Assembly (NCBI RefSeq): GCF_003096035.1
Contig: NZ_CP029186.1
Coordinates: 1,377,001 to 1,441,000 of the forward strand
Reading direction: 5' to 3'
Length of the DNA stretch: 64,000 nt
Origin: Flavobacterium album
Lineage (GTDB): Bacteria > Bacteroidota > Bacteroidia > Flavobacteriales > Flavobacteriaceae
Part shown: positions 1 through 64,000 of the stretch, piece after piece
Numbering within the stretch: the stretch's first letter is position 1
Layout of the letters: each line of letters opens with the position of its first letter
Position numbers and translations under genes: made by a program
The notes under the pieces: generated by a model
What the model was told of the DNA's origin: nothing
The model's database searches: none
Seen by the model: only the letters and a program-made list of their open reading frames with translations

Positions 1-164
1 CCATAGGCATTCCAAAAGACCGCATCCTGGAGGGACGATGCTTTTTGATGGGTAAGTATTCCCACCCTTTTGCCTTCGGCATAGGGTTTTTTATGTGCGG
101 AGCCTAATATCAGTGCGCAGGATACCCCCGACACACCGCCTCCTATAATAAGGACATCGAACAT
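1..164 (-). CDS. NAD(P)/FAD-dependent oxidoreductase, N-terminal fragment
   Basis: The reverse strand opens with ATG at 164 and stays open to the window edge (54 codons). The product begins MFDVLIIGGGVSGVSCAL, a dinucleotide-binding beta-alpha-beta turn (GxGxxG form) typical of the FAD site of thioredoxin-reductase-like and related flavoproteins. The rest of the protein, including its NAD(P) domain and active site, lies outside the window, so the substrate cannot be given. Only one base separates the ATG from the stop codon of the small membrane protein gene upstream, so the two are almost certainly co-transcribed and perhaps translationally coupled. The fold is clear; the enzyme identity is not. 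Confidence 0.8.
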   Translation of the reverse strand, partial: MFDVLIIGGGVSGVSCALILGSAHKKPYAEGKRVGILTHQKASSLQDAVFWNAY

Positions 165-165
165 A

Positions 166-366
166 CTAATGGTTTCTCGTTTTCTCTTCGATGTTCTTTG
201 CCAGCCTGAAGATCAGAAGTATGCATACGGCACATAATGATGCAACAATCCCGATAAGGGCAACAAGGCTGTTCCCTTCTGTCAGGTTTTCAAAATCAAG
301 CAGGGTAGCGTTAAAGATGATAAGGCCTAAAGCAATAGCTATCAGCGCGTAAATAAAAAATTTCAT
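166..366 (-). CDS. Small two-helix membrane protein
   Basis: This encodes 66 residues with two hydrophobic segments, about residues 3-22 (starting FFIYALIAIALG) and 34-54 (ending VCILLIFRL), and a short charged tail. It lacks enzymatic motifs and I do not recognise a family. It is the upstream member of a pair with the FAD oxidoreductase, with one base between stop and start. That spacing suggests a membrane partner or accessory protein for the flavoprotein, which is inference from position only. The gene is leftward, and 55 bases of intergenic DNA separate it from the MarC-family gene. Confidence 0.65.
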   Translation of the reverse strand: MKFFIYALIAIALGLIIFNATLLDFENLTEGNSLVALIGIVASLCAVCILLIFRLAKNIEEKTRNH

Positions 367-421
367 ATAGTTTTCTCCTTATACGGTCGGTTTGGTCGCT
401 GTGAAATTAAAAAAATTAATA

Positions 422-997
422 TTAAAGGAATAATTGTTTAACATTAGCCGCGAATAATTTAACAGCTATTGCCAACAGCACTACGCCGAACACTTTACGT
501 ATCACACCCAGGCCGTTATCCCCTAAAAGTTTCTCGATCTTCGCCGAAGATTTGAGCACCGCATACACCAAAATAACGTTGATTACGATAGCAACTATGA
601 TGTTGATCTTCTCATACTCGGCACGGAGCGAAAGCAGCGTGGTCATGGTACCGGCGCCCGCGATTATGGGGAAGGCGATGGGCACGATAGAGGCGGTACT
701 CGGATTGTCTTCCTTATGGAGCCGTATGCCCAATATCATTTCGAGTGCCAGAAAGAACAGCACGAACGAACCCGCCACAGCAAACGAGTTGGCATCGATA
801 CCGATGAGCTTCAGGATTTCCTCGCCGACAAACAGGAACGCCACCATAATGACCATAGCCACTATAGAAGCCTTTTCCGACTGGATGTGCCCGAGCTTTG
901 AGCGCAGGTCGACGATTATAGGGACGCTCCCTATAATATCGATCACGGCAAAAAGCACCATGGTCACGGTAAACATTTCCTTCCAGTCGAATCCCAT
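422..997 (-). CDS. MarC family (UPF0056) integral membrane protein
   Basis: The protein has about 191 residues and six predicted membrane helices. The central segment PIAFPIIAGAGTMTTLLSL matches the conserved P-A/G-rich region of the MarC family (often annotated NAAT transporter), whose transport substrate is not established. An upstream in-frame ATG at 1030 would add 11 residues, but a TACTTTTG promoter box (1017-1024) lies inside that extension. The ATG at 997, giving MGFDWKEMF, is therefore the better start. The gene looks monocistronic. Confidence 0.85.
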   Translation of the reverse strand: MGFDWKEMFTVTMVLFAVIDIIGSVPIIVDLRSKLGHIQSEKASIVAMVIMVAFLFVGEEILKLIGIDANSFAVAGSFVLFFLALEMILGIRLHKEDNPSTASIVPIAFPIIAGAGTMTTLLSLRAEYEKINIIVAIVINVILVYAVLKSSAKIEKLLGDNGLGVIRKVFGVVLLAIAVKLFAANVKQLFL

Positions 998-1016
998 TTT
1001 CTCAAATTTCGGACTG

Positions 1017-1024
1017 CAAAAGTA
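1017..1024 (-). promoter_or_regulatory. Candidate -7 box for the MarC-family gene
   Basis: The reverse strand reads TACTTTTG, an exact match to the Bacteroidota -7 consensus TAnnTTTG, ending 20 bases before the chosen ATG at 997. I do not see a convincing -33 TTG partner. Its position inside the longer reading frame is the main reason for choosing the shorter start. Confidence 0.5.
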
Positions 1025-1102
1025 CCGCATAAATTTCTGATGCGTGCTAATTTGGCGTTAAATTTTTGGAGGGGTTTGGCTACATGGCGATATGTTTTTT
1101 TT

Positions 1103-1418
1103 GCCACGAATTTATACGAATTACATTAATTAATCAAATTCGCCTTTTTCGATCTTCATACCACCTTAAAACTGTGACTAGCTGTCTACATTTTGTAGAT
1201 ATTAATTTTACCACATAACTTGTCCTGCCAATAGCGGGAGGCACGTAGCTTGTAAATGGCGGATAGAGATGTACCTAAGTTGCAAATAGGCTGAAGCTTC
1301 GCTTCACTATGTTCAACTATATTCACCATCAATGAAAAACTTTAAACACTATGTTTCTATGTGCTTAAATAAATTTTAGACAGTTATTGAATTTGTGAAA
1401 ATTCGTGTAATTCGTGGC
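1103..1418. repeat. Nested palindromic intergenic elements (family A inside an outer inverted repeat)
   Basis: This fills the roughly 450-base gene-free stretch between the MarC and DUF3109 genes. The outer arms are GCCACGAATTTATACGAATT near 1103-1122 and its imperfect reverse complement ending GTAATTCGTGGC at 1407-1418. Inside is a 208-base element (1179-1386) whose ends are TAGCTGTCTA and TAGACAGTTA. Its sub-terminal stretches (ACCACATA near 1210, TATGTTTCTATGTG near 1350) match copies at 33382-33560 and 53273-53482. The middle carries GAAGCTTCGCTTCACTATG, which is shared in reverse-complement form with those copies. No reading frame is supported here. Confidence 0.75.
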
Positions 1419-1433
1419 TAAACCTTTTATTCC

Positions 1434-1441
1434 TATCTTTG
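1434..1441 (+). promoter_or_regulatory. -7 box for the DUF3109 gene, possibly leaderless
   Basis: TATCTTTG fits TAnnTTTG exactly and ends only four bases before the ATG at 1446. If transcription starts the usual few bases downstream of the box, the mRNA would start at or very near the initiation codon. No clear TTG is present at -33. Confidence 0.5.
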
Positions 1442-1445
1442 CCCC

Positions 1446-2033
1446 ATGTTTCAACTGGGAAAAACAATAGTATCTGAGGATATTTTAGAAAAGGAATTTG
1501 TGTGCAACCTCTCGGCATGCCACGGCGGATGCTGTGTGGATGGCGATGCCGGCGCACCATTAATGGAAGAGGAAACCAAAATACTGGAGGCTATTTACCC
1601 GAAAGTGAAACCGTTTCTCCGTAAAGAAGGGATCGCCTCTATCGAAGCGCAGGGCACCTGGGTGAAAGGTACCGATGGCGACCTCGAAACGCCGCTTATA
1701 GATGATAAGGACTGCGCCTATGTTATTTTTGATGGCAAAACAGCCCTTTGTGGTATCGAGCAGGCCTATAACCAGGGCATCATCGACTGGAAAAAGCCTG
1801 TGTCCTGCCACCTGTACCCCATACGCGTGAAAGACTTCACCGAATTTGCTGCGGTCAATTATGACAGGTGGGACATCTGCAGCCCGGCATGCTCGTTGGG
1901 CAAAGAACTGGAAGTTCCCGTTTACAAATTCGTAAAGGAAGCGCTCATCCGCCGCTTTGGTATCGACTGGTATACTGAGCTCGAAAAAGTGGCCGCTGAA
2001 TTAAAGGAAAACCCGTCGCAGCGTAGGCGCTGA
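1446..2033 (+). CDS. DUF3109 family cysteine-rich protein
   Basis: This 195-residue protein is of the DUF3109 type. Visible landmarks are the N-terminal CNLSACHGGCCVDGDAGAPL, with three conserved cysteines and a histidine, then KDCAY, ALCGIE, PVSCHLYP and DICSPACSLG. The eight or more cysteines, mostly in CxxxC or CxC-like spacing, suggest a metal or iron-sulfur site related to the CxxCxxCC class, but the role is undefined. The protein appears soluble. The gene stands alone, with its own promoter box and about 250 bases before nrdB. The assignment rests on recognised sequence landmarks and the function is unknown. Confidence 0.85.
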   Translation: MFQLGKTIVSEDILEKEFVCNLSACHGGCCVDGDAGAPLMEEETKILEAIYPKVKPFLRKEGIASIEAQGTWVKGTDGDLETPLIDDKDCAYVIFDGKTALCGIEQAYNQGIIDWKKPVSCHLYPIRVKDFTEFAAVNYDRWDICSPACSLGKELEVPVYKFVKEALIRRFGIDWYTELEKVAAELKENPSQRRR

Positions 2034-2183
2034 AATAGGTGTTAAAGCCCTTGTTTTACTGCCTGTCACGCTGAAAAATTCCGTAACTTCACAGAATGTA
2101 ATTGTTTGAAAACCAAAAAGATATGTTTTAATAAATCTTTAACGTTTGGTTAAGGCTTGTTAAAAACTATGCCCGATTGTCAA

Positions 2184-2191
2184 TAACTTTG
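2184..2191 (+). promoter_or_regulatory. Candidate -7 box upstream of nrdB
   Basis: TAACTTTG fits TAnnTTTG and lies about 90 bases ahead of the nrdB ATG, leaving a leader of roughly 85 bases. I see no good TTG at the expected distance, and no NrdR-type paired operators could be identified by eye. Confidence 0.35.
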
Positions 2192-2280
2192 GCTTTCATT
2201 TTTTGATCCAAATGCCAATCTTTGTAGTCCCTTCGTAAGACACAAAACATCTATATCAATACAATAAAAGTCAAAGCATT

Positions 2281-3258
2281 ATGTCTGCAATTGAGCCCAT
2301 ATTACAGGAAAATAAGAACAGGTTTGTCATTTTTCCGATAAAGCACCATGATATATGGGAATGGTACAAAAAAATGGAAGCCAGCTTCTGGACTGCCGAG
2401 GAGATCGACCTTCACCAGGACCTTAATGACTGGAACACCAAGCTGAATGAGGATGAGAAATATTTCATAAAGCATATCCTGGCATTTTTTGCCGCATCCG
2501 ACGGTATCGTTAATGAGAACCTTGCCGAGAATTTCGTGAATGAGGTGCAGTACCCGGAAGCCAAGTTTTTCTACGGTTTCCAGATCATGATGGAAAACAT
2601 CCACAGCGAGACTTATTCGCTCCTTATAGATACCTATGTAAAGGATGAGAATGAAAAAGACCGGCTGTTCCACGCCCTTGAAGTATTTCCGGCAATTAAG
2701 AAAAAAGCCGACTGGGCTATCAAGTGGATAGGTTCCGATTCTTTTGCCGAAAGGCTTATTGCTTTTGCGGCCGTGGAAGGTATCTTCTTTTCAGGCGCGT
2801 TCTGTGCTATTTTCTGGCTTAAAAAGCGTGGGCTTATGCCGGGGCTTACCTTTTCTAATGAATTGATATCGAGAGATGAAGGTGTGCATTGTGATTTTGC
2901 GGTACACCTGCACAACCACCACCTTGTGAATAAAGTTTCGAAGTCAAGGATAAAAGAGATCATTATGGATGCGCTTGATATTGAGCGTGAATTCATTACC
3001 GAGTCGCTCCCCGTGAGCCTTATCGGGATGAACTCTGTCCTGATGATACAATACCTGGAATTCGTGGCCGACAGGCTGTTGGTGGAGCTGGGCTGTGAGC
3101 GCCAGTACAACCAGGGCAACCCATTCGATTTCATGGATATGATCTCGCTGCAGGGCAAGACCAACTTCTTTGAGAAAAGGGTGTCCGAATACCAGAAAGC
3201 AGGAGTGCTTAATAAAGAAGGCGATTCGCAGAAGATCAGCTTCGACGCCGATTTTTAA
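2281..3258 (+). CDS. nrdB: Ribonucleoside-diphosphate reductase, small (beta) subunit
   Basis: This is the radical-generating subunit of class I ribonucleotide reductase, which converts ribonucleotides to deoxyribonucleotides with NrdA. It has 325 residues, normal for R2. The di-iron ligands are all present: Asp74 (FAASDG), Glu105 and His108 (MENIHSETY), Glu166 (AFAAVEG), and Glu200 and His203 (SRDEGVH). The radical tyrosine is Tyr112, seven residues after Glu105 as in canonical R2. The C-terminal SFDADF is the tail that docks on the large subunit and resembles the eukaryote-like lineage. nrdA follows 72 bases downstream on the same strand, so the two probably form an operon with the order B-A. 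Confidence 0.97.
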
Positions 3259-3330
3259 TTAAAACTTACTAACTGATTATAAGGTTCGCTATTAGCGTTC
3301 CGATTACTAACCACTTAAATTTTTGGCCAT

Positions 3331-5748
3331 ATGTATGTAGTAAAAAGAGACGGAAAAAGAGAGCCGGTAATGTTTGATAAAATTACCGACAGGGTAAGGA
3401 AATTATGCTATGAACTGAATGAACTGGTAGACCCCGTTAAAGTGGCAATGCGTGTTATTGAAGGTTTATACGATGGCGTAACTACATCAGAACTGGACAA
3501 CCTTGCAGCAGAAACAGCTGCTTCTATGACAATTACACACCCTGACTATGCACAGCTGGCGGCCCGTATCGCGGTATCCAACCTGCACAAGAATACCAAG
3601 AAGTCGTTTTCCGAAACGATGCATGATATGTACCACTACGTGAACCCGAGGACAGGGCAGGAGTCGCCGCTGCTTTCGGATGAGGTATATGAAGCAATAA
3701 TGGCCAATGCCGAGGTACTCGACTCTACCATTATCTACAATAGGGATTTTAATTACGACTATTTCGGGTTCAAGACGCTGGAGCGTTCCTACCTGCTAAA
3801 AATAAACGGACAGATAGTGGAGCGCCCGCAGCACATGCTGATGCGTGTTTCCGTAGGTATCCACCTGAACGATATCCAGTCGGCCATAGAGACCTATGAG
3901 CTGATGTCCAAAAAATATTTTACCCACGCTACGCCTACGCTGTTCAACTCCGGTACGCCAAAAGCGCAGATGTCGTCGTGCTTCCTGCTTACCATGAGAG
4001 ACGACAGTATCGAGGGTATCTACGACACGCTGAAGCAAACTGCGATGATCTCGCAATCGGCAGGCGGTATAGGCTTGTCTATCCATAATGTAAGGGCTAC
4101 AGGCTCGTACATCCGTGGCACGAATGGTACGTCGAACGGTATTGTGCCAATGCTCCGCGTTTTTAACGATACTGCCCGTTATGTAGACCAGGGCGGCGGC
4201 AAGCGCAAGGGAAGCTTTGCCGTATACATCGAGACATGGCATGCCGATATCTTCGATTTCCTTGACCTGAAAAAGAACCACGGTAAAGAGGAGATGCGTG
4301 CGCGCGACTTATTCTATGCGATGTGGACGTCTGACCTGTTTATGAAGCGCGTGCAGGATGATGCGCAATGGACGCTGATGTGCCCTAACGAATGCCCGGG
4401 ACTGTATGATGTATATGGTGAGGAGTTCGAGGCGCTGTACCATTCGTATGAAGCTGCCGGAAAAGGCCGCAAGACCATCAAGGCGCGTGACCTTTGGGAA
4501 AAGATACTGGAATCGCAGATCGAGACCGGAACGCCATACATGTTGTACAAGGATGCGGCCAACAGGAAATCGAACCAGAAGAACCTGGGTACTATCCGTT
4601 CGTCCAACCTTTGTACCGAGATCATGGAATATACTGCAGCTGACGAAGTTGCCGTGTGTAACCTTGCATCGCTGTCGTTGCCGATGTTCGTGGAAGATGG
4701 CAAATTCAACCATCAGTTCCTGTATGATGTAACCAAACGCGTAACCCGCAACCTTAATAAAGTGATCGACAGGAATTTCTATCCTGTTAAAGAGGCGGAG
4801 AACTCTAATATGCGCCACCGTCCGGTTGGATTGGGTGTGCAGGGGCTTGCCGATGCGTTTATCCTGATGCGCCTTCCGTTCACCAGCGATGAAGCCAAAA
4901 AGCTGAACCAGGAGATATTCGAGACCATGTATTTTGCTGCGGTGACCGCTTCTATGGAAGAGGCTAAAATAGACGGGCCTTATTCAACATTTGAAGGCTC
5001 GCCGATATCGCAGGGAGAATTCCAGTACAACCTTTGGGGCCTTAAGGACGAAGACCTTAGCGGCCGTTGGGACTGGGCTTCGCTACGCAAGGAAGTTATG
5101 GAGCACGGTGTGCGCAACTCGTTGCTTATGGCGCCAATGCCTACCGCATCTACATCGCAGATACTCGGAAATAATGAAGCATTCGAGCCATATACATCCA
5201 ACATATATACACGCAGGGTGCTTTCGGGCGAATTTATCGTGGTGAACAAGCACCTGCTGGAAGACCTGGTATGCCTTGGCCTATGGAATGAAAACCTGAA
5301 ACAGGAGATCATGAGGGCTAACGGATCGATACAGGATATTGACGGTATCCCTGCCGATATTAAAGAACTGTACAAAACCGTGTGGGAAATGAGCATGAAG
5401 GACATCATCGATATGTCGCGCCAAAGGGGCTACTTCATCGACCAGTCCCAATCGCTTAACCTGTTCATGGAAGGTGCTACGTTTGCCAAGCTTACGTCGA
5501 TGCACTTCTACGCATGGCAGAGCGGCCTGAAGACCGGTATGTACTACCTAAGGACCAAAAGTGCGGTGGATGCCATCAAGTTTACGCTTAACAACGACAA
5601 GAAAGCTGAACCTGCACCAAAAGCAATGGCTATTGCAGAACCAATAGCAGTTGACGGCGAGTCGTCAATGTCGGTAACCGAATTCCAGGCAATGCTGGAG
5701 CGTTCGCGCAACGCCGACCCGGAAGACTGCGAAATGTGCGGATCATAA
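3331..5748 (+). CDS. nrdA: Ribonucleoside-diphosphate reductase, large (alpha) subunit
   Basis: This is the catalytic and allosteric subunit, 805 residues. An N-terminal ATP-cone occupies roughly residues 1-90 ([20 protein letters not shown]). The 10-stranded barrel carries the active-site residues: Cys217 (SSCFLL) and Cys443 (VCNLAS) form the reductant pair, and Cys428 with Asn426 and Glu430 (SNLCTEI) is the thiyl-radical site. The C-terminal CEMC (Cys800, Cys803) is the swinging redox pair recharged by thioredoxin or glutaredoxin. All catalytic residues are intact, so the enzyme should be active and subject to dATP inhibition through the ATP-cone. A strong terminator follows at 5774. Confidence 0.97.
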
Positions 5749-5773
5749 TTTGATAAACACAAATAAAAACTAG

Positions 5774-5806
5774 GAAGGAGCAGCTAAGTTTGCTCCTTCT
5801 TTTTTA
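5774..5806 (+). terminator. Rho-independent terminator after nrdA
   Basis: A nine-base-pair stem, GAAGGAGCA (5774-5782) with TGCTCCTTC (5791-5799), has an eight-base loop and is followed by a T-run. It separates the nrd operon from the RDD gene, whose ATG follows at 5817, so the RDD promoter must overlap or lie within this hairpin region. Confidence 0.85.
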
Positions 5807-5816
5807 CTTTTAACAC

Positions 5817-6314
5817 ATGAAAGACCCACTTTACTATCGTACCGACCTGCTTGCCACTAAAGGCCAGCGCCTTGCCAATCTTATTATTGATTTTATTTTC
5901 AGGTTCGTCCTGATATTCGCCTTTGGAATGCTAGCAGGTTTGCTGACAGCAGTTGGATATGACGGATTGTATATATGGATACAAAACCCGGGCACCTGGA
6001 GCGAATATCTTATCGAATGGGGCCTTTTGGTTGTGTACTATCTGTTAATGGAAATGACCACGCAGCGCACGATTGGCAAATTAATTACAGGCACGAAAGT
6101 AGTAATGGAAGATGGCTCGAAGCCGCCTGCGGGCACTATCGCTCTAAGGACGTTATGCAGGCTGATACCTTTTGACGCGTTTTCATTTTTAGGCGACAGG
6201 GGCTGGCACGACAGCATTACGCACACATACGTCGTAGATGTAAAGAAATATAATGCGGCTAAACATCTCGAAGATTCTTTTGCAGAGATAGGCAGCGAAA
6301 TAAAATATCAGTAA
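5817..6314 (+). CDS. RDD family membrane protein
   Basis: The protein has 165 residues. It opens with YRTDLLATKGQRLANLIIDF, the Arg-Asp signature region of the RDD family. Hydrophobic segments lie at about residues 22-45 and 62-80, and the third RDD helix region is around 100-122 (TIALRTLCRLIPFDAFSF). The TQRTIGKLITGTKVV segment is the conserved RDD loop. RDD proteins are integral inner-membrane proteins of mostly unknown function, some acting in ion exchange. The next gene starts one base after the stop, so the two are co-transcribed. Confidence 0.85.
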   Translation: MKDPLYYRTDLLATKGQRLANLIIDFIFRFVLIFAFGMLAGLLTAVGYDGLYIWIQNPGTWSEYLIEWGLLVVYYLLMEMTTQRTIGKLITGTKVVMEDGSKPPAGTIALRTLCRLIPFDAFSFLGDRGWHDSITHTYVVDVKKYNAAKHLEDSFAEIGSEIKYQ

Positions 6315-6315
6315 T

Positions 6316-6549
6316 ATGGCAAAAGACGAAAAACCGATCTATACAGGCATCATCGAAAAAGATGAAGCCGGCAACTACTTCTGCGGCGAATACCTGCTGG
6401 ATTACCGCCAGGTGGAAACCAAATTCCAACTTGGCGATAAAATATCGATTAAATCGATAATAGAGAACCCAAGCGACAAGAGCTATGCAAAATATCCTAA
6501 GAAATCAAAGGAGTTTTCGTTGGCGGATAAGAAGAAGTTTTTGAAATAA
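6316..6549 (+). CDS. Small conserved hypothetical protein, lysine-rich C-terminus
   Basis: This encodes 77 residues, soluble, beginning MAKDEKPIYTGIIEKDEAG, with a lysine-rich tail. It has no signal peptide or membrane segment and no catalytic motif that I can identify. The ATG lies one base after the stop of the RDD gene, so it is the distal gene of that operon. Downstream lies a repeat-like, AT-rich spacer before the dGTPase gene. Confidence 0.6.
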   Translation: MAKDEKPIYTGIIEKDEAGNYFCGEYLLDYRQVETKFQLGDKISIKSIIENPSDKSYAKYPKKSKEFSLADKKKFLK

Positions 6550-6557
6550 TTTTTTAA

Positions 6558-6645
6558 AGGATTATTAGATATTGGATTTTTGGACTGCAAGATTGTACGT
6601 CTGGTCTTAAAGTCTAAAAATCTAAAAATCCAAAAGTCTAAAATA
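6558..6645. repeat. Family D repeat, copy upstream of dgt
   Basis: This spacer is built from degenerate units such as TCTAAAAATCTAAAAATCC, with a partly complementary left half (TTAGATATTGGATTTTTGG). It belongs with the units at 7990-8069, 21058-21282 and 51510-51546. It runs up to the dgt start codon, so any promoter or leader of dgt lies inside it. The TTG-initiated extension of dgt into this DNA is therefore unlikely to be coding. Confidence 0.55.
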
Positions 6646-7989
6646 ATGATGCAATGGGAACAGCTCCTGTCCTTAAAAAGGCAGGGCGATACAAGCAAGC
6701 GCCTGCGCAGGGAACAGGACGACACACGCCTTGGCTTCGAGGTGGATTATGACCGTATAATCTTCTCTTCGGCATTTCGCAGCCTGCAGGACAAGACGCA
6801 GGTGATCCCTTTGTCTAAAACCGATTTCGTACATACCCGCCTCACGCACAGCCTTGAAGTGTCGGTAGTGGGGCGCTCATTGGGCAGGCTTGTGGGTAAA
6901 AAGATTATCGAAAAGCATCCGTACCTCAGCGAGGTCCATGGGTACCAAATGAACGATTTTGGCGCCATTGTAGCCGCGGCGGCCTTATCGCACGATATCG
7001 GTAACCCGCCTTTCGGGCATTCGGGAGAGAAAGCTATCGGCGAATATTTCAAGACGGGCAGGGGGCAGCACTATAAAGAGCAACTGACCGACAAGCAATG
7101 GCAGGACCTCATCGACTTTGAAGGCAATGCCAATGGCTTTAATCTGCTCACGGCATCGCGTCCGGGTGTAGATGGCGGGTTGCGCCTTACGTATGCTACC
7201 CTTGGCGCTTTCATGAAATATCCGAAAGAATCACTCCCTAAAAAACCGACCGCTAATATATCCGATAAAAAATACGGCTTCTTCCAATGCGATAAGGAGT
7301 TTGTACAGGATGTAGCCAAAGAGTTGGGCCTGATCCCGAACAAAACCGGCGAGGATATCGGGTTCGAACGCCACCCGCTGGCCTATCTTGTAGAAGCGGC
7401 CGATGATATCTGCTATACGATAATGGATTTTGAGGATGGCATCAACCTTGGCGTGATTCAGGAAGAGTTTGCATTGGAATACCTCATCAAACTGGTGAAG
7501 GACAGTATCGATGCGGCAAAATACAATACGCTTACCACCAAGGAAGACCGTCTCGGTTACCTTCGCGCCCTCGCCATCGGGAGCCTGATAAACGATGCTG
7601 TCAACGTATTCCTCGAAAATGAAGAGGCGATATTACAGGGGAAATACCCTTATGCCCTTACCGACCAGGGGAAATATACCGCACAGATGAACGACATTAT
7701 CAAACTGAGCATAAAGAATATTTATCAAAGCCGCGAGGTGGTTGAGAAGGAAGTTATAGGCTACCGCATTATTGCTACGCTGCTGGATACGTTCTGTACG
7801 GCCTACAATAACAAGTTCGACGGGGCTTCCGGCAACTATGACAACCTGGTGCTAAAGCTGCTTCCCGAGAAATTCGTTACCGAAAAAATGAGCCTGTACG
7901 ACCGCCTGCTACACATCTGCCACTTTGTGTCGACCCTGACGGATGGCAAAGCGGTAATGCTGTATAATACGATAACAGGAGCGAAATAG
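6646..7989 (+). CDS. dgt: Deoxyguanosinetriphosphate triphosphohydrolase (dNTPase, HD superfamily)
   Basis: The enzyme hydrolyses dGTP or other dNTPs to the nucleoside and triphosphate. The product has 447 residues from ATG 6646. The metal-binding HD signature is complete: His63 in HTRLTHSLEVS and His116-Asp117 in LSHDIGNPPFGHSG, followed by a later YLVEAADDICY helix with the distal Asp. The reading frame remains open further upstream to a TTG, but that DNA is repeat-derived, so I place the start at the double ATG (6646/6649). The gene lies just downstream of ribonucleotide reductase, so dNTP synthesis and removal are neighbours. Transcription converges with the DUF3078 gene. Confidence 0.92.
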   Translation: MMQWEQLLSLKRQGDTSKRLRREQDDTRLGFEVDYDRIIFSSAFRSLQDKTQVIPLSKTDFVHTRLTHSLEVSVVGRSLGRLVGKKIIEKHPYLSEVHGYQMNDFGAIVAAAALSHDIGNPPFGHSGEKAIGEYFKTGRGQHYKEQLTDKQWQDLIDFEGNANGFNLLTASRPGVDGGLRLTYATLGAFMKYPKESLPKKPTANISDKKYGFFQCDKEFVQDVAKELGLIPNKTGEDIGFERHPLAYLVEAADDICYTIMDFEDGINLGVIQEEFALEYLIKLVKDSIDAAKYNTLTTKEDRLGYLRALAIGSLINDAVNVFLENEEAILQGKYPYALTDQGKYTAQMNDIIKLSIKNIYQSREVVEKEVIGYRIIATLLDTFCTAYNNKFDGASGNYDNLVLKLLPEKFVTEKMSLYDRLLHICHFVSTLTDGKAVMLYNTITGAK

Positions 7990-8069
7990 AGATTGTTAGA
8001 TTGCTGGATTTTAGACTGTTAGGCATGACGCATAGTCTTGCAGTCTAAAATCCAATAATCTAAAATCTA
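7990..8069. repeat. Family D palindrome between dgt and the DUF3078 gene
   Basis: An imperfect inverted repeat has arms TTGCTGGATTTTAGACTG (from about 8001) and CAGTCTAAAATCCAATAAT (from about 8041), around a 22-base loop. It sits exactly in the convergent gap between two genes and touches both stop codons, so it may serve as a bidirectional terminator. It resembles the dispersed units at 6558, 21058 and 51510. Confidence 0.65.
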
Positions 8070-9017
8070 AAAAGTATAGCTCAGCCCTACACCCAGCATC
8101 TGCTTTAGCTGTATTTTCGGTCCAACCTGCACCACGGTACCATTCACTTCTTTGGTAGCTTTTACGTCATCGTCGTAAATAATATTGGTGCCGATGTTGG
8201 CTTTTACATATTGGTTTACAGTCATATCAAGCTGTAGCTGCCAGTTCACATCAATATTCCCGAAATTGTTCAGGTAATCGGTGTATAATGTTATCCGGTT
8301 GTCCAGCATTATATTCTTGAATACCTGCCTCTTTATATTATTGGTAACCAATATACCCACTTCTGTACGTGATCTTTTTCCGTGCGTGATGATATTCCCG
8401 TCGGCATCTCTTACCGCCTTATCTACCCCAAAAGCCCCTGCATCGGCAAGATCCTGGTTAAGCACGAGCGTTGTTTTGTCGGTCAGTGGCGAAAAATAAG
8501 CGGTCAGCCCAAGATCCTTGCGGATGTATTCACTCCCGACCCCAAGGAAGATGTAGGCAGGCGCAAAAGGCCCGGATATTTCTTTAGTAGTATTCGGATA
8601 CGCATAACCATTGGCAAACTGCGTCTGGAAATTGAATTTGGCACTGTAATACCAATTGGAAAGGGTGTCCTTCCGATAGCCGAATGTAGAGTTAAACTGC
8701 ACCTGGTCGTCAGTCTTGCGTGTTTCCTGGCCTTCCTGGCTGTTAAAGCCGTATTTCAGGATAAGCTCGTTGAGCCAGTTCACATTTTTCCGTACATACT
8801 TCCGTGTGAAATTGGCTTTTCCAAGTATTGTTACCGAGTTGTTACCCCCTACGCTCCAGTTGACAAACGATATCTGGTTGATGTCAAGCCCGAGCGCGTT
8901 TGTCTTTTCCCAGTAGGTAATAGAGTCGGGAACGGTAGTCGTGATAAGCACCTGCGAGCGGGATATTTGCGTAAAGGCAATAAGCAGTAAGGCGACAAAG
9001 CAGGCTTTAGTCTTCAT
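8067..9017 (-). CDS. DUF3078 domain protein, exported beta-rich
   Basis: The protein has 316 residues from the ATG at 9017, which opens a clean signal peptide (MKTKACFVALLLIAFTQISRSQ). A longer frame to 9107 overlaps the end of dxs and would place the signal internally, so I reject it. The mature part alternates short beta strands and aromatic residues (NWSVGGNNSVTILGKANFTRKY, NWLNELILKYGF), ending LGVGLSYTF, typical of outer-membrane barrel-like DUF3078 proteins. Function is unknown. The gene begins 43 bases after dxs on the same strand, an arrangement I recall as common in flavobacteria, and the two are probably co-transcribed. Confidence 0.85.
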   Translation of the reverse strand: MKTKACFVALLLIAFTQISRSQVLITTTVPDSITYWEKTNALGLDINQISFVNWSVGGNNSVTILGKANFTRKYVRKNVNWLNELILKYGFNSQEGQETRKTDDQVQFNSTFGYRKDTLSNWYYSAKFNFQTQFANGYAYPNTTKEISGPFAPAYIFLGVGSEYIRKDLGLTAYFSPLTDKTTLVLNQDLADAGAFGVDKAVRDADGNIITHGKRSRTEVGILVTNNIKRQVFKNIMLDNRITLYTDYLNNFGNIDVNWQLQLDMTVNQYVKANIGTNIIYDDDVKATKEVNGTVVQVGPKIQLKQMLGVGLSYTF

Positions 9018-9060
9018 TGAAACGGGCTTTAGTTGAATTGCGGTGCAAAAATCGGTAATT

Positions 9061-10830
9061 TCAGTAACCTGAAAAAATATCCTGTAAGGAATTAACGTCA
9101 ATACCACAATAATGTTGCAATTGCTTAATTGTCCCGTGTTCGACGAACGTGTCAGGAACGCCCAGCATTCTTATTTCTTTTGAATAATGATGCTTTGCCG
9201 CAAATGTGGCAATGCTGCTCCCGAAGCCTCCGCTGATGGCGCCGTCTTCGATGGTGATGAGCTTTTCGTAGGTAGTGAAAATAGTGTGCAGCAGCGTTTC
9301 GTCAAGCGGCTTTACAAACCCGAAATCATAATGGGAAAACAGGCCGGCATTTTCTGTTTGCGCCAATGCTTTTATTACGTTGTTGCCAATAGTCCCGGTA
9401 GAAAGTATGGCAACCTTTGAGCCACCTTTCAGTTGATGCGCTTTCCCGATCTCAATTTTTTCAAAAGGCTTTTGCCAGTCGGTAGATTCACCTCTCCCGC
9501 GTGGGTAGCGTATCGCAATGGGGTGCTCCAGGCCCAGTTGTGCTGTATATAAAATATTGCGCAAAGCCACTTCGTTGAGCGGTGCGTAGATGATGAGGTT
9601 CGGGATGCAGTTCAGATAGGCCAGGTCGAACACGCCATGGTGGGTAGCGCCATCCTCGCCCACCAGCCCTGCCCTGTCGAGGCAGAAGATTACCGGCAGG
9701 TTCTGCAGCGCCACATCGTGTATCACCTGGTCGTAGGCGCGCTGCAGGAAGGTAGAATAGATGTTGCAATACACGATCATGCCTTGCGTTGCCATCCCTG
9801 CCGCAAGCGTTACAGCATGTTGCTCGGCAATGCCTACGTCTACAGCCCTTTCGGGAAAAGCCTCCATCATGAACTTCATCGAACTTCCCGATGGCATGGC
9901 GGGCGTAATGCCGATTATTTTGTTATTTTTTTCGGCAAGTTCTACTATCGTCAACCCGAAAACATCCTGGTATTTAGGTGGAAGCCCTTCTTCGGCTATA
10001 GCTAAAATCTCGCCCGTAAGCCGGTCGAATTTTCCCGGAGCATGGTATTTCACCTGGTCTTCCTCAGCCTGTTTCAGTCCTTTGCCTTTGGTGGTAATGA
10101 TATGCAGGAAACGCGGCCCCCTGAGGGTCTTCTGGCGTTCCAGTTCTTTTAGCAGTGTTGGAAGGTCATGCCCGTCGATAGGCCCCGAATAGTCGAAATT
10201 AAGCGACTTGATCATGTTATTGTCGCGCGGGTTGCGGCCTTCCTTTACATCGGTAAGATAGTTCTTCAGTGCCCCCACGCTCGGGTCGATACCGATTGCA
10301 TTGTCGTTGAGGATAACCAGCAGGTTGGCATCGGTCACACCGGCATGGTTCAGTCCCTCGAACGCCATACCCGATGCTATACTGGCATCACCTATCACTG
10401 CAATGTGTGCTTTATCCGGATCACCTTTAAGCTGCCAGGCAATAGCCATACCCAGTGCCGCTGATATGGAGGTGCTGGAATGGCCTGTGCCAAAGGTGTC
10501 GTATTCGCTCTCACTGCGTTTCGGGAAACCGCTGATGCCGCCTAACTGGCGATTGGTGTCGAAGATGTCTTTACGGCCCGTGAGTATCTTATGGCCATAC
10601 GCCTGGTGGCCCACATCCCATACAAGTAAATCTTCAGGGGTATTAAAAACATAATGCAGGGCAATGGTAAGCTCGGTCACGCCGAGGCTTGCCCCAAGGT
10701 GGCCTTCTTTAACCGAAACAATATCAATAATAAATTCGCGCAGTTCTTTAGCAAGCTGCGGCAATTGTTCGGCGCTGAGTTTCCTCAGGTCGGATGGATA
10801 TTGTATATGTTGGAGTAAGCTGCTTGCCAT
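9061..10830 (-). CDS. dxs: 1-deoxy-D-xylulose-5-phosphate synthase
   Basis: This thiamine-diphosphate enzyme condenses pyruvate and glyceraldehyde 3-phosphate, the entry step of the MEP isoprenoid pathway. It has 589 residues, slightly shorter than the 620 of E. coli. Visible are WDVGHQAYGHKILTG, HSSTSISAALG, the ThDP/Mg motif GDASIASGMAFEGLNHAG followed by NDN, a transketolase-like central domain (DVGIAEQHAVTLAAGMA, with the catalytic Glu), RYPRGRG, and a C-terminal domain. The cytosolic enzyme is expected to be essential. A TAAATTTG box at 10848-10855 precedes it. DUF3078 follows downstream. Confidence 0.95.
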   Translation of the reverse strand: MASSLLQHIQYPSDLRKLSAEQLPQLAKELREFIIDIVSVKEGHLGASLGVTELTIALHYVFNTPEDLLVWDVGHQAYGHKILTGRKDIFDTNRQLGGISGFPKRSESEYDTFGTGHSSTSISAALGMAIAWQLKGDPDKAHIAVIGDASIASGMAFEGLNHAGVTDANLLVILNDNAIGIDPSVGALKNYLTDVKEGRNPRDNNMIKSLNFDYSGPIDGHDLPTLLKELERQKTLRGPRFLHIITTKGKGLKQAEEDQVKYHAPGKFDRLTGEILAIAEEGLPPKYQDVFGLTIVELAEKNNKIIGITPAMPSGSSMKFMMEAFPERAVDVGIAEQHAVTLAAGMATQGMIVYCNIYSTFLQRAYDQVIHDVALQNLPVIFCLDRAGLVGEDGATHHGVFDLAYLNCIPNLIIYAPLNEVALRNILYTAQLGLEHPIAIRYPRGRGESTDWQKPFEKIEIGKAHQLKGGSKVAILSTGTIGNNVIKALAQTENAGLFSHYDFGFVKPLDETLLHTIFTTYEKLITIEDGAISGGFGSSIATFAAKHHYSKEIRMLGVPDTFVEHGTIKQLQHYCGIDVNSLQDIFSGY

Positions 10831-10847
10831 GTTCTGTGTAAGAAAAA

Positions 10848-10855
10848 CAAATTTA
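10848..10855 (-). promoter_or_regulatory. -7 box for dxs
   Basis: The reverse strand reads TAAATTTG, an exact TAnnTTTG match 17 bases before the dxs ATG. No clear -33 TTG is visible at the usual distance. Confidence 0.45.
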
Positions 10856-10916
10856 CGATATTTTGATGGAACACCGTTTTTCCATTTCGACCAGCGGGAG
10901 AAATCTCTATAAAGTT

Positions 10917-11519
10917 TTATTCCCTTACTTTCTGCGGAGGCGGAAAAGAATCTATTTTCGGGCTCACAACAATATCACCCATCATTGGCGAGTCATCAGT
11001 AGGTGGTAAGGGTTCAACCGCTACAGCACCGGTAAGATGCGCTTCCTTATTGCTCACTACATGTACTCCAGACCCGCATGATTTCTTTTGAGGCTGAGGC
11101 GGGAGGCTGTCAGGAATGGCGATTATGCCAACCGTATGCCTCATCTCTGTGTCATCAACAGCACTACTGTCTTTCTCAATAGCCACCTCACCGATCTTCT
11201 GCCCGTTATTGCAGCTAAGCAATGTAGTGCCCATTGTTACCAACAGCGCCAGCAGGAATACATTCCTGAACCTTGTCTGGGTATACAAAACCTTTTCCGG
11301 AATGGTAATTGTGAACTTATCTAGCTGGCCGGAGGTAAACCGTCCGCATACTTTCTGGCCGCTGTTGGCCAGCAGGTAGCTTTGTATTTCAGTGGCGCTC
11401 ATCCCGGTAAAGTCGGTTACAGTTTTGGCACATTGCCCGCAGAAGCGCCCCTGCTCGTTGGGTGTCATGGCAGTCCAGTCTTCGTGGCAGGGCTTCGGGA
11501 TGGAGATCTTATAGTCCAT
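10917..11519 (-). CDS. Membrane-anchored protein with N-terminal CHEDW-FCxxC motif
   Basis: This encodes 200 residues from ATG 11519 (MDYKISIPKPCHEDWTAM). Longer in-frame extensions overlap the tadA gene on the other strand and lack protein character. The N-terminal 45 residues hold CHEDW, then GRFCGQCAKTVTDFTGM: one Cys-His pair and a CxxC, compatible with a metal or redox site. I recall this opening from other flavobacterial proteins but know no function. A single membrane segment follows at about residues 87-107 (NVFLLALLVTMGTTLLSC), then a proline-rich tail. It diverges from tadA, with 63 bases between the two starts. Confidence 0.7.
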   Translation of the reverse strand: MDYKISIPKPCHEDWTAMTPNEQGRFCGQCAKTVTDFTGMSATEIQSYLLANSGQKVCGRFTSGQLDKFTITIPEKVLYTQTRFRNVFLLALLVTMGTTLLSCNNGQKIGEVAIEKDSSAVDDTEMRHTVGIIAIPDSLPPQPQKKSCGSGVHVVSNKEAHLTGAVAVEPLPPTDDSPMMGDIVVSPKIDSFPPPQKVRE

Positions 11520-11570
11520 AAGGTGAGAAAATTGCTTGTAAAGGTATAACGGGATTAATTGGCAGAATCG

Positions 11571-11578
11571 TATTTTTG
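11571..11578 (+). promoter_or_regulatory. -7 box for tadA, possibly leaderless
   Basis: TATTTTTG matches TAnnTTTG and ends four bases before the ATG at 11583. Like the DUF3109 gene, tadA may be transcribed with almost no leader. The box position excludes the longer frame that begins at 11559. Confidence 0.5.
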
Positions 11579-11582
11579 TTTT

Positions 11583-12026
11583 ATGGAAAACATCTTCACC
11601 GACGAATATTTCATGAAAAAAGCCTTCCAGGAGGCGCAGGCCGCTTTTGATAAAGGCGAAATACCCGTTGGGGCTGTCATTGTAGTTGATAACAAAGTAA
11701 TTGCCCGTACGCACAACCTCACTGAAATGCTTACCGATGTCACTGCCCATGCCGAAATGCAGGGCATCACGGCAGCTGCCAATTTCCTGGGCGGGAAGTA
11801 CCTCACGGGATGCACGCTGTATGTTACCCTTGAGCCGTGCCAGATGTGCGCCGGGGCATTGTACTGGAGCCAGATATCCAAAATTGTTTTCGGCGCTACG
11901 GACGACCAGCGGGGCTACCGTGCCATGGGCGGGAAGCTGCATCCGAAAACGGTGGTTATCGGTGGTATTATGGAAGAGGAATGCGGTAATTTAGTAAAGG
12001 ATTTTTTTAAGCAGCGTAGAAAGTAA
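11583..12026 (+). CDS. tadA: tRNA-specific adenosine deaminase / nucleoside deaminase
   Basis: This zinc-dependent deaminase has 147 residues. The ligands are His56 in TAHAEMQ, with catalytic Glu58, and Cys86 and Cys89 in EPCQMCAGA. Length and motifs fit TadA, which converts A34 to inosine in the tRNA-Arg anticodon. Other nucleoside or guanine deaminases share the fold, so the substrate is inferred. The start was placed at the ATG immediately after the TATTTTTG box. In many flavobacteria tadA lies near dxs, as here. Cytosolic. Confidence 0.88.
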   Translation: MENIFTDEYFMKKAFQEAQAAFDKGEIPVGAVIVVDNKVIARTHNLTEMLTDVTAHAEMQGITAAANFLGGKYLTGCTLYVTLEPCQMCAGALYWSQISKIVFGATDDQRGYRAMGGKLHPKTVVIGGIMEEECGNLVKDFFKQRRK

Positions 12027-12029
12027 TTT

Positions 12030-12074
12030 GAAACGCGGATGACGCGGATTTAGGCGAATTATCACGGATTTCAA
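12030..12074. repeat. Family E repeat (CGCGGATTTAGGCGAATT type)
   Basis: The segment read in reverse, AATCCGTGATAATTCGCC then TAAATCCGCGT, closely matches 21165-21198 (AATCCGTGTAAATTCGCC then AAATCCGCGT). It starts three bases after the tadA stop codon. It is a dispersed, non-coding unit. Confidence 0.6.
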
Positions 12075-12106
12075 CAGGGGATACAGCTAATCGGCAGGAG
12101 TATTAC

Positions 12107-12360
12107 GTCCCGTCACCCTCTCCTTGGGAGAGGGCCGGGGTGAGGACTTAAATAACGTAAAATACGATGTTTACGACCGCGTGAAGGATAGAGGCGATAT
12201 CCTGTTGAGCCTGCCTGCCGCCAAAGGCAGGGCACGAAGCAGATAAAGCCGACCCGAGGTTGAAGGCCGAATTGGCGAAGCAAAGCCTGACGGCGAAGAG
12301 CAGCGGAGCCGGCACGCCCAAAACATATTTCCGGCCTTTTTTCAAAGTGATTTTTCACAT
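12107..12360 (+). repeat. GC-rich structured intergenic element, candidate non-coding RNA
   Basis: This fills most of the 490-base gap between tadA and the macroglobulin gene and is far more GC-rich than the AT-rich DNA on its right (12361-12519). It begins with a short palindrome (CCTCTCCTTGGGAGAGG, 12117-12133). It continues with small potential stems such as AGGATA/TATCCT near 12184-12202 and CTGCC/GGCAG near 12213-12231. It ends in CCGGCCTTTTTT near 12332-12343, which resembles a termination signal on the plus strand. The last 160 bases (12361-12519) are AT-rich and hold the leader of the next gene. Reading frames across the element look spurious. I cannot decide between a mobile repeat and a structured RNA. 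Confidence 0.45.
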
Positions 12361-12519
12361 CTAATTATTTGATAATCAAATAAATAAAAATTTAAGAAAA
12401 ATTTGACATTTTATTTGAAATAATCTATAATTTTAATGCAATATTTACTTCATATTCTTAGTTATAGCGTCAAATAAGTGTCACATAATTAGTCTCTTAA
12501 CCATAACCAAAACCAACCT

Positions 12520-15500
12520 ATGAAAACCATGAAACTGGTGCTGTACTTTACAGTCATCACATTGCTTCTGCATTCCTGTTCCAAAGACTCAGGAAAAGAT
12601 TTCGATTCAGACTATACATTGTATAGGGAGTACATTTCCAGCTTTTCATCGGGTATAATTTCAACAAAGGCAGACATCCAGGTAGGACTCGCGTTCACCA
12701 AAAAAGAATGGCAGGTTGGCCAGGAGCTCGACAGCGATTATTTCTCTGTTTCGCCAAGTGTGGAAGGCAAAGTCTTCTTCCTTGAAGGCGATATGCTTGC
12801 GTTCCGCCCCAATAAAAGGCTGGATCAGGATACCGAATACCGGGTTACGCTCCACCTCTCCAAATTTATAAATACGCCTTCCAACCTTTCCGATTTCAAC
12901 TTCCGGGTAAAGACCCAGAAGCAGGATTTTTTGGTCACAACACAGGACCTGCAATCCTACAACCGCGACTGGCAGTACCTTAACGGCAGCCTGAAAGCCA
13001 GCGATTATATGGATATGGCTACAGTTAAAAAGCTCGTGACTGCCGAACAGGAAGGCCGCAAGCTTCCCGTGCGTTTTGACGGCAACACAACAGGCGGCGC
13101 CGAATTCCACCTTATTATAGACAGCATCCAGCGGAAGGCACAGAACAGCAAAGTTAAGATCAGCTGGAATGGCAAGCCCTTCAATATCGAAAGGGAGGGC
13201 TCGGAATTTTTTGAGATTCCCGGCAAGGATAATTTCAAGGTGCTGAACATGCAGCCTGCTGAAGGCGACAACCAGACGCTGCTCATCAACTTTAGCGACC
13301 CTATAAGGAAAGACCAGGATTTCAGCGGCCTTGTAGCAGTTGAAAGTATAGAGAACCTGAAATATGCAGTGGACGGCAACCTTCTGAAAGTGTTCTTTGC
13401 CGAACCGCTCAATGGGACTTTTACTGTAGAAGTTTTCCAGGGTATTGAAAGTGAAGACGGATTTAAGACCAAAACCTCATTTACAGAAAGGGTATTATTT
13501 GAGCAACTCAAGCCTGAAGTGAAATTCCTGAAAAGCGGGACGATACTGCCGTCTTCGAGCAACCTGAAGATTAATTTCCAGGCGGTGAACCTGAGCGCGG
13601 TGGATGTGAAAGTGTACCGTATTTTCGAAAATAACGTGATGCAGTTCCTTCAGGACAATGATATCGAGAGTGGCTATGGCCTGCGCAACGTTGCATTGCC
13701 GGTAGCTAAGACCAAGCTCGTGCTAAACACCAATAAAATGGTCAACTACGCCAAGTGGAACTCCTTCGCGCTTGACCTTTCCAAGATCATCAAGCCGGAA
13801 CCGGGTGCGATTTACCATATCGAGATGTCGATGCGCAAGTCGTATTCACTATATAAATGCGATGACAGCGGAACCGTTCAGCAGGCAGATGCCGAAGAGG
13901 AAGAGGACGACGACGAGGAGGAAGATTTCACCGAATATGACGACGGCGAAAATGACTACTATAATTATGACTACGACTGGGATCAGCGCGAAAACCCGTG
14001 CAGCAACTCGTACTACTACGACAGGCAGGTACAAACCAACGTACTGGCCAGCGACCTGGGCGTTATAGCCAAAAAAGGCAAGAACGACAGCTTCTTCTTT
14101 GCGGTGGCAAGCATAACGACTACCGAAGTTGTTGCGGGCGCGAAGGTGGAACTGTTCAATTACCAAAGGCAAAAGCTGGCTTCAGGCACTACAAACAGTG
14201 AAGGTACGCTGATGTTGAGTTCTGATAAAAAGCCGTATTTCGCCATTATCAAAAAAGGCACGAATACTACGTATGTGAAGCTCGCCGACGGCAGTTCGCA
14301 GTCGTTGAGTAATTTTGATGTAGATGGCACCGAGCTCCAGAAAGGATTGAAAGGATTTATCTATGGCGAGCGCGGCGTGTGGCGTCCCGGCGATACTTTG
14401 TTTTTAGGCTTTATATTAAATGACAAAGAAGCCAAGCTGCCGCCATCGCACCCGATAAAACTGAGGCTGAGCGACCCCAGCGGCAAAATGACGTTCCAGG
14501 CGATGCAGACCTACAACCAGAAGAACCACTTTAAGTTCGTAGTACCTACGCAACAGGGCGCGCCAACAGGCAACTGGGAAGCGATGATATCGGTGGGCGG
14601 AGCGCATTTTTACAAAAGCATCAAGATAGAGACCATCAAGCCAAACAGGCTCAAGATAAAGAACAGTTTTGAGGGCAAGACCATTTCGGCTTCCGCCCAA
14701 AATACGGGCAGTGTACAGGTAATGTGGCTGCATGGCGCTATTGCGAAAGACCTCAAGGTGGAAATGCAGGCCAAGTTCCTGAAACAGAAAACGGAGTTCA
14801 AAGGATATTTCAATTATATATTCGATGACCCTACACAGGATTTCAGTACCGAAGAAGTGAACATCTTCTCGGGCAAGACCGATGCCAATGGCGCGGCGGT
14901 GGTTACGCTTCAGCCGAAACTACAGTCGCGTGCGCCGGGCATGCTGAAAACCGCCATCATTACCAAAGCCTATGAAAAAGGTGGCGACTTTAGTACCGAC
15001 GTAATAACGGCAAGTTACTCACCGTATGATACCTATGTGGGCGTAAAAATGCCGCAGCCGAACAAATACGGTATGCTCGAAACCGGCAAATCGAACAGGT
15101 TTGACGTAGCCACCGTAAACGAGAAGGGCCAGGCGAAAGGCTCACGGAGATTGGAAGTAAAAATTTACAAGGTAGACTGGCGCTGGTGGTGGGATGCCTC
15201 GGGTGATGACCTGTCGGCCTATAGTTCGGCGACGTCCAATTCACCGGTATTCTCAAGGCAGGTTGTTACCGACGGTTCGGGCAAGGGCAGTTTCAACTTT
15301 TCCGCTGAAGAAGAGGAATGGGGTCGTTATCTCGTGCGTGTAACCGATGTTGAAAGCGGGCATTCGTCAGGGGAAACTGTGCTTATAGATTCCCCTTCAT
15401 GGTCAGGGCGCTCACGTAATAGCACTGGTGAGGAAGCTGCCATGCTGATGTTCAGTACCGATAAGCAAAAGTATGCCGTAGGCGAAAAAGCCACTATTTC

Positions 15501-18030
15501 CTTCCCGTCAAGCGAGGGCGGAAGGGCGTTGGTATCATTGGAAAATGGCTCGAAAGTGGTGGAAACCTACTGGGCGCCGACTAAAAAAGGCGAAACACAG
15601 GTAACCATCCCTATAACCCCGGAATTGGCGCCGAACGTGTACATACACATCACGCTGTTGCAGCCGCATGCTACAACCGCAAACGACCTGCCTATCAGGA
15701 TGTATGGCATAGTGCCTATCGAGGTGGTGGATAAAAATACCCTGCTGCAGCCGCAGATAACCATGCCTGCCGTACTCAAGCCGGAGCAGAAGACAACGAT
15801 AAAAGTCAGCGAGAAATCAGGCAGGGCGATGACCTACACGATTGCTATTGTGGATGACGGATTGCTCGATCTTACACGCTTTAAGACCCCGAATGCATGG
15901 GACAGCTTCTATGCGAAGGAAGCCCTGGGCGTGAAGACATGGGATATCTATGACGATGTGATAGGCGCGTATGGCGGGCAGGTGAACCAGGTATTCAGCA
16001 TCGGTGGTGATGCCGATATGGGTGGTGGCAAAGCTAAAAAAGCCAATCGCTTTAAGCCGGTAGTGATTTACCTCGGGCCATATACCATTGGCAAAGGCGA
16101 GACAAGGGTACACGATATCAAGCTGCCGAAATATGTAGGCTCGGTGCGTACAATGGTGGTTGCCGCCAATGCCGACTTCAGTGCGTATGGTATGGCAGAG
16201 AAGACCACACCGGTACGCAGCCCGCTGATGCTGTTGGCCTCGCTTCCGCGGAAAGTGACTCCGAAAGAGAAAGTAACGCTTCCGGTAACGGTATTCGCCA
16301 TGGAAAGCCAGGTGAAGAATGTAACGCTGCAGCTGAAAACGAATAACGGCTTCCGGGTGATTGGCAAGTCCACACAAAACATAAGCTTTACGAGGCCGGA
16401 TGAGAAGGTTGCGTATTTTGACCTTGAAGTGAACGACCTCACCGGAATAGGAAAAGTGACCGTAATTGCGACATCCGGCAAGGAAAAAGCAAGTTACGAT
16501 GTAGAGCTCGACATCATGAACCCGAACCCTGTAACCACGATGTATAAGGAAGTCGTTTTAGAACCGGGCAAGTCGGCTAAGATAGACTGGGCATCCTTTG
16601 GCGTAGCCGGAAGCAACAAGGCCAGGCTGGAAGTATCGTCATTCCCGTCTATCGACTTTAACCGCAGGCTGGATTACCTGATACAATACCCGCACGGCTG
16701 TGTGGAGCAAACCACTTCGAGCGTGTTCCCGCAATTGTACCTGGCAGATATTGCCGATATCGACCTGACGAGGAAGAATAAGATACAGAAAAACGTAACA
16801 ACAGCGATACAGAAATTATCGCAGTTTCAGGTAGCCGACGGCGGCTTTGCCTACTGGCCGGGGCAATCCGACCCAGACGACTGGGGTTCGAGCTATGCAG
16901 GGCATTTCCTTGTGGAAGCGGAGAAAAAAGGCTATGCGCTGCCGATGAACATGAAAAAACAATGGCTGCAATACCAGCAGAAAAATGCAAGGCAGTGGCG
17001 CTACAATCAGGGCTACCACAACGACTTCGCGCAGGCCTACAGGCTGTATACACTGGCACTGGCCGGTTCACCTGACCTGTCATCTATGAACAGGCTCCGG
17101 GAAACAGCAGGAATATCGAACGAGTCGAGGCTAAGGCTTGCTGCGGCGTATGCTTTGGCAGGGCAAAAGAATACGGGCCAGGCGTTGCTAAGTCAAAGCA
17201 CGCTTGAAGATACCGGTACTGATTACAGCTATTATTACTATGGCTCGGCTGATCGCAACAGGGCAATGGCTCTGGAAACGCTGGTAATTTTAGGCCAGAA
17301 GGAAAAAGCATTCGGCATGGCGGCCAAGCTGGCAAAACAAATGTCATCCAGCCAGTGGATGAGCACTCAAACCACAGCCTACTGCCTGTATGCGATGTCG
17401 AAATTTGCACAGCTGAACGGCCCGAAAGGCATTGATATCAGTTATACGAATAAAGGCAAGACACAGGCGATAAGCACCGCCAAGACCTTTGCCGACAGGG
17501 CGCTGGAACTAAGCCCGAGCAATAGCGTGACCCTCAAGAACAACAAGCAGGGAACGCTTTATGTAAAAGTGGTATACAGCGGCATATTGCCGGTAGGCCA
17601 GGAGCAGACCGAAGAACGCGGATTTAAGACCAATATCACGTTTAAAGACAGGGGCGGTAAGGTTATCAATCCATCGTCGCTGGCGCAGGGGACCGAGTTT
17701 GTAGCCGAGGTGACCATAAGCAATACCAAAGGCGAGAGCGTGGACAATGTAGCGCTTACGCAGATCATCCCATCGGGTTGGGAAATTGTGAATACAAGGT
17801 TTACCGACTTTGGCAGCTTTGCAGAGAACAACGTAGACTACACCGACATCCGCGACGACAGGACGAACTTCTATTTCTCGCTGAAGCACAATGAGACCAA
17901 GGTGTTCCGTATACTACTCAATGCGTCCTATCCGGGCAGCTATTACCTGCCGGGCGTACAGTGTGAGGCGATGTACGACAACTCGTTCCTGGCTCGGACT
18001 AAGGGCCAGTGGGTGCAGGTAGTGAAGTAG
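12520..18030 (+). CDS. Alpha-2-macroglobulin family lipoprotein
   Basis: A bacterial macroglobulin-type protease trap of 1836 residues. The signal ends in LLLHSC with Cys20 as the probable lipidation site, so it is membrane-anchored. Macroglobulin beta-domains fill the N-terminal half. The thioester motif CVEQ (Cys1394-Gln1397, in YPHGCVEQTTSS) is intact, followed by the alpha/alpha-toroid thioester domain with WPGQSDPDDWGSSYAGHF and a C-terminal receptor-like domain. Residues about 455-500 form an unusual Asp/Glu/Tyr-rich tract. E. coli yfhM is likewise next to pbpC, and here pbpC follows after a small toxin-antitoxin pair. The likely role is to trap proteases that enter through damaged envelope. 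Confidence 0.93.
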   Translation: MKTMKLVLYFTVITLLLHSCSKDSGKDFDSDYTLYREYISSFSSGIISTKADIQVGLAFTKKEWQVGQELDSDYFSVSPSVEGKVFFLEGDMLAFRPNKRLDQDTEYRVTLHLSKFINTPSNLSDFNFRVKTQKQDFLVTTQDLQSYNRDWQYLNGSLKASDYMDMATVKKLVTAEQEGRKLPVRFDGNTTGGAEFHLIIDSIQRKAQNSKVKISWNGKPFNIEREGSEFFEIPGKDNFKVLNMQPAEGDNQTLLINFSDPIRKDQDFSGLVAVESIENLKYAVDGNLLKVFFAEPLNGTFTVEVFQGIESEDGFKTKTSFTERVLFEQLKPEVKFLKSGTILPSSSNLKINFQAVNLSAVDVKVYRIFENNVMQFLQDNDIESGYGLRNVALPVAKTKLVLNTNKMVNYAKWNSFALDLSKIIKPEPGAIYHIEMSMRKSYSLYKCDDSGTVQQADAEEEEDDDEEEDFTEYDDGENDYYNYDYDWDQRENPCSNSYYYDRQVQTNVLASDLGVIAKKGKNDSFFFAVASITTTEVVAGAKVELFNYQRQKLASGTTNSEGTLMLSSDKKPYFAIIKKGTNTTYVKLADGSSQSLSNFDVDGTELQKGLKGFIYGERGVWRPGDTLFLGFILNDKEAKLPPSHPIKLRLSDPSGKMTFQAMQTYNQKNHFKFVVPTQQGAPTGNWEAMISVGGAHFYKSIKIETIKPNRLKIKNSFEGKTISASAQNTGSVQVMWLHGAIAKDLKVEMQAKFLKQKTEFKGYFNYIFDDPTQDFSTEEVNIFSGKTDANGAAVVTLQPKLQSRAPGMLKTAIITKAYEKGGDFSTDVITASYSPYDTYVGVKMPQPNKYGMLETGKSNRFDVATVNEKGQAKGSRRLEVKIYKVDWRWWWDASGDDLSAYSSATSNSPVFSRQVVTDGSGKGSFNFSAEEEEWGRYLVRVTDVESGHSSGETVLIDSPSWSGRSRNSTGEEAAMLMFSTDKQKYAVGEKATISFPSSEGGRALVSLENGSKVVETYWAPTKKGETQVTIPITPELAPNVYIHITLLQPHATTANDLPIRMYGIVPIEVVDKNTLLQPQITMPAVLKPEQKTTIKVSEKSGRAMTYTIAIVDDGLLDLTRFKTPNAWDSFYAKEALGVKTWDIYDDVIGAYGGQVNQVFSIGGDADMGGGKAKKANRFKPVVIYLGPYTIGKGETRVHDIKLPKYVGSVRTMVVAANADFSAYGMAEKTTPVRSPLMLLASLPRKVTPKEKVTLPVTVFAMESQVKNVTLQLKTNNGFRVIGKSTQNISFTRPDEKVAYFDLEVNDLTGIGKVTVIATSGKEKASYDVELDIMNPNPVTTMYKEVVLEPGKSAKIDWASFGVAGSNKARLEVSSFPSIDFNRRLDYLIQYPHGCVEQTTSSVFPQLYLADIADIDLTRKNKIQKNVTTAIQKLSQFQVADGGFAYWPGQSDPDDWGSSYAGHFLVEAEKKGYALPMNMKKQWLQYQQKNARQWRYNQGYHNDFAQAYRLYTLALAGSPDLSSMNRLRETAGISNESRLRLAAAYALAGQKNTGQALLSQSTLEDTGTDYSYYYYGSADRNRAMALETLVILGQKEKAFGMAAKLAKQMSSSQWMSTQTTAYCLYAMSKFAQLNGPKGIDISYTNKGKTQAISTAKTFADRALELSPSNSVTLKNNKQGTLYVKVVYSGILPVGQEQTEERGFKTNITFKDRGGKVINPSSLAQGTEFVAEVTISNTKGESVDNVALTQIIPSGWEIVNTRFTDFGSFAENNVDYTDIRDDRTNFYFSLKHNETKVFRILLNASYPGSYYLPGVQCEAMYDNSFLARTKGQWVQVVK

Positions 18031-18044
18031 TATTTTAGGGCATT

Positions 18045-18123
18045 TGTCATTCTGACGAAGGAAGAATCTCTAAGTTATATATTTAGAGATTCTTCACTCC
18101 ATTACTCTTCGTTCAGAATGACA
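18045..18123. repeat. Family B palindrome (TCATTCTGA type)
   Basis: The arms TGTCATTCTGACGAAG (18045) and CTTCGTTCAGAATGACA (ending 18123) enclose a second pair, AGAATCTCTAA and TTAGAGATTCT. This gives a near-perfect 79-base hairpin 14 bases after the macroglobulin stop. Such TCATTCTGA-ended hairpins are, to my knowledge, widespread in Bacteroidota genomes. It may act as a terminator and separates the macroglobulin gene from the toxin-antitoxin pair. Confidence 0.75.
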
Positions 18124-18140
18124 TGCGCTTTAAAAATTTG

Positions 18141-18148
18141 TATATTTG
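18141..18148 (+). promoter_or_regulatory. -7 box for the toxin-antitoxin operon
   Basis: TATATTTG matches TAnnTTTG and lies 18 bases before the antitoxin ATG at 18167. It decides the start, because a TTG-initiated extension would begin inside the box. Confidence 0.5.
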
Positions 18149-18166
18149 AAAATTAAAGATATTGTT

Positions 18167-18412
18167 ATGGAAGCTTATAAATTGAGGGAAAAAATTCTTC
18201 GCGAAGTTAATGATGCAGACGAAATACTATTAAGGGTAATGGACGATGCTATTGAAGCTTATCATCATACGCAGTTTCCCATGGTATCCGAGCCTATATC
18301 TATTGAGCAATATAATAGGGAACTGGATATTGCAGATGAACAAATTGCTAATGGTGACATATTTACTCAGGAAGAAGTTAGTGAGATTATTAAGCGATGG
18401 GGAAGAAGGTAG
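18167..18412 (+). CDS. Antitoxin of a RelE/ParE-type pair
   Basis: This encodes 81 residues, acidic, mostly predicted helical (MEAYKLREKILREVNDADEI), with a basic end (EVSEIIKRWGRR). Its 3' end overlaps the toxin gene by 16 bases, the typical antitoxin-first arrangement. I do not recognise the DNA-binding class. By analogy it neutralises the toxin through the C-terminal region and autoregulates the promoter at 18141. The pair is inserted between the macroglobulin and pbpC genes and is more AT-rich than either, which suggests later acquisition. Confidence 0.7.
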   Translation: MEAYKLREKILREVNDADEILLRVMDDAIEAYHHTQFPMVSEPISIEQYNRELDIADEQIANGDIFTQEEVSEIIKRWGRR

Positions 18413-18696
18413 TTTGGACACGTGTTGCCATAGAACAACTATCTGACATTCATGAATACATCTATAATACCACAAAATCGTTTCGGATTGCAGACAATGT
18501 TATTCTTCAAATTCAGAACTCTTCCGAAATACTCAGCAATAATCCTGAAATCTATCCATTAGACATCTATAAACTTAGAAATAATGGCAACTATCGTGCA
18601 TACGAAATTTTCCATTATAGGATTTCATACAGAATAGAAGAACAAATTTATATTACTTCACTCAGGCATACCAGTCGTGTTCCAAAATTATATTAA
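18397..18696 (+). CDS. RelE/ParE superfamily toxin
   Basis: The protein has 99 residues. MGKKVVWTRVAIEQLSDIHEYI, then a helix pair, then NNGNYRAYEIFHYRISYRI and the C-terminal ITSLRHTSRVP give the ParE/RelE layout: an N-terminal strand with WTxxAxxQL, an R-x-Y/F-E-I core strand, and an HTSR C-terminus. Family members are either ribosome-dependent mRNA endonucleases or gyrase poisons, and the sequence does not decide which. It is translated from an ATG inside the end of the antitoxin gene. The pbpC start follows 12 bases after its stop. Confidence 0.85.
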   Translation: MGKKVVWTRVAIEQLSDIHEYIYNTTKSFRIADNVILQIQNSSEILSNNPEIYPLDIYKLRNNGNYRAYEIFHYRISYRIEEQIYITSLRHTSRVPKLY

Positions 18697-18708
18697 TAAC
18701 ATCTTTTG

Positions 18709-21057
18709 ATGAAAATCCCTCATTGGATAAAAGAAAATAAAGCAAGGTTTTTTATTACCCTTGTCTTCCTCATCGCCTTCTATTTCTGCTTACCGCGAAA
18801 ACTGTTCGACAACCCTTATTCTACAGTGATAGAAAGCGCGCAGGGCGACTTGCTTGCCGCACGTATTGCGAAGGATGGGCAATGGCGTTTCCCGGCGCAG
18901 GACAGCGTGCCGTATAAATTCAGGCAATGTATCGTCCATTTTGAGGACCAGCACTTTTATTACCATCCTGGTTTCAATCCGGTCGCGATAGTGAAGGCCA
19001 TGAAGCAAAACCACGATGCCGGAAAGGTTGTCCGTGGTGGAAGTACGCTCACGCAGCAGGTCATCCGGCTTTCACGCGAAGGCAAAGAGCGTAGCTACGT
19101 AGAAAAGTTGGTGGAACTCATTTTGGCCGCAAGGCTGGAAACCCGCTACAGCAAAGATGAGATACTTGGCCTGTATGCTGCACATGCGCCGTATGGCGGA
19201 AATGTGGTAGGCCTTGAAATGGCCTCATGGCGGTACTTTGGCGTGCAGCCGCACCAGCTGTCGTGGGCGGAAAGCGCTACACTGGCGGTACTGCCCAATG
19301 CGCCGGGGCTTATATATCCGGGGCGAAACCAGCAGGAACTTCGCGACAAGCGGGACAGGCTGCTGAAAAAACTATTCGATGAAAAAATAATCGACAAGCA
19401 GACCTATGAGCTGGCATTACAGGAAGACCTGCCTAAAAAACCTTTCGACCTGCCGCAAACCGCACCGCATTTATTACAGAATATCGGCAAGAGGAAGGAC
19501 GGCCAACGGATAAAGACAACGGTAAACACCAACCTGCAGAACCGCGTAAACCAAATCGCTGCGCGCTATTACCAGGAATATAAGCAGACGGAAGTCTACA
19601 ACCTCGCCATCATGGTAGTAGATGTGGAAACGCGCAACATTGTAGCCTATGTAGGCAACTCGCCAACCGACCGTAACCACCAGAAAGATGTAGATATTAT
19701 CCCTGCGCCGCGGAGTACGGGCAGCATATTAAAGCCGCTGCTTTTCGCCTCGATGCTGGATGCCGGCGAGATACTGCCGAATACCTTAGTTGCAGATGTG
19801 CCCACCCAAATCGCAGGCTACAGCCCAAAAAACTATGAGCTGACCTATGACGGTGCGGTGCCTGCGCAAAAGGCATTGTCGCGTTCTCTTAACATCCCTG
19901 CCGTGCTGATGCTGAAGGATTTTGGGGTACACCGCTTTTATGAGCAGTTGCAGCATTTTAAATTGCACGACATCAATAAGCACCCTAACCATTACGGGCT
20001 GTCGCTGATATTGGGCGGCGCCGAATCGAACCTTTGGGACTTGTGCCGTACCTATGCCGGGATGAGCTCGACGCTGAATTACTTCAATGCCCACCAGGCG
20101 AAGTACAGGACGCATGAATTTGCCGAGCTCAACTGGGACAGCAACGTGACGCGTGATTTCGGGAAGGAAGTGTACAACAAGCCGGAGCTGGGCGCGGGGG
20201 CAATATGGCTGACCTATAATGCCATGAAGGAAGTGAACCGCCCACAGGCCGATGAGGCATGGCGCTTTTACGACTCATCACTCGAAATTGCCTGGAAGAC
20301 CGGGACAAGCTTTGGCAGCCGCGATGCGTGGGCGATTGGCACCAACTCTAAATATGTGGTGGGCGTGTGGGTCGGCAATGCATCGGGGGAGGGCAGGCCT
20401 TCGCTTACGGGTGTTGGGAGTGCCGCGCCTGTATTGTTTGATGTATTCAATTTACTGCCCAGGCAAAAATGGTTTGCTACTCCCTATAACGACCTTGAAG
20501 AAGCCGATGTGTGCAGCATGAGCGGCCACCTTGCCGGGGAACATTGCCCCGCAGTAAAGCAATGGATACCGCTGAATGGTAAGAAAACCACTGCCTGCCG
20601 CAACCACCAGGTCGTACACCTTGACGCAACCGGTCAATACCGGGTGAACAGCAGCTGCGAAAGCGTAGATAATATGGTAACCAAAGTATGGTTCGTACTC
20701 CCACCCGTGCAGGAATGGTATTACAAGAAAGGCCACATGGACTATATGTCGCTGCCACCGTTCCGGAGCGATTGCGAAGGTTCGGGAGGAACCTACATGG
20801 ACTTCATCTACCCGAAAGAGGACGGCAAAATATACCTTACCAAAGACTTTAACGGAAAGGTGCAGCCATTTGTACTGAAAGCGGCGCATACTTCGGCGAA
20901 TGCCCGGTTGTTCTGGTATCTGGGCGATAAATATTTAGGGGAAACCCACACCTTTCACGAAATGCCAGTAAATGCAGCTACCGGTAAATACATCATTACC
21001 GTTATTGATGAAAGCGGGAATGAGATCAGGAGACGGGTGGAGATAGTCAGCGAATAA
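18709..21057 (+). CDS. pbpC: Penicillin-binding protein 1C
   Basis: This bifunctional peptidoglycan polymerase has 782 residues. A signal-anchor helix (about residues 11-29) is followed by a GT51 transglycosylase domain with EDQHFYYHPGFNP and RGGSTLTQQVIRL. The transpeptidase domain has Ser339-x-x-Lys342 (STGSILKP), SLN (in SRSLNIPA) and the KTG triad at Lys530 (WKTGTSFG). The C-terminal 100 residues form a BiPBP_C-type beta domain (KIYLTKDFNGKVQPFVLKA). All catalytic residues are intact. The start is ATG 18709, with a TTG immediately before it. Pairing with a macroglobulin gene is the conserved context for PBP1C. Confidence 0.94.
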   Translation: MKIPHWIKENKARFFITLVFLIAFYFCLPRKLFDNPYSTVIESAQGDLLAARIAKDGQWRFPAQDSVPYKFRQCIVHFEDQHFYYHPGFNPVAIVKAMKQNHDAGKVVRGGSTLTQQVIRLSREGKERSYVEKLVELILAARLETRYSKDEILGLYAAHAPYGGNVVGLEMASWRYFGVQPHQLSWAESATLAVLPNAPGLIYPGRNQQELRDKRDRLLKKLFDEKIIDKQTYELALQEDLPKKPFDLPQTAPHLLQNIGKRKDGQRIKTTVNTNLQNRVNQIAARYYQEYKQTEVYNLAIMVVDVETRNIVAYVGNSPTDRNHQKDVDIIPAPRSTGSILKPLLFASMLDAGEILPNTLVADVPTQIAGYSPKNYELTYDGAVPAQKALSRSLNIPAVLMLKDFGVHRFYEQLQHFKLHDINKHPNHYGLSLILGGAESNLWDLCRTYAGMSSTLNYFNAHQAKYRTHEFAELNWDSNVTRDFGKEVYNKPELGAGAIWLTYNAMKEVNRPQADEAWRFYDSSLEIAWKTGTSFGSRDAWAIGTNSKYVVGVWVGNASGEGRPSLTGVGSAAPVLFDVFNLLPRQKWFATPYNDLEEADVCSMSGHLAGEHCPAVKQWIPLNGKKTTACRNHQVVHLDATGQYRVNSSCESVDNMVTKVWFVLPPVQEWYYKKGHMDYMSLPPFRSDCEGSGGTYMDFIYPKEDGKIYLTKDFNGKVQPFVLKAAHTSANARLFWYLGDKYLGETHTFHEMPVNAATGKYIITVIDESGNEIRRRVEIVSE

Positions 21058-21282
21058 TTTCAGATTTTAGATTTCAGAATTCAGATTGAGCTTCACTCTT
21101 GCGGAGACCACGATTATTATATAAAGGTATTGGATGTTTCAATTTAAACAAGAGTGATTAGCTCAAAAATCCGTGTAAATTCGCCAAATCCGCGTCCCCA
21201 CCAATCTGGTTTTATATAAGTATTTGACAGAGTCTGTTCTAGCATGAGTGGCAATCTGAATTCTGAAATCTAAAATCTGAAA
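21058..21282. repeat. Family D perfect 31-base inverted repeat flanking a family E unit
   Basis: The arm at 21058-21088 (opening TTTCAGATTTTAGATTTCAG) is the exact reverse complement of 21252-21282. The left arm starts immediately after the pbpC stop, and the right arm contains the stop codon of the MFS gene. The 163-base interior includes a family E segment (21165-21198). The structure lies between convergent genes and resembles a small non-autonomous mobile element or a very large hairpin terminator. Confidence 0.8.
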
Positions 21283-22439
21283 TTGCTTTTTCTCAGCAGC
21301 ATATACCCTAAACAAATTGCCACAACGCCCGCCGCCGCATACATCACGAAAGGCACACGGGAAATAACATCGGCATAATACCATCCGGCGAAAAGTGCGC
21401 CAAGGCCAATACCTGCTTCAAGGGCGATATACATCGTGGCGACTGCTTTTCCGCGATGGTCGGGGTGGCTCATATCGACCGTCCAGGCATTGATAGCAGG
21501 AGAAAGTATGCCCGAAGCAACGCCATATATGGCAGCGCCCGTCATCAGTCCGGCCGGGGAATCGGCATAACCGATGATAAGCAACGATACGAACAGTATC
21601 CCAAGCCCAATGGTGATAACGCGGGTACGCCCATACCTGTCGGATGCTTTGCCTGCCACAAAACGGATGACCAGCGAAGCCAGTGTAAACACCATGAAGA
21701 ACAGCCCTTTGTTGGCAATGCCGAGGTGTGCGGTCCAGTCGGGTATCAGGGTCAGTATCGCACCATAGCCTGCATAGGTCATAAAGGTGACGATGCCAGC
21801 CGGGAGCGCCTCGCGGGCTATGATGTCGTTTTTTGAGATCTTGAGGAGTGAAGGGCGGAATTTCTGCTTGTCGGGGAGCGTTTCCTTCATGTTCATCAAT
21901 ATAAGGATGGACAGCAGTGCAAACGCCGATGAGCAATAAAACAGCACATCCAGCGAATAATGCAGGCCGATGTAACTGCCGATGGCCGGGCCTATTGCGA
22001 GTCCGGTACTGAAACACAGGCCGTGAATACCCATGGCTTCGCCCCAGCGTTCGGGCGGAGCGATATCAGCAACATACGCAGCAGTAGCGGTCGGCTTAAA
22101 ACCTGTCGAAAACCCGTGCAGCAGCCGCAGCAGCAGGAAGCCTGCTACCGTACCCAAAACAGGATACAGGAATCCGCACACGAAACACACCAGCGAACCG
22201 AATGCCATGACAGGGACGCGTCCTACCGTATCGGTAAGCCGGCCGCTGAAGGGTCGTGAAATACCCGCCGTAAGCGTAAACAGCGCCACGATGAGGCCTT
22301 TGTATTCGGCACCGCCAAGACTGCTGAGGTAGGCAGGCAGTTCGGGTATAAGCATATTGAAGCTGGCCGAGAACAGCAGTGAGCTCAGGCACACAAGGCC
22401 GAATTGCAGGTTGTAGATAGGGTGTTTTTGCTTTGACAT
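21270..22439 (-). CDS. MFS transporter, drug-exporter-like
   Basis: This encodes 389 residues with twelve predicted membrane helices in two six-helix halves. Motif A is visible after helix 2 (GRLTDTVGRVPVM) and again in the second half (GKASDRYGRTRVI). Motif C-like glycine-rich segments (GLAIGPAIGSYIG) favour an H+-driven exporter of the drug-efflux class, but the substrate is unknown. The last residues (NFRF) and the stop codon are encoded by the repeat arm at 21252-21282, so the natural C-terminus has been replaced or trimmed. The promoter has well spaced -33 and -7 elements at 22450-22480. Confidence 0.85.
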   Translation of the reverse strand: MSKQKHPIYNLQFGLVCLSSLLFSASFNMLIPELPAYLSSLGGAEYKGLIVALFTLTAGISRPFSGRLTDTVGRVPVMAFGSLVCFVCGFLYPVLGTVAGFLLLRLLHGFSTGFKPTATAAYVADIAPPERWGEAMGIHGLCFSTGLAIGPAIGSYIGLHYSLDVLFYCSSAFALLSILILMNMKETLPDKQKFRPSLLKISKNDIIAREALPAGIVTFMTYAGYGAILTLIPDWTAHLGIANKGLFFMVFTLASLVIRFVAGKASDRYGRTRVITIGLGILFVSLLIIGYADSPAGLMTGAAIYGVASGILSPAINAWTVDMSHPDHRGKAVATMYIALEAGIGLGALFAGWYYADVISRVPFVMYAAAGVVAICLGYMLLRKSNFRF

Positions 22440-22449
22440 TTGAAGTGTG

Positions 22450-22480
22450 CAAAGCTACGGAATAGCGGGCGGAAGTGCAA
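22450..22480 (-). promoter_or_regulatory. Promoter of the MFS gene with -33 and -7 elements
   Basis: On the reverse strand TTG (22480-22478), a 20-base spacer and TAGCTTTG (22457-22450) form a good match to the Bacteroidota -33/-7 promoter. The ATG at 22439 is 10 bases past the box, so the leader is very short. Confidence 0.65.
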
Positions 22481-22518
22481 TTGCAGCTACAAATAATACA
22501 TTTTTTTAGTTATGATTG

Positions 22519-22629
22519 TTCTCGACTGCGCTCGAACTGACAACGGTGTACCTTCGTAATTACGTATTACACTTATTTACGTTGTCACATCGAGCGCAGT
22601 CTGTCTGCCGACAAAGGCAGGTCGAGATG
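22519..22629. repeat. Family C palindrome (TCGAGCGCAGTC type) with a small hairpin insert
   Basis: The arm TCGACTGCGCTCGAACTGAC (22522) pairs with GTTGTCACATCGAGCGCAGTC-type DNA (22581-22601). The right arm is interrupted by TGTCTGCCGACAAAGGCAGG before GTCGAGAT resumes. A similar CTGCCGCCAAAGGCAG hairpin occurs at 12213-12231. The remaining gene-free DNA to 22829 holds one more hairpin, TGCCTTACAAA/TTTTGTAAGGC-like, at about 22711-22740. No protein-coding frame is supported. Confidence 0.7.
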
Positions 22630-22710
22630 CTATAGGGCTTCCAATTTTGATTGCTTTGTAGATTAAAGCACCATCTGCGAATTTTCATCGCATTGTTGCG
22701 GAAATGCCCC

Positions 22711-22740
22711 GGTGCCTTACAAATTTTCATTTTGTAAGGC
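22711..22740. other. Stem-loop upstream of the accessory gene array
   Basis: GCCTTACAAA and TTTGTAAGGC form a ten-base-pair stem around a short loop, about 100 bases before the first gene of the rightward array. It could terminate read-through or be a leader structure. No T-run follows directly on the plus strand. Confidence 0.45.
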
Positions 22741-22829
22741 TATATTAAAATTATAATATACATTTAGCCTTTATTGGGAATAGCTATGAATTCCCTCTGT
22801 AAACAAAGTTTAAATACGGACTAAAGTAT

Positions 22830-23843
22830 ATGCCACATTATATAGCTAAGAAAATAGCACAAATTGCACCAATGCTTGAAGAAGCGCTGGTTGATCTCTT
22901 CGAATTGCACAGGGACGAACTTGTTGCACTGGATACGGTAGACGGCATTTCGTTCGACATCATCCCAAGCGCTTACCAAACCTATGCAGCCATCTCGTTC
23001 CGCCAGCAGTCGGATTACCTGAGCATGGATCCTTATAACGAAGACCGTGCCCTGATGTATAGCCCGGGCGACTGGGAATATTACAGCCTGCTGGAATACC
23101 GTACCTGCAGATCTGAAAAGTTCAGGGAGGCAGCAAAATATATATTTCGCATTTTCGAAGAAATCTACGAAGAGGTTGGGGAATATGACGGCATACAGCA
23201 GGACATCAACCACCTGCTTTATTCGTCTATAGCCGAAGGAGCCATGCAGCGCTCTGTCGCGGCAAAATTACAGGAATGCGGAGTCGATGCCCCGATAATT
23301 GAATACCGGTTTCAATATGGCTTTGACTATATGGTAATGGATGTGGACAGCCCGACACTGTTTAATTATTGCGATCTGGTAGTAGCTGACAGGATGACCA
23401 AAATGGCAGATAAAAAACTTATAGATACGGCCTTTTATAAAATGGATATTAAATCCAGCCCCGAAAAAGAGCTCAAGGAAATTGAAGCGGTTTTTGACGC
23501 TTTCCTTATTAAGCATGATTTCAAATTGAAATCCTCAGGCATACAGGAGATTGTCTATGAGAATGAATATTCGAAGCTGTTGTTTGATTTTGATAATTAT
23601 GGGACGCGATGGGGTTATATGGCACCCCCGGCTATTCTGTACATAAACACGGCAACAGGTAAACGGTATTCGGTAGCCTCACTGCTTGAAAAACTGTTTT
23701 TTACAGATTTTGAGGCATTGTTCAACAATTATTTCAGGATAAAGGAATTTGGTTATTATGAGTCCTACCACAAGATAATTACCGGGTACCTGGAAAATAT
23801 AATGAATGATAGAGCATTTTCCTGGGCAGAAGGGCTGAAATAA
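22830..23843 (+). CDS. Hypothetical protein, first gene of the accessory array
   Basis: This encodes 337 residues, soluble and acidic, with no signal peptide. Residues 1-180 are helical, with aromatic segments (AISFRQQSDYLSMDPY, GDWEYYSLLEY) that vaguely recall small immunity-type domains such as DUF4303. Residues 215-337 look like a second domain (DAFLIKHDFKLKSSGIQEIV). I cannot assign a function. It is the first gene of a rightward run of 13 genes with gaps of 49 bases or less and several overlaps, and the next gene starts four bases after its stop. Confidence 0.75.
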   Translation: MPHYIAKKIAQIAPMLEEALVDLFELHRDELVALDTVDGISFDIIPSAYQTYAAISFRQQSDYLSMDPYNEDRALMYSPGDWEYYSLLEYRTCRSEKFREAAKYIFRIFEEIYEEVGEYDGIQQDINHLLYSSIAEGAMQRSVAAKLQECGVDAPIIEYRFQYGFDYMVMDVDSPTLFNYCDLVVADRMTKMADKKLIDTAFYKMDIKSSPEKELKEIEAVFDAFLIKHDFKLKSSGIQEIVYENEYSKLLFDFDNYGTRWGYMAPPAILYINTATGKRYSVASLLEKLFFTDFEALFNNYFRIKEFGYYESYHKIITGYLENIMNDRAFSWAEGLK

Positions 23844-23847
23844 AATT

Positions 23848-24120
23848 ATGAGTATTAAAGAACATTGCGTAAAGATATACGAATTGCTGAAGGAGGCAGG
23901 AGAGTCGGGCTGGTCCAACGGTTTCAGGGGCCTGATCGCTGAGCTTGAAGCTAACGAGAACATATCGGTCTACCGGAAGATCATAAGCATTTATGGCGGT
24001 GCAGGGTCTTTCAACGACCTGGTGCTTTATAAAAACGGCGCTGTCTGTAGTGAAGAGAACAATGAACTGGACCGGCTCAGGAACGGGCTTTATAACAAGA
24101 TCGCAGAAAAATGGACTTAA
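23848..24120 (+). CDS. Small DUF6966-like protein
   Basis: This encodes 90 residues. The pattern LLKEAGESGWSNGFRGLI and later IYGGAGSFNDLVLYKNG matches my recollection of the small DUF6966-type family, in which GGMGSxNDLxL is the hallmark. Such proteins occur in immunity-type arrays and have no known activity. Cytosolic, no membrane segment. Its last ten bases overlap the start of the next gene, so translation is probably coupled. Confidence 0.65.
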   Translation: MSIKEHCVKIYELLKEAGESGWSNGFRGLIAELEANENISVYRKIISIYGGAGSFNDLVLYKNGAVCSEENNELDRLRNGLYNKIAEKWT

Positions 24121-24557
24121 AAGAATTGCACGACAAACTGGTATCGGAAGGCTGCAACCGGTTTTGCATTGAAGGCATAGGCAGGCAGGAGTTTGACGAT
24201 ATTGAACGGCTGGAAATGAACGATGGCAGGTGGGAGGTGCGTTATTACGAGCGTGGGCAGGCAGGGGAGACCCTTTTTTCTACCGCAGATATGGATGAGG
24301 CGATAAAGTATTATTACAATTATGTAATGAGCATACAACACAGGCACCTTATTGCCTTTAGCAGGTCGCAAAGCATTGTAGCTAAGTATAAGGCCAGGCT
24401 TGAAGCTCATGGTATTACTACAGTGGAGTACACGATACCGAATTATTCGGCTGCTGATGACCCTGTGTATGGATTGGTGGTTATCAACAAAGATATTTTT
24501 AAAGCGAGGGAATTGTTCGGGACAGTCCCCTACATTGATGACAACCTGAAAAGATAA
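24111..24557 (+). CDS. Hypothetical immunity-like protein
   Basis: This encodes 148 residues. The N-terminal part has the pattern of several small immunity families: ELHDKLVSEGCNRFCIEG, then DGRWEVRYYERGQ and a helix MDEAIKYYYNYVM. The C-terminal half (HRHLIAFSRSQSIVAKYKARLE) may form a second small domain. The W-E-V-x-Y-x-E-R-G signature is the basis of the comparison (Imm59-like), and this is tentative. It overlaps the preceding gene by ten bases. Confidence 0.65.
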   Translation: MDLKELHDKLVSEGCNRFCIEGIGRQEFDDIERLEMNDGRWEVRYYERGQAGETLFSTADMDEAIKYYYNYVMSIQHRHLIAFSRSQSIVAKYKARLEAHGITTVEYTIPNYSAADDPVYGLVVINKDIFKARELFGTVPYIDDNLKR

Positions 24558-24572
24558 GCAAAGATTAATACG

Positions 24573-25193
24573 ATGACAGACCGGGAACTTTTTGAAATAT
24601 TGAAGGAGCGCATTGAGCAGGGCGATTGCCGCACGGAACAGGTTTCGGCGATTTTATCGGAGTATAAAAACTCAGGAGGTAAACAGGAAACTGCCGAAAG
24701 CCTGGCAGAAGAACTCGTTGCTGTCTTTTCAGGCGATGAGGAATTGCAGGAGCGCGCCTACGACATCTTTGATATTGTTACCGGATGGTGCCCGCCTGCA
24801 CTGAAGGTTTGGGAAAAGAAAAAGATATGGGCATTAACCGACGGTATGCGTTTTGAAGATGAAGAAACCGGGGTGGTCTTCAACCACTTTTCATTCTGCG
24901 AGTTTATAAAGCACATCATGACAGCGTATGCCGGCATGAGTTACGAAGAGGCGGACGACAAAGTGAAGAATTCTTTCCTGGCTTATGTTCCGCGTACTTT
25001 AGATCATGTCATGTTTTTTTCGCACGAACTGGACTATCACTGGGCAATGCTGCTGGCACATGGCGATATGTACTGGACAAGGGGAATTCCCAGCGATTAC
25101 AATGGCTTTAGTGAAGAATATCTTTCCTGGGCTAAGGCGATAAGGCAAAAATATAACCTCAAAGAGTCGTATTTGTATTACGACAAAATATAG
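24573..25193 (+). CDS. Hypothetical protein
   Basis: This encodes 206 residues, acidic, probably mainly helical. It starts MTDRELFEILKERIEQGDC, very like the start of the gene at 25879 (MTDKDLYNRICDLQ), which hints at a common N-terminal module. The middle holds GWCPPALKVWEKKKIWAL and the end RGIPSDYNGFSEEYLSWA. No catalytic pattern or export signal is visible. It lies 15 bases after the previous gene in the same operon. Confidence 0.7.
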   Translation: MTDRELFEILKERIEQGDCRTEQVSAILSEYKNSGGKQETAESLAEELVAVFSGDEELQERAYDIFDIVTGWCPPALKVWEKKKIWALTDGMRFEDEETGVVFNHFSFCEFIKHIMTAYAGMSYEEADDKVKNSFLAYVPRTLDHVMFFSHELDYHWAMLLAHGDMYWTRGIPSDYNGFSEEYLSWAKAIRQKYNLKESYLYYDKI

Positions 25194-25202
25194 CACCTGA
25201 AT

Positions 25203-25640
25203 ATGGCAGCCGAATTGAACATTTACAGTATTTATAAGCTCAGGAATGAGGACAAATATTACCTGCTGCGGACAGAAAGGCCGGGTTTTTCGAATGCCTC
25301 ACAAATGGAAGAGGATTTAGCGGAAGCGGCAGAAGAGGAGCAACGGAACCGTATGCTGGAACAGGTCAGCCCTGCCGGTTTTGATTTCATTGGCGAATTG
25401 CAAAACGCTCCGATAGGTGATGCGCTTTATACCGAAAATGGAAAAGCAAATTTGGAAATTTATTACATGGAAACGGAGTTTGGCCATCCCTGGATCGTTT
25501 TGGGCAATGCACCTTCGGAAGAGGCGTTTCTGGCTGAGCTGAATGATGACGAAGACCTGTTACGTTTAAAGCCTGTGGGGAAGCCGGTAAAGATCCGGGT
25601 AGCATATTTAACGGAAAACGATTTTAATTTAAACACATGA
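25203..25640 (+). CDS. Hypothetical acidic protein
   Basis: This encodes 145 residues, strongly acidic. It opens with a beta-rich stretch (NIYSIYKLRNEDKYYLLRTE) followed by an E-rich helix, and a beta-rich C-terminal half (EIYYMETEFGHPWIVLGNAP). No motif is recognised. The stop overlaps the next start (ATGA), so the two products are probably made in step. Confidence 0.65.
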   Translation: MAAELNIYSIYKLRNEDKYYLLRTERPGFSNASQMEEDLAEAAEEEQRNRMLEQVSPAGFDFIGELQNAPIGDALYTENGKANLEIYYMETEFGHPWIVLGNAPSEEAFLAELNDDEDLLRLKPVGKPVKIRVAYLTENDFNLNT

Positions 25641-25879
25641 TACAGAAACCATCATTCGTAACAAGCCTTACCATTGGAGAGGAAACCCACGAGATAAAAG
25701 TTTACGGGGACGTAGACAAGACAACAGATTTTATTTATTACACTTTCGCCCTGAATGACGAAAATATGATCGTATTGTCAAAATTTGATGGTGATGAATG
25801 GAGAGTTGCCAATACCATCAGGATGAACAACGATCTCGCGAACTTATTAGGAAAAATAATTGATAGCAATAACAAATAA
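25637..25879 (+). CDS. Small hypothetical protein
   Basis: This encodes 80 residues, predicted as mostly beta strands: SFVTSLTIGEETHEIKVYGD, FIYYTFALNDENMIVLSK and EWRVANTIRMNND. Its start overlaps the previous stop by four bases and its stop shares one base with the next ATG, so it is embedded in a tightly coupled series. Role unknown. Confidence 0.65.
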   Translation: MIQKPSFVTSLTIGEETHEIKVYGDVDKTTDFIYYTFALNDENMIVLSKFDGDEWRVANTIRMNNDLANLLGKIIDSNNK

Positions 25880-26373
25880 TGACAGATAAAGATCTCTATA
25901 ACCGTATATGCGATTTACAAGCTACCGATGTAAGCCTCGAAACCTATTTGCTTTCGCTTCTGAAGCTTGTTGAAAAAGAAAAGTCAAGGGAAGATGTTCC
26001 TGCCGAATTGTTCCTGCAAATTTTACAGGATGCTTTTACATCAGAACCGGCAAAATTTAATCCCGAGTGGCTGAAAATTAAAAAAGCCCCAAAAGAAAAT
26101 CCCAACGCAAGCGGTTACGATTATGCCGTAGCCGTTATCCAATTCCAGATATCGGATCTCCGTAAAATGAAAGGGAAGCAACTGGACGACCCTTATAAGA
26201 CCATGGGTATTGATTCTGAAACCGGCGAACGATGGTATAATTTTGACCCGATGGGCAATTTAGAATGTGGGGCAAGATGCTGTGTTGATGGCGGTAGTGA
26301 TGAAAATGAGTATGAATTACTGGATTGGGGCTTTTTGGGGCAGCTTCTCGAAATGGGAAGGATCTACGAATAA
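25879..26373 (+). CDS. Hypothetical protein of a recurrent Bacteroidota family
   Basis: This encodes 164 residues. The C-terminal half RWYNFDPMGNLECGARCC, with a final LGQLLEMGRIYE, is a pattern I recall from many small uncharacterised Bacteroidota proteins in immunity-type neighbourhoods. Three cysteines are clustered in ECGARCC and could bind metal, but this is speculation. The N-terminus resembles that of the gene at 24573. Cytosolic, same operon. Confidence 0.7.
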   Translation: MTDKDLYNRICDLQATDVSLETYLLSLLKLVEKEKSREDVPAELFLQILQDAFTSEPAKFNPEWLKIKKAPKENPNASGYDYAVAVIQFQISDLRKMKGKQLDDPYKTMGIDSETGERWYNFDPMGNLECGARCCVDGGSDENEYELLDWGFLGQLLEMGRIYE

Positions 26374-26388
26374 AAACATATAAAAACA

Positions 26389-26949
26389 ATGGACAAATAC
26401 GCAGCACTAACAGCACAGGGCAGGGGAGCCTACCTCGATGCTTTAACAAACATCGGCTGGTTCAGCCTCCCTCATAATGACAGGGCCAAAACAGAAGAGC
26501 ACATTACCGGTATTGATGACAGCAACTATTTCTTTTATGTCCTGGCGCATATTACGCGGGATGCCGAAGGCTTTGATAATGGCAGGGAGTATAAGGAGCT
26601 TTTTGAGGAAATAGCCGCTTTAAGTAGCGTGAAAATAGTGTCGGCAGATTTTGAATACCATAATGAAGGGTTTGGTATAGATGAGCTCACCGGCACTGTA
26701 GTAACCGAGAACCGCACTTATGAATGCCCTTTGGAAGAACTGATGGGCTGGCTCGACAGCGATTTTGTCGATTGGTTTGTCAACCAGGAAGTATTGGCCG
26801 GTGAAAATATTGAAGGCCGCTTTTTTACGCTTCCGGCTACCGACCAAATGGCGCAGTATTCTTTTATGCCGCAGGAAATGTACGACAAGGCCATTGCCGC
26901 AGGGATCCTGCCGGACGACCCTGAATATTTTATGCGGGATTTTGAATAA
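26389..26949 (+). CDS. Hypothetical protein
   Basis: This encodes 186 residues. Features are an N-terminal helical part, a DDSNYFFYVLAHITRD segment and a beta-rich KIVSADFEYHNEGFGIDEL region. It ends with a region (FFTLPATDQMAQYSFMPQEM) typical of soluble alpha/beta proteins. No family was recognised. It follows the previous gene by 15 bases and is in turn followed by a 49-base gap, the largest inside the array. Confidence 0.7.
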   Translation: MDKYAALTAQGRGAYLDALTNIGWFSLPHNDRAKTEEHITGIDDSNYFFYVLAHITRDAEGFDNGREYKELFEEIAALSSVKIVSADFEYHNEGFGIDELTGTVVTENRTYECPLEELMGWLDSDFVDWFVNQEVLAGENIEGRFFTLPATDQMAQYSFMPQEMYDKAIAAGILPDDPEYFMRDFE

Positions 26950-26998
26950 ATACGATGACAAATCAAATTAGTAATAAAACTTCAGTAACAGGTTATAA

Positions 26999-27664
26999 AT
27001 GAAAAATCTCAATTTTATCGAATCGGCTGCCCACAACCGTGAAAGGCAGAACAAATCCCTGAGGAATATGATGGTGCTTGTACTGGTATGCGCCATCCCT
27101 GCCGCCATTTCGAGGCTGTTCTTTTGGGGATATACCCACAAGGCTATGGTTACCTCGTGGAGATATAGACATGTAAGTTACATAACCGACGTGGGGTGGC
27201 CAGCAACCGTATATGGCTATGGGAGCTTTTTTGCTATCGCGTTTGCCTTGTTTTATATTTTCATCCGCTATAGGTACAACCCAAAACAGCCTTCATTCGG
27301 GGTAACCGAAGACGGTATTTTCATCAACCAGCAAATGCTTCGCAATGCGTTTGTTCCCTGGAGTAATATACAAAAGGCCGAATTGCTGGGGCCTGAAGCA
27401 AGCCCATTCATGCGATTGACATTTAAGGATTATAAGGCCCTTATTAAAGGCCAGCCGTTTCTTCTAAAATCCATTGCGAAGGCCAACCTGAAGGATGGTC
27501 CCGTAATGAGCATCACAAAAGGCGATACAGTTGGCGACATACGGAAGATGTATGAAATAATCAACGAGAAGGGATTTAACAGAAGCAATACGGAACCGCA
27601 CACGATGCTGAGCTTCACAGATAAGTATGGCGATAACCTGAAGATTTCGGCAAATCAAAAATAA
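26999..27664 (+). CDS. Two-helix membrane protein with PH-like cytosolic domain
   Basis: This encodes 221 residues. Two membrane segments lie at about residues 25-45 and 75-92, with a short loop between. The remaining 125 residues form a predicted beta-sandwich (FGVTEDGIFINQQMLRNAFVPWSNIQKAELLG), the usual start of bacterial PH-like domains (STM3941-like) that follow paired helices. It is the only clear integral membrane protein of the rightward array. Function unknown. Confidence 0.7.
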   Translation: MKNLNFIESAAHNRERQNKSLRNMMVLVLVCAIPAAISRLFFWGYTHKAMVTSWRYRHVSYITDVGWPATVYGYGSFFAIAFALFYIFIRYRYNPKQPSFGVTEDGIFINQQMLRNAFVPWSNIQKAELLGPEASPFMRLTFKDYKALIKGQPFLLKSIAKANLKDGPVMSITKGDTVGDIRKMYEIINEKGFNRSNTEPHTMLSFTDKYGDNLKISANQK

Positions 27665-27697
27665 AAGCATAAAAATAAACCAACAAAATAATACAAA

Positions 27698-28105
27698 ATG
27701 AAAAAACTATTAATAACCCTTATTGCCCTTGGAGGCACAGCGCTTATGAGCGGACAAACCATCGAATCCGGAAGTCACAATACCTCAGGCTACATTAAAA
27801 GCGACGGTACTATTGAGGACAGAAGCCATTCGACCGTAGGCTACATCAAGAGCGATGGCACCATTGAGAACAGGAGCCACAGCACGATAGGCTACATAAA
27901 AAGCGACGGTACTATCGAGGACAGGAGCCACTCGACCGTAGGCTATGTGAAGAGCGATGGTACAGTAGAGGACAGGAGCCACAGCACCCTGGGCTATGTG
28001 AAGAGCGACGGCACAGTGGAAAACAGAAGCCACGGCACCATAGGCTATGCCCGCGGCGTAAAGAAAGAATGGGCTGCCGTAACGTTCTTCTTCTTTAAAT
28101 TTTAA
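27698..28105 (+). CDS. Exported protein with five 17-residue GYxKSDGT repeats
   Basis: This encodes 135 residues. A signal peptide (MKKLLITLIALGGTALMSGQ) is followed by five near-identical 17-residue units of the form T-x-GY-I/V-KSDGT-I/V-E-D/N-RSHS, i.e. 51-base tandem repeats over 27783-28041. A partial sixth unit and the tail WAAVTFFFFKF complete it. It resembles what I recall of the five-fold beta-flower fold family, where each unit gives one blade and the phenylalanine tail closes the ring; the assignment is tentative. The Asp/Asn position runs D, N, D, D, N. The only exported protein of the rightward array. Confidence 0.75.
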   Translation: MKKLLITLIALGGTALMSGQTIESGSHNTSGYIKSDGTIEDRSHSTVGYIKSDGTIENRSHSTIGYIKSDGTIEDRSHSTVGYVKSDGTVEDRSHSTLGYVKSDGTVENRSHGTIGYARGVKKEWAAVTFFFFKF

Positions 28106-28116
28106 TACAGGGCAGT

Positions 28117-29346
28117 ATGAATACTACTGATAAACCATTTGAGATACGCTTTTACAATGAAGAAATGTTTGATAATGCGATGCTTTTCATGGAGGCCGCT
28201 GCAGACTGCCTGTTGGGTGAAATGAGCAGCAGGGTGATGCTGGAAAACCATACAGCTGAGCATACCGTCATGGGGTCGGGAACGCCATCTAATACCCGCG
28301 ATGTGAATATTGGGTCGGGATTTTATGAGGTAATGAAACAGGCATTTGCCGAAACCCCTGCTGATGCGTACCTTACATTTATTATCGAAACGAAAATAAA
28401 AACAGCCGAAACCCCGGCAGGGCAGCTGGAGGCAACGCACAGGGTAAGGGTGAAGAACCCGATGATTGGCACAAAGCGCGAAGACTGGCCGGAATGGGAG
28501 GACCCGCAGTTTGAAATACCGGAGCTGCTGTACGATGAAGCCCCAAAGTGGCAGGATGATTTTACCATCAGCATTACACCGCAATATAGCGAAGGCGACA
28601 TGTTTGACTTCCTTGACGAGACAGCACATTTTGTGCTGACGGTGCTTTCGGGCGCAGCGATCAAAAAGTTTGATGTTACTGCGAAGCTGATGCACGAGTG
28701 GCGCGAAGAAAAGCTGTCGGTTGAGGTAAACCCAAAGGCCAAAGGGCATGAGATTACCATTGATCTTTCAGCCAATTTACTTGATCAGGTAAAGGAAATG
28801 GGAAGCTACAGTCACGGCGAATATGAAAAATTTGATTATTTTTTTGAGATTGAGATAACCGGTGCCGACGACAAAAAGCACAAACGCAAGGTATCGGTGC
28901 AGCTGCCGAACCCGTATTACGAAGGGATTGCTGCTGAAAAGGACATTGCCCGTGATGTACTGGCAGAGGTATTTAAAAGAAAATACAATGAGGACATTGC
29001 CGAGCTGGACATTGAAAGCCAAGAGGGCTGGTGGGCCTGGAGAAAGGATGGGGTTTCGTTCCAGTACGGCTGGAAGGACAATGCCATCATGCTTTACCGC
29101 TACCTGGGTGCCGAAGATTATGACGCCGACGCCGACGAAGTCTCAGAAGCTATAGATGAAATTAATGAGTTTGCCGCTGGTACAGCGGAGTTGGTATATG
29201 TAGACAATTACTTTGTGTTAAAGTATGAATTCAGCCCGGAGGAATTGGATGCGGACGACCTGGAAAAGAAACTTGATGAGTTTGAGGAATTAGCCGATTC
29301 GGATGAGGTGTCTGGGTTCCTGGCGGCATATGAAGGGGAAAGTTAA
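28117..29346 (+). CDS. Hypothetical acidic protein
   Basis: This encodes 409 residues, the largest product of the rightward array, soluble and acidic. Residues 1-265 are beta-rich and may form two similar domains (ADAYLTFIIETKIKTAETPA; KKFDVTAKLMHEWREEKLS). The last 130 residues (ARDVLAEVFKRKYNEDI, VSFQYGWKDNAIMLYRYL, FVLKYEFSPEELDADDL) have the strand-helix alternation of YbjN-like chaperone folds, which is only an impression. No catalytic residues stand out. Confidence 0.7.
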   Translation: MNTTDKPFEIRFYNEEMFDNAMLFMEAAADCLLGEMSSRVMLENHTAEHTVMGSGTPSNTRDVNIGSGFYEVMKQAFAETPADAYLTFIIETKIKTAETPAGQLEATHRVRVKNPMIGTKREDWPEWEDPQFEIPELLYDEAPKWQDDFTISITPQYSEGDMFDFLDETAHFVLTVLSGAAIKKFDVTAKLMHEWREEKLSVEVNPKAKGHEITIDLSANLLDQVKEMGSYSHGEYEKFDYFFEIEITGADDKKHKRKVSVQLPNPYYEGIAAEKDIARDVLAEVFKRKYNEDIAELDIESQEGWWAWRKDGVSFQYGWKDNAIMLYRYLGAEDYDADADEVSEAIDEINEFAAGTAELVYVDNYFVLKYEFSPEELDADDLEKKLDEFEELADSDEVSGFLAAYEGES

Positions 29347-29365
29347 TTTTTAAAATTAGGAGATC

Positions 29366-29728
29366 ATGAAAAATATACAATTAGCACAGCTCGATAAATA
29401 CAACGGCAACCCGAACTACGAGCATATAGAAGGCAATATTTACAAGGACCTGGAGGAAGATCATTATGTCTTCGCGCTGAGCTATGAACTTGAAGAAGAG
29501 GAAGATTCGCAATACCCGTTGGAAGACATACTGGATGAATTTTTCCTGCATGTATCCGACTTTATAGATGAAGACAGGTTTAATACCGAAAGTGAAATTA
29601 CCCTGGAATTGGGCGGTGACCTTAACGACATAAAAGAAGCCATAGGCACAATTATCGGGAAGAGGGTATATAATGAAGAATATGACGATGAACAAGGCGT
29701 TACAAGGGTAAGGCTGGTGATAGAATAA
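29366..29728 (+). CDS. Small very acidic hypothetical protein
   Basis: This encodes 120 residues with an exceptionally high Asp/Glu content (YELEEEEDSQYPLEDILDEF). A high negative charge is common among immunity proteins for basic nuclease toxins and among nucleic-acid mimics; neither can be shown here. Predicted alpha/beta, no membrane segment. Lies 19 bases after the preceding gene. Confidence 0.65.
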   Translation: MKNIQLAQLDKYNGNPNYEHIEGNIYKDLEEDHYVFALSYELEEEEDSQYPLEDILDEFFLHVSDFIDEDRFNTESEITLELGGDLNDIKEAIGTIIGKRVYNEEYDDEQGVTRVRLVIE

Positions 29729-29744
29729 TTAAGAGCAATTTACC

Positions 29745-30143
29745 ATGAATACTACAAAACGCGACTACGTAAAAGCGAACCTTTCGCCCCTGAATAAAAT
29801 ACTCAACAAGCACGGCGGGTTGGAGAACAAGATAAAGCTGACCAAACTAAAGCCGGACCAAATCGATTTCCTATACGAGCTGATGATGGTACATCTTGAA
29901 GGCTACATAGAATATGCCCGTGAAGCGATATTCGATTTCCATCGTGAGGAACTGCAGCGCTACCTGGACATGCCGCAGTATAAGGACTGGAAAATGCCGG
30001 TAGAAATACACGGTATCAAATTACCCGAAAAATTTGAAGCCGGCTGCGAATGGGAACTACAGATAGGGAGGCCTTGGTTTGGTGCAACACAAATGGGCCT
30101 GATCATGAAAGGCTGGGAAATAGACGACGAGTATATCGTATGA
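29745..30143 (+). CDS. Hypothetical protein, last gene of the rightward array
   Basis: This encodes 132 residues. It has a helical N-terminal part (NKILNKHGGLENKIKLTKLK) and a C-terminal half with aromatic residues (EWELQIGRPWFGATQMGLIM). No family recognised. Its stop codon touches a 14-base-pair hairpin that also serves the convergent gene, so the operon ends here. Confidence 0.7.
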   Translation: MNTTKRDYVKANLSPLNKILNKHGGLENKIKLTKLKPDQIDFLYELMMVHLEGYIEYAREAIFDFHREELQRYLDMPQYKDWKMPVEIHGIKLPEKFEAGCEWELQIGRPWFGATQMGLIMKGWEIDDEYIV

Positions 30144-30178
30144 AATACGGCTGCTTTCCCGGGGAAGCAGCCGTATTT
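30143..30178. terminator. Shared bidirectional terminator between convergent arrays
   Basis: A perfect 14-base-pair stem joins AAATACGGCTGCTT (30143-30156) to AAGCAGCCGTATTT (30165-30178), with an eight-base loop (TCCCGGGG). It has A/T-rich flanks on both sides. It contacts the stop codons of both convergent genes and so ends both arms of the accessory island. Confidence 0.9.
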
Positions 30179-30831
30179 TAATATATCGTTTGAACTTTAA
30201 AGCCGTCTTTTGAACGGATGTATTCTATAAGGTTTGGAAGGGTATTATACGCATCTGCAACGATCTTTACAGGATCTTCTGCGGGCGTTATCCCCATTTC
30301 GTCAGCCATCCATTTCCGGAAGGGCAGGAAGTCGGGATGGTTTTCTGCGTAGTCATTGCTAATGCTTTCGCAGCGTTCCGGGCTGCAAAATTTATACGGG
30401 TCCTGCATATACGATTCCATTCCCTCTTTTATGCAGTGATCGTTATCGACCAGGATATAACTTATCTTAATGTCGAGCGCGAGGCAATGGATGCTAAAAA
30501 AATCACCAAGGTTTCCTGCAATCACACTATGATGCTGCTGCTTTGAAATATGCACAACAGGCTGGCTTGTCAGATTTTCGCCTTTGCGGATATTCCAGAA
30601 ACAGTAGGTTTCGTGTATACCGTTATAATAGAACGGAATAAATTCGCCTATCACATTGCTGTCGATGACCGCCTCAAGGTTATGATTCCATTCCTCCGGG
30701 GTGCTTCTATGAATATACCGCTCTGCTTCAGGATCAGTAAATTCAATTGTTTCGGGAAATTTGTAGAATTTCACCAGTAGTTCCGGCACTTCCCCATTCG
30801 GGAAATGGGCCGCGATATTTTGTCTTTCCAT
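30178..30831 (-). CDS. SUKH/SMI1-KNR4-like protein
   Basis: This encodes 217 residues. FPNGEVPELLVKFYKFPETI at the N-terminus, IGEFIPFYYNGIHETYCFW in the middle and PVVHI then VIAGNLGDFFSIHCLALDI follow the SUKH pattern, in which a helix pair precedes F-x-P-F-x-x-x-G and a later sheet ends with S-F-x-E/D-F-L. SUKH proteins commonly neutralise toxins of contact-dependent or secreted systems. Last gene of the leftward arm, separated from the gene upstream by a terminator, so it may have its own promoter in 30832-30939. Confidence 0.6.
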   Translation of the reverse strand: MERQNIAAHFPNGEVPELLVKFYKFPETIEFTDPEAERYIHRSTPEEWNHNLEAVIDSNVIGEFIPFYYNGIHETYCFWNIRKGENLTSQPVVHISKQQHHSVIAGNLGDFFSIHCLALDIKISYILVDNDHCIKEGMESYMQDPYKFCSPERCESISNDYAENHPDFLPFRKWMADEMGITPAEDPVKIVADAYNTLPNLIEYIRSKDGFKVQTIY

Positions 30832-30902
30832 TATAATTTTTCTTTATTTGCTATAAATGCCCTGATCTCTTTATTTTCACGATCATGCCAAAATATAATT
30901 TA

Positions 30903-30927
30903 AAACGCCCGTATTTACCGGGCGTTT
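30903..30927 (-). terminator. Terminator after the Spo0M-like gene
   Basis: AAACGCCCG (30903-30911) and CGGGCGTTT (30919-30927) form a nine-base-pair stem. On the reverse strand the stem is followed by TTTT. It lies 13 bases beyond the stop of the leftward gene at 30940 and isolates the SUKH-like gene. Confidence 0.8.
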
Positions 30928-30939
30928 CTTATTGTTTGG

Positions 30940-31890
30940 TTAGTTATTGCTTAGCAATGCAATTTTCTTAATGTGCGATAAGCTTTCAAACCTCGAAGCC
31001 TGGCTTCCCCATTCGTTCGGACTTGAGAAGGTGAACGAAAGTGAATCGATATGAATGCTCCTCCAGTTGTCCGGGTTACTGAAATCAAGGTCCCTGTGCC
31101 CGTTGATGTGGTTGATCCTGAATAACCCAACTTTGGTATCGCCAAAAAAGTCGTCGGTCATGCGCACTACTTTATTGTGCATCTGGCCCAGGCTGTAAAT
31201 AGCATACACTTCCATACCCTCAAGCTCGAACTCTATATCATCATGGTTGCCGGAAAGGATCAGTTCCCTTTGCTCAGGTGTAAAATCGATAGGCTCATCC
31301 TCGCCTTCAAGTTCTATAACACTATTATAAATGCTTGCGTTAGCTTCTTCTTCAACATCTTCCTCTTCTTCATATTCAGGTTCCTGCCTGCGGCCATTGT
31401 CGTAAACAGTTATCTCCTGCGTAATGGATGGGTCGAAAAGGTCGAGCGTTTCCTTAATGTCTACCTCGCATTCCAGGAAAAAGGTAATACCGTTTCTTTG
31501 TGCGTTCTCAGGTGTATCACCACCCCAGTTTGCCAGTGCTGCGGGAACGTCCATGTCCTTAACCCAGTAGCCGTAAGAAACCTCACCGCCGCCTTCTACT
31601 GTACATGGAAATTCCTTTACCCATTCGCCGTTGCGCTCTGTTGTGGCACATCTCTCGGCAGTACGGGTTTCAGTTCCCAGCTCGATCTTCTCCTCAACGT
31701 TATTAACGGTGCGCTTAGCGTAAAAGGTACCTTTAACGCCTATCACGGTTACGGGATCTTTACCCGACTTAACATTTACCGTTGCCTTGATCATCGGGTC
31801 GAAATACGGCCACGGGTTCTCTACGTATAAAAATTCAAGCTTTACGCCGGTAACGCCCACCATGCCCTTTATCTTGTCAAAAAATCCCAT
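30940..31890 (-). CDS. Hypothetical protein with Spo0M/arrestin-like N-terminus
   Basis: This encodes 316 residues. The opening MGFFDKIKGMVGVTGVKLEF, followed by strand-rich MIKATVNVKSGKDPVTVIGVKG, resembles Spo0M-type arrestin folds, which begin with a short amphipathic helix and then beta sheets. An E-rich linker (about residues 172-186, EPEYEEEEDVEEEA) precedes a C-terminal domain of about 120 residues. The comparison is by eye and weak. Only nine bases separate it from the small secreted protein upstream. Confidence 0.6.
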   Translation of the reverse strand: MGFFDKIKGMVGVTGVKLEFLYVENPWPYFDPMIKATVNVKSGKDPVTVIGVKGTFYAKRTVNNVEEKIELGTETRTAERCATTERNGEWVKEFPCTVEGGGEVSYGYWVKDMDVPAALANWGGDTPENAQRNGITFFLECEVDIKETLDLFDPSITQEITVYDNGRRQEPEYEEEEDVEEEANASIYNSVIELEGEDEPIDFTPEQRELILSGNHDDIEFELEGMEVYAIYSLGQMHNKVVRMTDDFFGDTKVGLFRINHINGHRDLDFSNPDNWRSIHIDSLSFTFSSPNEWGSQASRFESLSHIKKIALLSNN

Positions 31891-31899
31891 AATTATTTC

Positions 31900-32217
31900 T
31901 TATTTGCAAAGTTTAATTTCTTTTCCGCTGTCAGAATCCTCGAATTTCTTGAACAGCTTACCGTCTACATACACTTCATAGCCGGCCTTTACAGGAACCT
32001 TTACTTTTTCGCCTGCCTTGTATTTTGAGGTAGATGAAGAGCCTTCCGCACGTACGCGTACTTCGATCTCCTTAGAGCAGTTGTTTACAAGGTACACATC
32101 AAAGTAGCCTCCGACAGCGTTAACGATTACAGGGGTTACTGTAGTTGCTGCTGTTACTGCCTGCGAAGCCATTACGGCAAACAGCACCATCGCTGAGATT
32201 TTTTTAAATGCATTCAT
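31900..32217 (-). CDS. Small exported protein
   Basis: This encodes 105 residues with a signal peptide (MNAFKKISAMVLFAVMASQA) and a short beta-rich mature part (GYFDVYLVNNCSKEIEVRVR, YKAGEKVKVPVKAGYEVYVDG). Cysteines occur in NNCSK and at the C-terminus (KLCK), so a disulfide between them is plausible outside the cytosol. Family unknown. It is one of the few exported products of this island. Confidence 0.7.
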   Translation of the reverse strand: MNAFKKISAMVLFAVMASQAVTAATTVTPVIVNAVGGYFDVYLVNNCSKEIEVRVRAEGSSSTSKYKAGEKVKVPVKAGYEVYVDGKLFKKFEDSDSGKEIKLCK

Positions 32218-32340
32218 GTTTTTAAATTGTTTTAAGGTTATAAATAGGTTTTTTAAAAGTTGCTTAACAGGGTGAACCTGCTAATATATCAATAATTACC
32301 TTCAGCACAATGCCTATAGTAAAAACTTGTTAATTATTTC

Positions 32341-33363
32341 TTAATTCATTAAACATGCTTCATACAGCCTTTGATATAAAGCATCATCATACACCGGTTT
32401 CATAGGGAGTATTTCCTTGTTTTTATAGAACAGTTCTTTGTCATAATCCGACTTAAGGTCCATCAGGTTCTTTTGCGGGACAGATAGTTTCTTAACGTCG
32501 GCGAGCGCAGCTTTCCGCTTGTCTTTTTCCAGGGCACTAAACAGTTCTGTAAGTATGGCTATGGCTTCTACACCATCTTCATCGAAACCCCAGTTGGCAT
32601 GGTGGTAAGCACGGTACTGCAGCTGGCGCACTGCTTGCAGCCCTTCATAAGCCGGTGACTGTTTTTCATTCCAGGCTTTCCATGCTAATGCTGCTGTTTC
32701 CGCATCAAACATCGCGTCAAATGACGGGTTAGGCAGCTTCGGAGTATTAGCTTCCGACTGGTTGTCCCTGTAGCCCATCAGCAGTCCTGTCAGTTCCGGG
32801 AAGGCCTTCGGGTCTATGTGCCTGCTCCACTTTGCGCCACGCTTCAGCATATGCTCTATTATCTCCAGGCTTACCTGCTCCAGGTCGGAAATACGTTTTT
32901 CATAATACCTTTCGTAGATGTATATCATATCATCCAGCATATAGCTTTTTGATTTCCAGGTAAGATTCAGGTCCGCATTGTATCGAATGACAAGTTCCGA
33001 GGCAAAAAGCAGTGTGAACAGGTACACCTCGTGGTTTATACGGTTTCGTACACCCAAAAACTGGTGTATATGCAGTATATTAGACAATGCCGAAAGCCCA
33101 TAAGGTGCGCCCATGTCGGGGTCGGCACCGCGGTCCACCAGCATCCTTGCGATCTCAAGCTTTTCGGCGTAATTCTTATTGGTAAAGTCGCCCGACAATG
33201 CCCGGTTGATCAGCGGGAAAGCATTCTTGCGCGCCGATGCAAACAGGAAAGATGCACCGTGCACGTTATGCTCATCCATCAGTTTGGTGAATGATGCTAC
33301 ATCGGCTTTATCAATTGCCGTTTGTAGCTCCTTACTTAATTCGGGGTTGAGTACTGTAACCAT
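32341..33363 (-). CDS. Degenerate ankyrin-repeat-like protein
   Basis: This encodes 340 residues. Segments such as DKADVASFTKLMDEHNVHGA, EIARMLVDRGADPDMGAPYG and LEIIEHMLKRGAKW resemble ankyrin units (LLxxGADxN-x-x-x-x-G), though only two or three are recognisable. The C-terminal 130 residues are helical without a known family. Ankyrin arrays mediate protein-protein contact. Cytosolic. A family A repeat element lies between its start and the SMI1 gene upstream. Confidence 0.65.
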   Translation of the reverse strand: MVTVLNPELSKELQTAIDKADVASFTKLMDEHNVHGASFLFASARKNAFPLINRALSGDFTNKNYAEKLEIARMLVDRGADPDMGAPYGLSALSNILHIHQFLGVRNRINHEVYLFTLLFASELVIRYNADLNLTWKSKSYMLDDMIYIYERYYEKRISDLEQVSLEIIEHMLKRGAKWSRHIDPKAFPELTGLLMGYRDNQSEANTPKLPNPSFDAMFDAETAALAWKAWNEKQSPAYEGLQAVRQLQYRAYHHANWGFDEDGVEAIAILTELFSALEKDKRKAALADVKKLSVPQKNLMDLKSDYDKELFYKNKEILPMKPVYDDALYQRLYEACLMN

Positions 33364-33381
33364 TACTTGTATTGATTTTAG

Positions 33382-33560
33382 TAACTGTTTATTTTTTTAA
33401 TTAACCACATAGATACATAGGTTTCATAGTGATTTATGATCGTAAAAGGAAACATACTTGCACATAGTGAAGCGTAGCTTCATGCTCTGTGTTACTTAAT
33501 TGAGTCTAATAGTTTCTTTCTAAATACTATGTGCCTATGTGGTTAAATATTGATTTTATT
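33382..33560. repeat. Family A element, right end lost
   Basis: The left end TAACTGTTTA (33382) is followed by TTAACCACATAGATACATAG. The interior has CACATAGTGAAGCGTAGCTT then CATGCTCTGTGTTACTT, and the right sub-terminal part is TATGTGCCTATGTGGTTAA. The terminal TAGACAGTTA seen at 1377 and 53473 is missing, and the element runs into the stop codon of the SMI1 gene (33566-33568). It is a truncated copy of the 208-210-base element. Confidence 0.75.
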
Positions 33561-33565
33561 TAAAC

Positions 33566-34867
33566 CTATCGTTCCCTTTTTTCAATGTATTTGTCTATCC
33601 ACTCTTCAAAAGAATCGGCTACATGGTCATACTCTGGGCCGCTGTTTTTGCGTAGTATGATCTGGCCATGCTTTCCGCCTTCCGACGGGTCAAGGTCCAT
33701 AAAATGGATGTCGCCGCTGCCATCGCCCAAAAGAGGTATCCACAGCGGGTTCCAGTACAATGGCTTTACTTCGTCTATGGCATCTTCTTCAGGGATTTCG
33801 CCGCCAAATTCCTTGTTCAGGCTGTCCCACAGGTTCCATTCCTGCTTTATTTTCGATAGTGGGAAAAGCCCTTCCGAGCCTTCTGCAAGCAATCCGGAAT
33901 TGAAAACATTTCCGGTATCCTGCCCGTCATGCACCAGGTAAAATTCCCTGAGGATTTCCGGCAGCTCTGTGCCCACCGTTTTTTCAAACTCCTGCCACTC
34001 ACTTAGTGACACAGGCTCATTGAACGTATTTATACTGCCGGGGTTTTCCCTTTCGGCAAGCAGCTCTATCAGGTCCCATTTCAGTTTTACCCTGTCAGCT
34101 ATAGCACCCCATTGTTTAGTGGTCCTTATATATTTCAGGATATACCATATGTAGCCGCCTAAAAGTGTTATAGAATGGTCATCGCTTCCTTCGGCGTTGT
34201 ATTTTTGCCTTAAGCCTTCCAGCGTATCGGCATACGGATCGATGGCATATTCCAAAAGGGCCTTATTATCCTGGTGGTCTTCAAGGAGCTTGAATATATC
34301 GGCTTGGGTATCAAGGCCCGATGCCATTATAATATTGTTTACCGCAGTTGCTGTCGGTTTGTCCCATTCTTTAAAATTTATCAGGAATGAGCGGGCTCCT
34401 ATCTGGGAGTCGAATATCTTGTACAGCACATCGGCAAAAGCTATCATCACTTTAGCGCCTTCCTTATCGTTCTCTTCAATGAGCTCTGCAAGGCCCCTGG
34501 CCTCATTCGATACCACAAGGTAGGGGAAGCCCATTGCCATCATAAAGCCGCTTATATCCACCTGGTTATGGTTGATGAACTGGTCTATGAATATGCTGAT
34601 GCCTTTCAGGGTATACTTGTTTATGAAATCTTCCATCAGCGAAAGGTGCCTTGGCAGCACTTCCATGACCTTTTCCATAGTGTCGGACAGCTCATCGTGC
34701 GTATAGAATTTTTCATAGACCATTATCGACAGAACGCGCTCCATTATTTCCTGGTCCACGGCAAGGACGGCTTTATCGGTACGGTAAGCTTCCCTTGTCA
34801 TCTCTATTCCTTCTGTAAAATCGTTCAGCGATGATGACTGTAGTTTTTCTATGATAGTGTCTCTCAT
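33566..34867 (-). CDS. SMI1/KNR4 (SUKH) domain protein with long helical N-terminus
   Basis: This encodes 433 residues. Residues about 275-425 match SUKH-1: SLSEWQEFEKTVGTELPEIL, REFYLVHDGQD, a turn into LFPLSKIKQEWNLWDSL, then WIPLLGDGSGDIHFMDLDP and a final DSFEEWIDKY. The N-terminal 270 residues are helical with no known domain. Family members act as immunity proteins or as regulators of protein assembly. It belongs to the leftward arm, 24 bases after the LRR gene. The stop lies next to a repeat element, so the C-terminus may have been altered slightly. Confidence 0.85.
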   Translation of the reverse strand: MRDTIIEKLQSSSLNDFTEGIEMTREAYRTDKAVLAVDQEIMERVLSIMVYEKFYTHDELSDTMEKVMEVLPRHLSLMEDFINKYTLKGISIFIDQFINHNQVDISGFMMAMGFPYLVVSNEARGLAELIEENDKEGAKVMIAFADVLYKIFDSQIGARSFLINFKEWDKPTATAVNNIIMASGLDTQADIFKLLEDHQDNKALLEYAIDPYADTLEGLRQKYNAEGSDDHSITLLGGYIWYILKYIRTTKQWGAIADRVKLKWDLIELLAERENPGSINTFNEPVSLSEWQEFEKTVGTELPEILREFYLVHDGQDTGNVFNSGLLAEGSEGLFPLSKIKQEWNLWDSLNKEFGGEIPEEDAIDEVKPLYWNPLWIPLLGDGSGDIHFMDLDPSEGGKHGQIILRKNSGPEYDHVADSFEEWIDKYIEKRER

Positions 34868-34891
34868 TGTATTGTTTTATTGATGTTTTAA

Positions 34892-36280
34892 TTACCACTT
34901 CTCAAAAGGATACTTTTCATAAATATCAACTACCATAACTTCACACAGGCTTATGAACTTTTCAGTATCGAACCAATCGAATGGCTCCAGCTTTTTCCGC
35001 ATCTTGTCATAGTCTTCCGGGGTAGTGGTCTCGTCTATATATTTAAAGGATTTCAGCGCCTTGTTCACTTGCTTGAGCTTTTCAGGGGCGTTGTCGTCTA
35101 TATAGTTATAATAGGTTCCCAGCGACCTGCCATGCTCATCTTCATAATAGCATTTGGTAACTGCAATGGCAAGTTCCGGGAAATAGTTTGGCGCTTCATT
35201 GGCCTTATATTTTGAAATAAGCTCTTTCACCAAAGGAATGTTCTCAAATTCCTTTATAAAATAGCTGATGGCGTTATACAGCACTTCATATTCATTATCC
35301 GGCATGAACTCAGCCTTTATGTCATCTTTATATATTTGCGGGAGGTTGGGCAGCGCAAAAATGCTTTCCGGTATGGTTTTTATTTCAGGGTTATCTTCTT
35401 TCGAAAGGCCAATGTTTTTTAGCTTTACAAAATTGCCGATAGCTTCAGGCACCGCAGTAAGGCGTGTGTTATAAAGGGTAAACCAGGTTATTTCTGTCAG
35501 CGAAAAAATATCGTCCGGCAGTGTTGTTACCGGCATCTTGATAACAAGTTCTTTCAAGTTTAATAATTTGCCTGCTCCTTCCGGAAACACATCCAGGTTT
35601 GTCCTGATGTTTAATTTTTGCAGCGATGGCTGGTCAAATACAAACGACGGGAATTTGTCAAAGTCGCCACCTATCTTAATCTCGTAGATGTTAGGCATGT
35701 CGATAGTGTCAAAATCAAAATGCACCTTTCCTTCTGTACGGCAGGTAAGGCTCGCTAAAGATGGTGCGAGTTGCGGCACAACGTCCCACACCAGCTGCGC
35801 TACGCGCTCGCTAAGTTCGTCGCCAATATACAGGCGCACGATATTTGGGTCGTTATTGTCATACAATTCATTAAGAAGGTAATATTTTATCTCCTCATCG
35901 CTCGCCTTTTCAAGGAAATGCTCGCGCATGTCCCTCACAGTATGGCTTACGATAGAGAGATACTTTAAAAACTGTAGCGTATTGAAGCCTTCAATTTTCT
36001 CAAGTTCCGGCACGTCGATGGCCAGGTTCTTCATGGCCGAATAATTGCTGTAATCCCTTTTAGAAACTACCTTTAACGCCTGCTTAACCGGCTCCCCGCC
36101 AATCTTGCCTAACATGGTCTTAAAATTTTTCTTCAGGTCTTTATCATAAAGGGTGGTAATCACGGCAAGCAGCATTTCGTCAACGCCTTCCGGTTTTTGT
36201 TCTGGGTTGGCCGCAAGGAAGTCGTATATCTTGCGCGCGCCAAACCCCCGTATATGGGAAAATATTTCTTTGTAATTCAT
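34892..36280 (-). CDS. Leucine-rich-repeat protein
   Basis: This encodes 462 residues. The LRR portion spans roughly residues 195-320, e.g. LQKLNIRTNLDVFPEGAGKL, LKELVIKMPVTTLPDDIFSL, and LTAVPEAIGNFVKLKNIGLS, i.e. about four or five units of some 23 residues. N- and C-terminal regions are helical and unassigned. No signal peptide, so it is an intracellular binding scaffold. It is flanked by a hypothetical gene 16 bases upstream and the SMI1 gene 24 bases downstream, so all three are probably one transcript. Confidence 0.8.
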   Translation of the reverse strand: MNYKEIFSHIRGFGARKIYDFLAANPEQKPEGVDEMLLAVITTLYDKDLKKNFKTMLGKIGGEPVKQALKVVSKRDYSNYSAMKNLAIDVPELEKIEGFNTLQFLKYLSIVSHTVRDMREHFLEKASDEEIKYYLLNELYDNNDPNIVRLYIGDELSERVAQLVWDVVPQLAPSLASLTCRTEGKVHFDFDTIDMPNIYEIKIGGDFDKFPSFVFDQPSLQKLNIRTNLDVFPEGAGKLLNLKELVIKMPVTTLPDDIFSLTEITWFTLYNTRLTAVPEAIGNFVKLKNIGLSKEDNPEIKTIPESIFALPNLPQIYKDDIKAEFMPDNEYEVLYNAISYFIKEFENIPLVKELISKYKANEAPNYFPELAIAVTKCYYEDEHGRSLGTYYNYIDDNAPEKLKQVNKALKSFKYIDETTTPEDYDKMRKKLEPFDWFDTEKFISLCEVMVVDIYEKYPFEKW

Positions 36281-36296
36281 TTTGTTTTATTATTGG

Positions 36297-37037
36297 TTAA
36301 AGAGAAGCGCCATATTCCCGCAGCCTGTTTTCAATAAAACTGAGGTCATTTTCAGGGAAGGCTATTTTCAGGTCGCGGTAGGTTTTTACAAGGCTGCCTA
36401 TTTCAGTTCCGTATGCAGCGACTTCTTCTTTATCGATGAAAAGCAGCTGCCAGTTTTCGATGCAATACATCTTCAGGCAGGTCTCGTAATATTCCCGCAG
36501 CGAAAGTTTCAGGTGATGCACGTTTTCATCCTGGTACAGGTACAGCTTGTTTTCGAATATAGAATTATCAGTCTTGCTGTCAAAGCAAATGCAGGCATAC
36601 TGGTACTTCACATTGGTATTGTCAATAATGTGCAGCTTTTTTATCAGCTCATAATCCTTATTGTCTTCATCAGTCAGGTCTTTGAGCCATGGCTTGCTGT
36701 TTAAAAAATTCCGTGGGCTTGTAAAGCTGTAGGAGCCAATGTTATCCTGCCTGTGTGCCAGGTTGGGGTGGTTGCTATTATCTTTTTCAAAAGAATATTG
36801 CAGGTTATTGTCCCATGATACTTCAATGAGCTCTTTAAACGAGTCATCAAGGCTAAAGGTAAAGTCGCGCTCATAATCCGGTTCGTCATCGGGTTCACCG
36901 TTGAGCACATAGAGCTGGATATTGATATGGGCTGGGATTATCTCAAGGTAACCACCTCCGCAGCTTTCGATTCCTGTCCGGGGATTGTGCTGTAATTGGG
37001 TTTTAAAATCTTCGTATTTTTGGGTAAGATCGTACAT
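36297..37037 (-). CDS. Hypothetical acidic protein
   Basis: This encodes 246 residues, acidic, apparently alpha/beta. It has an N-terminal region with ESCGGGYLEIIPAHINIQLY and a central DRKY-free but aromatic part (LSLREYYETCLKMYCIENWQ). I recognise no family. Placed between the second sensor kinase, with a gap of 119 bases, and the LRR gene, with a gap of 16 bases. It may therefore begin the transcript of the binding-protein arm. Confidence 0.65.
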   Translation of the reverse strand: MYDLTQKYEDFKTQLQHNPRTGIESCGGGYLEIIPAHINIQLYVLNGEPDDEPDYERDFTFSLDDSFKELIEVSWDNNLQYSFEKDNSNHPNLAHRQDNIGSYSFTSPRNFLNSKPWLKDLTDEDNKDYELIKKLHIIDNTNVKYQYACICFDSKTDNSIFENKLYLYQDENVHHLKLSLREYYETCLKMYCIENWQLLFIDKEEVAAYGTEIGSLVKTYRDLKIAFPENDLSFIENRLREYGASL

Positions 37038-37156
37038 GATAATAATTGGTGGTTTGATTTTACTGCAAGGTATTATATAATGTGCAATATAGATTTATAA
37101 ATGATTATCCGGACAGGTTTGTTGAAAATTTGCCCTAAGTGTAAAGAAAATTTGTT

Positions 37157-38950
37157 TTAATCCGTAACATAGGGTATTTCAAACCATGCCATGACACCGG
37201 TAATCACGCCCTCTTTTGAGGTATTTACTAACTTAACAGGATCAGTGAACGGTTGCCCGTTAGCCAGCCGCTCTACAGTTATATGTACCGATGCCGATTC
37301 CAGTATCGCCTGCCTTTCACCGGGTTCCAGCGGGCCGCCGGTATTGCTTACCTCAAATACCAGTTTGCCGTTCTTCATCAGGAACCGCACTTCAACCGAC
37401 CGTTCCGTAACCTCTGACTTCGCTGCCCGCTCCACCGCATTGGTAATCAGGGGGAGTGTAAGCATTGGCGGAATGTAGATGGCCTCACTATCAATATCAT
37501 CCTCATCAACGGTAAAGCTAAAGCTCCCCGGATGCAGCAGCTGCTGTACGGCAAGGTAGTTGGTTATCATCACGATCTCTTCATCAAGCGCTATATAGTC
37601 GCCGGTGCTGTTTTCCAGTATCTGGCGTGTCAGCCGTGCAAATTTGGAGAGGTAGGCAGCGGCAACATCGGGTTTGTCCTGCCTGATGAGGGTTTGTATG
37701 CTGCTGATGGATGATGTTATGAAATGAGGGCTCATTTGCGTGAGCAGCAGTTGCTGGCGCAGGGTGTTGCTCTTTTTGGAAAGCAGCATATTTTTCTTTT
37801 TAAAGTAACGGAACAACAGTACCGTAACCAGCACGAGGAACAGCGCTACCAGTACCGAAACCCATATTTTCACGCTTTTACGGAAGCTTTCCTGTTCCTG
37901 CTTTGCCTTTTGGAGTTCCCGCTGTTGTTTTAGCAGCTTGTTTTGGGTCCTGATCCTTTCGGTCTTAAAGTTAAAAGCCATGTTATCCACAGTGCTTTTT
38001 TTCCTGTCGGCATAATACTTTTCCTCAAGCGCTTCATGTTCCTTCAGGAATTGGTAGGCCTTTTGGAAATCTCCCATGCCGGAATATACTTCGCTCAGGC
38101 AAAATGCGGCAGTTGAAAGCATGTCGTTGTCGCCCGATTTAGCAGATTCGGCATATACGATCTTTATATGGTATTCGGCCTCTTTATACTTTTTATTGGC
38201 GGTGCATATTTTTCCGTAATAGATACGGTTGATGGCAACATCTGCCGGGTCGTACTCCAAGGCAGCCTCAAGCCCTTTCCGGAAATAACGCTCTGCGGTA
38301 ACCTTGTCCGGGTCGCCCCCAAACGGATCGCTGTAGCAAAATCCCAGGGAGCTGTATATATTGTCGATGTCGCCATATTTCTGTAATTTTTTTGCCAATG
38401 CCAACGATTCTTTAAACATCGGTATGGCGCGTGATGTATTCCACCCGTTCCAGAGATCGCCCGCCCGCCATAAGGCATGTTCCAGCAGCGTATCGTTTTT
38501 AACTTTTCTCAGTACTTCAACGGCCTTATCGGCATAGCCCATTGCTTCAAGAAATTGCCCGTGCTCTTTTTTGCAGACCTCAAGCGTCATGTAGCATTTT
38601 GCGAGTAGTTGCCCGGGCGGATATTTTTCAAGGATATTTACAGCTTCCTCCCCAAGGCCTATAGCCGTTTCGTAGTTTGCCGTGCGGGAATAAAGGACCG
38701 ATAAATTGAACAGGCTGCAGCCCAGTTTTTCATCAAGCTTTTGTTTCCTGGAAAGGGCAATCGCTTTTTTGTAATACGTTTCCGCCTGCGGATATTCTTT
38801 TTTTTCGAGGTAGCGGTTGCCCAGCTGGTTTAGCGAATCAGCCTGCGCTTCAAAATTAGCTTTATTAGCATTTGCCTGTGCCATTGATACCTGCGGTACA
38901 AAAAGCACCAGGCAGGACATCAGGAAGCATATGGCAAGGCATCGCTTCAT
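37157..38950 (-). CDS. TPR sensor kinase paralog with degenerate catalytic domain
   Basis: This encodes 597 residues: signal peptide (MKRCLAICFLMSCLVLFVPQ), TPR units over about residues 35-340 (LNQLGNRYLEKKEYPQAETY), a coiled stretch, a membrane helix near 368-388 and a LytS-type (His_kinase) domain. His409 of the H-box is kept (QMSPHFITSSISSIQ), but NPHFxFN has become SPHFITSS. The N-box is LITNAVERAA and the G1 box reads VSNTGGPL in place of V-x-D-N-G-x-G. ATP binding and phosphotransfer are therefore doubtful. Its start overlaps the stop of the intact paralog by four bases, so it may be a partner or decoy of that kinase. Confidence 0.85.
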   Translation of the reverse strand: MKRCLAICFLMSCLVLFVPQVSMAQANANKANFEAQADSLNQLGNRYLEKKEYPQAETYYKKAIALSRKQKLDEKLGCSLFNLSVLYSRTANYETAIGLGEEAVNILEKYPPGQLLAKCYMTLEVCKKEHGQFLEAMGYADKAVEVLRKVKNDTLLEHALWRAGDLWNGWNTSRAIPMFKESLALAKKLQKYGDIDNIYSSLGFCYSDPFGGDPDKVTAERYFRKGLEAALEYDPADVAINRIYYGKICTANKKYKEAEYHIKIVYAESAKSGDNDMLSTAAFCLSEVYSGMGDFQKAYQFLKEHEALEEKYYADRKKSTVDNMAFNFKTERIRTQNKLLKQQRELQKAKQEQESFRKSVKIWVSVLVALFLVLVTVLLFRYFKKKNMLLSKKSNTLRQQLLLTQMSPHFITSSISSIQTLIRQDKPDVAAAYLSKFARLTRQILENSTGDYIALDEEIVMITNYLAVQQLLHPGSFSFTVDEDDIDSEAIYIPPMLTLPLITNAVERAAKSEVTERSVEVRFLMKNGKLVFEVSNTGGPLEPGERQAILESASVHITVERLANGQPFTDPVKLVNTSKEGVITGVMAWFEIPYVTD

Positions 38951-40722
38951 GCGGGCTTATTCTTTATTTTGTAAGGGATGGCAAAGCGGCTCACCGCTCC
39001 CCGTGCAACGCCGTTTTCAATAATGTTGGCTACCTCAATATCGCCCGGCACTGCATTGAGCCTTTCCGATGTAATTTTTGTAGCCATAGACCGGTGGCCT
39101 TTCCGTGTCTCCCCGGTGAGGCCCTTTCCGTTATCCGACACCTCAAAGTAAAGTTTCCGCTGCTTTTTATAGAACCGTACATATATCATTCCGCCTTCCT
39201 TCTTTTCGGCGAGGCCGTGCTTTACAGCATTTTCTATAAATGGCTGCGTAAGCATCGGCGGGATGTACGTTGTTTCGGTATCTATACCGTCATCAGCGGT
39301 AATTTCAAAGTCGAAGTTGTGGTTGTAGAGTAGTTGCTGAATTACCAGGTAGTTAGCCGTCATGTTGATCTCTTCCTTCAGGCTGATGTACATCAATGAC
39401 GAATTTTCAAGTATTTGCAGCGTGAGTTCCGAGAATTTCGACAGATAATCTACCGCTTCATCATTCTTATCTTCATAAATGAGGCTCTGGATCGTATCCA
39501 CGGAATTAAAGATAAAGTGCGGGTTCATTTGTGTAAGCAGCAATTTCTGTTTCAGCTCATTGTTCCGGTTAACCGTAATAGCCCTTTTTTGCCTGAAATA
39601 AAAATACAGGAATAGCAGTACGGTAGCCAGTACAATGATAGCAAAAATAAAAAAGAACAGGAAAGCATTTTTTCGGGAATCGGCTTGCTCTGCGGCTATC
39701 TTTTTCGTTTCTGCCTCTGTTTCCAAAAGCTTGTTCTGGAGCATTAGCTGTTCGGCATCATATTTTGTTGCTACCGCATCAGTGCTTGTAAGTGTTACGG
39801 CATCTCGTAACTCCCTGTCTGCAATGACGGCCTCCAGCTCATAGTTATAGGCCTGTTCATAGTTTCCCTGTGCCAGGTACAGCTTTGCCATACTTTTGTT
39901 GGCAAGCATATATTCTTCGTTGTCTTCATCGGCAGGCCGCAGGCTGATGCACTTTTCGAGCCATGATTGTGCCTGCCCGTAGTCTTTCAGCGAAAGGCAC
40001 AATTCTCCCAAATGGCGCTGTATAGACATTTCGGTGTCTACGTAAGGATTTTTCTTCAGGTCTTCAAGGGCTTCCAGGTAGTATTTTTCGGCAACCCGTG
40101 GCCTGCCTAAGGAAGTATGGCAAAACCCTGCTTTATCTTTTATATACGCTGGTGCGTTATAAAATCCGTTGCCACGCGTTTCGTCAAGGGCATCTGTCAG
40201 TTGCTTTAAGGCTTCGGTATAGTTGCCACGGTCTATAAAAAAGTCGGCATAGATAACTTTTGCTGTTGCCGCCTCACCTTTTTTATGCGGGTTATCCCTG
40301 AATAATGAAAGCGCTTTACGGTGGTATGAGGCTGCTTTTTTATAGTCTTTTTTATACAGGTATACCTGCGCCATCACGCTATAGCATTTTGCTATGCCTA
40401 TAGGATTCTCCATTTTTTGCCATGATTCTAGGGCCATCATGATATTATAAAAAGCATCGTCGTACTCGCGCGACCTTACATACGCCTGTGCAACCTTGTA
40501 ATACGAATTCACCCGGATCTCAGGTTTGGCATTCATGAGCCTTGCATCTACATAATTCTGCTCGAAAGCCGCTTTCCGGTTCAGGCCCATCCTGCTGAAG
40601 GAGTCGACTGCCCTTTGCAGGGAATCTGTTTCCTTAAAATCCTGGGCATAGAGTATACTGCCCGCGCAGCAAAAAACGCAGGACAATATCAGGCTCCATT
40701 TTTTTATACAGGCAAAGCTCAC
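38947..40722 (-). CDS. TPR-containing LytS-type sensor histidine kinase
   Basis: This encodes 591 residues with the same layout as the gene downstream: a signal sequence (SFACIKKWSLILSCVFCC), TPR units from about residue 70 to 315, one membrane helix near 352-372 and a His_kinase domain. Motifs are canonical: His402 in QMNPHFIFNSVDTIQ, N-box PFIENAVKHG, G1 VSDNGKGL. The TPR region is probably extracytoplasmic or periplasmic and senses a ligand or partner. The LytTR regulator gene lies 13 bases upstream, so regulator, active kinase and degenerate kinase form a single unit. Confidence 0.92.
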   Translation of the reverse strand: MSFACIKKWSLILSCVFCCAGSILYAQDFKETDSLQRAVDSFSRMGLNRKAAFEQNYVDARLMNAKPEIRVNSYYKVAQAYVRSREYDDAFYNIMMALESWQKMENPIGIAKCYSVMAQVYLYKKDYKKAASYHRKALSLFRDNPHKKGEAATAKVIYADFFIDRGNYTEALKQLTDALDETRGNGFYNAPAYIKDKAGFCHTSLGRPRVAEKYYLEALEDLKKNPYVDTEMSIQRHLGELCLSLKDYGQAQSWLEKCISLRPADEDNEEYMLANKSMAKLYLAQGNYEQAYNYELEAVIADRELRDAVTLTSTDAVATKYDAEQLMLQNKLLETEAETKKIAAEQADSRKNAFLFFFIFAIIVLATVLLFLYFYFRQKRAITVNRNNELKQKLLLTQMNPHFIFNSVDTIQSLIYEDKNDEAVDYLSKFSELTLQILENSSLMYISLKEEINMTANYLVIQQLLYNHNFDFEITADDGIDTETTYIPPMLTQPFIENAVKHGLAEKKEGGMIYVRFYKKQRKLYFEVSDNGKGLTGETRKGHRSMATKITSERLNAVPGDIEVANIIENGVARGAVSRFAIPYKIKNKPA

Positions 40723-40735
40723 AGTTCGTAAGGGA

Positions 40736-41494
40736 TTACCACTTGCTGTAGCTCTCCAGGATGGTTAAAAACTCTTCTTTTTTGCGCACCGCCAATGGTA
40801 TTTTCGATTTGTCTTTCATTACAATGGTAGCGCCGCCATCAGCCTTGATCAAATGGTCGAAATAAAGCATGTTAATAAGGTGCGACTGGTGCGACCTGAA
40901 AAAGCCTTGCGGCGTGAGCATAGTTTCATAATCCTTAAGGGTGTTGGATACCACAAGGTTGGGCGCGTTTATAAAATAAAAAGTAGTATAGTTCTTGTCC
41001 GATTCGCAATGCAGGATGTCCTGTACGTTTACAGAGTATACTTTTTCAGCCGTTTTAAGGATGAGCTTCTGCAGGTTCCTTGGGCGTTCCATGTTCGAGA
41101 AAAGGGTACTCAGCTTCAAGTCAAGTACTTCCTTGTTCACGCTTTCCTCTGCTTTTTTCACGGCCTCAATAAGGTCGGAGGGCTCTACAGGCTTCAACAG
41201 GTAGTCTATTGCGCTGAAGCGGAAGGCAGTTATGGCAAATTCCTGGTACCCGGTAATGAATATCACTTTAAAATTGATAGGGCTCAGTTCCCTTAGCAGG
41301 TCGAAACCGGTACCATCAGGCATCTCCACATCCAGGAACACGAGGTCCGGGAGGTATTTCCGTATCGCTTCTATACCCGATTTTACATTTTCGGCTTCGG
41401 CAATAACAGCCACACCGGGACAGTGCTGCTTTATTGTCGCAATGTTTTTTGCCCTTATTTTATCAACGTCATCAATGACTATAGCTCTTAGCAT
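40736..41494 (-). CDS. LytTR-family response regulator
   Basis: This encodes 252 residues. The receiver domain (1-120) has Asp8-Asp9, the phosphoacceptor Asp55 (LVFLDVEMPDGTGF), Thr in IFITGY and Lys in YLLKPVE. The LytTR DNA-binding domain (about 145-245) has LILKTAEKVYSVNVQDIL, CESDKNYTTFYF and FRSHQSHLIN. It is the partner of the TPR kinase 13 bases downstream. A WGR-domain gene lies 24 bases upstream on the same strand and is probably co-transcribed. Which genes it controls is unknown. Confidence 0.93.
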   Translation of the reverse strand: MLRAIVIDDVDKIRAKNIATIKQHCPGVAVIAEAENVKSGIEAIRKYLPDLVFLDVEMPDGTGFDLLRELSPINFKVIFITGYQEFAITAFRFSAIDYLLKPVEPSDLIEAVKKAEESVNKEVLDLKLSTLFSNMERPRNLQKLILKTAEKVYSVNVQDILHCESDKNYTTFYFINAPNLVVSNTLKDYETMLTPQGFFRSHQSHLINMLYFDHLIKADGGATIVMKDKSKIPLAVRKKEEFLTILESYSKW

Positions 41495-41518
41495 AATTGT
41501 TTTGTTTTCTGTTATTTA

Positions 41519-42337
41519 TTAGTTTGCCCGCATATAGCCTTTACCCAGCTTTTCATTGATGAGCTTGTCGCGTTCTTTTTCTGCCTTCTGCAAAGAGTCA
41601 AAAGTCTTTACGTTCTTTTGCCCGGCAGTGCCTGTTTTGCCATAGGTTATATACAGGGTGGTTCCGTCCTGCACAACCTGCCAGAATTTGTCGCTTTTAT
41701 CATCTTTGTAGGTCAGTAGTATTGGTTCGCCCTCTTCTGCTTTAATTTCGGGCTTGTAATAAGACGACAGGTTGAATGCAGCCGTTTCATAGCGCATCTT
41801 TTCCCGCAGGTGGTACAGGTAGGCCGCATCGCCAACCTCAAATTCCAGTGTATACAAATCTTTTTCGAGTTTCCTCTTTACCGGTTTGGACACTATTATC
41901 CTGTTTGCCGCTTCAATCACTTTAAGGGGTTCATTGTCGAATCGTATGTAATGCTGGCCGTTGCTCATCCCACCGCCCGAGGTTTTCACACCATACTGCC
42001 GGAACAGCTCTTCATTGTTCTTTTCACGGTAGGCGCTGTTTTCGCGCTTATCGGCTTCTTCTTTGGTTATATTGAGCTGCCTTCCATCATTATAAAAATG
42101 CAGCGTGTCATATTCCTCTTTCAGCGGATGTTCTGTAACCAATTTTCCCCATTCCTGCTCAGACATAGGCAGCTTGTCAAAATAAGGCCTTTCAATATGC
42201 CCCGTTTCCAGCAATATCTGTAACGAAAAGTCTTTGGAGCCGATATCGCTCCCCGCATCGGGATGTATTACCCGCACCTCGGCAGTAACTTTGGTATCTT
42301 CTATTTTTTTGATGGTGATCCTGTATAGTGACGACAT
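41519..42337 (-). CDS. WGR-domain protein
   Basis: This encodes 272 residues. The C-terminal 65 residues form a WGR domain: DKFWQVVQDGTTLYITYGKT followed by GTAGQKNVKTFDSLQKAEKE, in which the W-G-R triad is modified to Y-G-K-T-G. WGR domains occur in PARPs, MolR-like regulators and polyA-polymerase-like proteins and bind nucleic acid or ribose-linked ligands. The first 200 residues are not recognised. It is the first gene of the leftward arm, next to the response regulator. The WGR fold is clear; the role is not. Confidence 0.8.
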   Translation of the reverse strand: MSSLYRITIKKIEDTKVTAEVRVIHPDAGSDIGSKDFSLQILLETGHIERPYFDKLPMSEQEWGKLVTEHPLKEEYDTLHFYNDGRQLNITKEEADKRENSAYREKNNEELFRQYGVKTSGGGMSNGQHYIRFDNEPLKVIEAANRIIVSKPVKRKLEKDLYTLEFEVGDAAYLYHLREKMRYETAAFNLSSYYKPEIKAEEGEPILLTYKDDKSDKFWQVVQDGTTLYITYGKTGTAGQKNVKTFDSLQKAEKERDKLINEKLGKGYMRAN

Positions 42338-42441
42338 AGGGATGTTTTTTATATCCGTCCGCTAATATATAAAAACAAAAAGCCCCAAAACCGCGAAATG
42401 AAAATTCGTACTTGTTTTTTGATAGTTCGTACGATAAGGCA

Positions 42442-42466
42442 TAAAAAAAACCGCCCTCTCAGGCGG
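42442..42466 (-). terminator. Terminator on the reverse strand between the AraC and WGR genes
   Basis: On the reverse strand CCGCC (42466-42462) and GGCGG (42455-42451) enclose TGAGAG and are followed by a run of eight T. It ends transcription from the AraC gene before the WGR gene. The whole 307-base gap contains only this hairpin, the family G repeat and an AT-rich leader. Confidence 0.8.
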
Positions 42467-42515
42467 ATATGTTGATTACAAATATAAAAGTGTCTGAAAG
42501 CTTTTTTAAAAATTA

Positions 42516-42604
42516 TACCTACAGGGTCTCAAAGACCTTGCAGGAGACCAACCGGACTGTAGTTAGTTCTCCCAAGCTGCAAGGTTTTTAAAACCTTGCA
42601 GGTT
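42516..42604. repeat. Family G palindrome (CTGCAAGGTTTT type)
   Basis: It begins ACCTACAGGGTCTCAAAGAC and ends in a strong hairpin (42577-42601) in which CTGCAAGGTTTT pairs with AAAACCTTGCAG. A looser arm, GGTCTCAAAGACCTTGCAGG, occurs at the left side. Units of this kind are repeated in other flavobacterial genomes as far as I recall. Non-coding. Confidence 0.65.
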
Positions 42605-42644
42605 TAAATGAATCGGACTATTCTACATGCATAAATGTGTTATT

Positions 42645-43541
42645 TCAATTCAGGAACTGCTTACGGTATTCCACAGGGCTAAAGCCTGTCTCTTTTTTAA
42701 AGAGCCTCGAAAAATAAGGCGGGTTCTCAAAGCCGAGAAGATAAGCCGTTTCGCTCACGGTCTTTTCCGAGCCCTGTAGGATATTCTTAGCCTCGGATAT
42801 CAGGAAAATATGGATAAGCTCCAGTGCCGTCTTGCCTGTTTCCTGCCGCAGCAGGTCGCTCAGGTAGCGTGGGGAGGTGTTAAGTGCGTCCGCCATTGCC
42901 TTTACGCTTGGCAGGCCTTTATCGCGTAGCTGCCCGTCCTCAAGGTACGACGATAAGGTGCTGTTGAAACGCGAAACCGTTTTGCCCGACAGCTGTGTAC
43001 GGTTGATAAACTGCCGCTTGTAAAACCGCTGCGAGTATTTCAGTATCGAATCGATATGCGTGAGCATAATATCGCGGCTGTACTCATCCTCATTGTTTAT
43101 ATATTCGGCCTGCATCTTATAGAAAAGGTCCCATACGATCTGTTCTTCACGTACCGAAAGGTGCAGGGCTTCATTCGCCTCGTAATCAAAGTAGCCGTAT
43201 TTCTTTATATCCAGGTGCAATACATGGTTGTAAAGGTAATCTTCGTGCATGAAGATGATAAAGCCGTTTTCCTCAAGCTCCACGTCCTTCATCTGCATCA
43301 CCTGGCGGGGTTTTATAAAAGACATCGAGCCATTGTCGTGATCATATTTTGTCCGGCCATAAAGTATTACGCCCGCCTTCATTTTTTTGAACATGATCAT
43401 GTAGAAATCGGCTGTAAATTCGTCCCTTATCAGGTTGCAGGTGTCTATTTTGCTGCATTCTACCAGGCTTAATAGCGGGTTTTCAGGGGGCTCAAAACCA
43501 TTGAAACGGTTAAAATCGCTGATGCTTTTAAAATGTTCCAT
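42645..43541 (-). CDS. AraC-family transcription regulator
   Basis: This encodes 298 residues. The C-terminal 100 residues carry two helix-turn-helix units: SVKAMADALNTSPRYLSDLL, then GKTALELIHIFLISEAKNIL, and SETAYLLGFENPPYFSRLFK with the closing GFSPVEYRK. The N-terminal part is a cupin-like sensor region (KYDHDNGSMSFIKPRQVMQM) of unknown ligand. An SDR gene lies upstream on the same strand, a pair seen frequently in Bacteroidota, in which the regulator controls the reductase. An almost perfect palindrome precedes it at 43557-43582. Confidence 0.92.
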   Translation of the reverse strand: MEHFKSISDFNRFNGFEPPENPLLSLVECSKIDTCNLIRDEFTADFYMIMFKKMKAGVILYGRTKYDHDNGSMSFIKPRQVMQMKDVELEENGFIIFMHEDYLYNHVLHLDIKKYGYFDYEANEALHLSVREEQIVWDLFYKMQAEYINNEDEYSRDIMLTHIDSILKYSQRFYKRQFINRTQLSGKTVSRFNSTLSSYLEDGQLRDKGLPSVKAMADALNTSPRYLSDLLRQETGKTALELIHIFLISEAKNILQGSEKTVSETAYLLGFENPPYFSRLFKKETGFSPVEYRKQFLN

Positions 43542-43556
43542 AATTTAAAATGATAA

Positions 43557-43582
43557 AACACCTGCGCAATATAGCGCAGATG
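43557..43582 (-). promoter_or_regulatory. Candidate operator palindrome upstream of the AraC gene
   Basis: ACACCTGCGC (43557-43566 region) and GCGCAGATGT (to about 43583) flank ATATA-type sequence. The match is perfect apart from one base pair. It lies about 16-40 bases before the regulator start, so it could be an autoregulatory site or a short hairpin in the leader. Confidence 0.4.
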
Positions 43583-43635
43583 TTATTGTAAAGGTAATTA
43601 GAAAAATTTAGTTTGATATAACCTGAAAGTCATGT

Positions 43636-43705
43636 TTGTCACATCGAGCGGAGTCGGGATGGAAAACAACCAAATGCCGCATTTCGACTGCGCTCAATGT
43701 GACAT
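43636..43705. repeat. Family C palindrome, second copy
   Basis: TGTCACATCGAGCGGAGTC (43637) and GACTGCGCTCAATGTGACA (about 43686-43704) form an imperfect hairpin with a 30-base loop. It is the same family as 22519-22629 and sits between the SDR and AraC genes. Confidence 0.7.
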
Positions 43706-43737
43706 TTGATTATTTTCTTCAGGATTAAATCACCCAA

Positions 43738-44559
43738 TTACTTCCCATGCGCTGCCACAGAAACATCGTTCCATTCTTCCCATGTGGCAAGGCGGTCAGC
43801 ATACACCTGTTTTACCCATGGCAATGCTACTTTGCCCAGGAACAGGCGCAGCGGCGGGTTTTCGGCATCAATAAGTTTAACGATGGCGCTTGTTGTAGCT
43901 TCCGGCTGCCCGAAAATATCGGTGTCGCTCATTCCTTCCTGAAAGGCTGCTTTCACCCCGTCATAAGCACTTATCGGCTGGCTTTGTACAGCAGATGCGC
44001 CTGCCCAGTCGGTAGCGAAGCCGTTCGGTTCCACAAGGGTCACTTTGATGCCGAAGTCTTTTACCTCGCTTGCCAGTGTTTCTGTAAGGCCTTCCACGGC
44101 AAATTTCGAAGCATTATAAATGCCCAGTACCGGCAGGGTAACAAGGCCCAGTACGCTCGATACCTGTATGATATGCCCGTGGCCCTGTGCCCTCATTATC
44201 GGCAGTGCTGCCTGTGTTATCCAAAGCAGCCCGAATACATTTGTCTCTATCTGGTCGCGTGCTTCTTTTTCGGTAGCTTCTTCAATGGTCCCAAAAAGCC
44301 CATAACCGGCATTATTGATCACCACATCCAGCGTGCCGAAGTGCGCTGCTGCCTTGTTTATGGCTGCAAAGCTTTCCTCGCGGCTGTTCACATCGAGTTG
44401 AAGCGGAAGCACGGCATCGCCATATTGCGCAACCAGGTCGTTAAGGGTTTCAATATTCCTTGCTGTGGCAACTACTTTGTCACCGCGTTTTAAAAAGGCT
44501 TCTGCCCAAAGGCGTCCAAATCCCCTTGAAGCGCCTGTTATAAAAATTGTTTTAGACAT
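43738..44559 (-). CDS. Short-chain dehydrogenase/reductase
   Basis: This encodes 273 residues of the classical SDR fold. The cofactor motif is TGASRGFGR (TGxxxGxG), followed by NNAGYG, catalytic Ser in VSSVLGL and the Y-x-x-x-K pair in YNASKFAVEG. A basic residue after the glycine motif (ARN at strand 2) favours NADP(H). Substrate unknown. A TAGCTTTG box (44588-44595 reversed) lies 29 bases before the ATG. The AraC gene is downstream, with a palindromic repeat between the two. Confidence 0.9.
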   Translation of the reverse strand: MSKTIFITGASRGFGRLWAEAFLKRGDKVVATARNIETLNDLVAQYGDAVLPLQLDVNSREESFAAINKAAAHFGTLDVVINNAGYGLFGTIEEATEKEARDQIETNVFGLLWITQAALPIMRAQGHGHIIQVSSVLGLVTLPVLGIYNASKFAVEGLTETLASEVKDFGIKVTLVEPNGFATDWAGASAVQSQPISAYDGVKAAFQEGMSDTDIFGQPEATTSAIVKLIDAENPPLRLFLGKVALPWVKQVYADRLATWEEWNDVSVAAHGK

Positions 44560-44587
44560 TGTTTTGTATCATTAAAGTTTGATGGTA

Positions 44588-44595
44588 CAAAGCTA
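44588..44595 (-). promoter_or_regulatory. -7 box for the SDR gene
   Basis: On the reverse strand TAGCTTTG matches TAnnTTTG, 28 bases before the start codon at 44559. The nearest TTG upstream has too wide a spacing (27 bases). Confidence 0.4.
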
Positions 44596-44659
44596 TGGCA
44601 GCAGCAGGGCTGGGGACTTATACAAAACTGCGTAATGACGATACATTTTACCGCAAACA

Positions 44660-44690
44660 AAAACCGCCTTTACAAAATTTGCAAAGGCGG
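44660..44690 (-). terminator. Terminator after the small secreted protein
   Basis: Read on the reverse strand, CCGCCTTTGCAAA pairs with TTTGTAAAGGCGG, and the stem is followed by TTTTTG. The hairpin starts 25 bases past the stop of the gene at 44716. Confidence 0.85.
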
Positions 44691-44715
44691 CTGTAATTTT
44701 ATACAGGCAATCCCG

Positions 44716-45150
44716 TTACGCTACACCGGGCACTTCCCAGATGCCTTCGGCTACGCGGCGGACAACCCTTTTTATTTTATCCCGGGTCATCGGTACTTTT
44801 GTCCAAAAAGTCAGAACAGCGTCATACCCGCCTGAAAGCCTTTTTTCTTCTTCGGTCAAAGGGTAGGGGTCAGAAGCTATAGGCAGCGTGGTCACTTCTA
44901 TACGGTCTTTAATGCTTTTAAAATAATCTTCTTTGCCGCACAGCCTCGATCCTGCCGATCCGCCCAGTATGAGTACCTTCTTTCCGGTAAAATCAAATCC
45001 TTTTCGGTCGCTTTTATTGAAGTATTCATTCAGGAAAGCGGCTTCTTCGTCGGTAAGCGCAGGGTCGTTGTCAAGCCCGCACTTCCCGATATATTGGGCA
45101 TACATGCCCATAGAGGCCATAAGCAGTAAGAGTTGGAGGTAGTTCTTCAT
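44716..45150 (-). CDS. Small exported protein
   Basis: This encodes 144 residues, with a signal peptide (MKNYLQLLLLMASMGMYAQ) and a mature part including KKVLILGGSAGSRLCGKEDY, which looks like a single beta-alpha unit, and three cysteines. No family recognised. It is flanked by its own terminator and is monocistronic. Confidence 0.7.
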   Translation of the reverse strand: MKNYLQLLLLMASMGMYAQYIGKCGLDNDPALTDEEAAFLNEYFNKSDRKGFDFTGKKVLILGGSAGSRLCGKEDYFKSIKDRIEVTTLPIASDPYPLTEEEKRLSGGYDAVLTFWTKVPMTRDKIKRVVRRVAEGIWEVPGVA

Positions 45151-45230
45151 GGTTGCAGTTTTGATTAATAACTGCGTTTTGAAAGGATTATTTTACAACG
45201 CCCCCGAATTAACAGGTCATTATATGTTTT

Positions 45231-46118
45231 TTATGGCCCTTCAACCGAGATAATAGCCCTGAATGGCTGCTGGTCTTCGGTAGAATAATACAGCCAGATA
45301 TCATTGCCATCACGCAGGTTTGAAGCCGAAAATGCAATATCTACCTGTCCGGGCTTGCTTGCCGGCGGCGTAATCAACGGCTCTTCGCTCCGTGCTGTAA
45401 TTTTTCCATGATCGTCCATCTCTACCCACCCGATGCGCCAGTGTGCCTGCGGGTTAGAACCGTTGTAGAACATCACGGTCTGGAAATCCTTGTCAACCAA
45501 TGCCGGCCCCGCGCTCAAATGGTAAGAATCCCAGGAGTCATCCCGTGCCTGCAAAAATTCGCCCTCTATGCGCCACGGGCCATCCGGATTTTTACTGAAC
45601 GCCCTCCCAAGCTTCGACCTGCCATCCTGTGCATATTCAAAGAACAGGGCCCACATGCCGTTCTTCAGCCGTGTGAGGGTCGCTTCTTTTGGGTTCAGGT
45701 ACGGCTCTTTGCTCGCTATCGATATCTCTTCAACTTTCAGGTTGCGCGGATCATCGCCTGTGGCCAGCATGAGCTGCCCTTCACGCTTGGTAACATTCCA
45801 GCCGGTGTAGTACACATAATATTTCCTGTCGAAGAGAATAACCGACGGGTCCTCGCAGCCGTCCTTATCATAACTTTGGGTACTTGGCGCAAGGCACGGC
45901 CCATCATCCATCTTAAAGTTAAGGCCGTCTTTCGATGTGCCGAAATAAGCGCGTGCTGCCTGCTGCGTTACATCATCAGACGGGTTCACGGCCCGTATCA
46001 GCATTTTGTATGTATGTTTCTCTTTCCATACGTAGGGGCTCAGCTTATACATGCCTGCCAGTGGCGCTGTGCATTCCAGCTCCAGCGGCTCGATCTTTTT
46101 TACGGTATACCTGCTCAT
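45231..46118 (-). CDS. GH130-like glycosidase/phosphorylase
   Basis: This encodes 295 residues with the five-bladed propeller pattern of GH130-type enzymes (and the related GH43): LAGMYKLSPYVWKEKHTYKM, GCEDPSVILFDRKYYVYYTG, EATLTRLKNGMWALFFEY and a late DIAFSASNLRDGNDIWLYYS. The Asp in CEDP is the usual ligand-binding acid. GH130 enzymes phosphorolyse or hydrolyse beta-mannosides, and the exact reaction cannot be read here. Its start overlaps the SDR stop by four bases, so the pair is one operon. No signal peptide, so it is cytosolic. Confidence 0.8.
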   Translation of the reverse strand: MSRYTVKKIEPLELECTAPLAGMYKLSPYVWKEKHTYKMLIRAVNPSDDVTQQAARAYFGTSKDGLNFKMDDGPCLAPSTQSYDKDGCEDPSVILFDRKYYVYYTGWNVTKREGQLMLATGDDPRNLKVEEISIASKEPYLNPKEATLTRLKNGMWALFFEYAQDGRSKLGRAFSKNPDGPWRIEGEFLQARDDSWDSYHLSAGPALVDKDFQTVMFYNGSNPQAHWRIGWVEMDDHGKITARSEEPLITPPASKPGQVDIAFSASNLRDGNDIWLYYSTEDQQPFRAIISVEGP

Positions 46119-46903
46119 GCTCCCTGTCCTAAATTTAAGCTCAGTCCGCCGTCGAGCGTGAAGGTTTGCCCTGCCGCATACGATGCATCATCCGAAACCA
46201 GATACGCCACAAGCTTTGCTACTTCCCAGGGTTCTGCTGCCCTGCGATATGGGATGTTCTGCTCGGCATTTTTAAGGTATTCCGGGTCGTCAAGGGCCTT
46301 TTGGTTCATAGGGGTAAGCACCATTCCGGGCGCTACGTTGTTTACGTTGATGCCGAACGGGCCAAGCTCCAGTGCAAGGGAACGCGTCAGGTTACGCACT
46401 GCACCTTTGCTGGCACAATAATCGGCACCACCTGCACGGGCCACTTCTTCGTGTATCGAGGAGATATTGACGATCTTGCCGCCGTTGCCATCGGCTTTAC
46501 GGGCTTTTATAAACTCCCTGCAGGTGTAAAACGTCCCATACAAATTGGTACGCAGCGTGCGGTCGAACATTTCGATTTCCATGTCATCCACAAATATGCC
46601 CGATTCGTTCAGGCCTGCGCTGTTAACCAGTATCCACGGACTGCCGAATTGCTCTTTTGCCGTAGCGAACATTTCTACAATTTGTTTATAGTCGCCCACA
46701 TCGGCTTTGTAGGTCAGCGCCCTGCTGCCGTTGTTTTTGACCTGTGAGGCGGTTTCGTTAGCGCCTTCTTCATCGCTATGGTAATTGATCACGATATTCG
46801 CACCGCGTTCGCTGAGTTCTATGGCACAGGCTCTGCCGATGCCCGAATCGCCACCGGTTATAATGGCTGTTTTACCTTGTAAAGGTTTGAAAGATTGTTC
46901 CAT
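46115..46903 (-). CDS. SDR oxidoreductase, glucose 1-dehydrogenase-like
   Basis: This encodes 262 residues of the classical SDR type: TGGDSGIGRA (TGxxxGIG), NSAGLNES, NISSIHE with the catalytic Ser, and Y-x-x-x-K in DYCASKGAVRN. The closing region QTFTLDGGLSLNLG is typical of glucose 1-dehydrogenase and 3-oxoacyl-ACP-reductase-like enzymes. It is coupled to the GH130-like gene by ATGA overlap; together they may oxidise or rework a sugar released from a glycan. Direction and substrate are inferred. Confidence 0.88.
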   Translation of the reverse strand: MEQSFKPLQGKTAIITGGDSGIGRACAIELSERGANIVINYHSDEEGANETASQVKNNGSRALTYKADVGDYKQIVEMFATAKEQFGSPWILVNSAGLNESGIFVDDMEIEMFDRTLRTNLYGTFYTCREFIKARKADGNGGKIVNISSIHEEVARAGGADYCASKGAVRNLTRSLALELGPFGINVNNVAPGMVLTPMNQKALDDPEYLKNAEQNIPYRRAAEPWEVAKLVAYLVSDDASYAAGQTFTLDGGLSLNLGQGA

Positions 46904-47041
46904 GCTTTTTTCATTAAGGCCTTTAAATTACTGAGAAATTTAAGGTTAATGATTTAAAGAAAGGATAATTGGCTTTGTGTTAACAGAAGACACCTGCACG
47001 GGTAGTATTCGAATGGGCGTAAGAAAGTTTTATAATGAATA

Positions 47042-48121
47042 TTAATACTCTTTCAGGCGCGGTACTATATGGCCAACATTTTCAATTTTTATACCGAATA
47101 TTTTTTCAACTTTAGTCCATTTTTGATTAAATCTAAGGTTACGAAACAGGTTGTAGGCAGCCATCAGGCCATATGTTCCTTTCATGCCATAATCATTAAT
47201 ATATTTTATTTTTCCGTTATCATATGTGATCTTTATTATACCGGTTGGAGCATCCGTATGCCCTACAGAATAGCTCTTGTCTAAATTTTTAAAATCGATG
47301 TAATTAAGGAGTTCCATTATTTGGTCATATTCGTTATCTTTAATCGTGGCGGTATAAACTCCTTCCATTTCAATATAATTATCAGGAAGGTCATTCCTGT
47401 TGTATGCAATTGCGATAAGTGTTGCAAACCTGTTTTTATTAATGGTCAATAGGAAATAAGGACAACTTCCAAAACAAGGATCTGATTCAAATTCTATCTT
47501 TTCTATTTTACTGTCAACGGGACTTTCATTGTATTCTGTAAACAAACCGAATTTTCCTGTAAGCTTAATTTCTTTGATGTCGTTGCCTCTTATAAGTCGA
47601 TTTATAAGATATGGCTCTCCATTAGCGTAATGAATCTCAGGCATTAAAAAACTTCGAAGGTCATATATATTTTCTGGTTTATTGCCAAAATTCATTACAG
47701 CATAGGAGTGATACTCTAATCGCTCTCCTTCGTAGGCTGTTGATGTTGAGCCCCAACCTCCGAGTACTACAAGATCAGTATAGCTGTTATTATCAAGATC
47801 TGCTTTATAAAAGCTTTTTTTTATACCTGAACTTTTTATCCTTGCTTTCGTGATACTGTCCATTTCGGGATTTTTTAATGCATCCGAATAAGGTGATCTT
47901 TCTAATTTAAAATTGGTAAAGCCGCTGTCGATTGTTATTAAAAATTTCGACACATCTTTGTCTGTGGCTAAGCTGTCGACTTTTGACAGCCTTATTTGCG
48001 CTTTTACATATTTCTCTTGTTTCAGAGGTTTATAGTGTATAGTCGGCTCAGTGACCTTTATGGTATTTTCGTCTTTACAGGCAACAAATAACAATAGCAG
48101 GGGAATAATCAAAAGTCTCAT
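47042..48121 (-). CDS. DUF6438-type lipoprotein
   Basis: This encodes 359 residues. The signal sequence ends at LLLFVAC with Cys15 as lipidation site. The C-terminal half shows the DUF6438 signature: KIEFESDPCFGSCPYFLLTI, then GVYTATIKDNEYDQIMELL, DAPTGIIKITYDNGK and YGMKG. The N-terminal half has LDNNSYTDLVVLGGWG, reminiscent of repeat-type lipoproteins. Function unknown. More AT-rich than its neighbours. Monocistronic. Confidence 0.8.
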   Translation of the reverse strand: MRLLIIPLLLLFVACKDENTIKVTEPTIHYKPLKQEKYVKAQIRLSKVDSLATDKDVSKFLITIDSGFTNFKLERSPYSDALKNPEMDSITKARIKSSGIKKSFYKADLDNNSYTDLVVLGGWGSTSTAYEGERLEYHSYAVMNFGNKPENIYDLRSFLMPEIHYANGEPYLINRLIRGNDIKEIKLTGKFGLFTEYNESPVDSKIEKIEFESDPCFGSCPYFLLTINKNRFATLIAIAYNRNDLPDNYIEMEGVYTATIKDNEYDQIMELLNYIDFKNLDKSYSVGHTDAPTGIIKITYDNGKIKYINDYGMKGTYGLMAAYNLFRNLRFNQKWTKVEKIFGIKIENVGHIVPRLKEY

Positions 48122-48201
48122 AGGCTTGGATTAATTGGTTATTATTATAACTGCCGATGCGTAAAATTATTACGCCAAAGTAATACAATGCAACTTTTGA
48201 C

Positions 48202-48786
48202 CTATCGCTCTAAAATGGTTTTCCTGAAAGTGAGCGAAATCCTCCTGCCCCTTTGATAGGCATTGCCGTCAAATTTATCTGTTTTCCGTGCGGCAATACC
48301 ATGCATCCAACCGTACCTGCTATCACCTTTCAGGACGACCATGCTGCGTGGGGCGAGCAGCATCGGTATCTTTTCACCGGTTACTTTATTCGTAAAATCC
48401 ATGACGCAGGGAGAACCTAAAGAAATGGAAACAATAGTGCCCTCAAAGCATGGCTCACAGTCGATGTGCGGAGTGATACCCTGCCCGGGCAAATATTCAT
48501 TGATGATGAGCTGGTCGGGCACCACATCAAAATATCCTTCCGAATGCAGCCTGTCCGCAATGGCTTTCGCCCAGTCCGGCAGCGCGCCGATGTGCATGCC
48601 CAGGTCGATTCTCCTGGCTTTGTAATCGTACTTAAAGCCATAATGCTGCACCCTGCGTTTCAGGTCGCCAAGCCATTGCTGTTTATCAATAGTTGCTATT
48701 AAGCCCTCCTGTTCCTGTGCCGTAAAATAGTTCTCTATATATTGGAGGCCTGGGATGATTTGGGATTGTTGCGTAAATAGTTCCAT
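48202..48786 (-). CDS. AlkB-like 2-oxoglutarate/Fe(II) dioxygenase
   Basis: This encodes 194 residues. The double-stranded beta-helix has H-x-D in PHIDCEPCFEG, a distal His in GWMHGI, and Arg-x5-Arg in RGRRISLTFR, the AlkB/ALKBH ligand set for iron and 2-oxoglutarate. NEYLPGQGITPH is the hallmark before the HxD, as in the ALKBH8-like group. It could repair alkylated nucleic acid or modify RNA; the exact substrate cannot be seen. Stands alone. Confidence 0.88.
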   Translation of the reverse strand: MELFTQQSQIIPGLQYIENYFTAQEQEGLIATIDKQQWLGDLKRRVQHYGFKYDYKARRIDLGMHIGALPDWAKAIADRLHSEGYFDVVPDQLIINEYLPGQGITPHIDCEPCFEGTIVSISLGSPCVMDFTNKVTGEKIPMLLAPRSMVVLKGDSRYGWMHGIAARKTDKFDGNAYQRGRRISLTFRKTILER

Positions 48787-49005
48787 AATGCCGTGAAGGT
48801 AGGATATTATCGGAATAACTAAACAGTAAATGAAAATATGGAGTGTATAGTTGTATAAGCGGGTATGTTATGATGAAATTCGTTTTATTCGGAAGCATAA
48901 ATGATTGCTAAACAACAGCTATACTTTACTTCTGTAAGAATTTATTGTTATTTTTTGAGGAAGTAACGTAAACTAAATGGTAGTGTTAATTTTACTATAC
49001 TCGGT

Positions 49006-49662
49006 CTAAATTGTTTTGAAAGTGCTATTAATTGGTTGCTTCGGTTTGTGTTTAAATGAAGTCACCAATGAATTTAATTCTTCTTGAGATAAAGACTGAT
49101 TCTTATCGAAGGCATACATAAGCATAATAAACTCTTCAAATTTCAATGTTACAATTCTCAATCGCCAAAATTCACTAACTAAGTTATTTATGAAATTACA
49201 ATCAAATAAAATATCACTCGACTGACAATATTCATAAAACTCATGCTTTACTATTTTAGGTTCGTTAATAGGAGCACTCGTATAGTTTATGAAATATCGT
49301 ATATCCATTTGTTCAAATTTATTTATACTTCTGAGGTGCAACAAAGTGTTACCTGTTAAAAGTTCCTTTGGATATAAAGCTAAGGCAACCCGAACATTAT
49401 GGTCTTGTTCCACTTTTGTTAAAAGTACTTGGGGTTTAGGGAAGTTATTTCTTACCCGATCCTTATCTTTTTGTTTGAACTCTTTATGATTTGGAAAGTT
49501 ATAGTGTGAAATGAAATTATCGAATTCATCTAAATTACAGATTTGCCACTCATTAAGAAATAGAACAGCATTTATATCTTGAAAAACAATACACTCTTTA
49601 CGAATATCAACATTTTTAGATTGTCCAAATTTTTTATGAATAAGTAAATCAGTTAATCTCAT
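49006..49662 (-). CDS. AT-rich orphan protein
   Basis: This encodes 218 residues, strongly AT-rich compared with its neighbours, and rich in Lys, Asn, Phe and Ile. Its sequence includes DIRKECIVFQDINAVLFLNE and FNHKEF-like stretches without any recognised motif. Soluble. The base composition and lack of partners suggest recent acquisition. Confidence 0.65.
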   Translation of the reverse strand: MRLTDLLIHKKFGQSKNVDIRKECIVFQDINAVLFLNEWQICNLDEFDNFISHYNFPNHKEFKQKDKDRVRNNFPKPQVLLTKVEQDHNVRVALALYPKELLTGNTLLHLRSINKFEQMDIRYFINYTSAPINEPKIVKHEFYEYCQSSDILFDCNFINNLVSEFWRLRIVTLKFEEFIMLMYAFDKNQSLSQEELNSLVTSFKHKPKQPINSTFKTI

Positions 49663-49743
49663 TTCGTTATTATTGATGGCTTGAGGAACTAAAGATTAAT
49701 TTGATTAAAGATATAAAATTCTACTCATTCAGCACTGATGCAA

Positions 49744-49778
49744 ACAAAAAAACCGCCCCTACATCTGTAGAAGCGGTT
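49744..49778 (-). terminator. Terminator after the RNase G gene
   Basis: On the reverse strand AACCGCTTCTACA pairs with TGTAGGGGCGGTT (one interior mismatch pair), followed by seven T. The hairpin lies 5-39 bases past the rng stop codon. Confidence 0.85.
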
Positions 49779-49782
49779 CATG

Positions 49783-51339
49783 TTATTCTGCGATAGCATT
49801 TCCTTCGCTATCAAAAAAATGGTATTCTAAATACGTGTAAGCGTCACGTGGTATAACTTTTACCCATTTCCGGTGCTCTAAAAACCATTTGGAGCGTATG
49901 GATGGGAAGCCTTTTGTTAAATAGGCTGCCACAAAAGGGTGTGCATTAAGCACAATCTTTTTGTGGGTCTTCATAATTCTTTCAAGGTCGGCCGTAATCC
50001 GGTCAATCACCAGTATCGGCGCTTCTATTTCCCCGCCGGTAGCATTGGGGTTGTCTTCGCGCGTCTTGATGTTCACCTCGGGCCTTACCCGTTGACGAGT
50101 GATCTGGATAAGTCCAAACTTACTCGGAGGCAGGATCTTGTGTTTTGCTTTATCGTCGCTCATTTCGTCCCTTAGGAAGTCGAATAGCTTTTTGCGGTTA
50201 TCAGGGTTAGACATGTCTATGAAGTCCACCACGATGATGCCGCCCATATCCCTGAGGCGCAGCTGGCGCGCAATCTCTGCGGCAGCAATCATGTTCACCT
50301 CCAGGGCGGTATCTTCCTGGCTAAGGGCCTTGTTAGAGCGGTTACCGCTGTTCACGTCGATAACGTGCAGGGCTTCCGTATGCTCAATGATAAGGTAGGC
50401 GCCTTTGCTCATGGATACCGTTTTACCGAATGAGGTCTTTATCTGCCTTTCGATATTGTATTTCTCGAAGAGCGGCAGGTCCCTGTTCTGGTAGTACTTT
50501 ACGATATTCGCTTTTTGAGGGGCTATCTCCTGCAGATAGTCCTTCGTTTGGTAGAAGAGGTCCTCATCGTCCACATAAATTCCCGTAAACGTGTCGTTGA
50601 ACACGTCGCGCAAAATGGAGGAAGCCTTGTTGACCTCTCCCAAAACCTTGCTCGGGTGGTGTGCGCTTGGGAGGCGTTTACACATTCCTGTCCATTTGTC
50701 CAGTAAATTCTGCAAATCGCGGTCCAGCTCTGCTACCTTTTTCCCTTCGGCTACCGTTCGCACGATAACGCCGAAACCTTTTGGCCTGATCGACTGTACA
50801 AGCCGTTTCAGGCGGTCCTTTTCTTCTTTGGATTCTATCTTTTGTGAGATGGAGATCCTGTCGGAGAACGGTACCAGTACCACATACCTGCCGGCCAGCG
50901 AAAGCTCAGAGCTTATCCTTGGGCCTTTGGTCGATATGGGTTCCTTGACTACCTGCACAAGCACGGATTGGTTGGCGCTCAGCACATCGGCTATGGCCCC
51001 GTCTTTGTTGATCTCTTTTTCGAAAGGGAAGTTCTTAAGGGAATAATCTTTTAATTTACCTGCGCTTACAAGTTTCATGAATTTCAGCAGGGAAGGGAGG
51101 TTAGGCCCGAGGTCGTGGTAATGCAGGAATGCATCCTTCTCGAAGCCTACGTTGACAAAGGCGGCGTTGAGGCCGGCAACTGGCTTCCGTATCTTGGCAA
51201 TGAATATATCGCCTACAGAGAACTTGTCCTTGTCTTCCTTTTCCTTGTGTAATTCAATTAGTTTTCCATCTTTTAATAAGGCAAAATCTACTGCGTCAGA
51301 ACCTGATCGAATAATAAGTTCTTTATTCACACTGTACAT
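49783..51339 (-). CDS. rng: Ribonuclease E/G family endoribonuclease
   Basis: This encodes 518 residues from ATG 51339 (MYSVNKELIIRSGSDAVDFA). An S1-like domain begins near residue 38 (VGDIFIAKIRKPVAGLNAAF). The catalytic core has ERQIKTSFGKTVSMSKGAYL, HVIDVNSGNRS with the metal-binding Asp, and GGIIVVDFIDMSNPDNRKKL. The later QITRQRVRPE matches RNase G. It matures rRNA ends and starts mRNA decay. The frame is open further upstream to 51402, but that DNA is a repeated CAACTATCAACTATCAACC-type sequence and is unlikely to be coding. HU and the mini ribosomal gene lie upstream. Confidence 0.93.
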   Translation of the reverse strand: MYSVNKELIIRSGSDAVDFALLKDGKLIELHKEKEDKDKFSVGDIFIAKIRKPVAGLNAAFVNVGFEKDAFLHYHDLGPNLPSLLKFMKLVSAGKLKDYSLKNFPFEKEINKDGAIADVLSANQSVLVQVVKEPISTKGPRISSELSLAGRYVVLVPFSDRISISQKIESKEEKDRLKRLVQSIRPKGFGVIVRTVAEGKKVAELDRDLQNLLDKWTGMCKRLPSAHHPSKVLGEVNKASSILRDVFNDTFTGIYVDDEDLFYQTKDYLQEIAPQKANIVKYYQNRDLPLFEKYNIERQIKTSFGKTVSMSKGAYLIIEHTEALHVIDVNSGNRSNKALSQEDTALEVNMIAAAEIARQLRLRDMGGIIVVDFIDMSNPDNRKKLFDFLRDEMSDDKAKHKILPPSKFGLIQITRQRVRPEVNIKTREDNPNATGGEIEAPILVIDRITADLERIMKTHKKIVLNAHPFVAAYLTKGFPSIRSKWFLEHRKWVKVIPRDAYTYLEYHFFDSEGNAIAE

Positions 51340-51573
51340 TTTTATCCATACCAGTTGTTGGTTGTCGGTTGTCGGTTGTCGGAAGCTTCCATCAACCATC
51401 AACTATCAACTATCAACCAAAGTACAGATGGATTAAACAAAATTTAAACAGGTATTTTGTGTACCCGGAATTCAGTTGTCAGTCGCAGTCGCAGTATTTA
51501 GCGCAGTGCAGCTAAATCTGAAATCTACAATCTAAAATCTGAAATCATTTTTCAATGAACGTTTTGAAAAAAG
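51340..51573. repeat. Degenerate repeats upstream of rng
   Basis: The gap holds a tandem GTTGGTTGTCGGTTGTCGG run (51354-51386), an ATCAACCATCAACTATCAAC run (51390-51418) and a family D unit, AATCTGAAATCTACAATCT with CTAAAATCTGAAATC (51510-51546). No gene is supported. The arrangement resembles decayed copies of the dispersed palindromes elsewhere in the window. Confidence 0.5.
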
Positions 51574-51598
51574 AAAAAGTAGTATTACACTACTTTTT
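51574..51598. terminator. Hairpin at the end of the mini ribosomal gene
   Basis: AAAAAGTAGT (51574-51583) and ACTACTTTTT (51589-51598) form a ten-base-pair stem with A and T flanks on both sides. The right half overlaps the stop codon of the 30-residue gene. Confidence 0.7.
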
Positions 51599-51682
51599 CT
51601 TTTTGTGACGGTTAGCTCTCGCTCTTTTTTTACGTTTGTGAGTTGCTACCTTATGTCTTTTTCTTTTTTTACCACTTGGCAT
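51590..51682 (-). CDS. AURKAIP1/COX24-domain mini ribosomal protein
   Basis: A 30-residue, almost entirely basic protein beginning MPSGKKRKRHKVATHKRKK and ending KKKK is encoded in reverse from ATG 51682. I recognise this as the very short, highly conserved AURKAIP1/COX24-domain protein found next to HU in Bacteroidota, related to the mycobacterial bS22 type. It probably binds rRNA in the small subunit. It lies 32 bases downstream of HU on the same strand, ends in a hairpin, and is too small for ordinary gene finding. The coding evidence is the sequence itself and the context. Confidence 0.88.
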   Translation of the reverse strand: MPSGKKRKRHKVATHKRKKRARANRHKKKK

Positions 51683-51714
51683 AGTGTCTAAGGGTTAGGG
51701 TGGTTAATAATTAA

Positions 51715-52005
51715 TTACTTAGCTTCTGTGTTTGTTTTTACACCGTCAACAAATATTTTTGCAGGTTTGAATGCAGGGATATTGTGTGCAGGTATTTTGA
51801 TAGTAGTATTCTTAGATATGTTCCTGCCTGTTTTTTCAGCACGCGTTTTGATAATGAAGCTTCCGAAACCCCTTAGGTAAACGTTGTCACCTGTTTCAAG
51901 AGAATTTTTCACTTCTTCCATAAAAGACTCAACTGTTGCCTGTACATCTCCTTTTTCCAGTCCTAGTTTTTCGGAGATTTTCGCTACGATGTCTGCTTTC
52001 GTCAT
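51715..52005 (-). CDS. hup: HU-family DNA-binding protein
   Basis: This encodes 96 residues: MTKADIVAKISEKLGLEKGD, then the arm region with VYLRGFGSFIIKTRAEKTGR and NIPAFKPAKIF. The HU/IHF core is complete, with the GFGSF turn and PAF-type arm, the Pro being the intercalating residue. A nucleoid-associated protein, probably abundant. The gene has a -33/-7 promoter sharing its initial sequence with rplU, and the mini ribosomal gene follows. Confidence 0.94.
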   Translation of the reverse strand: MTKADIVAKISEKLGLEKGDVQATVESFMEEVKNSLETGDNVYLRGFGSFIIKTRAEKTGRNISKNTTIKIPAHNIPAFKPAKIFVDGVKTNTEAK

Positions 52006-52046
52006 TTTCTTTCTAATTTATTATTGTGTGTATTTTTTTAAGTGTG

Positions 52047-52078
52047 CAAATATAACAATTAAAAAAACAATAATTCAA
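52047..52078 (-). promoter_or_regulatory. Promoter of the HU gene
   Basis: On the reverse strand TTG (52078-52076), a 21-base spacer and TATATTTG (52054-52047) are followed by CACACTTAAAA. That same stretch follows the -7 box of rplU at 61104, so the two genes share an extended promoter/leader start. Confidence 0.55.
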
Positions 52079-52111
52079 GGTTAATCTATTAAAATTTAAT
52101 AACATAAACTT

Positions 52112-52119
52112 TACTTTTG
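52112..52119 (+). promoter_or_regulatory. -7 box for mutY
   Basis: TACTTTTG fits TAnnTTTG and ends 15 bases before the ATG at 52135. It lies inside an upstream extension of the frame beginning with TTG (52117), which is therefore excluded. Confidence 0.5.
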
Positions 52120-52134
52120 CCTGACTGCATAATT

Positions 52135-53271
52135 ATGATGGAATTTTCTAAGTCTTTAATTCAATGGTATTTACAGAATAAGCGCGATTTGCCCTGGCGT
52201 AAAACTATTGCACCTTACCGGATATGGCTCTCCGAGATCATGCTCCAGCAAACGCGCGTAGCGCAGGGTTTGCCGTATTTTTTGAAGTTTACCGAAGCGT
52301 TTCCGACCGTGCAGGATATGGCCGCCGCGCCCGAAGAGCAGGTGCTCAAGCTATGGCAGGGACTGGGCTACTACTCCCGCGCCCGCAACCTGCATGCCAC
52401 GGCCAAACAGGTAGCTTTTGAGATGGATGGGAAGTTTCCCGATAGCTACAAGGGGCTCCTTACATTAAAAGGTGTGGGCGATTATACCGCCGCTGCCATT
52501 GCCTCCATTGCCTATGGTGAACCCGTGCCTGTGGTAGACGGAAATGTGTACCGTGTACTGGCGCGGTATTTCGGTATTGAAACCGATATCTCCTCATCCG
52601 GCGCTAAAAAGCAGTTTACGGAGGTTGCTGCGTCCCTGCTGCCTAAAGATGATGCTGCCACATTCAACCAGGCGATGATGGAATTCGGTGCGCTGCAATG
52701 CGTGCCAAAAAACCCAGACTGCGGCGTATGTATTTTTAATAAAGATTGTGTTGCCTTTAATACCGGCCGTGTGAACCAGCTTCCGGTAAAGCTAAAGAAG
52801 ACAAAGGTGACCGACAGGTTTTTTAATTACCTTATTGTTAAGGACGCTGCCGGGAATACGGCCGTAAATAAACGGACAGCCAAAGGTATCTGGCATAATT
52901 TATATGAATTTCCGCTGATCGAGACGGAAGGGGAGCTTTCTGTTGAAGAGATGAAACAAATGATCATAGCATACTTTAAACCACCCCGCCATAGCGGGAC
53001 AGGCTCTCCAGAGGAGGGGAAGGCCACTCAGCCGGATACTGGTTTTGTTCCTGCAGATATAACACTCCTTAATCGTGAGCGCATACTGCACAAGCTGTCG
53101 CATCAGCATCTCAGCATCCGGTTCTGGGAGATAGAGGCAGATGTTGCACTGCCTGACGCAATCAGTAGAGAAGAAGCCATGAAATATCCATTCCCGATAG
53201 TGATCTATAATTTCATGGAACGCTACTGGGCATTAAATGCAAACGACCTGTTTTCTGCTAACCGGAATTAA
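52135..53271 (+). CDS. mutY: A/G-specific adenine glycosylase
   Basis: This encodes 378 residues from ATG 52135. It excises adenine opposite 8-oxoguanine. HhH-GPD: the helix LSEIMLQQTRVAQGLPYF holds the catalytic Glu, LKGVGDYTAAAIASIAYG the hairpin, PVVDGNV the Asp. The iron-sulfur loop is C-x6-C-x2-C-x5-C (CVPKNPDCGVCIFNKDC). The C-terminal 8-oxoG-recognising NUDIX-like domain holds HKLSHQHLSIRFW. Between them about 20 residues (PPRHSGTGSPEEGKATQ) derive from repeat DNA at 52978-53035. A family A element starts two bases after the stop. Confidence 0.93.
   Translation: MMEFSKSLIQWYLQNKRDLPWRKTIAPYRIWLSEIMLQQTRVAQGLPYFLKFTEAFPTVQDMAAAPEEQVLKLWQGLGYYSRARNLHATAKQVAFEMDGKFPDSYKGLLTLKGVGDYTAAAIASIAYGEPVPVVDGNVYRVLARYFGIETDISSSGAKKQFTEVAASLLPKDDAATFNQAMMEFGALQCVPKNPDCGVCIFNKDCVAFNTGRVNQLPVKLKKTKVTDRFFNYLIVKDAAGNTAVNKRTAKGIWHNLYEFPLIETEGELSVEEMKQMIIAYFKPPRHSGTGSPEEGKATQPDTGFVPADITLLNRERILHKLSHQHLSIRFWEIEADVALPDAISREEAMKYPFPIVIYNFMERYWALNANDLFSANRN
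52978..53035. repeat. Repeat-derived in-frame insertion inside mutY
   Basis: AACCACCCCGCCATAGCGGG and CTCTCCAGAGGAGGGG-type DNA in this segment has the palindromic pattern (CCCCGCC...GCGGG, CTCC...GGAG) of dispersed intergenic hairpins such as 12111-12144. It keeps the frame and encodes the PPRHSGTGSPEEG linker between the MutY catalytic and C-terminal domains. Homologs I recall have no such linker. Confidence 0.6.
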
Positions 53272-53272
53272 G

Positions 53273-53482
53273 TAACTGTCTAAAATTTTATAAAATCAAT
53301 TTTAACCACATAGATACATAGGATTTATAGGGATTTATAGGGATTTTTTGAGTGAAGGTGACATATTCGCACATAGTAAAGCGAAGCTTCATGCTCTGTG
53401 TTACTTTTGAGAGCCTTAAAACTACCTTTTAAAGCTATGTATCTATGTGGTTAAAATTCTTCTTTTTAAAGTTAGACAGTTA
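53273..53482. repeat. Complete family A element with perfect 10-base inverted ends
   Basis: The ends TAACTGTCTA (53273-53282) and TAGACAGTTA (53473-53482) are perfect inverted repeats. Sub-terminally, TTTTAACCACATAGATACAT is mirrored by TATGTATCTATGTGGTTAAA. The centre carries CACATAGTAAAGCGAAGCTT then CATGCTCTGTGTTAC. Length 210 bases, no frame. The element starts two bases after the mutY stop. It is the best-preserved copy of the family seen at 1179-1386 and 33382-33560, and fills most of the mutY-ssb gap. Confidence 0.85.
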
Positions 53483-53557
53483 CTAATTTTAAGTTTCATT
53501 CTTTATACCATGCGTGAAAATTTTGCCCAATGCAATTAATAAGTCAGGTTTATATAG

Positions 53558-53565
53558 TATATTTG
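53558..53565 (+). promoter_or_regulatory. -7 box for ssb
   Basis: TATATTTG matches TAnnTTTG, 20 bases before the ssb ATG at 53586. It probably drives ssb, gldE and gldD. No well-placed TTG is seen upstream. Confidence 0.5.
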
Positions 53566-53585
53566 AGTGAATAAACACCAAAGCC

Positions 53586-54029
53586 ATGAACGGTACACTG
53601 AATAAAGTCCTGCTTATAGGGCATTTGGGCGACGATGTAAAGATACACTACTTCGAAGGGGGCAACTGCATTGGGCGCTTCCCGCTGGCTACCAACGAAG
53701 TTTACATCAACAAGCAGACGAACGAGAAGATTACTTCGACGGAATGGCATAACCTTGTGGTACGCAACAAGGCTGCCGAGATATGCGAAAAATACCTTAG
53801 CAAAGGCGATAAGATTTATGTGGAAGGCCGCATCAAATCACGCCAGTGGCAGGCTGAGGACGGTACAACAAAATATACCACTGAGATACAGGTGACGGAA
53901 TTTACCTTCCTGAACACCAAGAAAGAACTGGACCACAACAGGCAGCATTTTTCGGCAGTGGCCGAGCCTGCAAAACCGAATTATGATATACAGAACGTGC
54001 CGGCGCCGGATACCGACCTGCCGTTTTGA
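53586..54029 (+). CDS. ssb: Single-stranded DNA-binding protein
   Basis: This encodes 147 residues. The OB fold begins MNGTLNKVLLIGHLGDDVKI and includes TSTEWHNLVVRNKAAEICEK and GDKIYVEGRIKSRQW. The C-terminal acidic tail ends DTDLPF, the motif that recruits partner proteins. It protects single-stranded DNA during replication and repair. It lies between mutY and gldE, a replication/repair-to-gliding boundary known from flavobacteria. Complete. Confidence 0.95.
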   Translation: MNGTLNKVLLIGHLGDDVKIHYFEGGNCIGRFPLATNEVYINKQTNEKITSTEWHNLVVRNKAAEICEKYLSKGDKIYVEGRIKSRQWQAEDGTTKYTTEIQVTEFTFLNTKKELDHNRQHFSAVAEPAKPNYDIQNVPAPDTDLPF

Positions 54030-54052
54030 CCGTTTAACCAATACCCAGAATT

Positions 54053-55336
54053 TTGGACCCCGACCCCTCGAGTTTCACAACGATAGATTATAACCTTGTC
54101 ATAGGATTTACAGGGATTGCTATCCTGCTGCTGTGTTCTGCATTTATCTCGGGTACCGAGGTAGCCCTGTTCTCGCTTACCCCGCAGGATATTGAAAAAA
54201 TAAACCAGAAAAGCCCCGGGAAAGGCAGTATGATCGCTTCGCTGCTCGAAAAGCCCAAGAAGCTGCTGGCCACTATTACAATTACCAATACATTCATCAA
54301 CATTGCCATCGTTATCCTGTTCTTCAGGCTAAATGCGTTCTCGGCAATACACATCCCATGGCTGCGCTTTACAGCAGAGGTATCGCTAATCACGCTGCTT
54401 ATCCTGCTTTTTGGCGAGGTGCTTCCTAAGATATATGCCGTGCGCAATAACAAGCGCTTTTCGAAAAAAGCCGCCCTTCCGCTCGTGGCATTAAGCAGGG
54501 TGCTTTCGCCTTTAAGCGTCCCAATGCGGGAAGTCACCGTCAGGCTGCAGAAACGCTTTGGCGAACAGAAAGCCGGGCTCTCGGTAGACAGGCTTTCGCA
54601 GGCGCTCGAGCTTACCGACTATGGCGATGCTACCATAGAAGAACAAAAGATACTCGAAGGCATCGTGACCTTTGGCAATACCGAAGTAACGCAGGTCATG
54701 ACACCGCGCATCGACCTTTTTGCACTGGATATAGGAGCTTCTTTTGGTGAAATACTTCCAAAAATAATAGATATGGGCTTTTCCCGCATTCCGGTATTTA
54801 AAGACAATATTGACAGTATAGAGGGCGTTCTGTTTACTAAAGACCTGCTGCCGCATATAGACAACGAAGGTTTTGAATGGCAGTCCATCATCCGGGAGCC
54901 GTTCTTTGTGCCCGAAAACAAAAAGCTGGACAACCTGCTCAAGGAATTCCAGGGCATGAAAAACCACCTGGCCATCGTGGTCGACGAGTACGGTGGCACA
55001 TCGGGTGTTATATCGCTGGAAGATATCCTGGAAGAGATCGTAGGGGACATCAGCGATGAGTTTGACGATGAGGACATCATTTACTCAAAAATAGACGACC
55101 GGAATTACCTCTTCGACGGAAAGATAAACCTGAAGGATTTTTACAGGATAACCGATATTGAGGAAGACGATTTTGAAGCTGCCAAAGGAGAAGCCGAAAC
55201 GCTTGCCGGGTTCCTGTTGGAGCGATGGGGGAATTTTCCGAAAAAAGGGCAGAAAATTACCTTTAAGGGTAATATCTTTACCGTCGAATCGGTAGACAGG
55301 AGAAGGATAAAACAAATCAAGGTTACGCTTAAATGA
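54053..55336 (+). CDS. gldE: Gliding motility-associated protein GldE (CNNM/CBS-CorC)
   Basis: This encodes 427 residues. A DUF21/CNNM membrane domain (about 15-160, starting LVIGFTGIAILLLCSAFISG), two CBS modules (about 195-330, with VMTPRIDLFAL and LAIVVDEYGGTSGVISLEDI) and a CorC_HlyC C-terminal domain are visible. The start is a TTG (54053), giving MDPDPSSF, the same beginning I recall for GldE homologs; there is no ATG before residue 60. Its stop overlaps gldD by four bases, so the products are coupled. Involved in gliding/T9SS function with GldD. Confidence 0.9.
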   Translation: MDPDPSSFTTIDYNLVIGFTGIAILLLCSAFISGTEVALFSLTPQDIEKINQKSPGKGSMIASLLEKPKKLLATITITNTFINIAIVILFFRLNAFSAIHIPWLRFTAEVSLITLLILLFGEVLPKIYAVRNNKRFSKKAALPLVALSRVLSPLSVPMREVTVRLQKRFGEQKAGLSVDRLSQALELTDYGDATIEEQKILEGIVTFGNTEVTQVMTPRIDLFALDIGASFGEILPKIIDMGFSRIPVFKDNIDSIEGVLFTKDLLPHIDNEGFEWQSIIREPFFVPENKKLDNLLKEFQGMKNHLAIVVDEYGGTSGVISLEDILEEIVGDISDEFDDEDIIYSKIDDRNYLFDGKINLKDFYRITDIEEDDFEAAKGEAETLAGFLLERWGNFPKKGQKITFKGNIFTVESVDRRRIKQIKVTLK

Positions 55337-55905
55337 AAAGTATAAAAAAAGTTATCGCTGCCGGAATGCTGTCCGCGATCGCAGTTTTAGCCATAAGCTG
55401 TAAAGAAGACACTGTGCCAAAGCCCCAGGCTTACCTGAGGCTGGAATACCCTATGGGCAAATACATCCCTTATGATGGGGACTGCCCGTACACCTTCGGC
55501 TACAATTCGCTGGCGCGTATCAAGGACAAGGGAAATTGCAACCTGACCATCGAATACCCTAAAATGAAGGCGACTTTATACCTTACTTATAAAACGGTAG
55601 AAGGCAACAACCTTGAGGCACTTTTACGCGATGCCCAGAAGCTGACCTATGAGCACGTGATAAAAGCCGATGCTATACAGGAACAGCCTTACCTGAACCC
55701 TGAAAAGAAAGTCTACGGGATGTTTTACCAGGTAGGAGGGGATGCTGCTACCAATGCCCAGTTCTATGTAACCGACAGCACGCGCCATTTTCTTACCGGC
55801 TCCATGTATTTTTATGCCAAACCAAACTTCGATTCCATAATGCCGGCTGCAAGCTACATCAAGGACGATATGCGCAATATCATGGAAACCCTAAAGTGGA
55901 AGTAG
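55333..55905 (+). CDS. gldD: Gliding motility lipoprotein GldD
   Basis: This encodes 190 residues. The signal ends in LAISC with lipidated Cys23. The mature part has PQAYLRLEYPMGKYIPYDGD, CPYTFGYNSLARI, and YGMFYQVGGDAATNAQFYVT, all matching GldD as I know it. Required with other Gld proteins for gliding and for type IX secretion in Flavobacterium johnsoniae. ATGA overlap with gldE shows one operon. It points strongly to a gliding or T9SS-bearing organism. Confidence 0.92.
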   Translation: MKSIKKVIAAGMLSAIAVLAISCKEDTVPKPQAYLRLEYPMGKYIPYDGDCPYTFGYNSLARIKDKGNCNLTIEYPKMKATLYLTYKTVEGNNLEALLRDAQKLTYEHVIKADAIQEQPYLNPEKKVYGMFYQVGGDAATNAQFYVTDSTRHFLTGSMYFYAKPNFDSIMPAASYIKDDMRNIMETLKWK

Positions 55906-56025
55906 ATATTTTACCGCAAACTTGTCCTGTGACAAAAAAGTGCGTCAACTTAATAAATAATGGTGCGTTCATGTCAATTTATTGATGTTAGCTATAAAAT
56001 CAATAGGATTCAGGTAATCCGTTGC

Positions 56026-56057
56026 AAAAAAAAAGCACCTGCTTTCACAGATGCTTT
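56026..56057 (-). terminator. Terminator after the HMA lipoprotein gene
   Basis: On the reverse strand AAAGCATCTG pairs with CAGGTGCTTT (one mismatch pair) and is followed by a run of T. It starts 22 bases beyond the stop of the gene at 56079. Confidence 0.8.
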
Positions 56058-56078
56058 CAAAATTGTATAAGCCTTATA

Positions 56079-56633
56079 TTACATGCTTCCGGCTTTATCA
56101 TGCCCGCAAGAAGCTTTTCCGCCACCTGAGCAGCATCCGCCTTTTTTCTCGCCACAGCCCTCTTTAGCTGTTTTGCCTTTGGCTTTTTTATCCTTCTTAG
56201 TGTCTTTCTTTTTCTCTTTTTCCTGCTGTACAGAGTAGAAAGCCTTATCACCCGAAGACTTCACATCAGATACTTTATAAGCGCCATCCGCGATTTTCTC
56301 AACAGTTTCAACAAGCTTTTCAGGGGTTTGCTTTGCAGCATCGAACGATACGGTAGCCGTTTTCTTTTCGAAATCTACTTTTGCATTCTCAACACCGTCA
56401 AGGCCGGCCAGTTTCTTCTCAATAGTTTTGGCACATCCTTCAGGGCATGTCATGCCGTCTATCTTAAAGCTGGTAGTCTCAAGATTGGCGGCCGTTTCTT
56501 TGCTCATGGTGCTGTCAGCAGCCGTGCTGTCTTTTTCAGTGCCTTCAACGTTGCCGTCTTTAGAAGCGTCCTTGCAGCTTACGAACAGTACAGCCGATAA
56601 TGCGATAAGGGATAATGTCTTTGCGAATTTCAT
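56079..56633 (-). CDS. HMA-domain lipoprotein with cysteine-rich tail
   Basis: This encodes 184 residues. The signal ends VLFVSC (Cys20 lipidated). Residues 52-125 form an HMA domain, GMTCPEGCAKTIEKKLAGLD, in which the metal pair is CxxxC (one residue longer than CxxC). A lysine-rich linker (EKEKKKDTKKDKKAK) and a short tail with GCGEKKGGCCSGG and CGHDK follow, five cysteines and a histidine, likely a second metal-binding region. This suggests copper or zinc handling outside the cytoplasm. A TAAATTTG box (56680-56687 reversed) precedes the gene by about 47 bases. Confidence 0.8.
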   Translation of the reverse strand: MKFAKTLSLIALSAVLFVSCKDASKDGNVEGTEKDSTAADSTMSKETAANLETTSFKIDGMTCPEGCAKTIEKKLAGLDGVENAKVDFEKKTATVSFDAAKQTPEKLVETVEKIADGAYKVSDVKSSGDKAFYSVQQEKEKKKDTKKDKKAKGKTAKEGCGEKKGGCCSGGGKASCGHDKAGSM

Positions 56634-56751
56634 GGTATATCTCTTTATTTGGGTTAATAAATTCTTTTAAAACAGGTTACAAATTTATACAAAACGGTTT
56701 GTAATCATGGATAGTATAATGATTTATTTTTTTGTCACTAATTATTTATGA

Positions 56752-57254
56752 TTATTCATTATAGCTTATTGTGTATGGTTCGCCAAGCAATAGTGCATGG
56801 TTTATAACATCCATAAAACTTTTTGAAAAATAGGTGTAATTATAGAGCTCGGTAAAGATTTTGTTTTCCGCGCTGATCAGGCCAAATCTTTTGACAAATG
56901 CAGGGCCCTGATCAATTTTCGCTTGTAAATTTTCCCACCTCCCAAAATCAGGATCATATCATCAACTGTTTCTGATTCTAAAGACGGGATTAACTGATCG
57001 ATAATAAACTTTATCACTTCGGAGAGAGCAACAGTATTCCAATAAGGAGTATTACTTTCGTCATATTCCAAACCTTCCATAGGAATATTTTTTTCATGTC
57101 GGTATATATATTCTGTCTCTCCTGCAAAATAGAATTTTTCTCCAAGTATTGGATTTAGCCTCATTGCGTAATGTACGAGTATGAAAAATTCTTCCCTGCT
57201 AAAATAAGCCCCATATGGACCAGATTCATAATCTATCATAAATTTTCTTGCCAT
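56752..57254 (-). pseudogene. Frameshifted gene for a hypothetical protein
   Basis: From ATG 57254 the frame gives 125 residues (MARKFMIDYESGPYGAYFSR) and stops at 56877. Near 56957-56966 (GATGATATGATCC on the reverse strand) the coding quality switches to another frame. That frame reads YDPDFGRWENLQAKIDQGPA, then FVKRFGLISAENKIFTELYN, ending TISYNE with TAA at 56752-56754. The two parts would join into one protein of about 167 residues with one extra base. Either a real single-base deletion, a programmed shift, or a sequence error explains this. The protein is soluble and of unknown function. Confidence 0.65.
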
Positions 57255-57282
57255 AATTTTTGCTTTTCATCAAAGTTAAAAC

Positions 57283-57310
57283 AAAAAGGCTCCCGCAATG
57301 CAGGAGCCTT
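57283..57310 (-). terminator. Terminator after the M16 protease operon
   Basis: On the reverse strand AAGGCTCCTGCA pairs with TGCGGGAGCCTT (one mismatch pair), followed by TTTTG. The hairpin begins 25 bases past the stop at 57335. Confidence 0.85.
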
Positions 57311-57334
57311 CTCTATCAAAAACAATTATTATTC

Positions 57335-59386
57335 TTATTGGAAGTCAGCAGCTGTTACGCCTTCGTTGATTTTTGCCTCAGTTACTGTAAGGTTAAGCTC
57401 AATGCCGATATTCATATTGATCTTGTGCGGAAGTTTAACTCCTTTAACTTCTTTGTAATCATCATAATAAGTGAACATTGGGACTTTTTGTCCATCAGGA
57501 CCTTCCTGCTCATGGGATTCAGCTATCTTTAACCCTGTAGCTACGTCATAATAGTAAGCGTCTGTACCTTTTTTAACTACGTACGCATCTTTACCATTAA
57601 TAGCCTCTATAGAAGTAAGGCTTACTCCCGGAGCAGTTGCCATCGTAAGTTCCTCAAATGGTACCGCAGTTTCTTTCGATTCTTTAAAATCAGCTGGCTC
57701 CATTGGCATTTTTTGACCCTGCTGCACAGAGTAGCCGCTAGTTTCGCCAACTACCTGTTTGAACATTGAGCCCATACCTGCAACGCTGATCTCTACCGCC
57801 TGTTTCTTATCAGAAGATACTTTGCTCGTAAATACAACCGACATGCCTTGTGCAGATGCGGTAGATTTTGTCATAACTGTTTTAACAGCTTTAAGCGCTT
57901 TCTCGCCGCCTACTGCTTTTATGTAGTTATCAAGAACTGTCTTAGCAGTAACACCAGCAGGTACCGGCTTATTTACAGTTGGTTTTTCTGTCGGCTTACC
58001 GAATTTGTCGAAGTAGAAGATCGGCATGCCGCTCTTCTCAAGGCCCGGCAATACGTCGGCCGCTTTACCTACAACTACTACCCTCGCATTGTCTGCAAGG
58101 AAATATTTTTTAGCTGCGTTCCTGATGTCTTCAGCAGTTACAGCGTTGATATTCTTGATGTAGTTTTCAAAGAAATCGGCAGGAAGCCCCTGGGTCTGCG
58201 TAAGCAATGCATAACGCGCAATAGTGCCCGGTTTTTCCATGTTCATTACGAAGCTTCCGATATATTTTGCTTTGGCATTCTTAAGGTCTTCCTCGCTAAC
58301 AAGGTCGTTCCTCATTTTTTTAAGCTCGTTGAATATCTCTACAACAGCACTGTCGGTAACGGTGTTCCTTACAGAAGTTGAAGAAGAGAAATCGCCTACA
58401 TATTTGTCGCCGCCAATAGAAGAATACGCGCCGTATGTCCAGCCGTGCGCCTCACGAAGGTTAAGGAAAAGCCTTCCTTCACCGCCGCCGCCAAGGATCT
58501 GGTTGGCAAGAAGCGTTGCAAAGTATTCTTTGTCGGTCATTTTAAGGTGGCTCACATTGATTACCGATATCTCAGATTGTACTGCGTTCGGCATATCAAC
58601 AAAGTTGATTTGTGAGAACTGTACATCTTTAGGGTCGCTGTAGCTCTCTGTAGGGGCAGTACCTCCGGCCCATCCTCCGAAAAGCTTCTCAACCTGTTTT
58701 TTAACGTCTTTTAGTTTTACGTCACCTGTTACAACAAGATAAGCCTTGCCCGGTACGAAATAAGTAGCATAGTTATTCTTAACATCGGCAAGCGTTACAT
58801 TGTTAAGGGTCTCTTCGCTAAGGTATTCGCCGTTAGGGTGGTTTTTGCCGTATACAAGAACATTGTTTACCCTTGCTGCTACAGAAGGTACACTTTTCTC
58901 ATCAGCTTTCAGCCCTTCAAGGATCTGTGCTTTCTGTTTGTCGAATTCTTCCTGTGTGAAAACCGGGTTAAGGGCGCCATCGGCCATTAGTTCCAGTATC
59001 CTTGAAGAATATTTTGACAATCCGCTTCCGTAAGCCGATTGCGAGCCGAAGCCGATATTGGCTCCTAAAAAGTCAACCTCTTCGTTAAAAGCGTCTTTCG
59101 ACATTTTTTTGGTGCCGCTTCCCATAAGGGCTGCAGTCATATCGCTAACGCCTTTTTTAGCGCCTTCGGCATAAGGGGCGTTGTCCATAGTAAGGCTGTA
59201 TGACACGCGTGGCAGCTTGTGGTTTTCAACAACCAGTACTTTAAGCCCGTTCTTTAGGGTGAATGTTTCAGGCTTGCCAACGTTTATAGTAGGCGAAGGC
59301 CCCGGCTTTGGCATTGGTATTACTTGTGCCTGCGTAGCGGAAATAGATAAGAACACGCCGGCTAATAGATATATTACTTTTTTCAT
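57335..59386 (-). CDS. M16 peptidase paralog without HxxEH, with C-terminal extension
   Basis: This encodes 683 residues. Signal peptide (MKKVIYLLAGVFLSISATQA) and M16-type two-domain body, e.g. NGLKVLVVENHKLPRVSYSL, then the loop where active M16 enzymes have HxxEH: here GVSDMTAALMGSGT, so no zinc site. Later AHGWTYGAYSSIGGDKYVGD is the conserved M16 C-domain loop. Residues about 485-683 form an extra domain with LolA-like pattern (KAVKTVMTKSTASAQGMSVV). It begins 16 bases after the active M16 gene, so the two may form a heterodimeric pair of active and inactive subunits, as in mitochondrial processing peptidases. Confidence 0.88.
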   Translation of the reverse strand: MKKVIYLLAGVFLSISATQAQVIPMPKPGPSPTINVGKPETFTLKNGLKVLVVENHKLPRVSYSLTMDNAPYAEGAKKGVSDMTAALMGSGTKKMSKDAFNEEVDFLGANIGFGSQSAYGSGLSKYSSRILELMADGALNPVFTQEEFDKQKAQILEGLKADEKSVPSVAARVNNVLVYGKNHPNGEYLSEETLNNVTLADVKNNYATYFVPGKAYLVVTGDVKLKDVKKQVEKLFGGWAGGTAPTESYSDPKDVQFSQINFVDMPNAVQSEISVINVSHLKMTDKEYFATLLANQILGGGGEGRLFLNLREAHGWTYGAYSSIGGDKYVGDFSSSTSVRNTVTDSAVVEIFNELKKMRNDLVSEEDLKNAKAKYIGSFVMNMEKPGTIARYALLTQTQGLPADFFENYIKNINAVTAEDIRNAAKKYFLADNARVVVVGKAADVLPGLEKSGMPIFYFDKFGKPTEKPTVNKPVPAGVTAKTVLDNYIKAVGGEKALKAVKTVMTKSTASAQGMSVVFTSKVSSDKKQAVEISVAGMGSMFKQVVGETSGYSVQQGQKMPMEPADFKESKETAVPFEELTMATAPGVSLTSIEAINGKDAYVVKKGTDAYYYDVATGLKIAESHEQEGPDGQKVPMFTYYDDYKEVKGVKLPHKINMNIGIELNLTVTEAKINEGVTAADFQ

Positions 59387-59402
59387 GATGTTGTTTCTGT
59401 GC

Positions 59403-60728
59403 TTAGTTTTGTGCTTTGTCTTTAGCTCCTACATAATCAAGTGTCATCCTTTGGTTCGGGTTAAGGTATTTCTTAGCCGCGTCCATGATGTCCTGCCTTG
59501 TAATCTTACGGTAGATGTCGATCTCGGTATTGATAAGGTTTACATCGCCATAAAGAAGGTAGTAAGAAGCAAGGTTTTCAGCAATGCCCTCTACGTTGGA
59601 GTTGTTGCTCACATAACGGCTTTCGAACTGGTTCTGAAGTTTGGTAAACTCCCTTTCAGAGATAAGCTCTGTCTGCAGCTTCACGATCTCGGCATCCGCT
59701 TCCTTCATGATATCTTCGGCAGTAAAGCCCGGCATTGGTATGCCGTACACTATGTAAAGGCCTGCATCTTCCTGTGTGTAGTTAAATGCACCTATCTGCA
59801 TTGCCATTTTCTTTTCGTCAACGATTTTCTTGTACATCCTTGAGCTCTTTCCGTCGCTAAGGATAGAAGAGATCATGTCAAGAACCCTGGCATCTTTTGT
59901 TTTCATTGATGGTGTCCTGTAAGCGGTCACTACCATCGGAAGCTGTACGTTAGGATCTTCGTAACGTGCTTTGAAAGCTTGTGTTATCGGCTGCTCCGTA
60001 AATGTCTGGCGTGTAATAGGCGTACCTTTTGGAACTACAGAGAAATACTGGTTGATCCATTTTTTAGCCTGTGCAGGGTCAAAATCACCTGCTACTACAA
60101 GAACGGCATTGTTAGGGATATAGAATTTTTTGTTGAAAGCCTGGAATTCCTGAAGCGTAGCGGCATCAAGGTGCTCCATAGAGCCGATGGTTGCCCAACG
60201 GTAAGGGTGTACCTTAAACATATTCTTTTTTACTTCGGCAATAAGGTTTCCGTAAGGCTGGTTGTCTATACGAAGCCTTTTTTCTTCTTTTACAACTTCG
60301 TTCTGCGTGTCAACACCTATCTGGTTGATTACCGGGTGAAGCATCCTTTCGGCTTCCATCCAGATACCAAGCTCAAGGTTGTTCGAAGGGAACACCTCAT
60401 AATAATAGGTCCTGTCGTCAGAAGTGTTGGCATTGTTGTTACCGCCATTGGCTGTAACTATCTTAAACCACTCACCGCGCTTGATGTTCTCCGTGCCTTC
60501 AAAAAGCAAGTGCTCAAAAAAGTGTGCAAAACCTGTCCTCTCCGGGTTCTCATCCTTAGAGCCTACGTGATACATTACAGAAGTAATGATTACCGGCGCC
60601 GATTTATCCTGGTGAAGGATAACATGCAGCCCGTTGTCCAAATTGTATTCTTCGAATGCCACTTTCTGGGCAGAAGCTGTTCCGCCAAGCATAAGGAGGG
60701 AACCCAAAGCGATTAACGATCTTTTCAT
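59403..60728 (-). CDS. M16 family zinc metallopeptidase
   Basis: This encodes 441 residues with signal peptide (MKRSLIALGSLLMLGGTASA). The active site is HFFEH (His69, Glu72, His73) in GFAHFFEHLLFEGTENI, followed by the distal Glu of VVKEEKRLRIDNQPYG. It is a secreted or periplasmic protease of the pitrilysin type, expected to degrade peptides. First gene of the operon with the inactive paralog downstream. The start is ATG 60728. No strong promoter box was found upstream. Confidence 0.93.
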   Translation of the reverse strand: MKRSLIALGSLLMLGGTASAQKVAFEEYNLDNGLHVILHQDKSAPVIITSVMYHVGSKDENPERTGFAHFFEHLLFEGTENIKRGEWFKIVTANGGNNNANTSDDRTYYYEVFPSNNLELGIWMEAERMLHPVINQIGVDTQNEVVKEEKRLRIDNQPYGNLIAEVKKNMFKVHPYRWATIGSMEHLDAATLQEFQAFNKKFYIPNNAVLVVAGDFDPAQAKKWINQYFSVVPKGTPITRQTFTEQPITQAFKARYEDPNVQLPMVVTAYRTPSMKTKDARVLDMISSILSDGKSSRMYKKIVDEKKMAMQIGAFNYTQEDAGLYIVYGIPMPGFTAEDIMKEADAEIVKLQTELISEREFTKLQNQFESRYVSNNSNVEGIAENLASYYLLYGDVNLINTEIDIYRKITRQDIMDAAKKYLNPNQRMTLDYVGAKDKAQN

Positions 60729-60875
60729 AAAATTTAATAATTATTTTGATTTAGGTATTGGTGTGCAATTTCGGGATTTTGTTACAATAAAATTATATTT
60801 TTTTTAGGAAATGATTTTCAGGGGGCGCTTATATTGAGGAAACAGCATTTAAACAGATACTATATGCCCTTTATT

Positions 60876-61045
60876 TTTGAATTTCACGCAAAGTCGCAAA
60901 GACTCATGCCGGAAACAGTATGGAATAAGGCACCGAGGTATTACAATGAATACCGCGGTGCTCCTGGCTTTGCGTCTTTGCGCCTTTCCGTGACCATTAG
61001 CCCTGTTGGCGCATAAAGCATCGCGGATCTTTGCGTGAAATTATC
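60876..61045. repeat. Family F palindrome (TTTCACGCAAAGTCGCAAAG type)
   Basis: TTTCACGCAAAGTCGCAAAG (60880) is mirrored by CTTTGCGTCTTTGCG (about 60970-60984) and by CTTTGCGTGAAAT (about 61030-61042). An internal hairpin has GGCACCGAGGTATT and AATACCGCGGTGCT (about 60932-60965). The remaining gene-free 60729-60875 has nothing notable. Such CTTTGCG repeats recur in flavobacterial genomes as I recall. Confidence 0.65.
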
Positions 61046-61081
61046 TGGCAGTGAATTTTTTAGAAAATTTATTTACGCGGG

Positions 61082-61111
61082 TTGGCTGATAAATAATAAG
61101 TTGTATATTTG
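61082..61111 (+). promoter_or_regulatory. Promoter of rplU-rpmA
   Basis: TTG (61082-61084), a 19-base spacer and TATATTTG (61104-61111) are the best -33/-7 pair in the window. The sequence after the box, CACACTTAAAA, equals that of the HU promoter. The ATG is 32 bases past the box. Confidence 0.75.
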
Positions 61112-61143
61112 CACACTTAAAAAATTAATTAAACCATATTGTT

Positions 61144-61518
61144 ATGTACGCAATCGTAGAGATAGCAGGGCAGCAATTTAAAGTTAGCAAAGACCAAAAG
61201 GTATTTGTTCACCGTCTTGAAGGCAAAGAGGGCGACGCGGTTACATTCGCGAAAGTTCTTATGCTTGATGACAACGGAGCAATCACCCTTGGCGCCCCGG
61301 CTATAGAAGGTGCTTCAGTAGAAGCCAAAGTGCTGCAGCACTTAAAAGGAGACAAAGTAATCGTTTTCAAAAAGAAAAGGAGAAAAGGCTTCAAAAAGAA
61401 AAACGGACACCGTCAGGCTTTAACGCAGATCCAGATCTCTGGCATCATCGGAGCAGGCGCAGCGCCAAAGAAAAAAGCTGCTGCTAAAAAAGCGGACGCA
61501 ACTGAAACTGCAGAATAA
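61144..61518 (+). CDS. rplU: Ribosomal protein L21
   Basis: This encodes 124 residues. MYAIVEIAGQQFKVSKDQKV, LGAPAIEGASVEAKVL and the KKKRRKGFKKKNGHRQALTQ region match bL21. After the core there is an Ala/Lys-rich tail (AAPKKKAAAKKADATETAE). A protein of the large subunit that contacts 23S rRNA. rpmA follows 25 bases downstream, as in most bacteria. Confidence 0.97.
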   Translation: MYAIVEIAGQQFKVSKDQKVFVHRLEGKEGDAVTFAKVLMLDDNGAITLGAPAIEGASVEAKVLQHLKGDKVIVFKKKRRKGFKKKNGHRQALTQIQISGIIGAGAAPKKKAAAKKADATETAE

Positions 61519-61543
61519 TATTAACAATTAAAAACAAAACATC

Positions 61544-61804
61544 ATGGCTCACAAGAAAGGTGTCGGTAGTTCCAAGAACGGTAGGGAATCGGAGTCGAAA
61601 CGTTTAGGCGTTAAGATATATGGCGGCCAGGCTGCTATTGCCGGAAACATCATCGTAAGGCAACGTGGTTCTAAGCACAACCCGGGCGAGAACGTGTACA
61701 TGGGCAAAGACCATACACTACACGCTAAAGTTGACGGAGTTGTTAAGTTCCAGAAGAAAGGTGACAACAAGTCATTCGTTTCTATAGTTCCATTCGAAGC
61801 TTAA
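61544..61804 (+). CDS. rpmA: Ribosomal protein L27
   Basis: This encodes 86 residues beginning [20 protein letters not shown], with [19 protein letters not shown] and [16 protein letters not shown]. Its N-terminal segment reaches the peptidyl-transferase centre of bL27. No N-terminal leader that would need proteolytic removal, unlike in Firmicutes. It is the last gene of the operon and is followed by a strong terminator. Confidence 0.97.
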
Positions 61805-61826
61805 GAAATACGCTTATACAATATAA

Positions 61827-61853
61827 AAACCCACTCAGCCGAGTGGGTTTTTT
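61827..61853 (+). terminator. Rho-independent terminator after rpmA
   Basis: AAACCCACTC (61827-61836), loop AGCC, GAGTGGGTTT (61841-61850) and further T. A perfect ten-base-pair stem. It lies just ahead of the convergent stop at 61861 and may serve both directions. Confidence 0.92.
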
Positions 61854-61860
61854 GCATAAT

Positions 61861-62322
61861 CTATTTCCGGATTGCCTCCTGTAGTATTCCCTGCCATTTT
61901 TTTAATAAAATCCATTCGTCATTTATTTGCATGGATACTTCAGGATTGTAAAATTCAAGCGCTATATCGAACTCTTTTCCTCCGGCATGCACCATTAGCA
62001 GCTCCAGTTTTTCGGAAGCCACAGGGTCCGGATCCCCATTACTATAGGCATCATTAATAGCTGCAAGGTGTACTTTTTGCAACGAATTCGCGCCATCGGT
62101 ATTTTTTACGAAGAAAACACATTTCGCATTTTCATCGATCCCGATAGCCGTGTTTTGCCACAGGTCGTGTTGTGTGATCTTGCAGGAATACGATTCCGCC
62201 AGGCCTGTTAACGCTTTTAAAAGCTGTTGTTGTTTTTTCTTTTTTTTATTGTGTGCCAGTACTAACGGCACAAGGCAGATTGCCAGTAAGGCAACTCCTA
62301 TGATAGTTGTCGATAAATCCAT
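61861..62322 (-). CDS. Membrane-anchored hypothetical protein
   Basis: This encodes 153 residues from ATG 62322 (MDLSTTIIGVALLAICLVPL). One N-terminal membrane helix (about 5-24) precedes a lysine/glutamine-rich HNKKKKKQQQ stretch and a soluble domain (CVFFVKNTDGANSLQKVHLA, FDIALEFYNPEVSMQINDEW). A longer frame to 62415 adds a Cys-rich part without protein character, so I reject it. Function unknown. Follows the gene at 62409 by 86 bases on the same strand. Confidence 0.65.
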   Translation of the reverse strand: MDLSTTIIGVALLAICLVPLVLAHNKKKKKQQQLLKALTGLAESYSCKITQHDLWQNTAIGIDENAKCVFFVKNTDGANSLQKVHLAAINDAYSNGDPDPVASEKLELLMVHAGGKEFDIALEFYNPEVSMQINDEWILLKKWQGILQEAIRK

Positions 62323-62408
62323 TTTTTTGTTTTTTATAAATAATAATGATCCGGGCACTGCCAAATTGCAGCCCCGCTTACATTTTCCCGCAGGCGTTAT
62401 AAAAACAA

Positions 62409-62780
62409 TTACCAAAAAGAATGGAAGGGATAAATGATATCAACGTTTGTAAAAAAGAGCAGGTTTTGCGATCTTTTTACAAATTGCGAAAACGACTGTG
62501 CTGCTACATGCCCGGCTATCGGGGTATAGCCCACCAGCCCGCTGAAAGAAAGCTTAAGGAATTTGGGATGCCCGGCTTTTGCAAAAAACTTTGCACCGGC
62601 AGGCTGAACGATATGGTGCGATAATTCGGCCGTTATTTTTGAAACATTTTCTGTTTCAGGCCCCGACGATTTTAAAAGAAAAGTAACTGATTCTGAAATA
62701 CCATTGCCGGACATACCAATCCCGAAACAATACAGGATGGCGATAGCTATTACTATGGTATTTTTAAATCTGTTCTTCAC
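62409..62780 (-). CDS. Hypothetical protein with N-terminal hydrophobic segment
   Basis: This encodes 123 residues. Segment KNTIVIAIAILYCFGIGMSG (residues 6-25) could be a membrane anchor or signal, followed by a short region including HHIVQPAGAKFFAKAGHPKF. No motif recognised. Coding evidence is a moderately long open frame and start placement; the product may be expressed with the following gene. Confidence 0.5.
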   Translation of the reverse strand: MKNRFKNTIVIAIAILYCFGIGMSGNGISESVTFLLKSSGPETENVSKITAELSHHIVQPAGAKFFAKAGHPKFLKLSFSGLVGYTPIAGHVAAQSFSQFVKRSQNLLFFTNVDIIYPFHSFW

Positions 62781-62859
62781 ACGGCAAAGATACCACTTTT
62801 ATTTATGGCGTTCCGTAAGGCAGCACAGGCGGAGAAATTCGTATTTCCGCGTCAACAAA

Positions 62860-63495
62860 TCAACCCTGCAGCACCTCTAAAAAATCCTCCCGCAATATCT
62901 CCCGCGCGCCAAGGCTTTCGAGGTGGTCGTTGTGTACCTGGCAGTCCAACAGCCTGTAGTTTTCGGCCTGCAGCTTTTTGCATAAGGCTATAAAAGCTAC
63001 CTTGCTGGCATTGGGCATTTTCGAGAACATACTTTCCCCGCAAAAGATGTGACCAAGATCCACGCCATACAATCCGCCCACAAGGGCATCCTCATGCCAA
63101 ACCTCTACCGATTTGGCAAATCCTAATGAGTGCAGGGTGCAGTAGGCTTCGGTCATAGCATCAGTTATCCAGGTGCCCTGCTGCCCGTCGCGTTTTATAT
63201 CGCGGCAGTTGGCAATAACATCGGCAAAAGCGGTATTGAATGTAACCCGAAACATATTCCGGTTCAGGATGTTTCGCATGCTCTTTGATATCTTTAGCTC
63301 GTCAAAAAGTAACACCATCCGCTCCGGCGGACTCCACCACAATATTGGCTCGTCATCCTCAAACCACGGGAAGATGCCGCTGCGGTAGGCCAGCAGCAGG
63401 CGTTCGGGCGAAAGGTCGCCGCCAATGGCCACGATGCCTTCCGGCGAAGCCTCGTCAACAGGGGGGAAATACAGTTCGCGCGACAGAAAATACAT
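62860..63495 (-). CDS. aat: Leucyl/phenylalanyl-tRNA-protein transferase
   Basis: This encodes 211 residues. It transfers Leu or Phe from tRNA to N-terminal Arg or Lys residues, marking proteins for ClpAP. The conserved GIVAIGGDLSPERLLLAYRS, GIFPWF, WWSPPERMVL, GTWITDAMTEAYCTLHSLG, SVEVWHEDALVGGLYGVDLG and GESMFSKMPNASKVAF are all visible. It is slightly shorter than the 234 residues of E. coli. Starts 108 bases from the divergent exported protein gene at 63603. Confidence 0.95.
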   Translation of the reverse strand: MYFLSRELYFPPVDEASPEGIVAIGGDLSPERLLLAYRSGIFPWFEDDEPILWWSPPERMVLLFDELKISKSMRNILNRNMFRVTFNTAFADVIANCRDIKRDGQQGTWITDAMTEAYCTLHSLGFAKSVEVWHEDALVGGLYGVDLGHIFCGESMFSKMPNASKVAFIALCKKLQAENYRLLDCQVHNDHLESLGAREILREDFLEVLQG

Positions 63496-63575
63496 CCGTT
63501 ATTCGTTATAGTAGGTATTCAAAGTTAGGAATTGAAAATTAAAGTTAAAACAATCGTACCGCTAAAATGATTTTT

Positions 63576-63583
63576 TACCTTCG
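63576..63583 (+). promoter_or_regulatory. Weak -7 box for the exported protein
   Basis: TACCTTCG differs from TAnnTTTG by one base (C for T at position seven) and lies 20 bases before the first ATG at 63603. Confidence 0.3.
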
Positions 63584-63602
63584 CTTCTTAATTGCTAAAC
63601 GA

Positions 63603-64000
63603 ATGCCGGTTATGAAATATTTTCTTTTTATCCTGTTTTTTTGGAGCGTTTCTGCTACTGCCCAAAATTTTATCGATATGGAAAAAGACACCATACAGAT
63701 GCAGGAGGTGATAGTGACCAGCGGGAAGAAGCACAAAATGAAAACGCTGCAGCTCACAGGGCCGTGCTATTCTCCCGAACCATTTAAGGATGCCGATGAG
63801 ATCCTGACACTTGTCGAGAACCTTCCTGCGGGCTCACTCGAATCGGTGTCGTTTTATTTCAATGGGGTTTTTGAAGGGACAAGGAAGGCAGGCGAGCAAT
63901 CCTCCTTTGGTGTCCTTATCTATACCGTAGAACAAAACGGGGAGCCGGGGCAACGCATTGCCTACGATAAAAAAGCCCTGCTTATGGATGATAAGGCAAA
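63603..64000 (+). CDS. Exported hypothetical protein, N-terminal part
   Basis: The frame is open to the window edge (132 codons). ATG 63603 and ATG 63612 are in frame; the second gives MKYFLFILFFWSVSATAQ, a good signal peptide, and is the more likely start. The mature part has DTIQMQEVIVTSGKKHKMKT, then TLVENLPAGSLESVSFYFNG and FGVLIYTVEQNGEPGQRIAY. The EVIVTSGK stretch recalls the segment before TonB-plug domains, but the length is not enough to say. The gene is truncated by the window end. Confidence 0.65.
   Translation, partial: MPVMKYFLFILFFWSVSATAQNFIDMEKDTIQMQEVIVTSGKKHKMKTLQLTGPCYSPEPFKDADEILTLVENLPAGSLESVSFYFNGVFEGTRKAGEQSSFGVLIYTVEQNGEPGQRIAYDKKALLMDDKA

What the first reader, a model, noticed from the sequence alone, without database searches (positions are those of the whole stretch)
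22830..30143. Thirteen-gene tightly packed array of uncharacterised small proteins (possible poly-immunity or undescribed system)
Thirteen co-directional genes with gaps of 49 bases or less, several ATGA/TAATG overlaps, one terminal terminator and no internal one. The products are mostly small, soluble, acidic, without catalytic motifs; three resemble families from immunity-type neighbourhoods (DUF6966-like, WEVxYxERG, NFDP-LECGA). Only one is a clear membrane protein and one is exported. No toxin, nuclease, T6SS/T9SS effector or mobile gene is in the window. Sequence shows packing and charge; the immunity role is inference.
Basis: partly seen in the sequence, partly recalled or inferred. Interest (0 to 1): 0.7.

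Follow-up and report, generated by a model that had tools for sequence, protein, structure and literature searches.

The report
Flavobacterial cluster of probable toxin antidotes

Summary
The thirteen-gene co-directional array is real (gaps -10 to 49 bases) and is best read as a heterogeneous polyimmunity locus: a stock of antidotes to polymorphic toxins of competitors. Content varies: the same chromosomal site in Flavobacterium sp. MFBS3-15 holds homologues of all 13, but as 20 genes, with seven extra ones, the g9-g10 pair moved, and g1 present only as its C-terminal domain. In the opened loci elsewhere the families occur singly. Relatives of g2 (DUF6966) overlap the end of one shared, unnamed ~135-aa toxin tip in 4 of 6 opened plasmid loci (remnant in a fifth), on different N-termini. 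The C-half of g4 has relatives directly behind an Rhs-DUF3990 toxin; a weak match to the N-half overlaps the end of an Rhs tip, and a better one lies in an Imm19 array, so g4 looks like two antidotes fused. A g12 relative sits in an LXG-toxin region; a g3 relative is fused to SUKH-1. DUF3990 was not found in this genome. Nine of 13 genes (g1, g5-g11, g13) have no outside link and are called immunity by position only. Nothing was tested experimentally. New member of a known kind; the useful new parts are the DUF6966/toxin-tip pairing and the g4 assignment.

The parts
22830..23843 (+). g1, 337 aa, fusion of an unknown N-domain (1-204) with a C-domain (205-332) that is a separate gene in the relative
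   Evidence: Alignment begins at Met1 of the 136-aa gene L002:5490-5900, 60% identity
23848..24120 (+). g2, 90 aa, DUF6966 (PF22294); predicted antidote to an unnamed ~135-aa toxin-tip domain
   Evidence: Pfam E 2.9e-17; relatives overlap the end of the same toxin tip in 4 of 6 opened loci, remnant in a 5th
24111..24557 (+). g3, 148 aa; a relative is fused to SUKH-1 in a cyanobacterial plasmid protein
   Evidence: 1 of 3 cyanobacterial hits scanned; two chromosomal relatives show no toxin nearby by eye
24573..25193 (+). g4, 206 aa, predicted two-domain antidote: N-half (1 to about 84) and C-half (about 80-206) each found alone elsewhere, in both cases next to Rhs toxins in at least one locus
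   Evidence: C-half: Cupriavidus L020 behind Rhs-DUF3990. N-half: weak match in G501/L028 overlapping the end of an Rhs tip and G408/L027 in a run with Imm19
25203..25640 (+). g5, 145 aa, presumed immunity by position only
   Evidence: homologue in L002 60%; no plasmid match
25637..25879 (+). g6, 80 aa, presumed immunity by position only
   Evidence: homologue 69%; no plasmid match
25879..26373 (+). g7, 164 aa, presumed immunity by position only
   Evidence: homologue 87%; 0 of 295 other genomes sampled from the order; no plasmid match
26389..26949 (+). g8, 186 aa, presumed immunity by position only
   Evidence: homologue 74%; no plasmid match
26999..27664 (+). g9, 221 aa, basic membrane protein (by eye); moves together with g10
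   Evidence: pair sits before g1 in the relative; no plasmid match
27698..28105 (+). g10, 135 aa, exported (by eye) repeat protein, Bflower_2 (PF21785); moves together with g9
   Evidence: Pfam E 1.4e-46; repeats spaced 51 bases; not searched in plasmids
28117..29346 (+). g11, 409 aa, acidic, presumed immunity or accessory by position only
   Evidence: homologue 86%; 0 of 198 other genomes sampled from the genus; no plasmid match
29366..29728 (+). g12, 120 aa; relative in an LXG-toxin (type VII) region of an Enterococcus plasmid
   Evidence: E 3e-15; neighbours WXG100, LXG, DUF4176, AbiH
29745..30143 (+). g13, 132 aa, presumed immunity by position only
   Evidence: homologue 88%; no plasmid match
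30141..30180 (.). hairpin spanning the convergent stop codons, probable two-way terminator
   Evidence: -26.9 kcal/mol, z -5.75
33566..34867 (-). SUKH-1 (SMI1/KNR4) protein, 433 aa, immunity-type gene on the other strand; no match in the relative's 77.8-kb stretch
   Evidence: Pfam E 1.6e-21
34892..36280 (-). leucine-rich-repeat-like protein, 462 aa, same block; no match in the relative's 77.8-kb stretch
   Evidence: LRR hits E 7e-5, below cut-off

Best explanation
A heterogeneous polyimmunity locus. One transcript (inferred from packing) makes a set of mostly acidic antidote proteins, each of which would bind and block the toxic C-terminal domain of a polymorphic toxin (Rhs, CDI-type, LXG or similar) delivered by a rival. 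At least some are orphans: the cell keeps the antidote without the matching toxin. The stock changes by gain, loss, moving and fusion of genes at one chromosomal site. Shown by sequence: the array, its variable content, the separate occurrence of its families elsewhere, the toxin-antidote adjacency for relatives of g2 and g4, and no DUF3990 found in this genome. Inferred: binding, neutralisation, co-transcription, and the immunity role of the nine genes without an outside link (g1, g5-g11, g13).
For: Variable content at a conserved site: 13 genes here, 20 in Flavobacterium sp. MFBS3-15, all 13 shared, 7 extra genes interleaved (one a TPM-domain protein), g9-g10 moved, g1 split; flanks collinear at about 80%. 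g2 family overlapping the end of a shared toxin tip in 4 of 6 opened plasmid loci (15 records matched), 39-aa remnant in a fifth, on different N-termini, i.e. polymorphic. g4 C-half directly behind VgrG-like - Rhs - DUF3990, with a second copy. g4 N-half: a free 77-aa ORF in a Bacteroidota genome that overlaps the end of an Rhs-tip ORF and stops where the N-half ends (34% over 58 aa, E 8e-5), and a gene (49% over 84 aa) in a run with Imm19 (E 1.6e-23) and a SUKH-like gene (E 0.014, below cut-off). g12 relative in an LXG-toxin region. g3 relative fused to SUKH-1. DUF3990 not found in this genome or the relative, with 2 of 14 control genomes positive. A TPM-domain gene, the family of one extra gene of the relative, lies directly behind the Rhs gene of this genome. 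SUKH-1 gene in the nearby minus-strand block.
Against: Only two genomes carry the array, and 11 of 13 shared genes keep their relative order. Nine of 13 genes have no outside link; g9 and g10 (membrane and exported) do not look like ordinary cytoplasmic antidotes. Two chromosomal g3 relatives and one g4 C-half relative (G344) have no toxin nearby, judged by eye from ORF lists, and the opened Acinetobacter DUF6966 gene has none. The g4 N-half link to an Rhs tip rests on a weak match. The g12 relative is not directly behind the LXG gene. No recombinase was seen. Faster divergence of the array than of its surroundings is only a trend (median identity 75.7% of 13 against 86.3% of 28, P 0.08). The relative's extra genes that look SUKH- or SuFu-like by eye have no Pfam match at E 0.1. 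The structure model of g1 was too poor to use. No protection assay exists.
Confidence: 0.85

Rival explanations
1. An undescribed multi-component system (complex or pathway) whose 13 parts work together.
For: All 13 shared by the two genomes that have the locus; 11 of 13 in the same relative order.
Against: Seven genes without counterpart here are inserted among them in the relative, g9-g10 moved, g1 split. In the opened loci outside the site only one of the families is found at a time (tblastn at E 1e-3), and relatives of g2 and g4 stand behind toxins instead.
Confidence: 0.06
2. A mixed accessory island in which a few antidotes (g2, g3, g4, g12) sit among unrelated small genes with other jobs (g9-g10 envelope, g11 and others unknown).
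For: Only g2, g3, g4 and g12 have outside links; g9-g10 moved as a pair; eight products had no plasmid match, g10 not tried.
Against: Extra genes in the relative include a TPM-domain protein, and packing and orientation are those of published polyimmunity loci.
Confidence: 0.09

Closest known systems
Heterogeneous polyimmunity loci (Zhang et al. 2012, PMC3482391; passages seen)
   Same: Uninterrupted, co-directional, small gaps, mutually unrelated small proteins, content differing between close relatives, no toxin in the run; Bacteroidetes are among the phyla listed
   Different: Mostly proteins without a family name; no recombinase seen in the ORFs scanned; g9 and g10 look membrane-bound and exported
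rAID / AID orphan immunity clusters of Bacteroidales (abstract and introduction of PMC12247911)
   Same: Co-oriented short genes, some of them orphan antidotes by inference
   Different: No tyrosine recombinase among the window ORFs scanned and no repeated intergenic motif; no T6SS VipB found in this genome
Polyimmunity proteins (same 2012 paper, passages)
   Same: g1 and g4 each join two units, of which one (g1) or both (g4) are found separately elsewhere
   Different: No Pfam or NCBIfam immunity model recognises the units

Membership tests
Heterogeneous polyimmunity locus | Immunity genes not interrupted by toxin genes | tested here: met
   No toxin-family Pfam hit above cut-off among the 13
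Heterogeneous polyimmunity locus | Same orientation and small gaps | tested here: met
   13 of 13 on +, gaps -10 to 49; 20 of 20 in the relative, gaps -10 to 118
Heterogeneous polyimmunity locus | Several unrelated immunity families | tested here: inconclusive
   Relatives of g2 and g4 directly behind toxins, of g12 in a toxin region, of g3 fused to SUKH-1; nine of 13 not shown. The 13 share no BLASTP similarity with each other at E 0.01
Heterogeneous polyimmunity locus | Number and type of genes differ between close relatives | tested here: met
   13 against 20 genes, a pair moved, one gene split; two genomes only, not strains of one species
Heterogeneous polyimmunity locus | Recombinase adjacent (in several cases) | tested here: not met
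   None among the 24 flanking ORFs scanned (4, 10, 10) nor among the 3; the source gives it for several cases, not as required
Heterogeneous polyimmunity locus | Products neutralise toxins | not testable with these tools
   Needs co-expression assays
rAID system | Tyrosine recombinase and conserved intergenic motifs | tested here: not met
[quoted passage not shown]
Orphan immunity (g4) | Cognate toxin absent from the genome | tested here: inconclusive
   DUF3990, the partner of the C-half: 0 of 2 genomes (G000, G794), 2 of 14 controls positive; the partner of the N-half was not searched for
Orphan immunity (g2) | Cognate toxin absent from the genome | not tested

The most novel reading that the evidence does not exclude
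DUF6966 proteins are the antidotes of a so far unnamed toxin-tip family carried on Rhs, CDI-adjacent and other N-termini, and this locus builds bivalent antidotes by fusing single ones: g4 joins the antidotes of two different Rhs toxins, and g1 joins two units of which one is separate in the relative.
Probability: 0.55. Interest if true: 0.58.

Novelty: new member of a known kind. Interest (0 to 1): 0.48.

Why it matters
It gives a testable function to DUF6966, pairs it with a toxin tip that no Pfam or NCBIfam model recognised, offers g4 as a two-in-one antidote, and lists further candidate antidotes whose toxins can be looked for.

Tried and rejected
g7: 1 of 296 of the order. g4: 4 of 345 of the phylum, own included. 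g3: 3 of 395, own included; the two others have no toxin beside them by eye. Plasmid tblastn without a match: g1, g5, g6, g7, g8, g9, g11, g13; g10 not tried. Viral contigs: no relative of g3, g4, g13. PADLOC, 10 of the 13 given: best E 0.021; NCBIfam, 10 of the 13 given: nothing near cut-off. Solved structures: no hit below E 0.2 for g2, g3, g7, g11; g10 matches a pneumococcal surface protein (E 3.4e-6). T6SS VipB: none in this genome or the relative, only E. coli of the 14 controls rang, so a divergent system could be missed. TANFOR: nothing rang anywhere, uninformative (passages of PMC7073777). Rejected: a weak toxin-tip match in L031 (E 0.002) lies inside an 889-aa ORF that looks like an outer-membrane receptor and is taken as chance. 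The 28 background genes include at least one probably spurious ORF (8382-8990 +). Paper searches: 'DUF6966' 0 papers, beta-flower with immunity 0, Flavobacter with immunity gene and acquired interbacterial defense 0; this library only.
Full report
OBSERVATION. The array is as described. Thirteen + strand genes, g1 to g13, run from 22830 to 30143 with gaps of -10 to 49 bases. They lie between a divergent MFS transporter gene on the left and a convergent gene on the right; a strong hairpin spans the two stops (-26.9 kcal/mol, z -5.75). Eleven of 13 products are acidic. Only g2 (DUF6966, E 2.9e-17) and g10 (Bflower_2, E 1.4e-46) pass a Pfam cut-off. The window lies in a 3.98-Mb single-contig genome that the tool puts in the same genus as Flavobacterium sp. 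MFBS3-15, the named relative.

VARIABLE CONTENT AT ONE SITE. One other genome was found with the locus (L002; the same contig reached as G794). Homologues of all 13 are there at 60-88% identity, between flanks that are collinear at about 80% nucleotide identity, with gaps. But the row there has 20 genes, all on one strand: seven have no counterpart here (x477, x188, x294, x228, x209, x77, x499), and the g9-g10 pair stands before g1 instead of after g8. g1 of the window is an in-frame fusion: its residues 205-332 align from the first Met of a free-standing 136-aa gene. Eleven of the 13 keep their relative order, which speaks for the other side. The locus is rare: 2 of 299 sampled genus genomes have the flank gene 30940-31890.

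TOXIN LINK OF g2. tblastn of g2 against 72,556 plasmid records gave 15 records; six were opened. The reading frame directly upstream of the DUF6966 gene ends in the same ~135-aa domain in four: Rahnella (an Rhs-type frame), Chimaeribacter, Paraburkholderia (beside an annotated CDI locus) and Rhodoferax, with pairwise identities of about 47-64% and, in all four, a stop that overlaps the DUF6966 start. Pantoea keeps 39 residues of the domain in the same place (E 1.7e-8). The opened Acinetobacter plasmid has none. The Chimaeribacter and Rhodoferax proteins align only in this C-terminal domain. A shared C-terminal tip on different N-termini followed by the same small gene is the pattern of a polymorphic toxin with its antidote. 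The domain has no Pfam match up to E 10 and no NCBIfam match up to E 1. Its conserved R-A-G motif recalls ADP-ribosyltransferase-type toxins, but that is recollection, not a test.

TOXIN LINKS OF g4. The C-half of g4 matches two tandem genes (38% and 37.5%), the first starting 30 bases after a 1591-aa Rhs ORF in Cupriavidus campinensis, itself behind a VgrG-like ORF (VgrG by eye). The Rhs tip is DUF3990 (E 3.8e-14), a family that Pfam places in the ADP-ribosyltransferase clan (passage of PMC7955679) and that has been noted on a predicted Rhs protein of Serratia (passage of PMC4524185). DUF3990 was not found in this genome or the relative, while 2 of 14 control genomes rang. The N-half matches (49% over 84 aa) a gene in genome G408 that lies in a minus-strand run with Imm19 (E 1.6e-23) and a SUKH-like gene (E 0.014, below cut-off). 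More weakly (34% over 58 aa, E 8e-5) it matches a free 77-aa ORF in genome G501 that ends at the same boundary and overlaps by 22 bases an ORF with an Rhs core end (by eye) and a C-terminal extension (L028:8297-9433). In genome G344 the C-half stands alone without a visible toxin. So both halves exist separately, and g4 is probably a bivalent antidote.

OTHER LINKS. A g12 relative (42%, E 3e-15) is in a type VII secretion-like region of an Enterococcus plasmid with FtsK, WXG100, LXG (E 5.1e-7), DUF4176 and, next, AbiH. It is not directly behind the LXG gene. A g3 relative is the N-terminal part of a cyanobacterial protein whose later part is SUKH-1 (E 1e-7); three cyanobacterial hits were found, one was scanned. 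One extra gene of the relative is a TPM-domain protein, and a TPM-domain gene directly follows the Rhs gene of the window's own genome (26% identity between the two). A nearby block on the other strand of the window holds a SUKH-1 gene and an LRR-like gene. In the opened loci outside the site no two of the 13 families were found together (tblastn at E 1e-3).

WHAT IT IS. These features fit the published description of heterogeneous polyimmunity loci (passages of PMC3482391): uninterrupted by toxins, co-directional, small gaps, content differing between close relatives. The recombinase described for several cases is not seen among the ORFs scanned, which together with the lack of repeated intergenic motifs argues against filing it as an rAID system as defined in PMC12247911 (abstract and introduction read). 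The mechanism I commit to is protection of the cell by binding of each antidote to the toxic tip delivered by a rival, at 0.85 for the locus as a whole. For single genes I would put g2 and g4 highest, g3 and g12 next, and g9-g10 lowest. Binding and rescue are inference.

LIMITS.

Noticed in passing
   Followed up: partly
L009:10054-14459 (G000:C1 about 3361054-3365459): The genome's one clear Rhs gene (DUF6443 and RHS repeat) with a glycine-rich C-terminus, directly followed by a TPM-domain gene: a candidate toxin-antidote pair.
   Followed up: partly
L008:9008-9943: Weak Rhs-core match (E 8.1e-5) with a short ORF and a small lipoprotein-like ORF behind it, perhaps a displaced toxin tip with its antidote (by eye).
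   Followed up: no
25879-26373, 26999-27664, 28117-29346, 29745-30143: g7, g9, g11 and g13 have lower dS to the relative (0.49-0.68) than the other array genes with a value (1.12-2.29): recent exchange or codon bias.
   Followed up: no
27758-28012: Repeats spaced 51 bases in the beta-flower gene g10; the protein matches a pneumococcal surface protein in the PDB (E 3.4e-6).
   Followed up: no
22524-22601: Inverted repeat (22-base arms, 91% complementary) in the gap between the MFS gene and g1.
   Followed up: no
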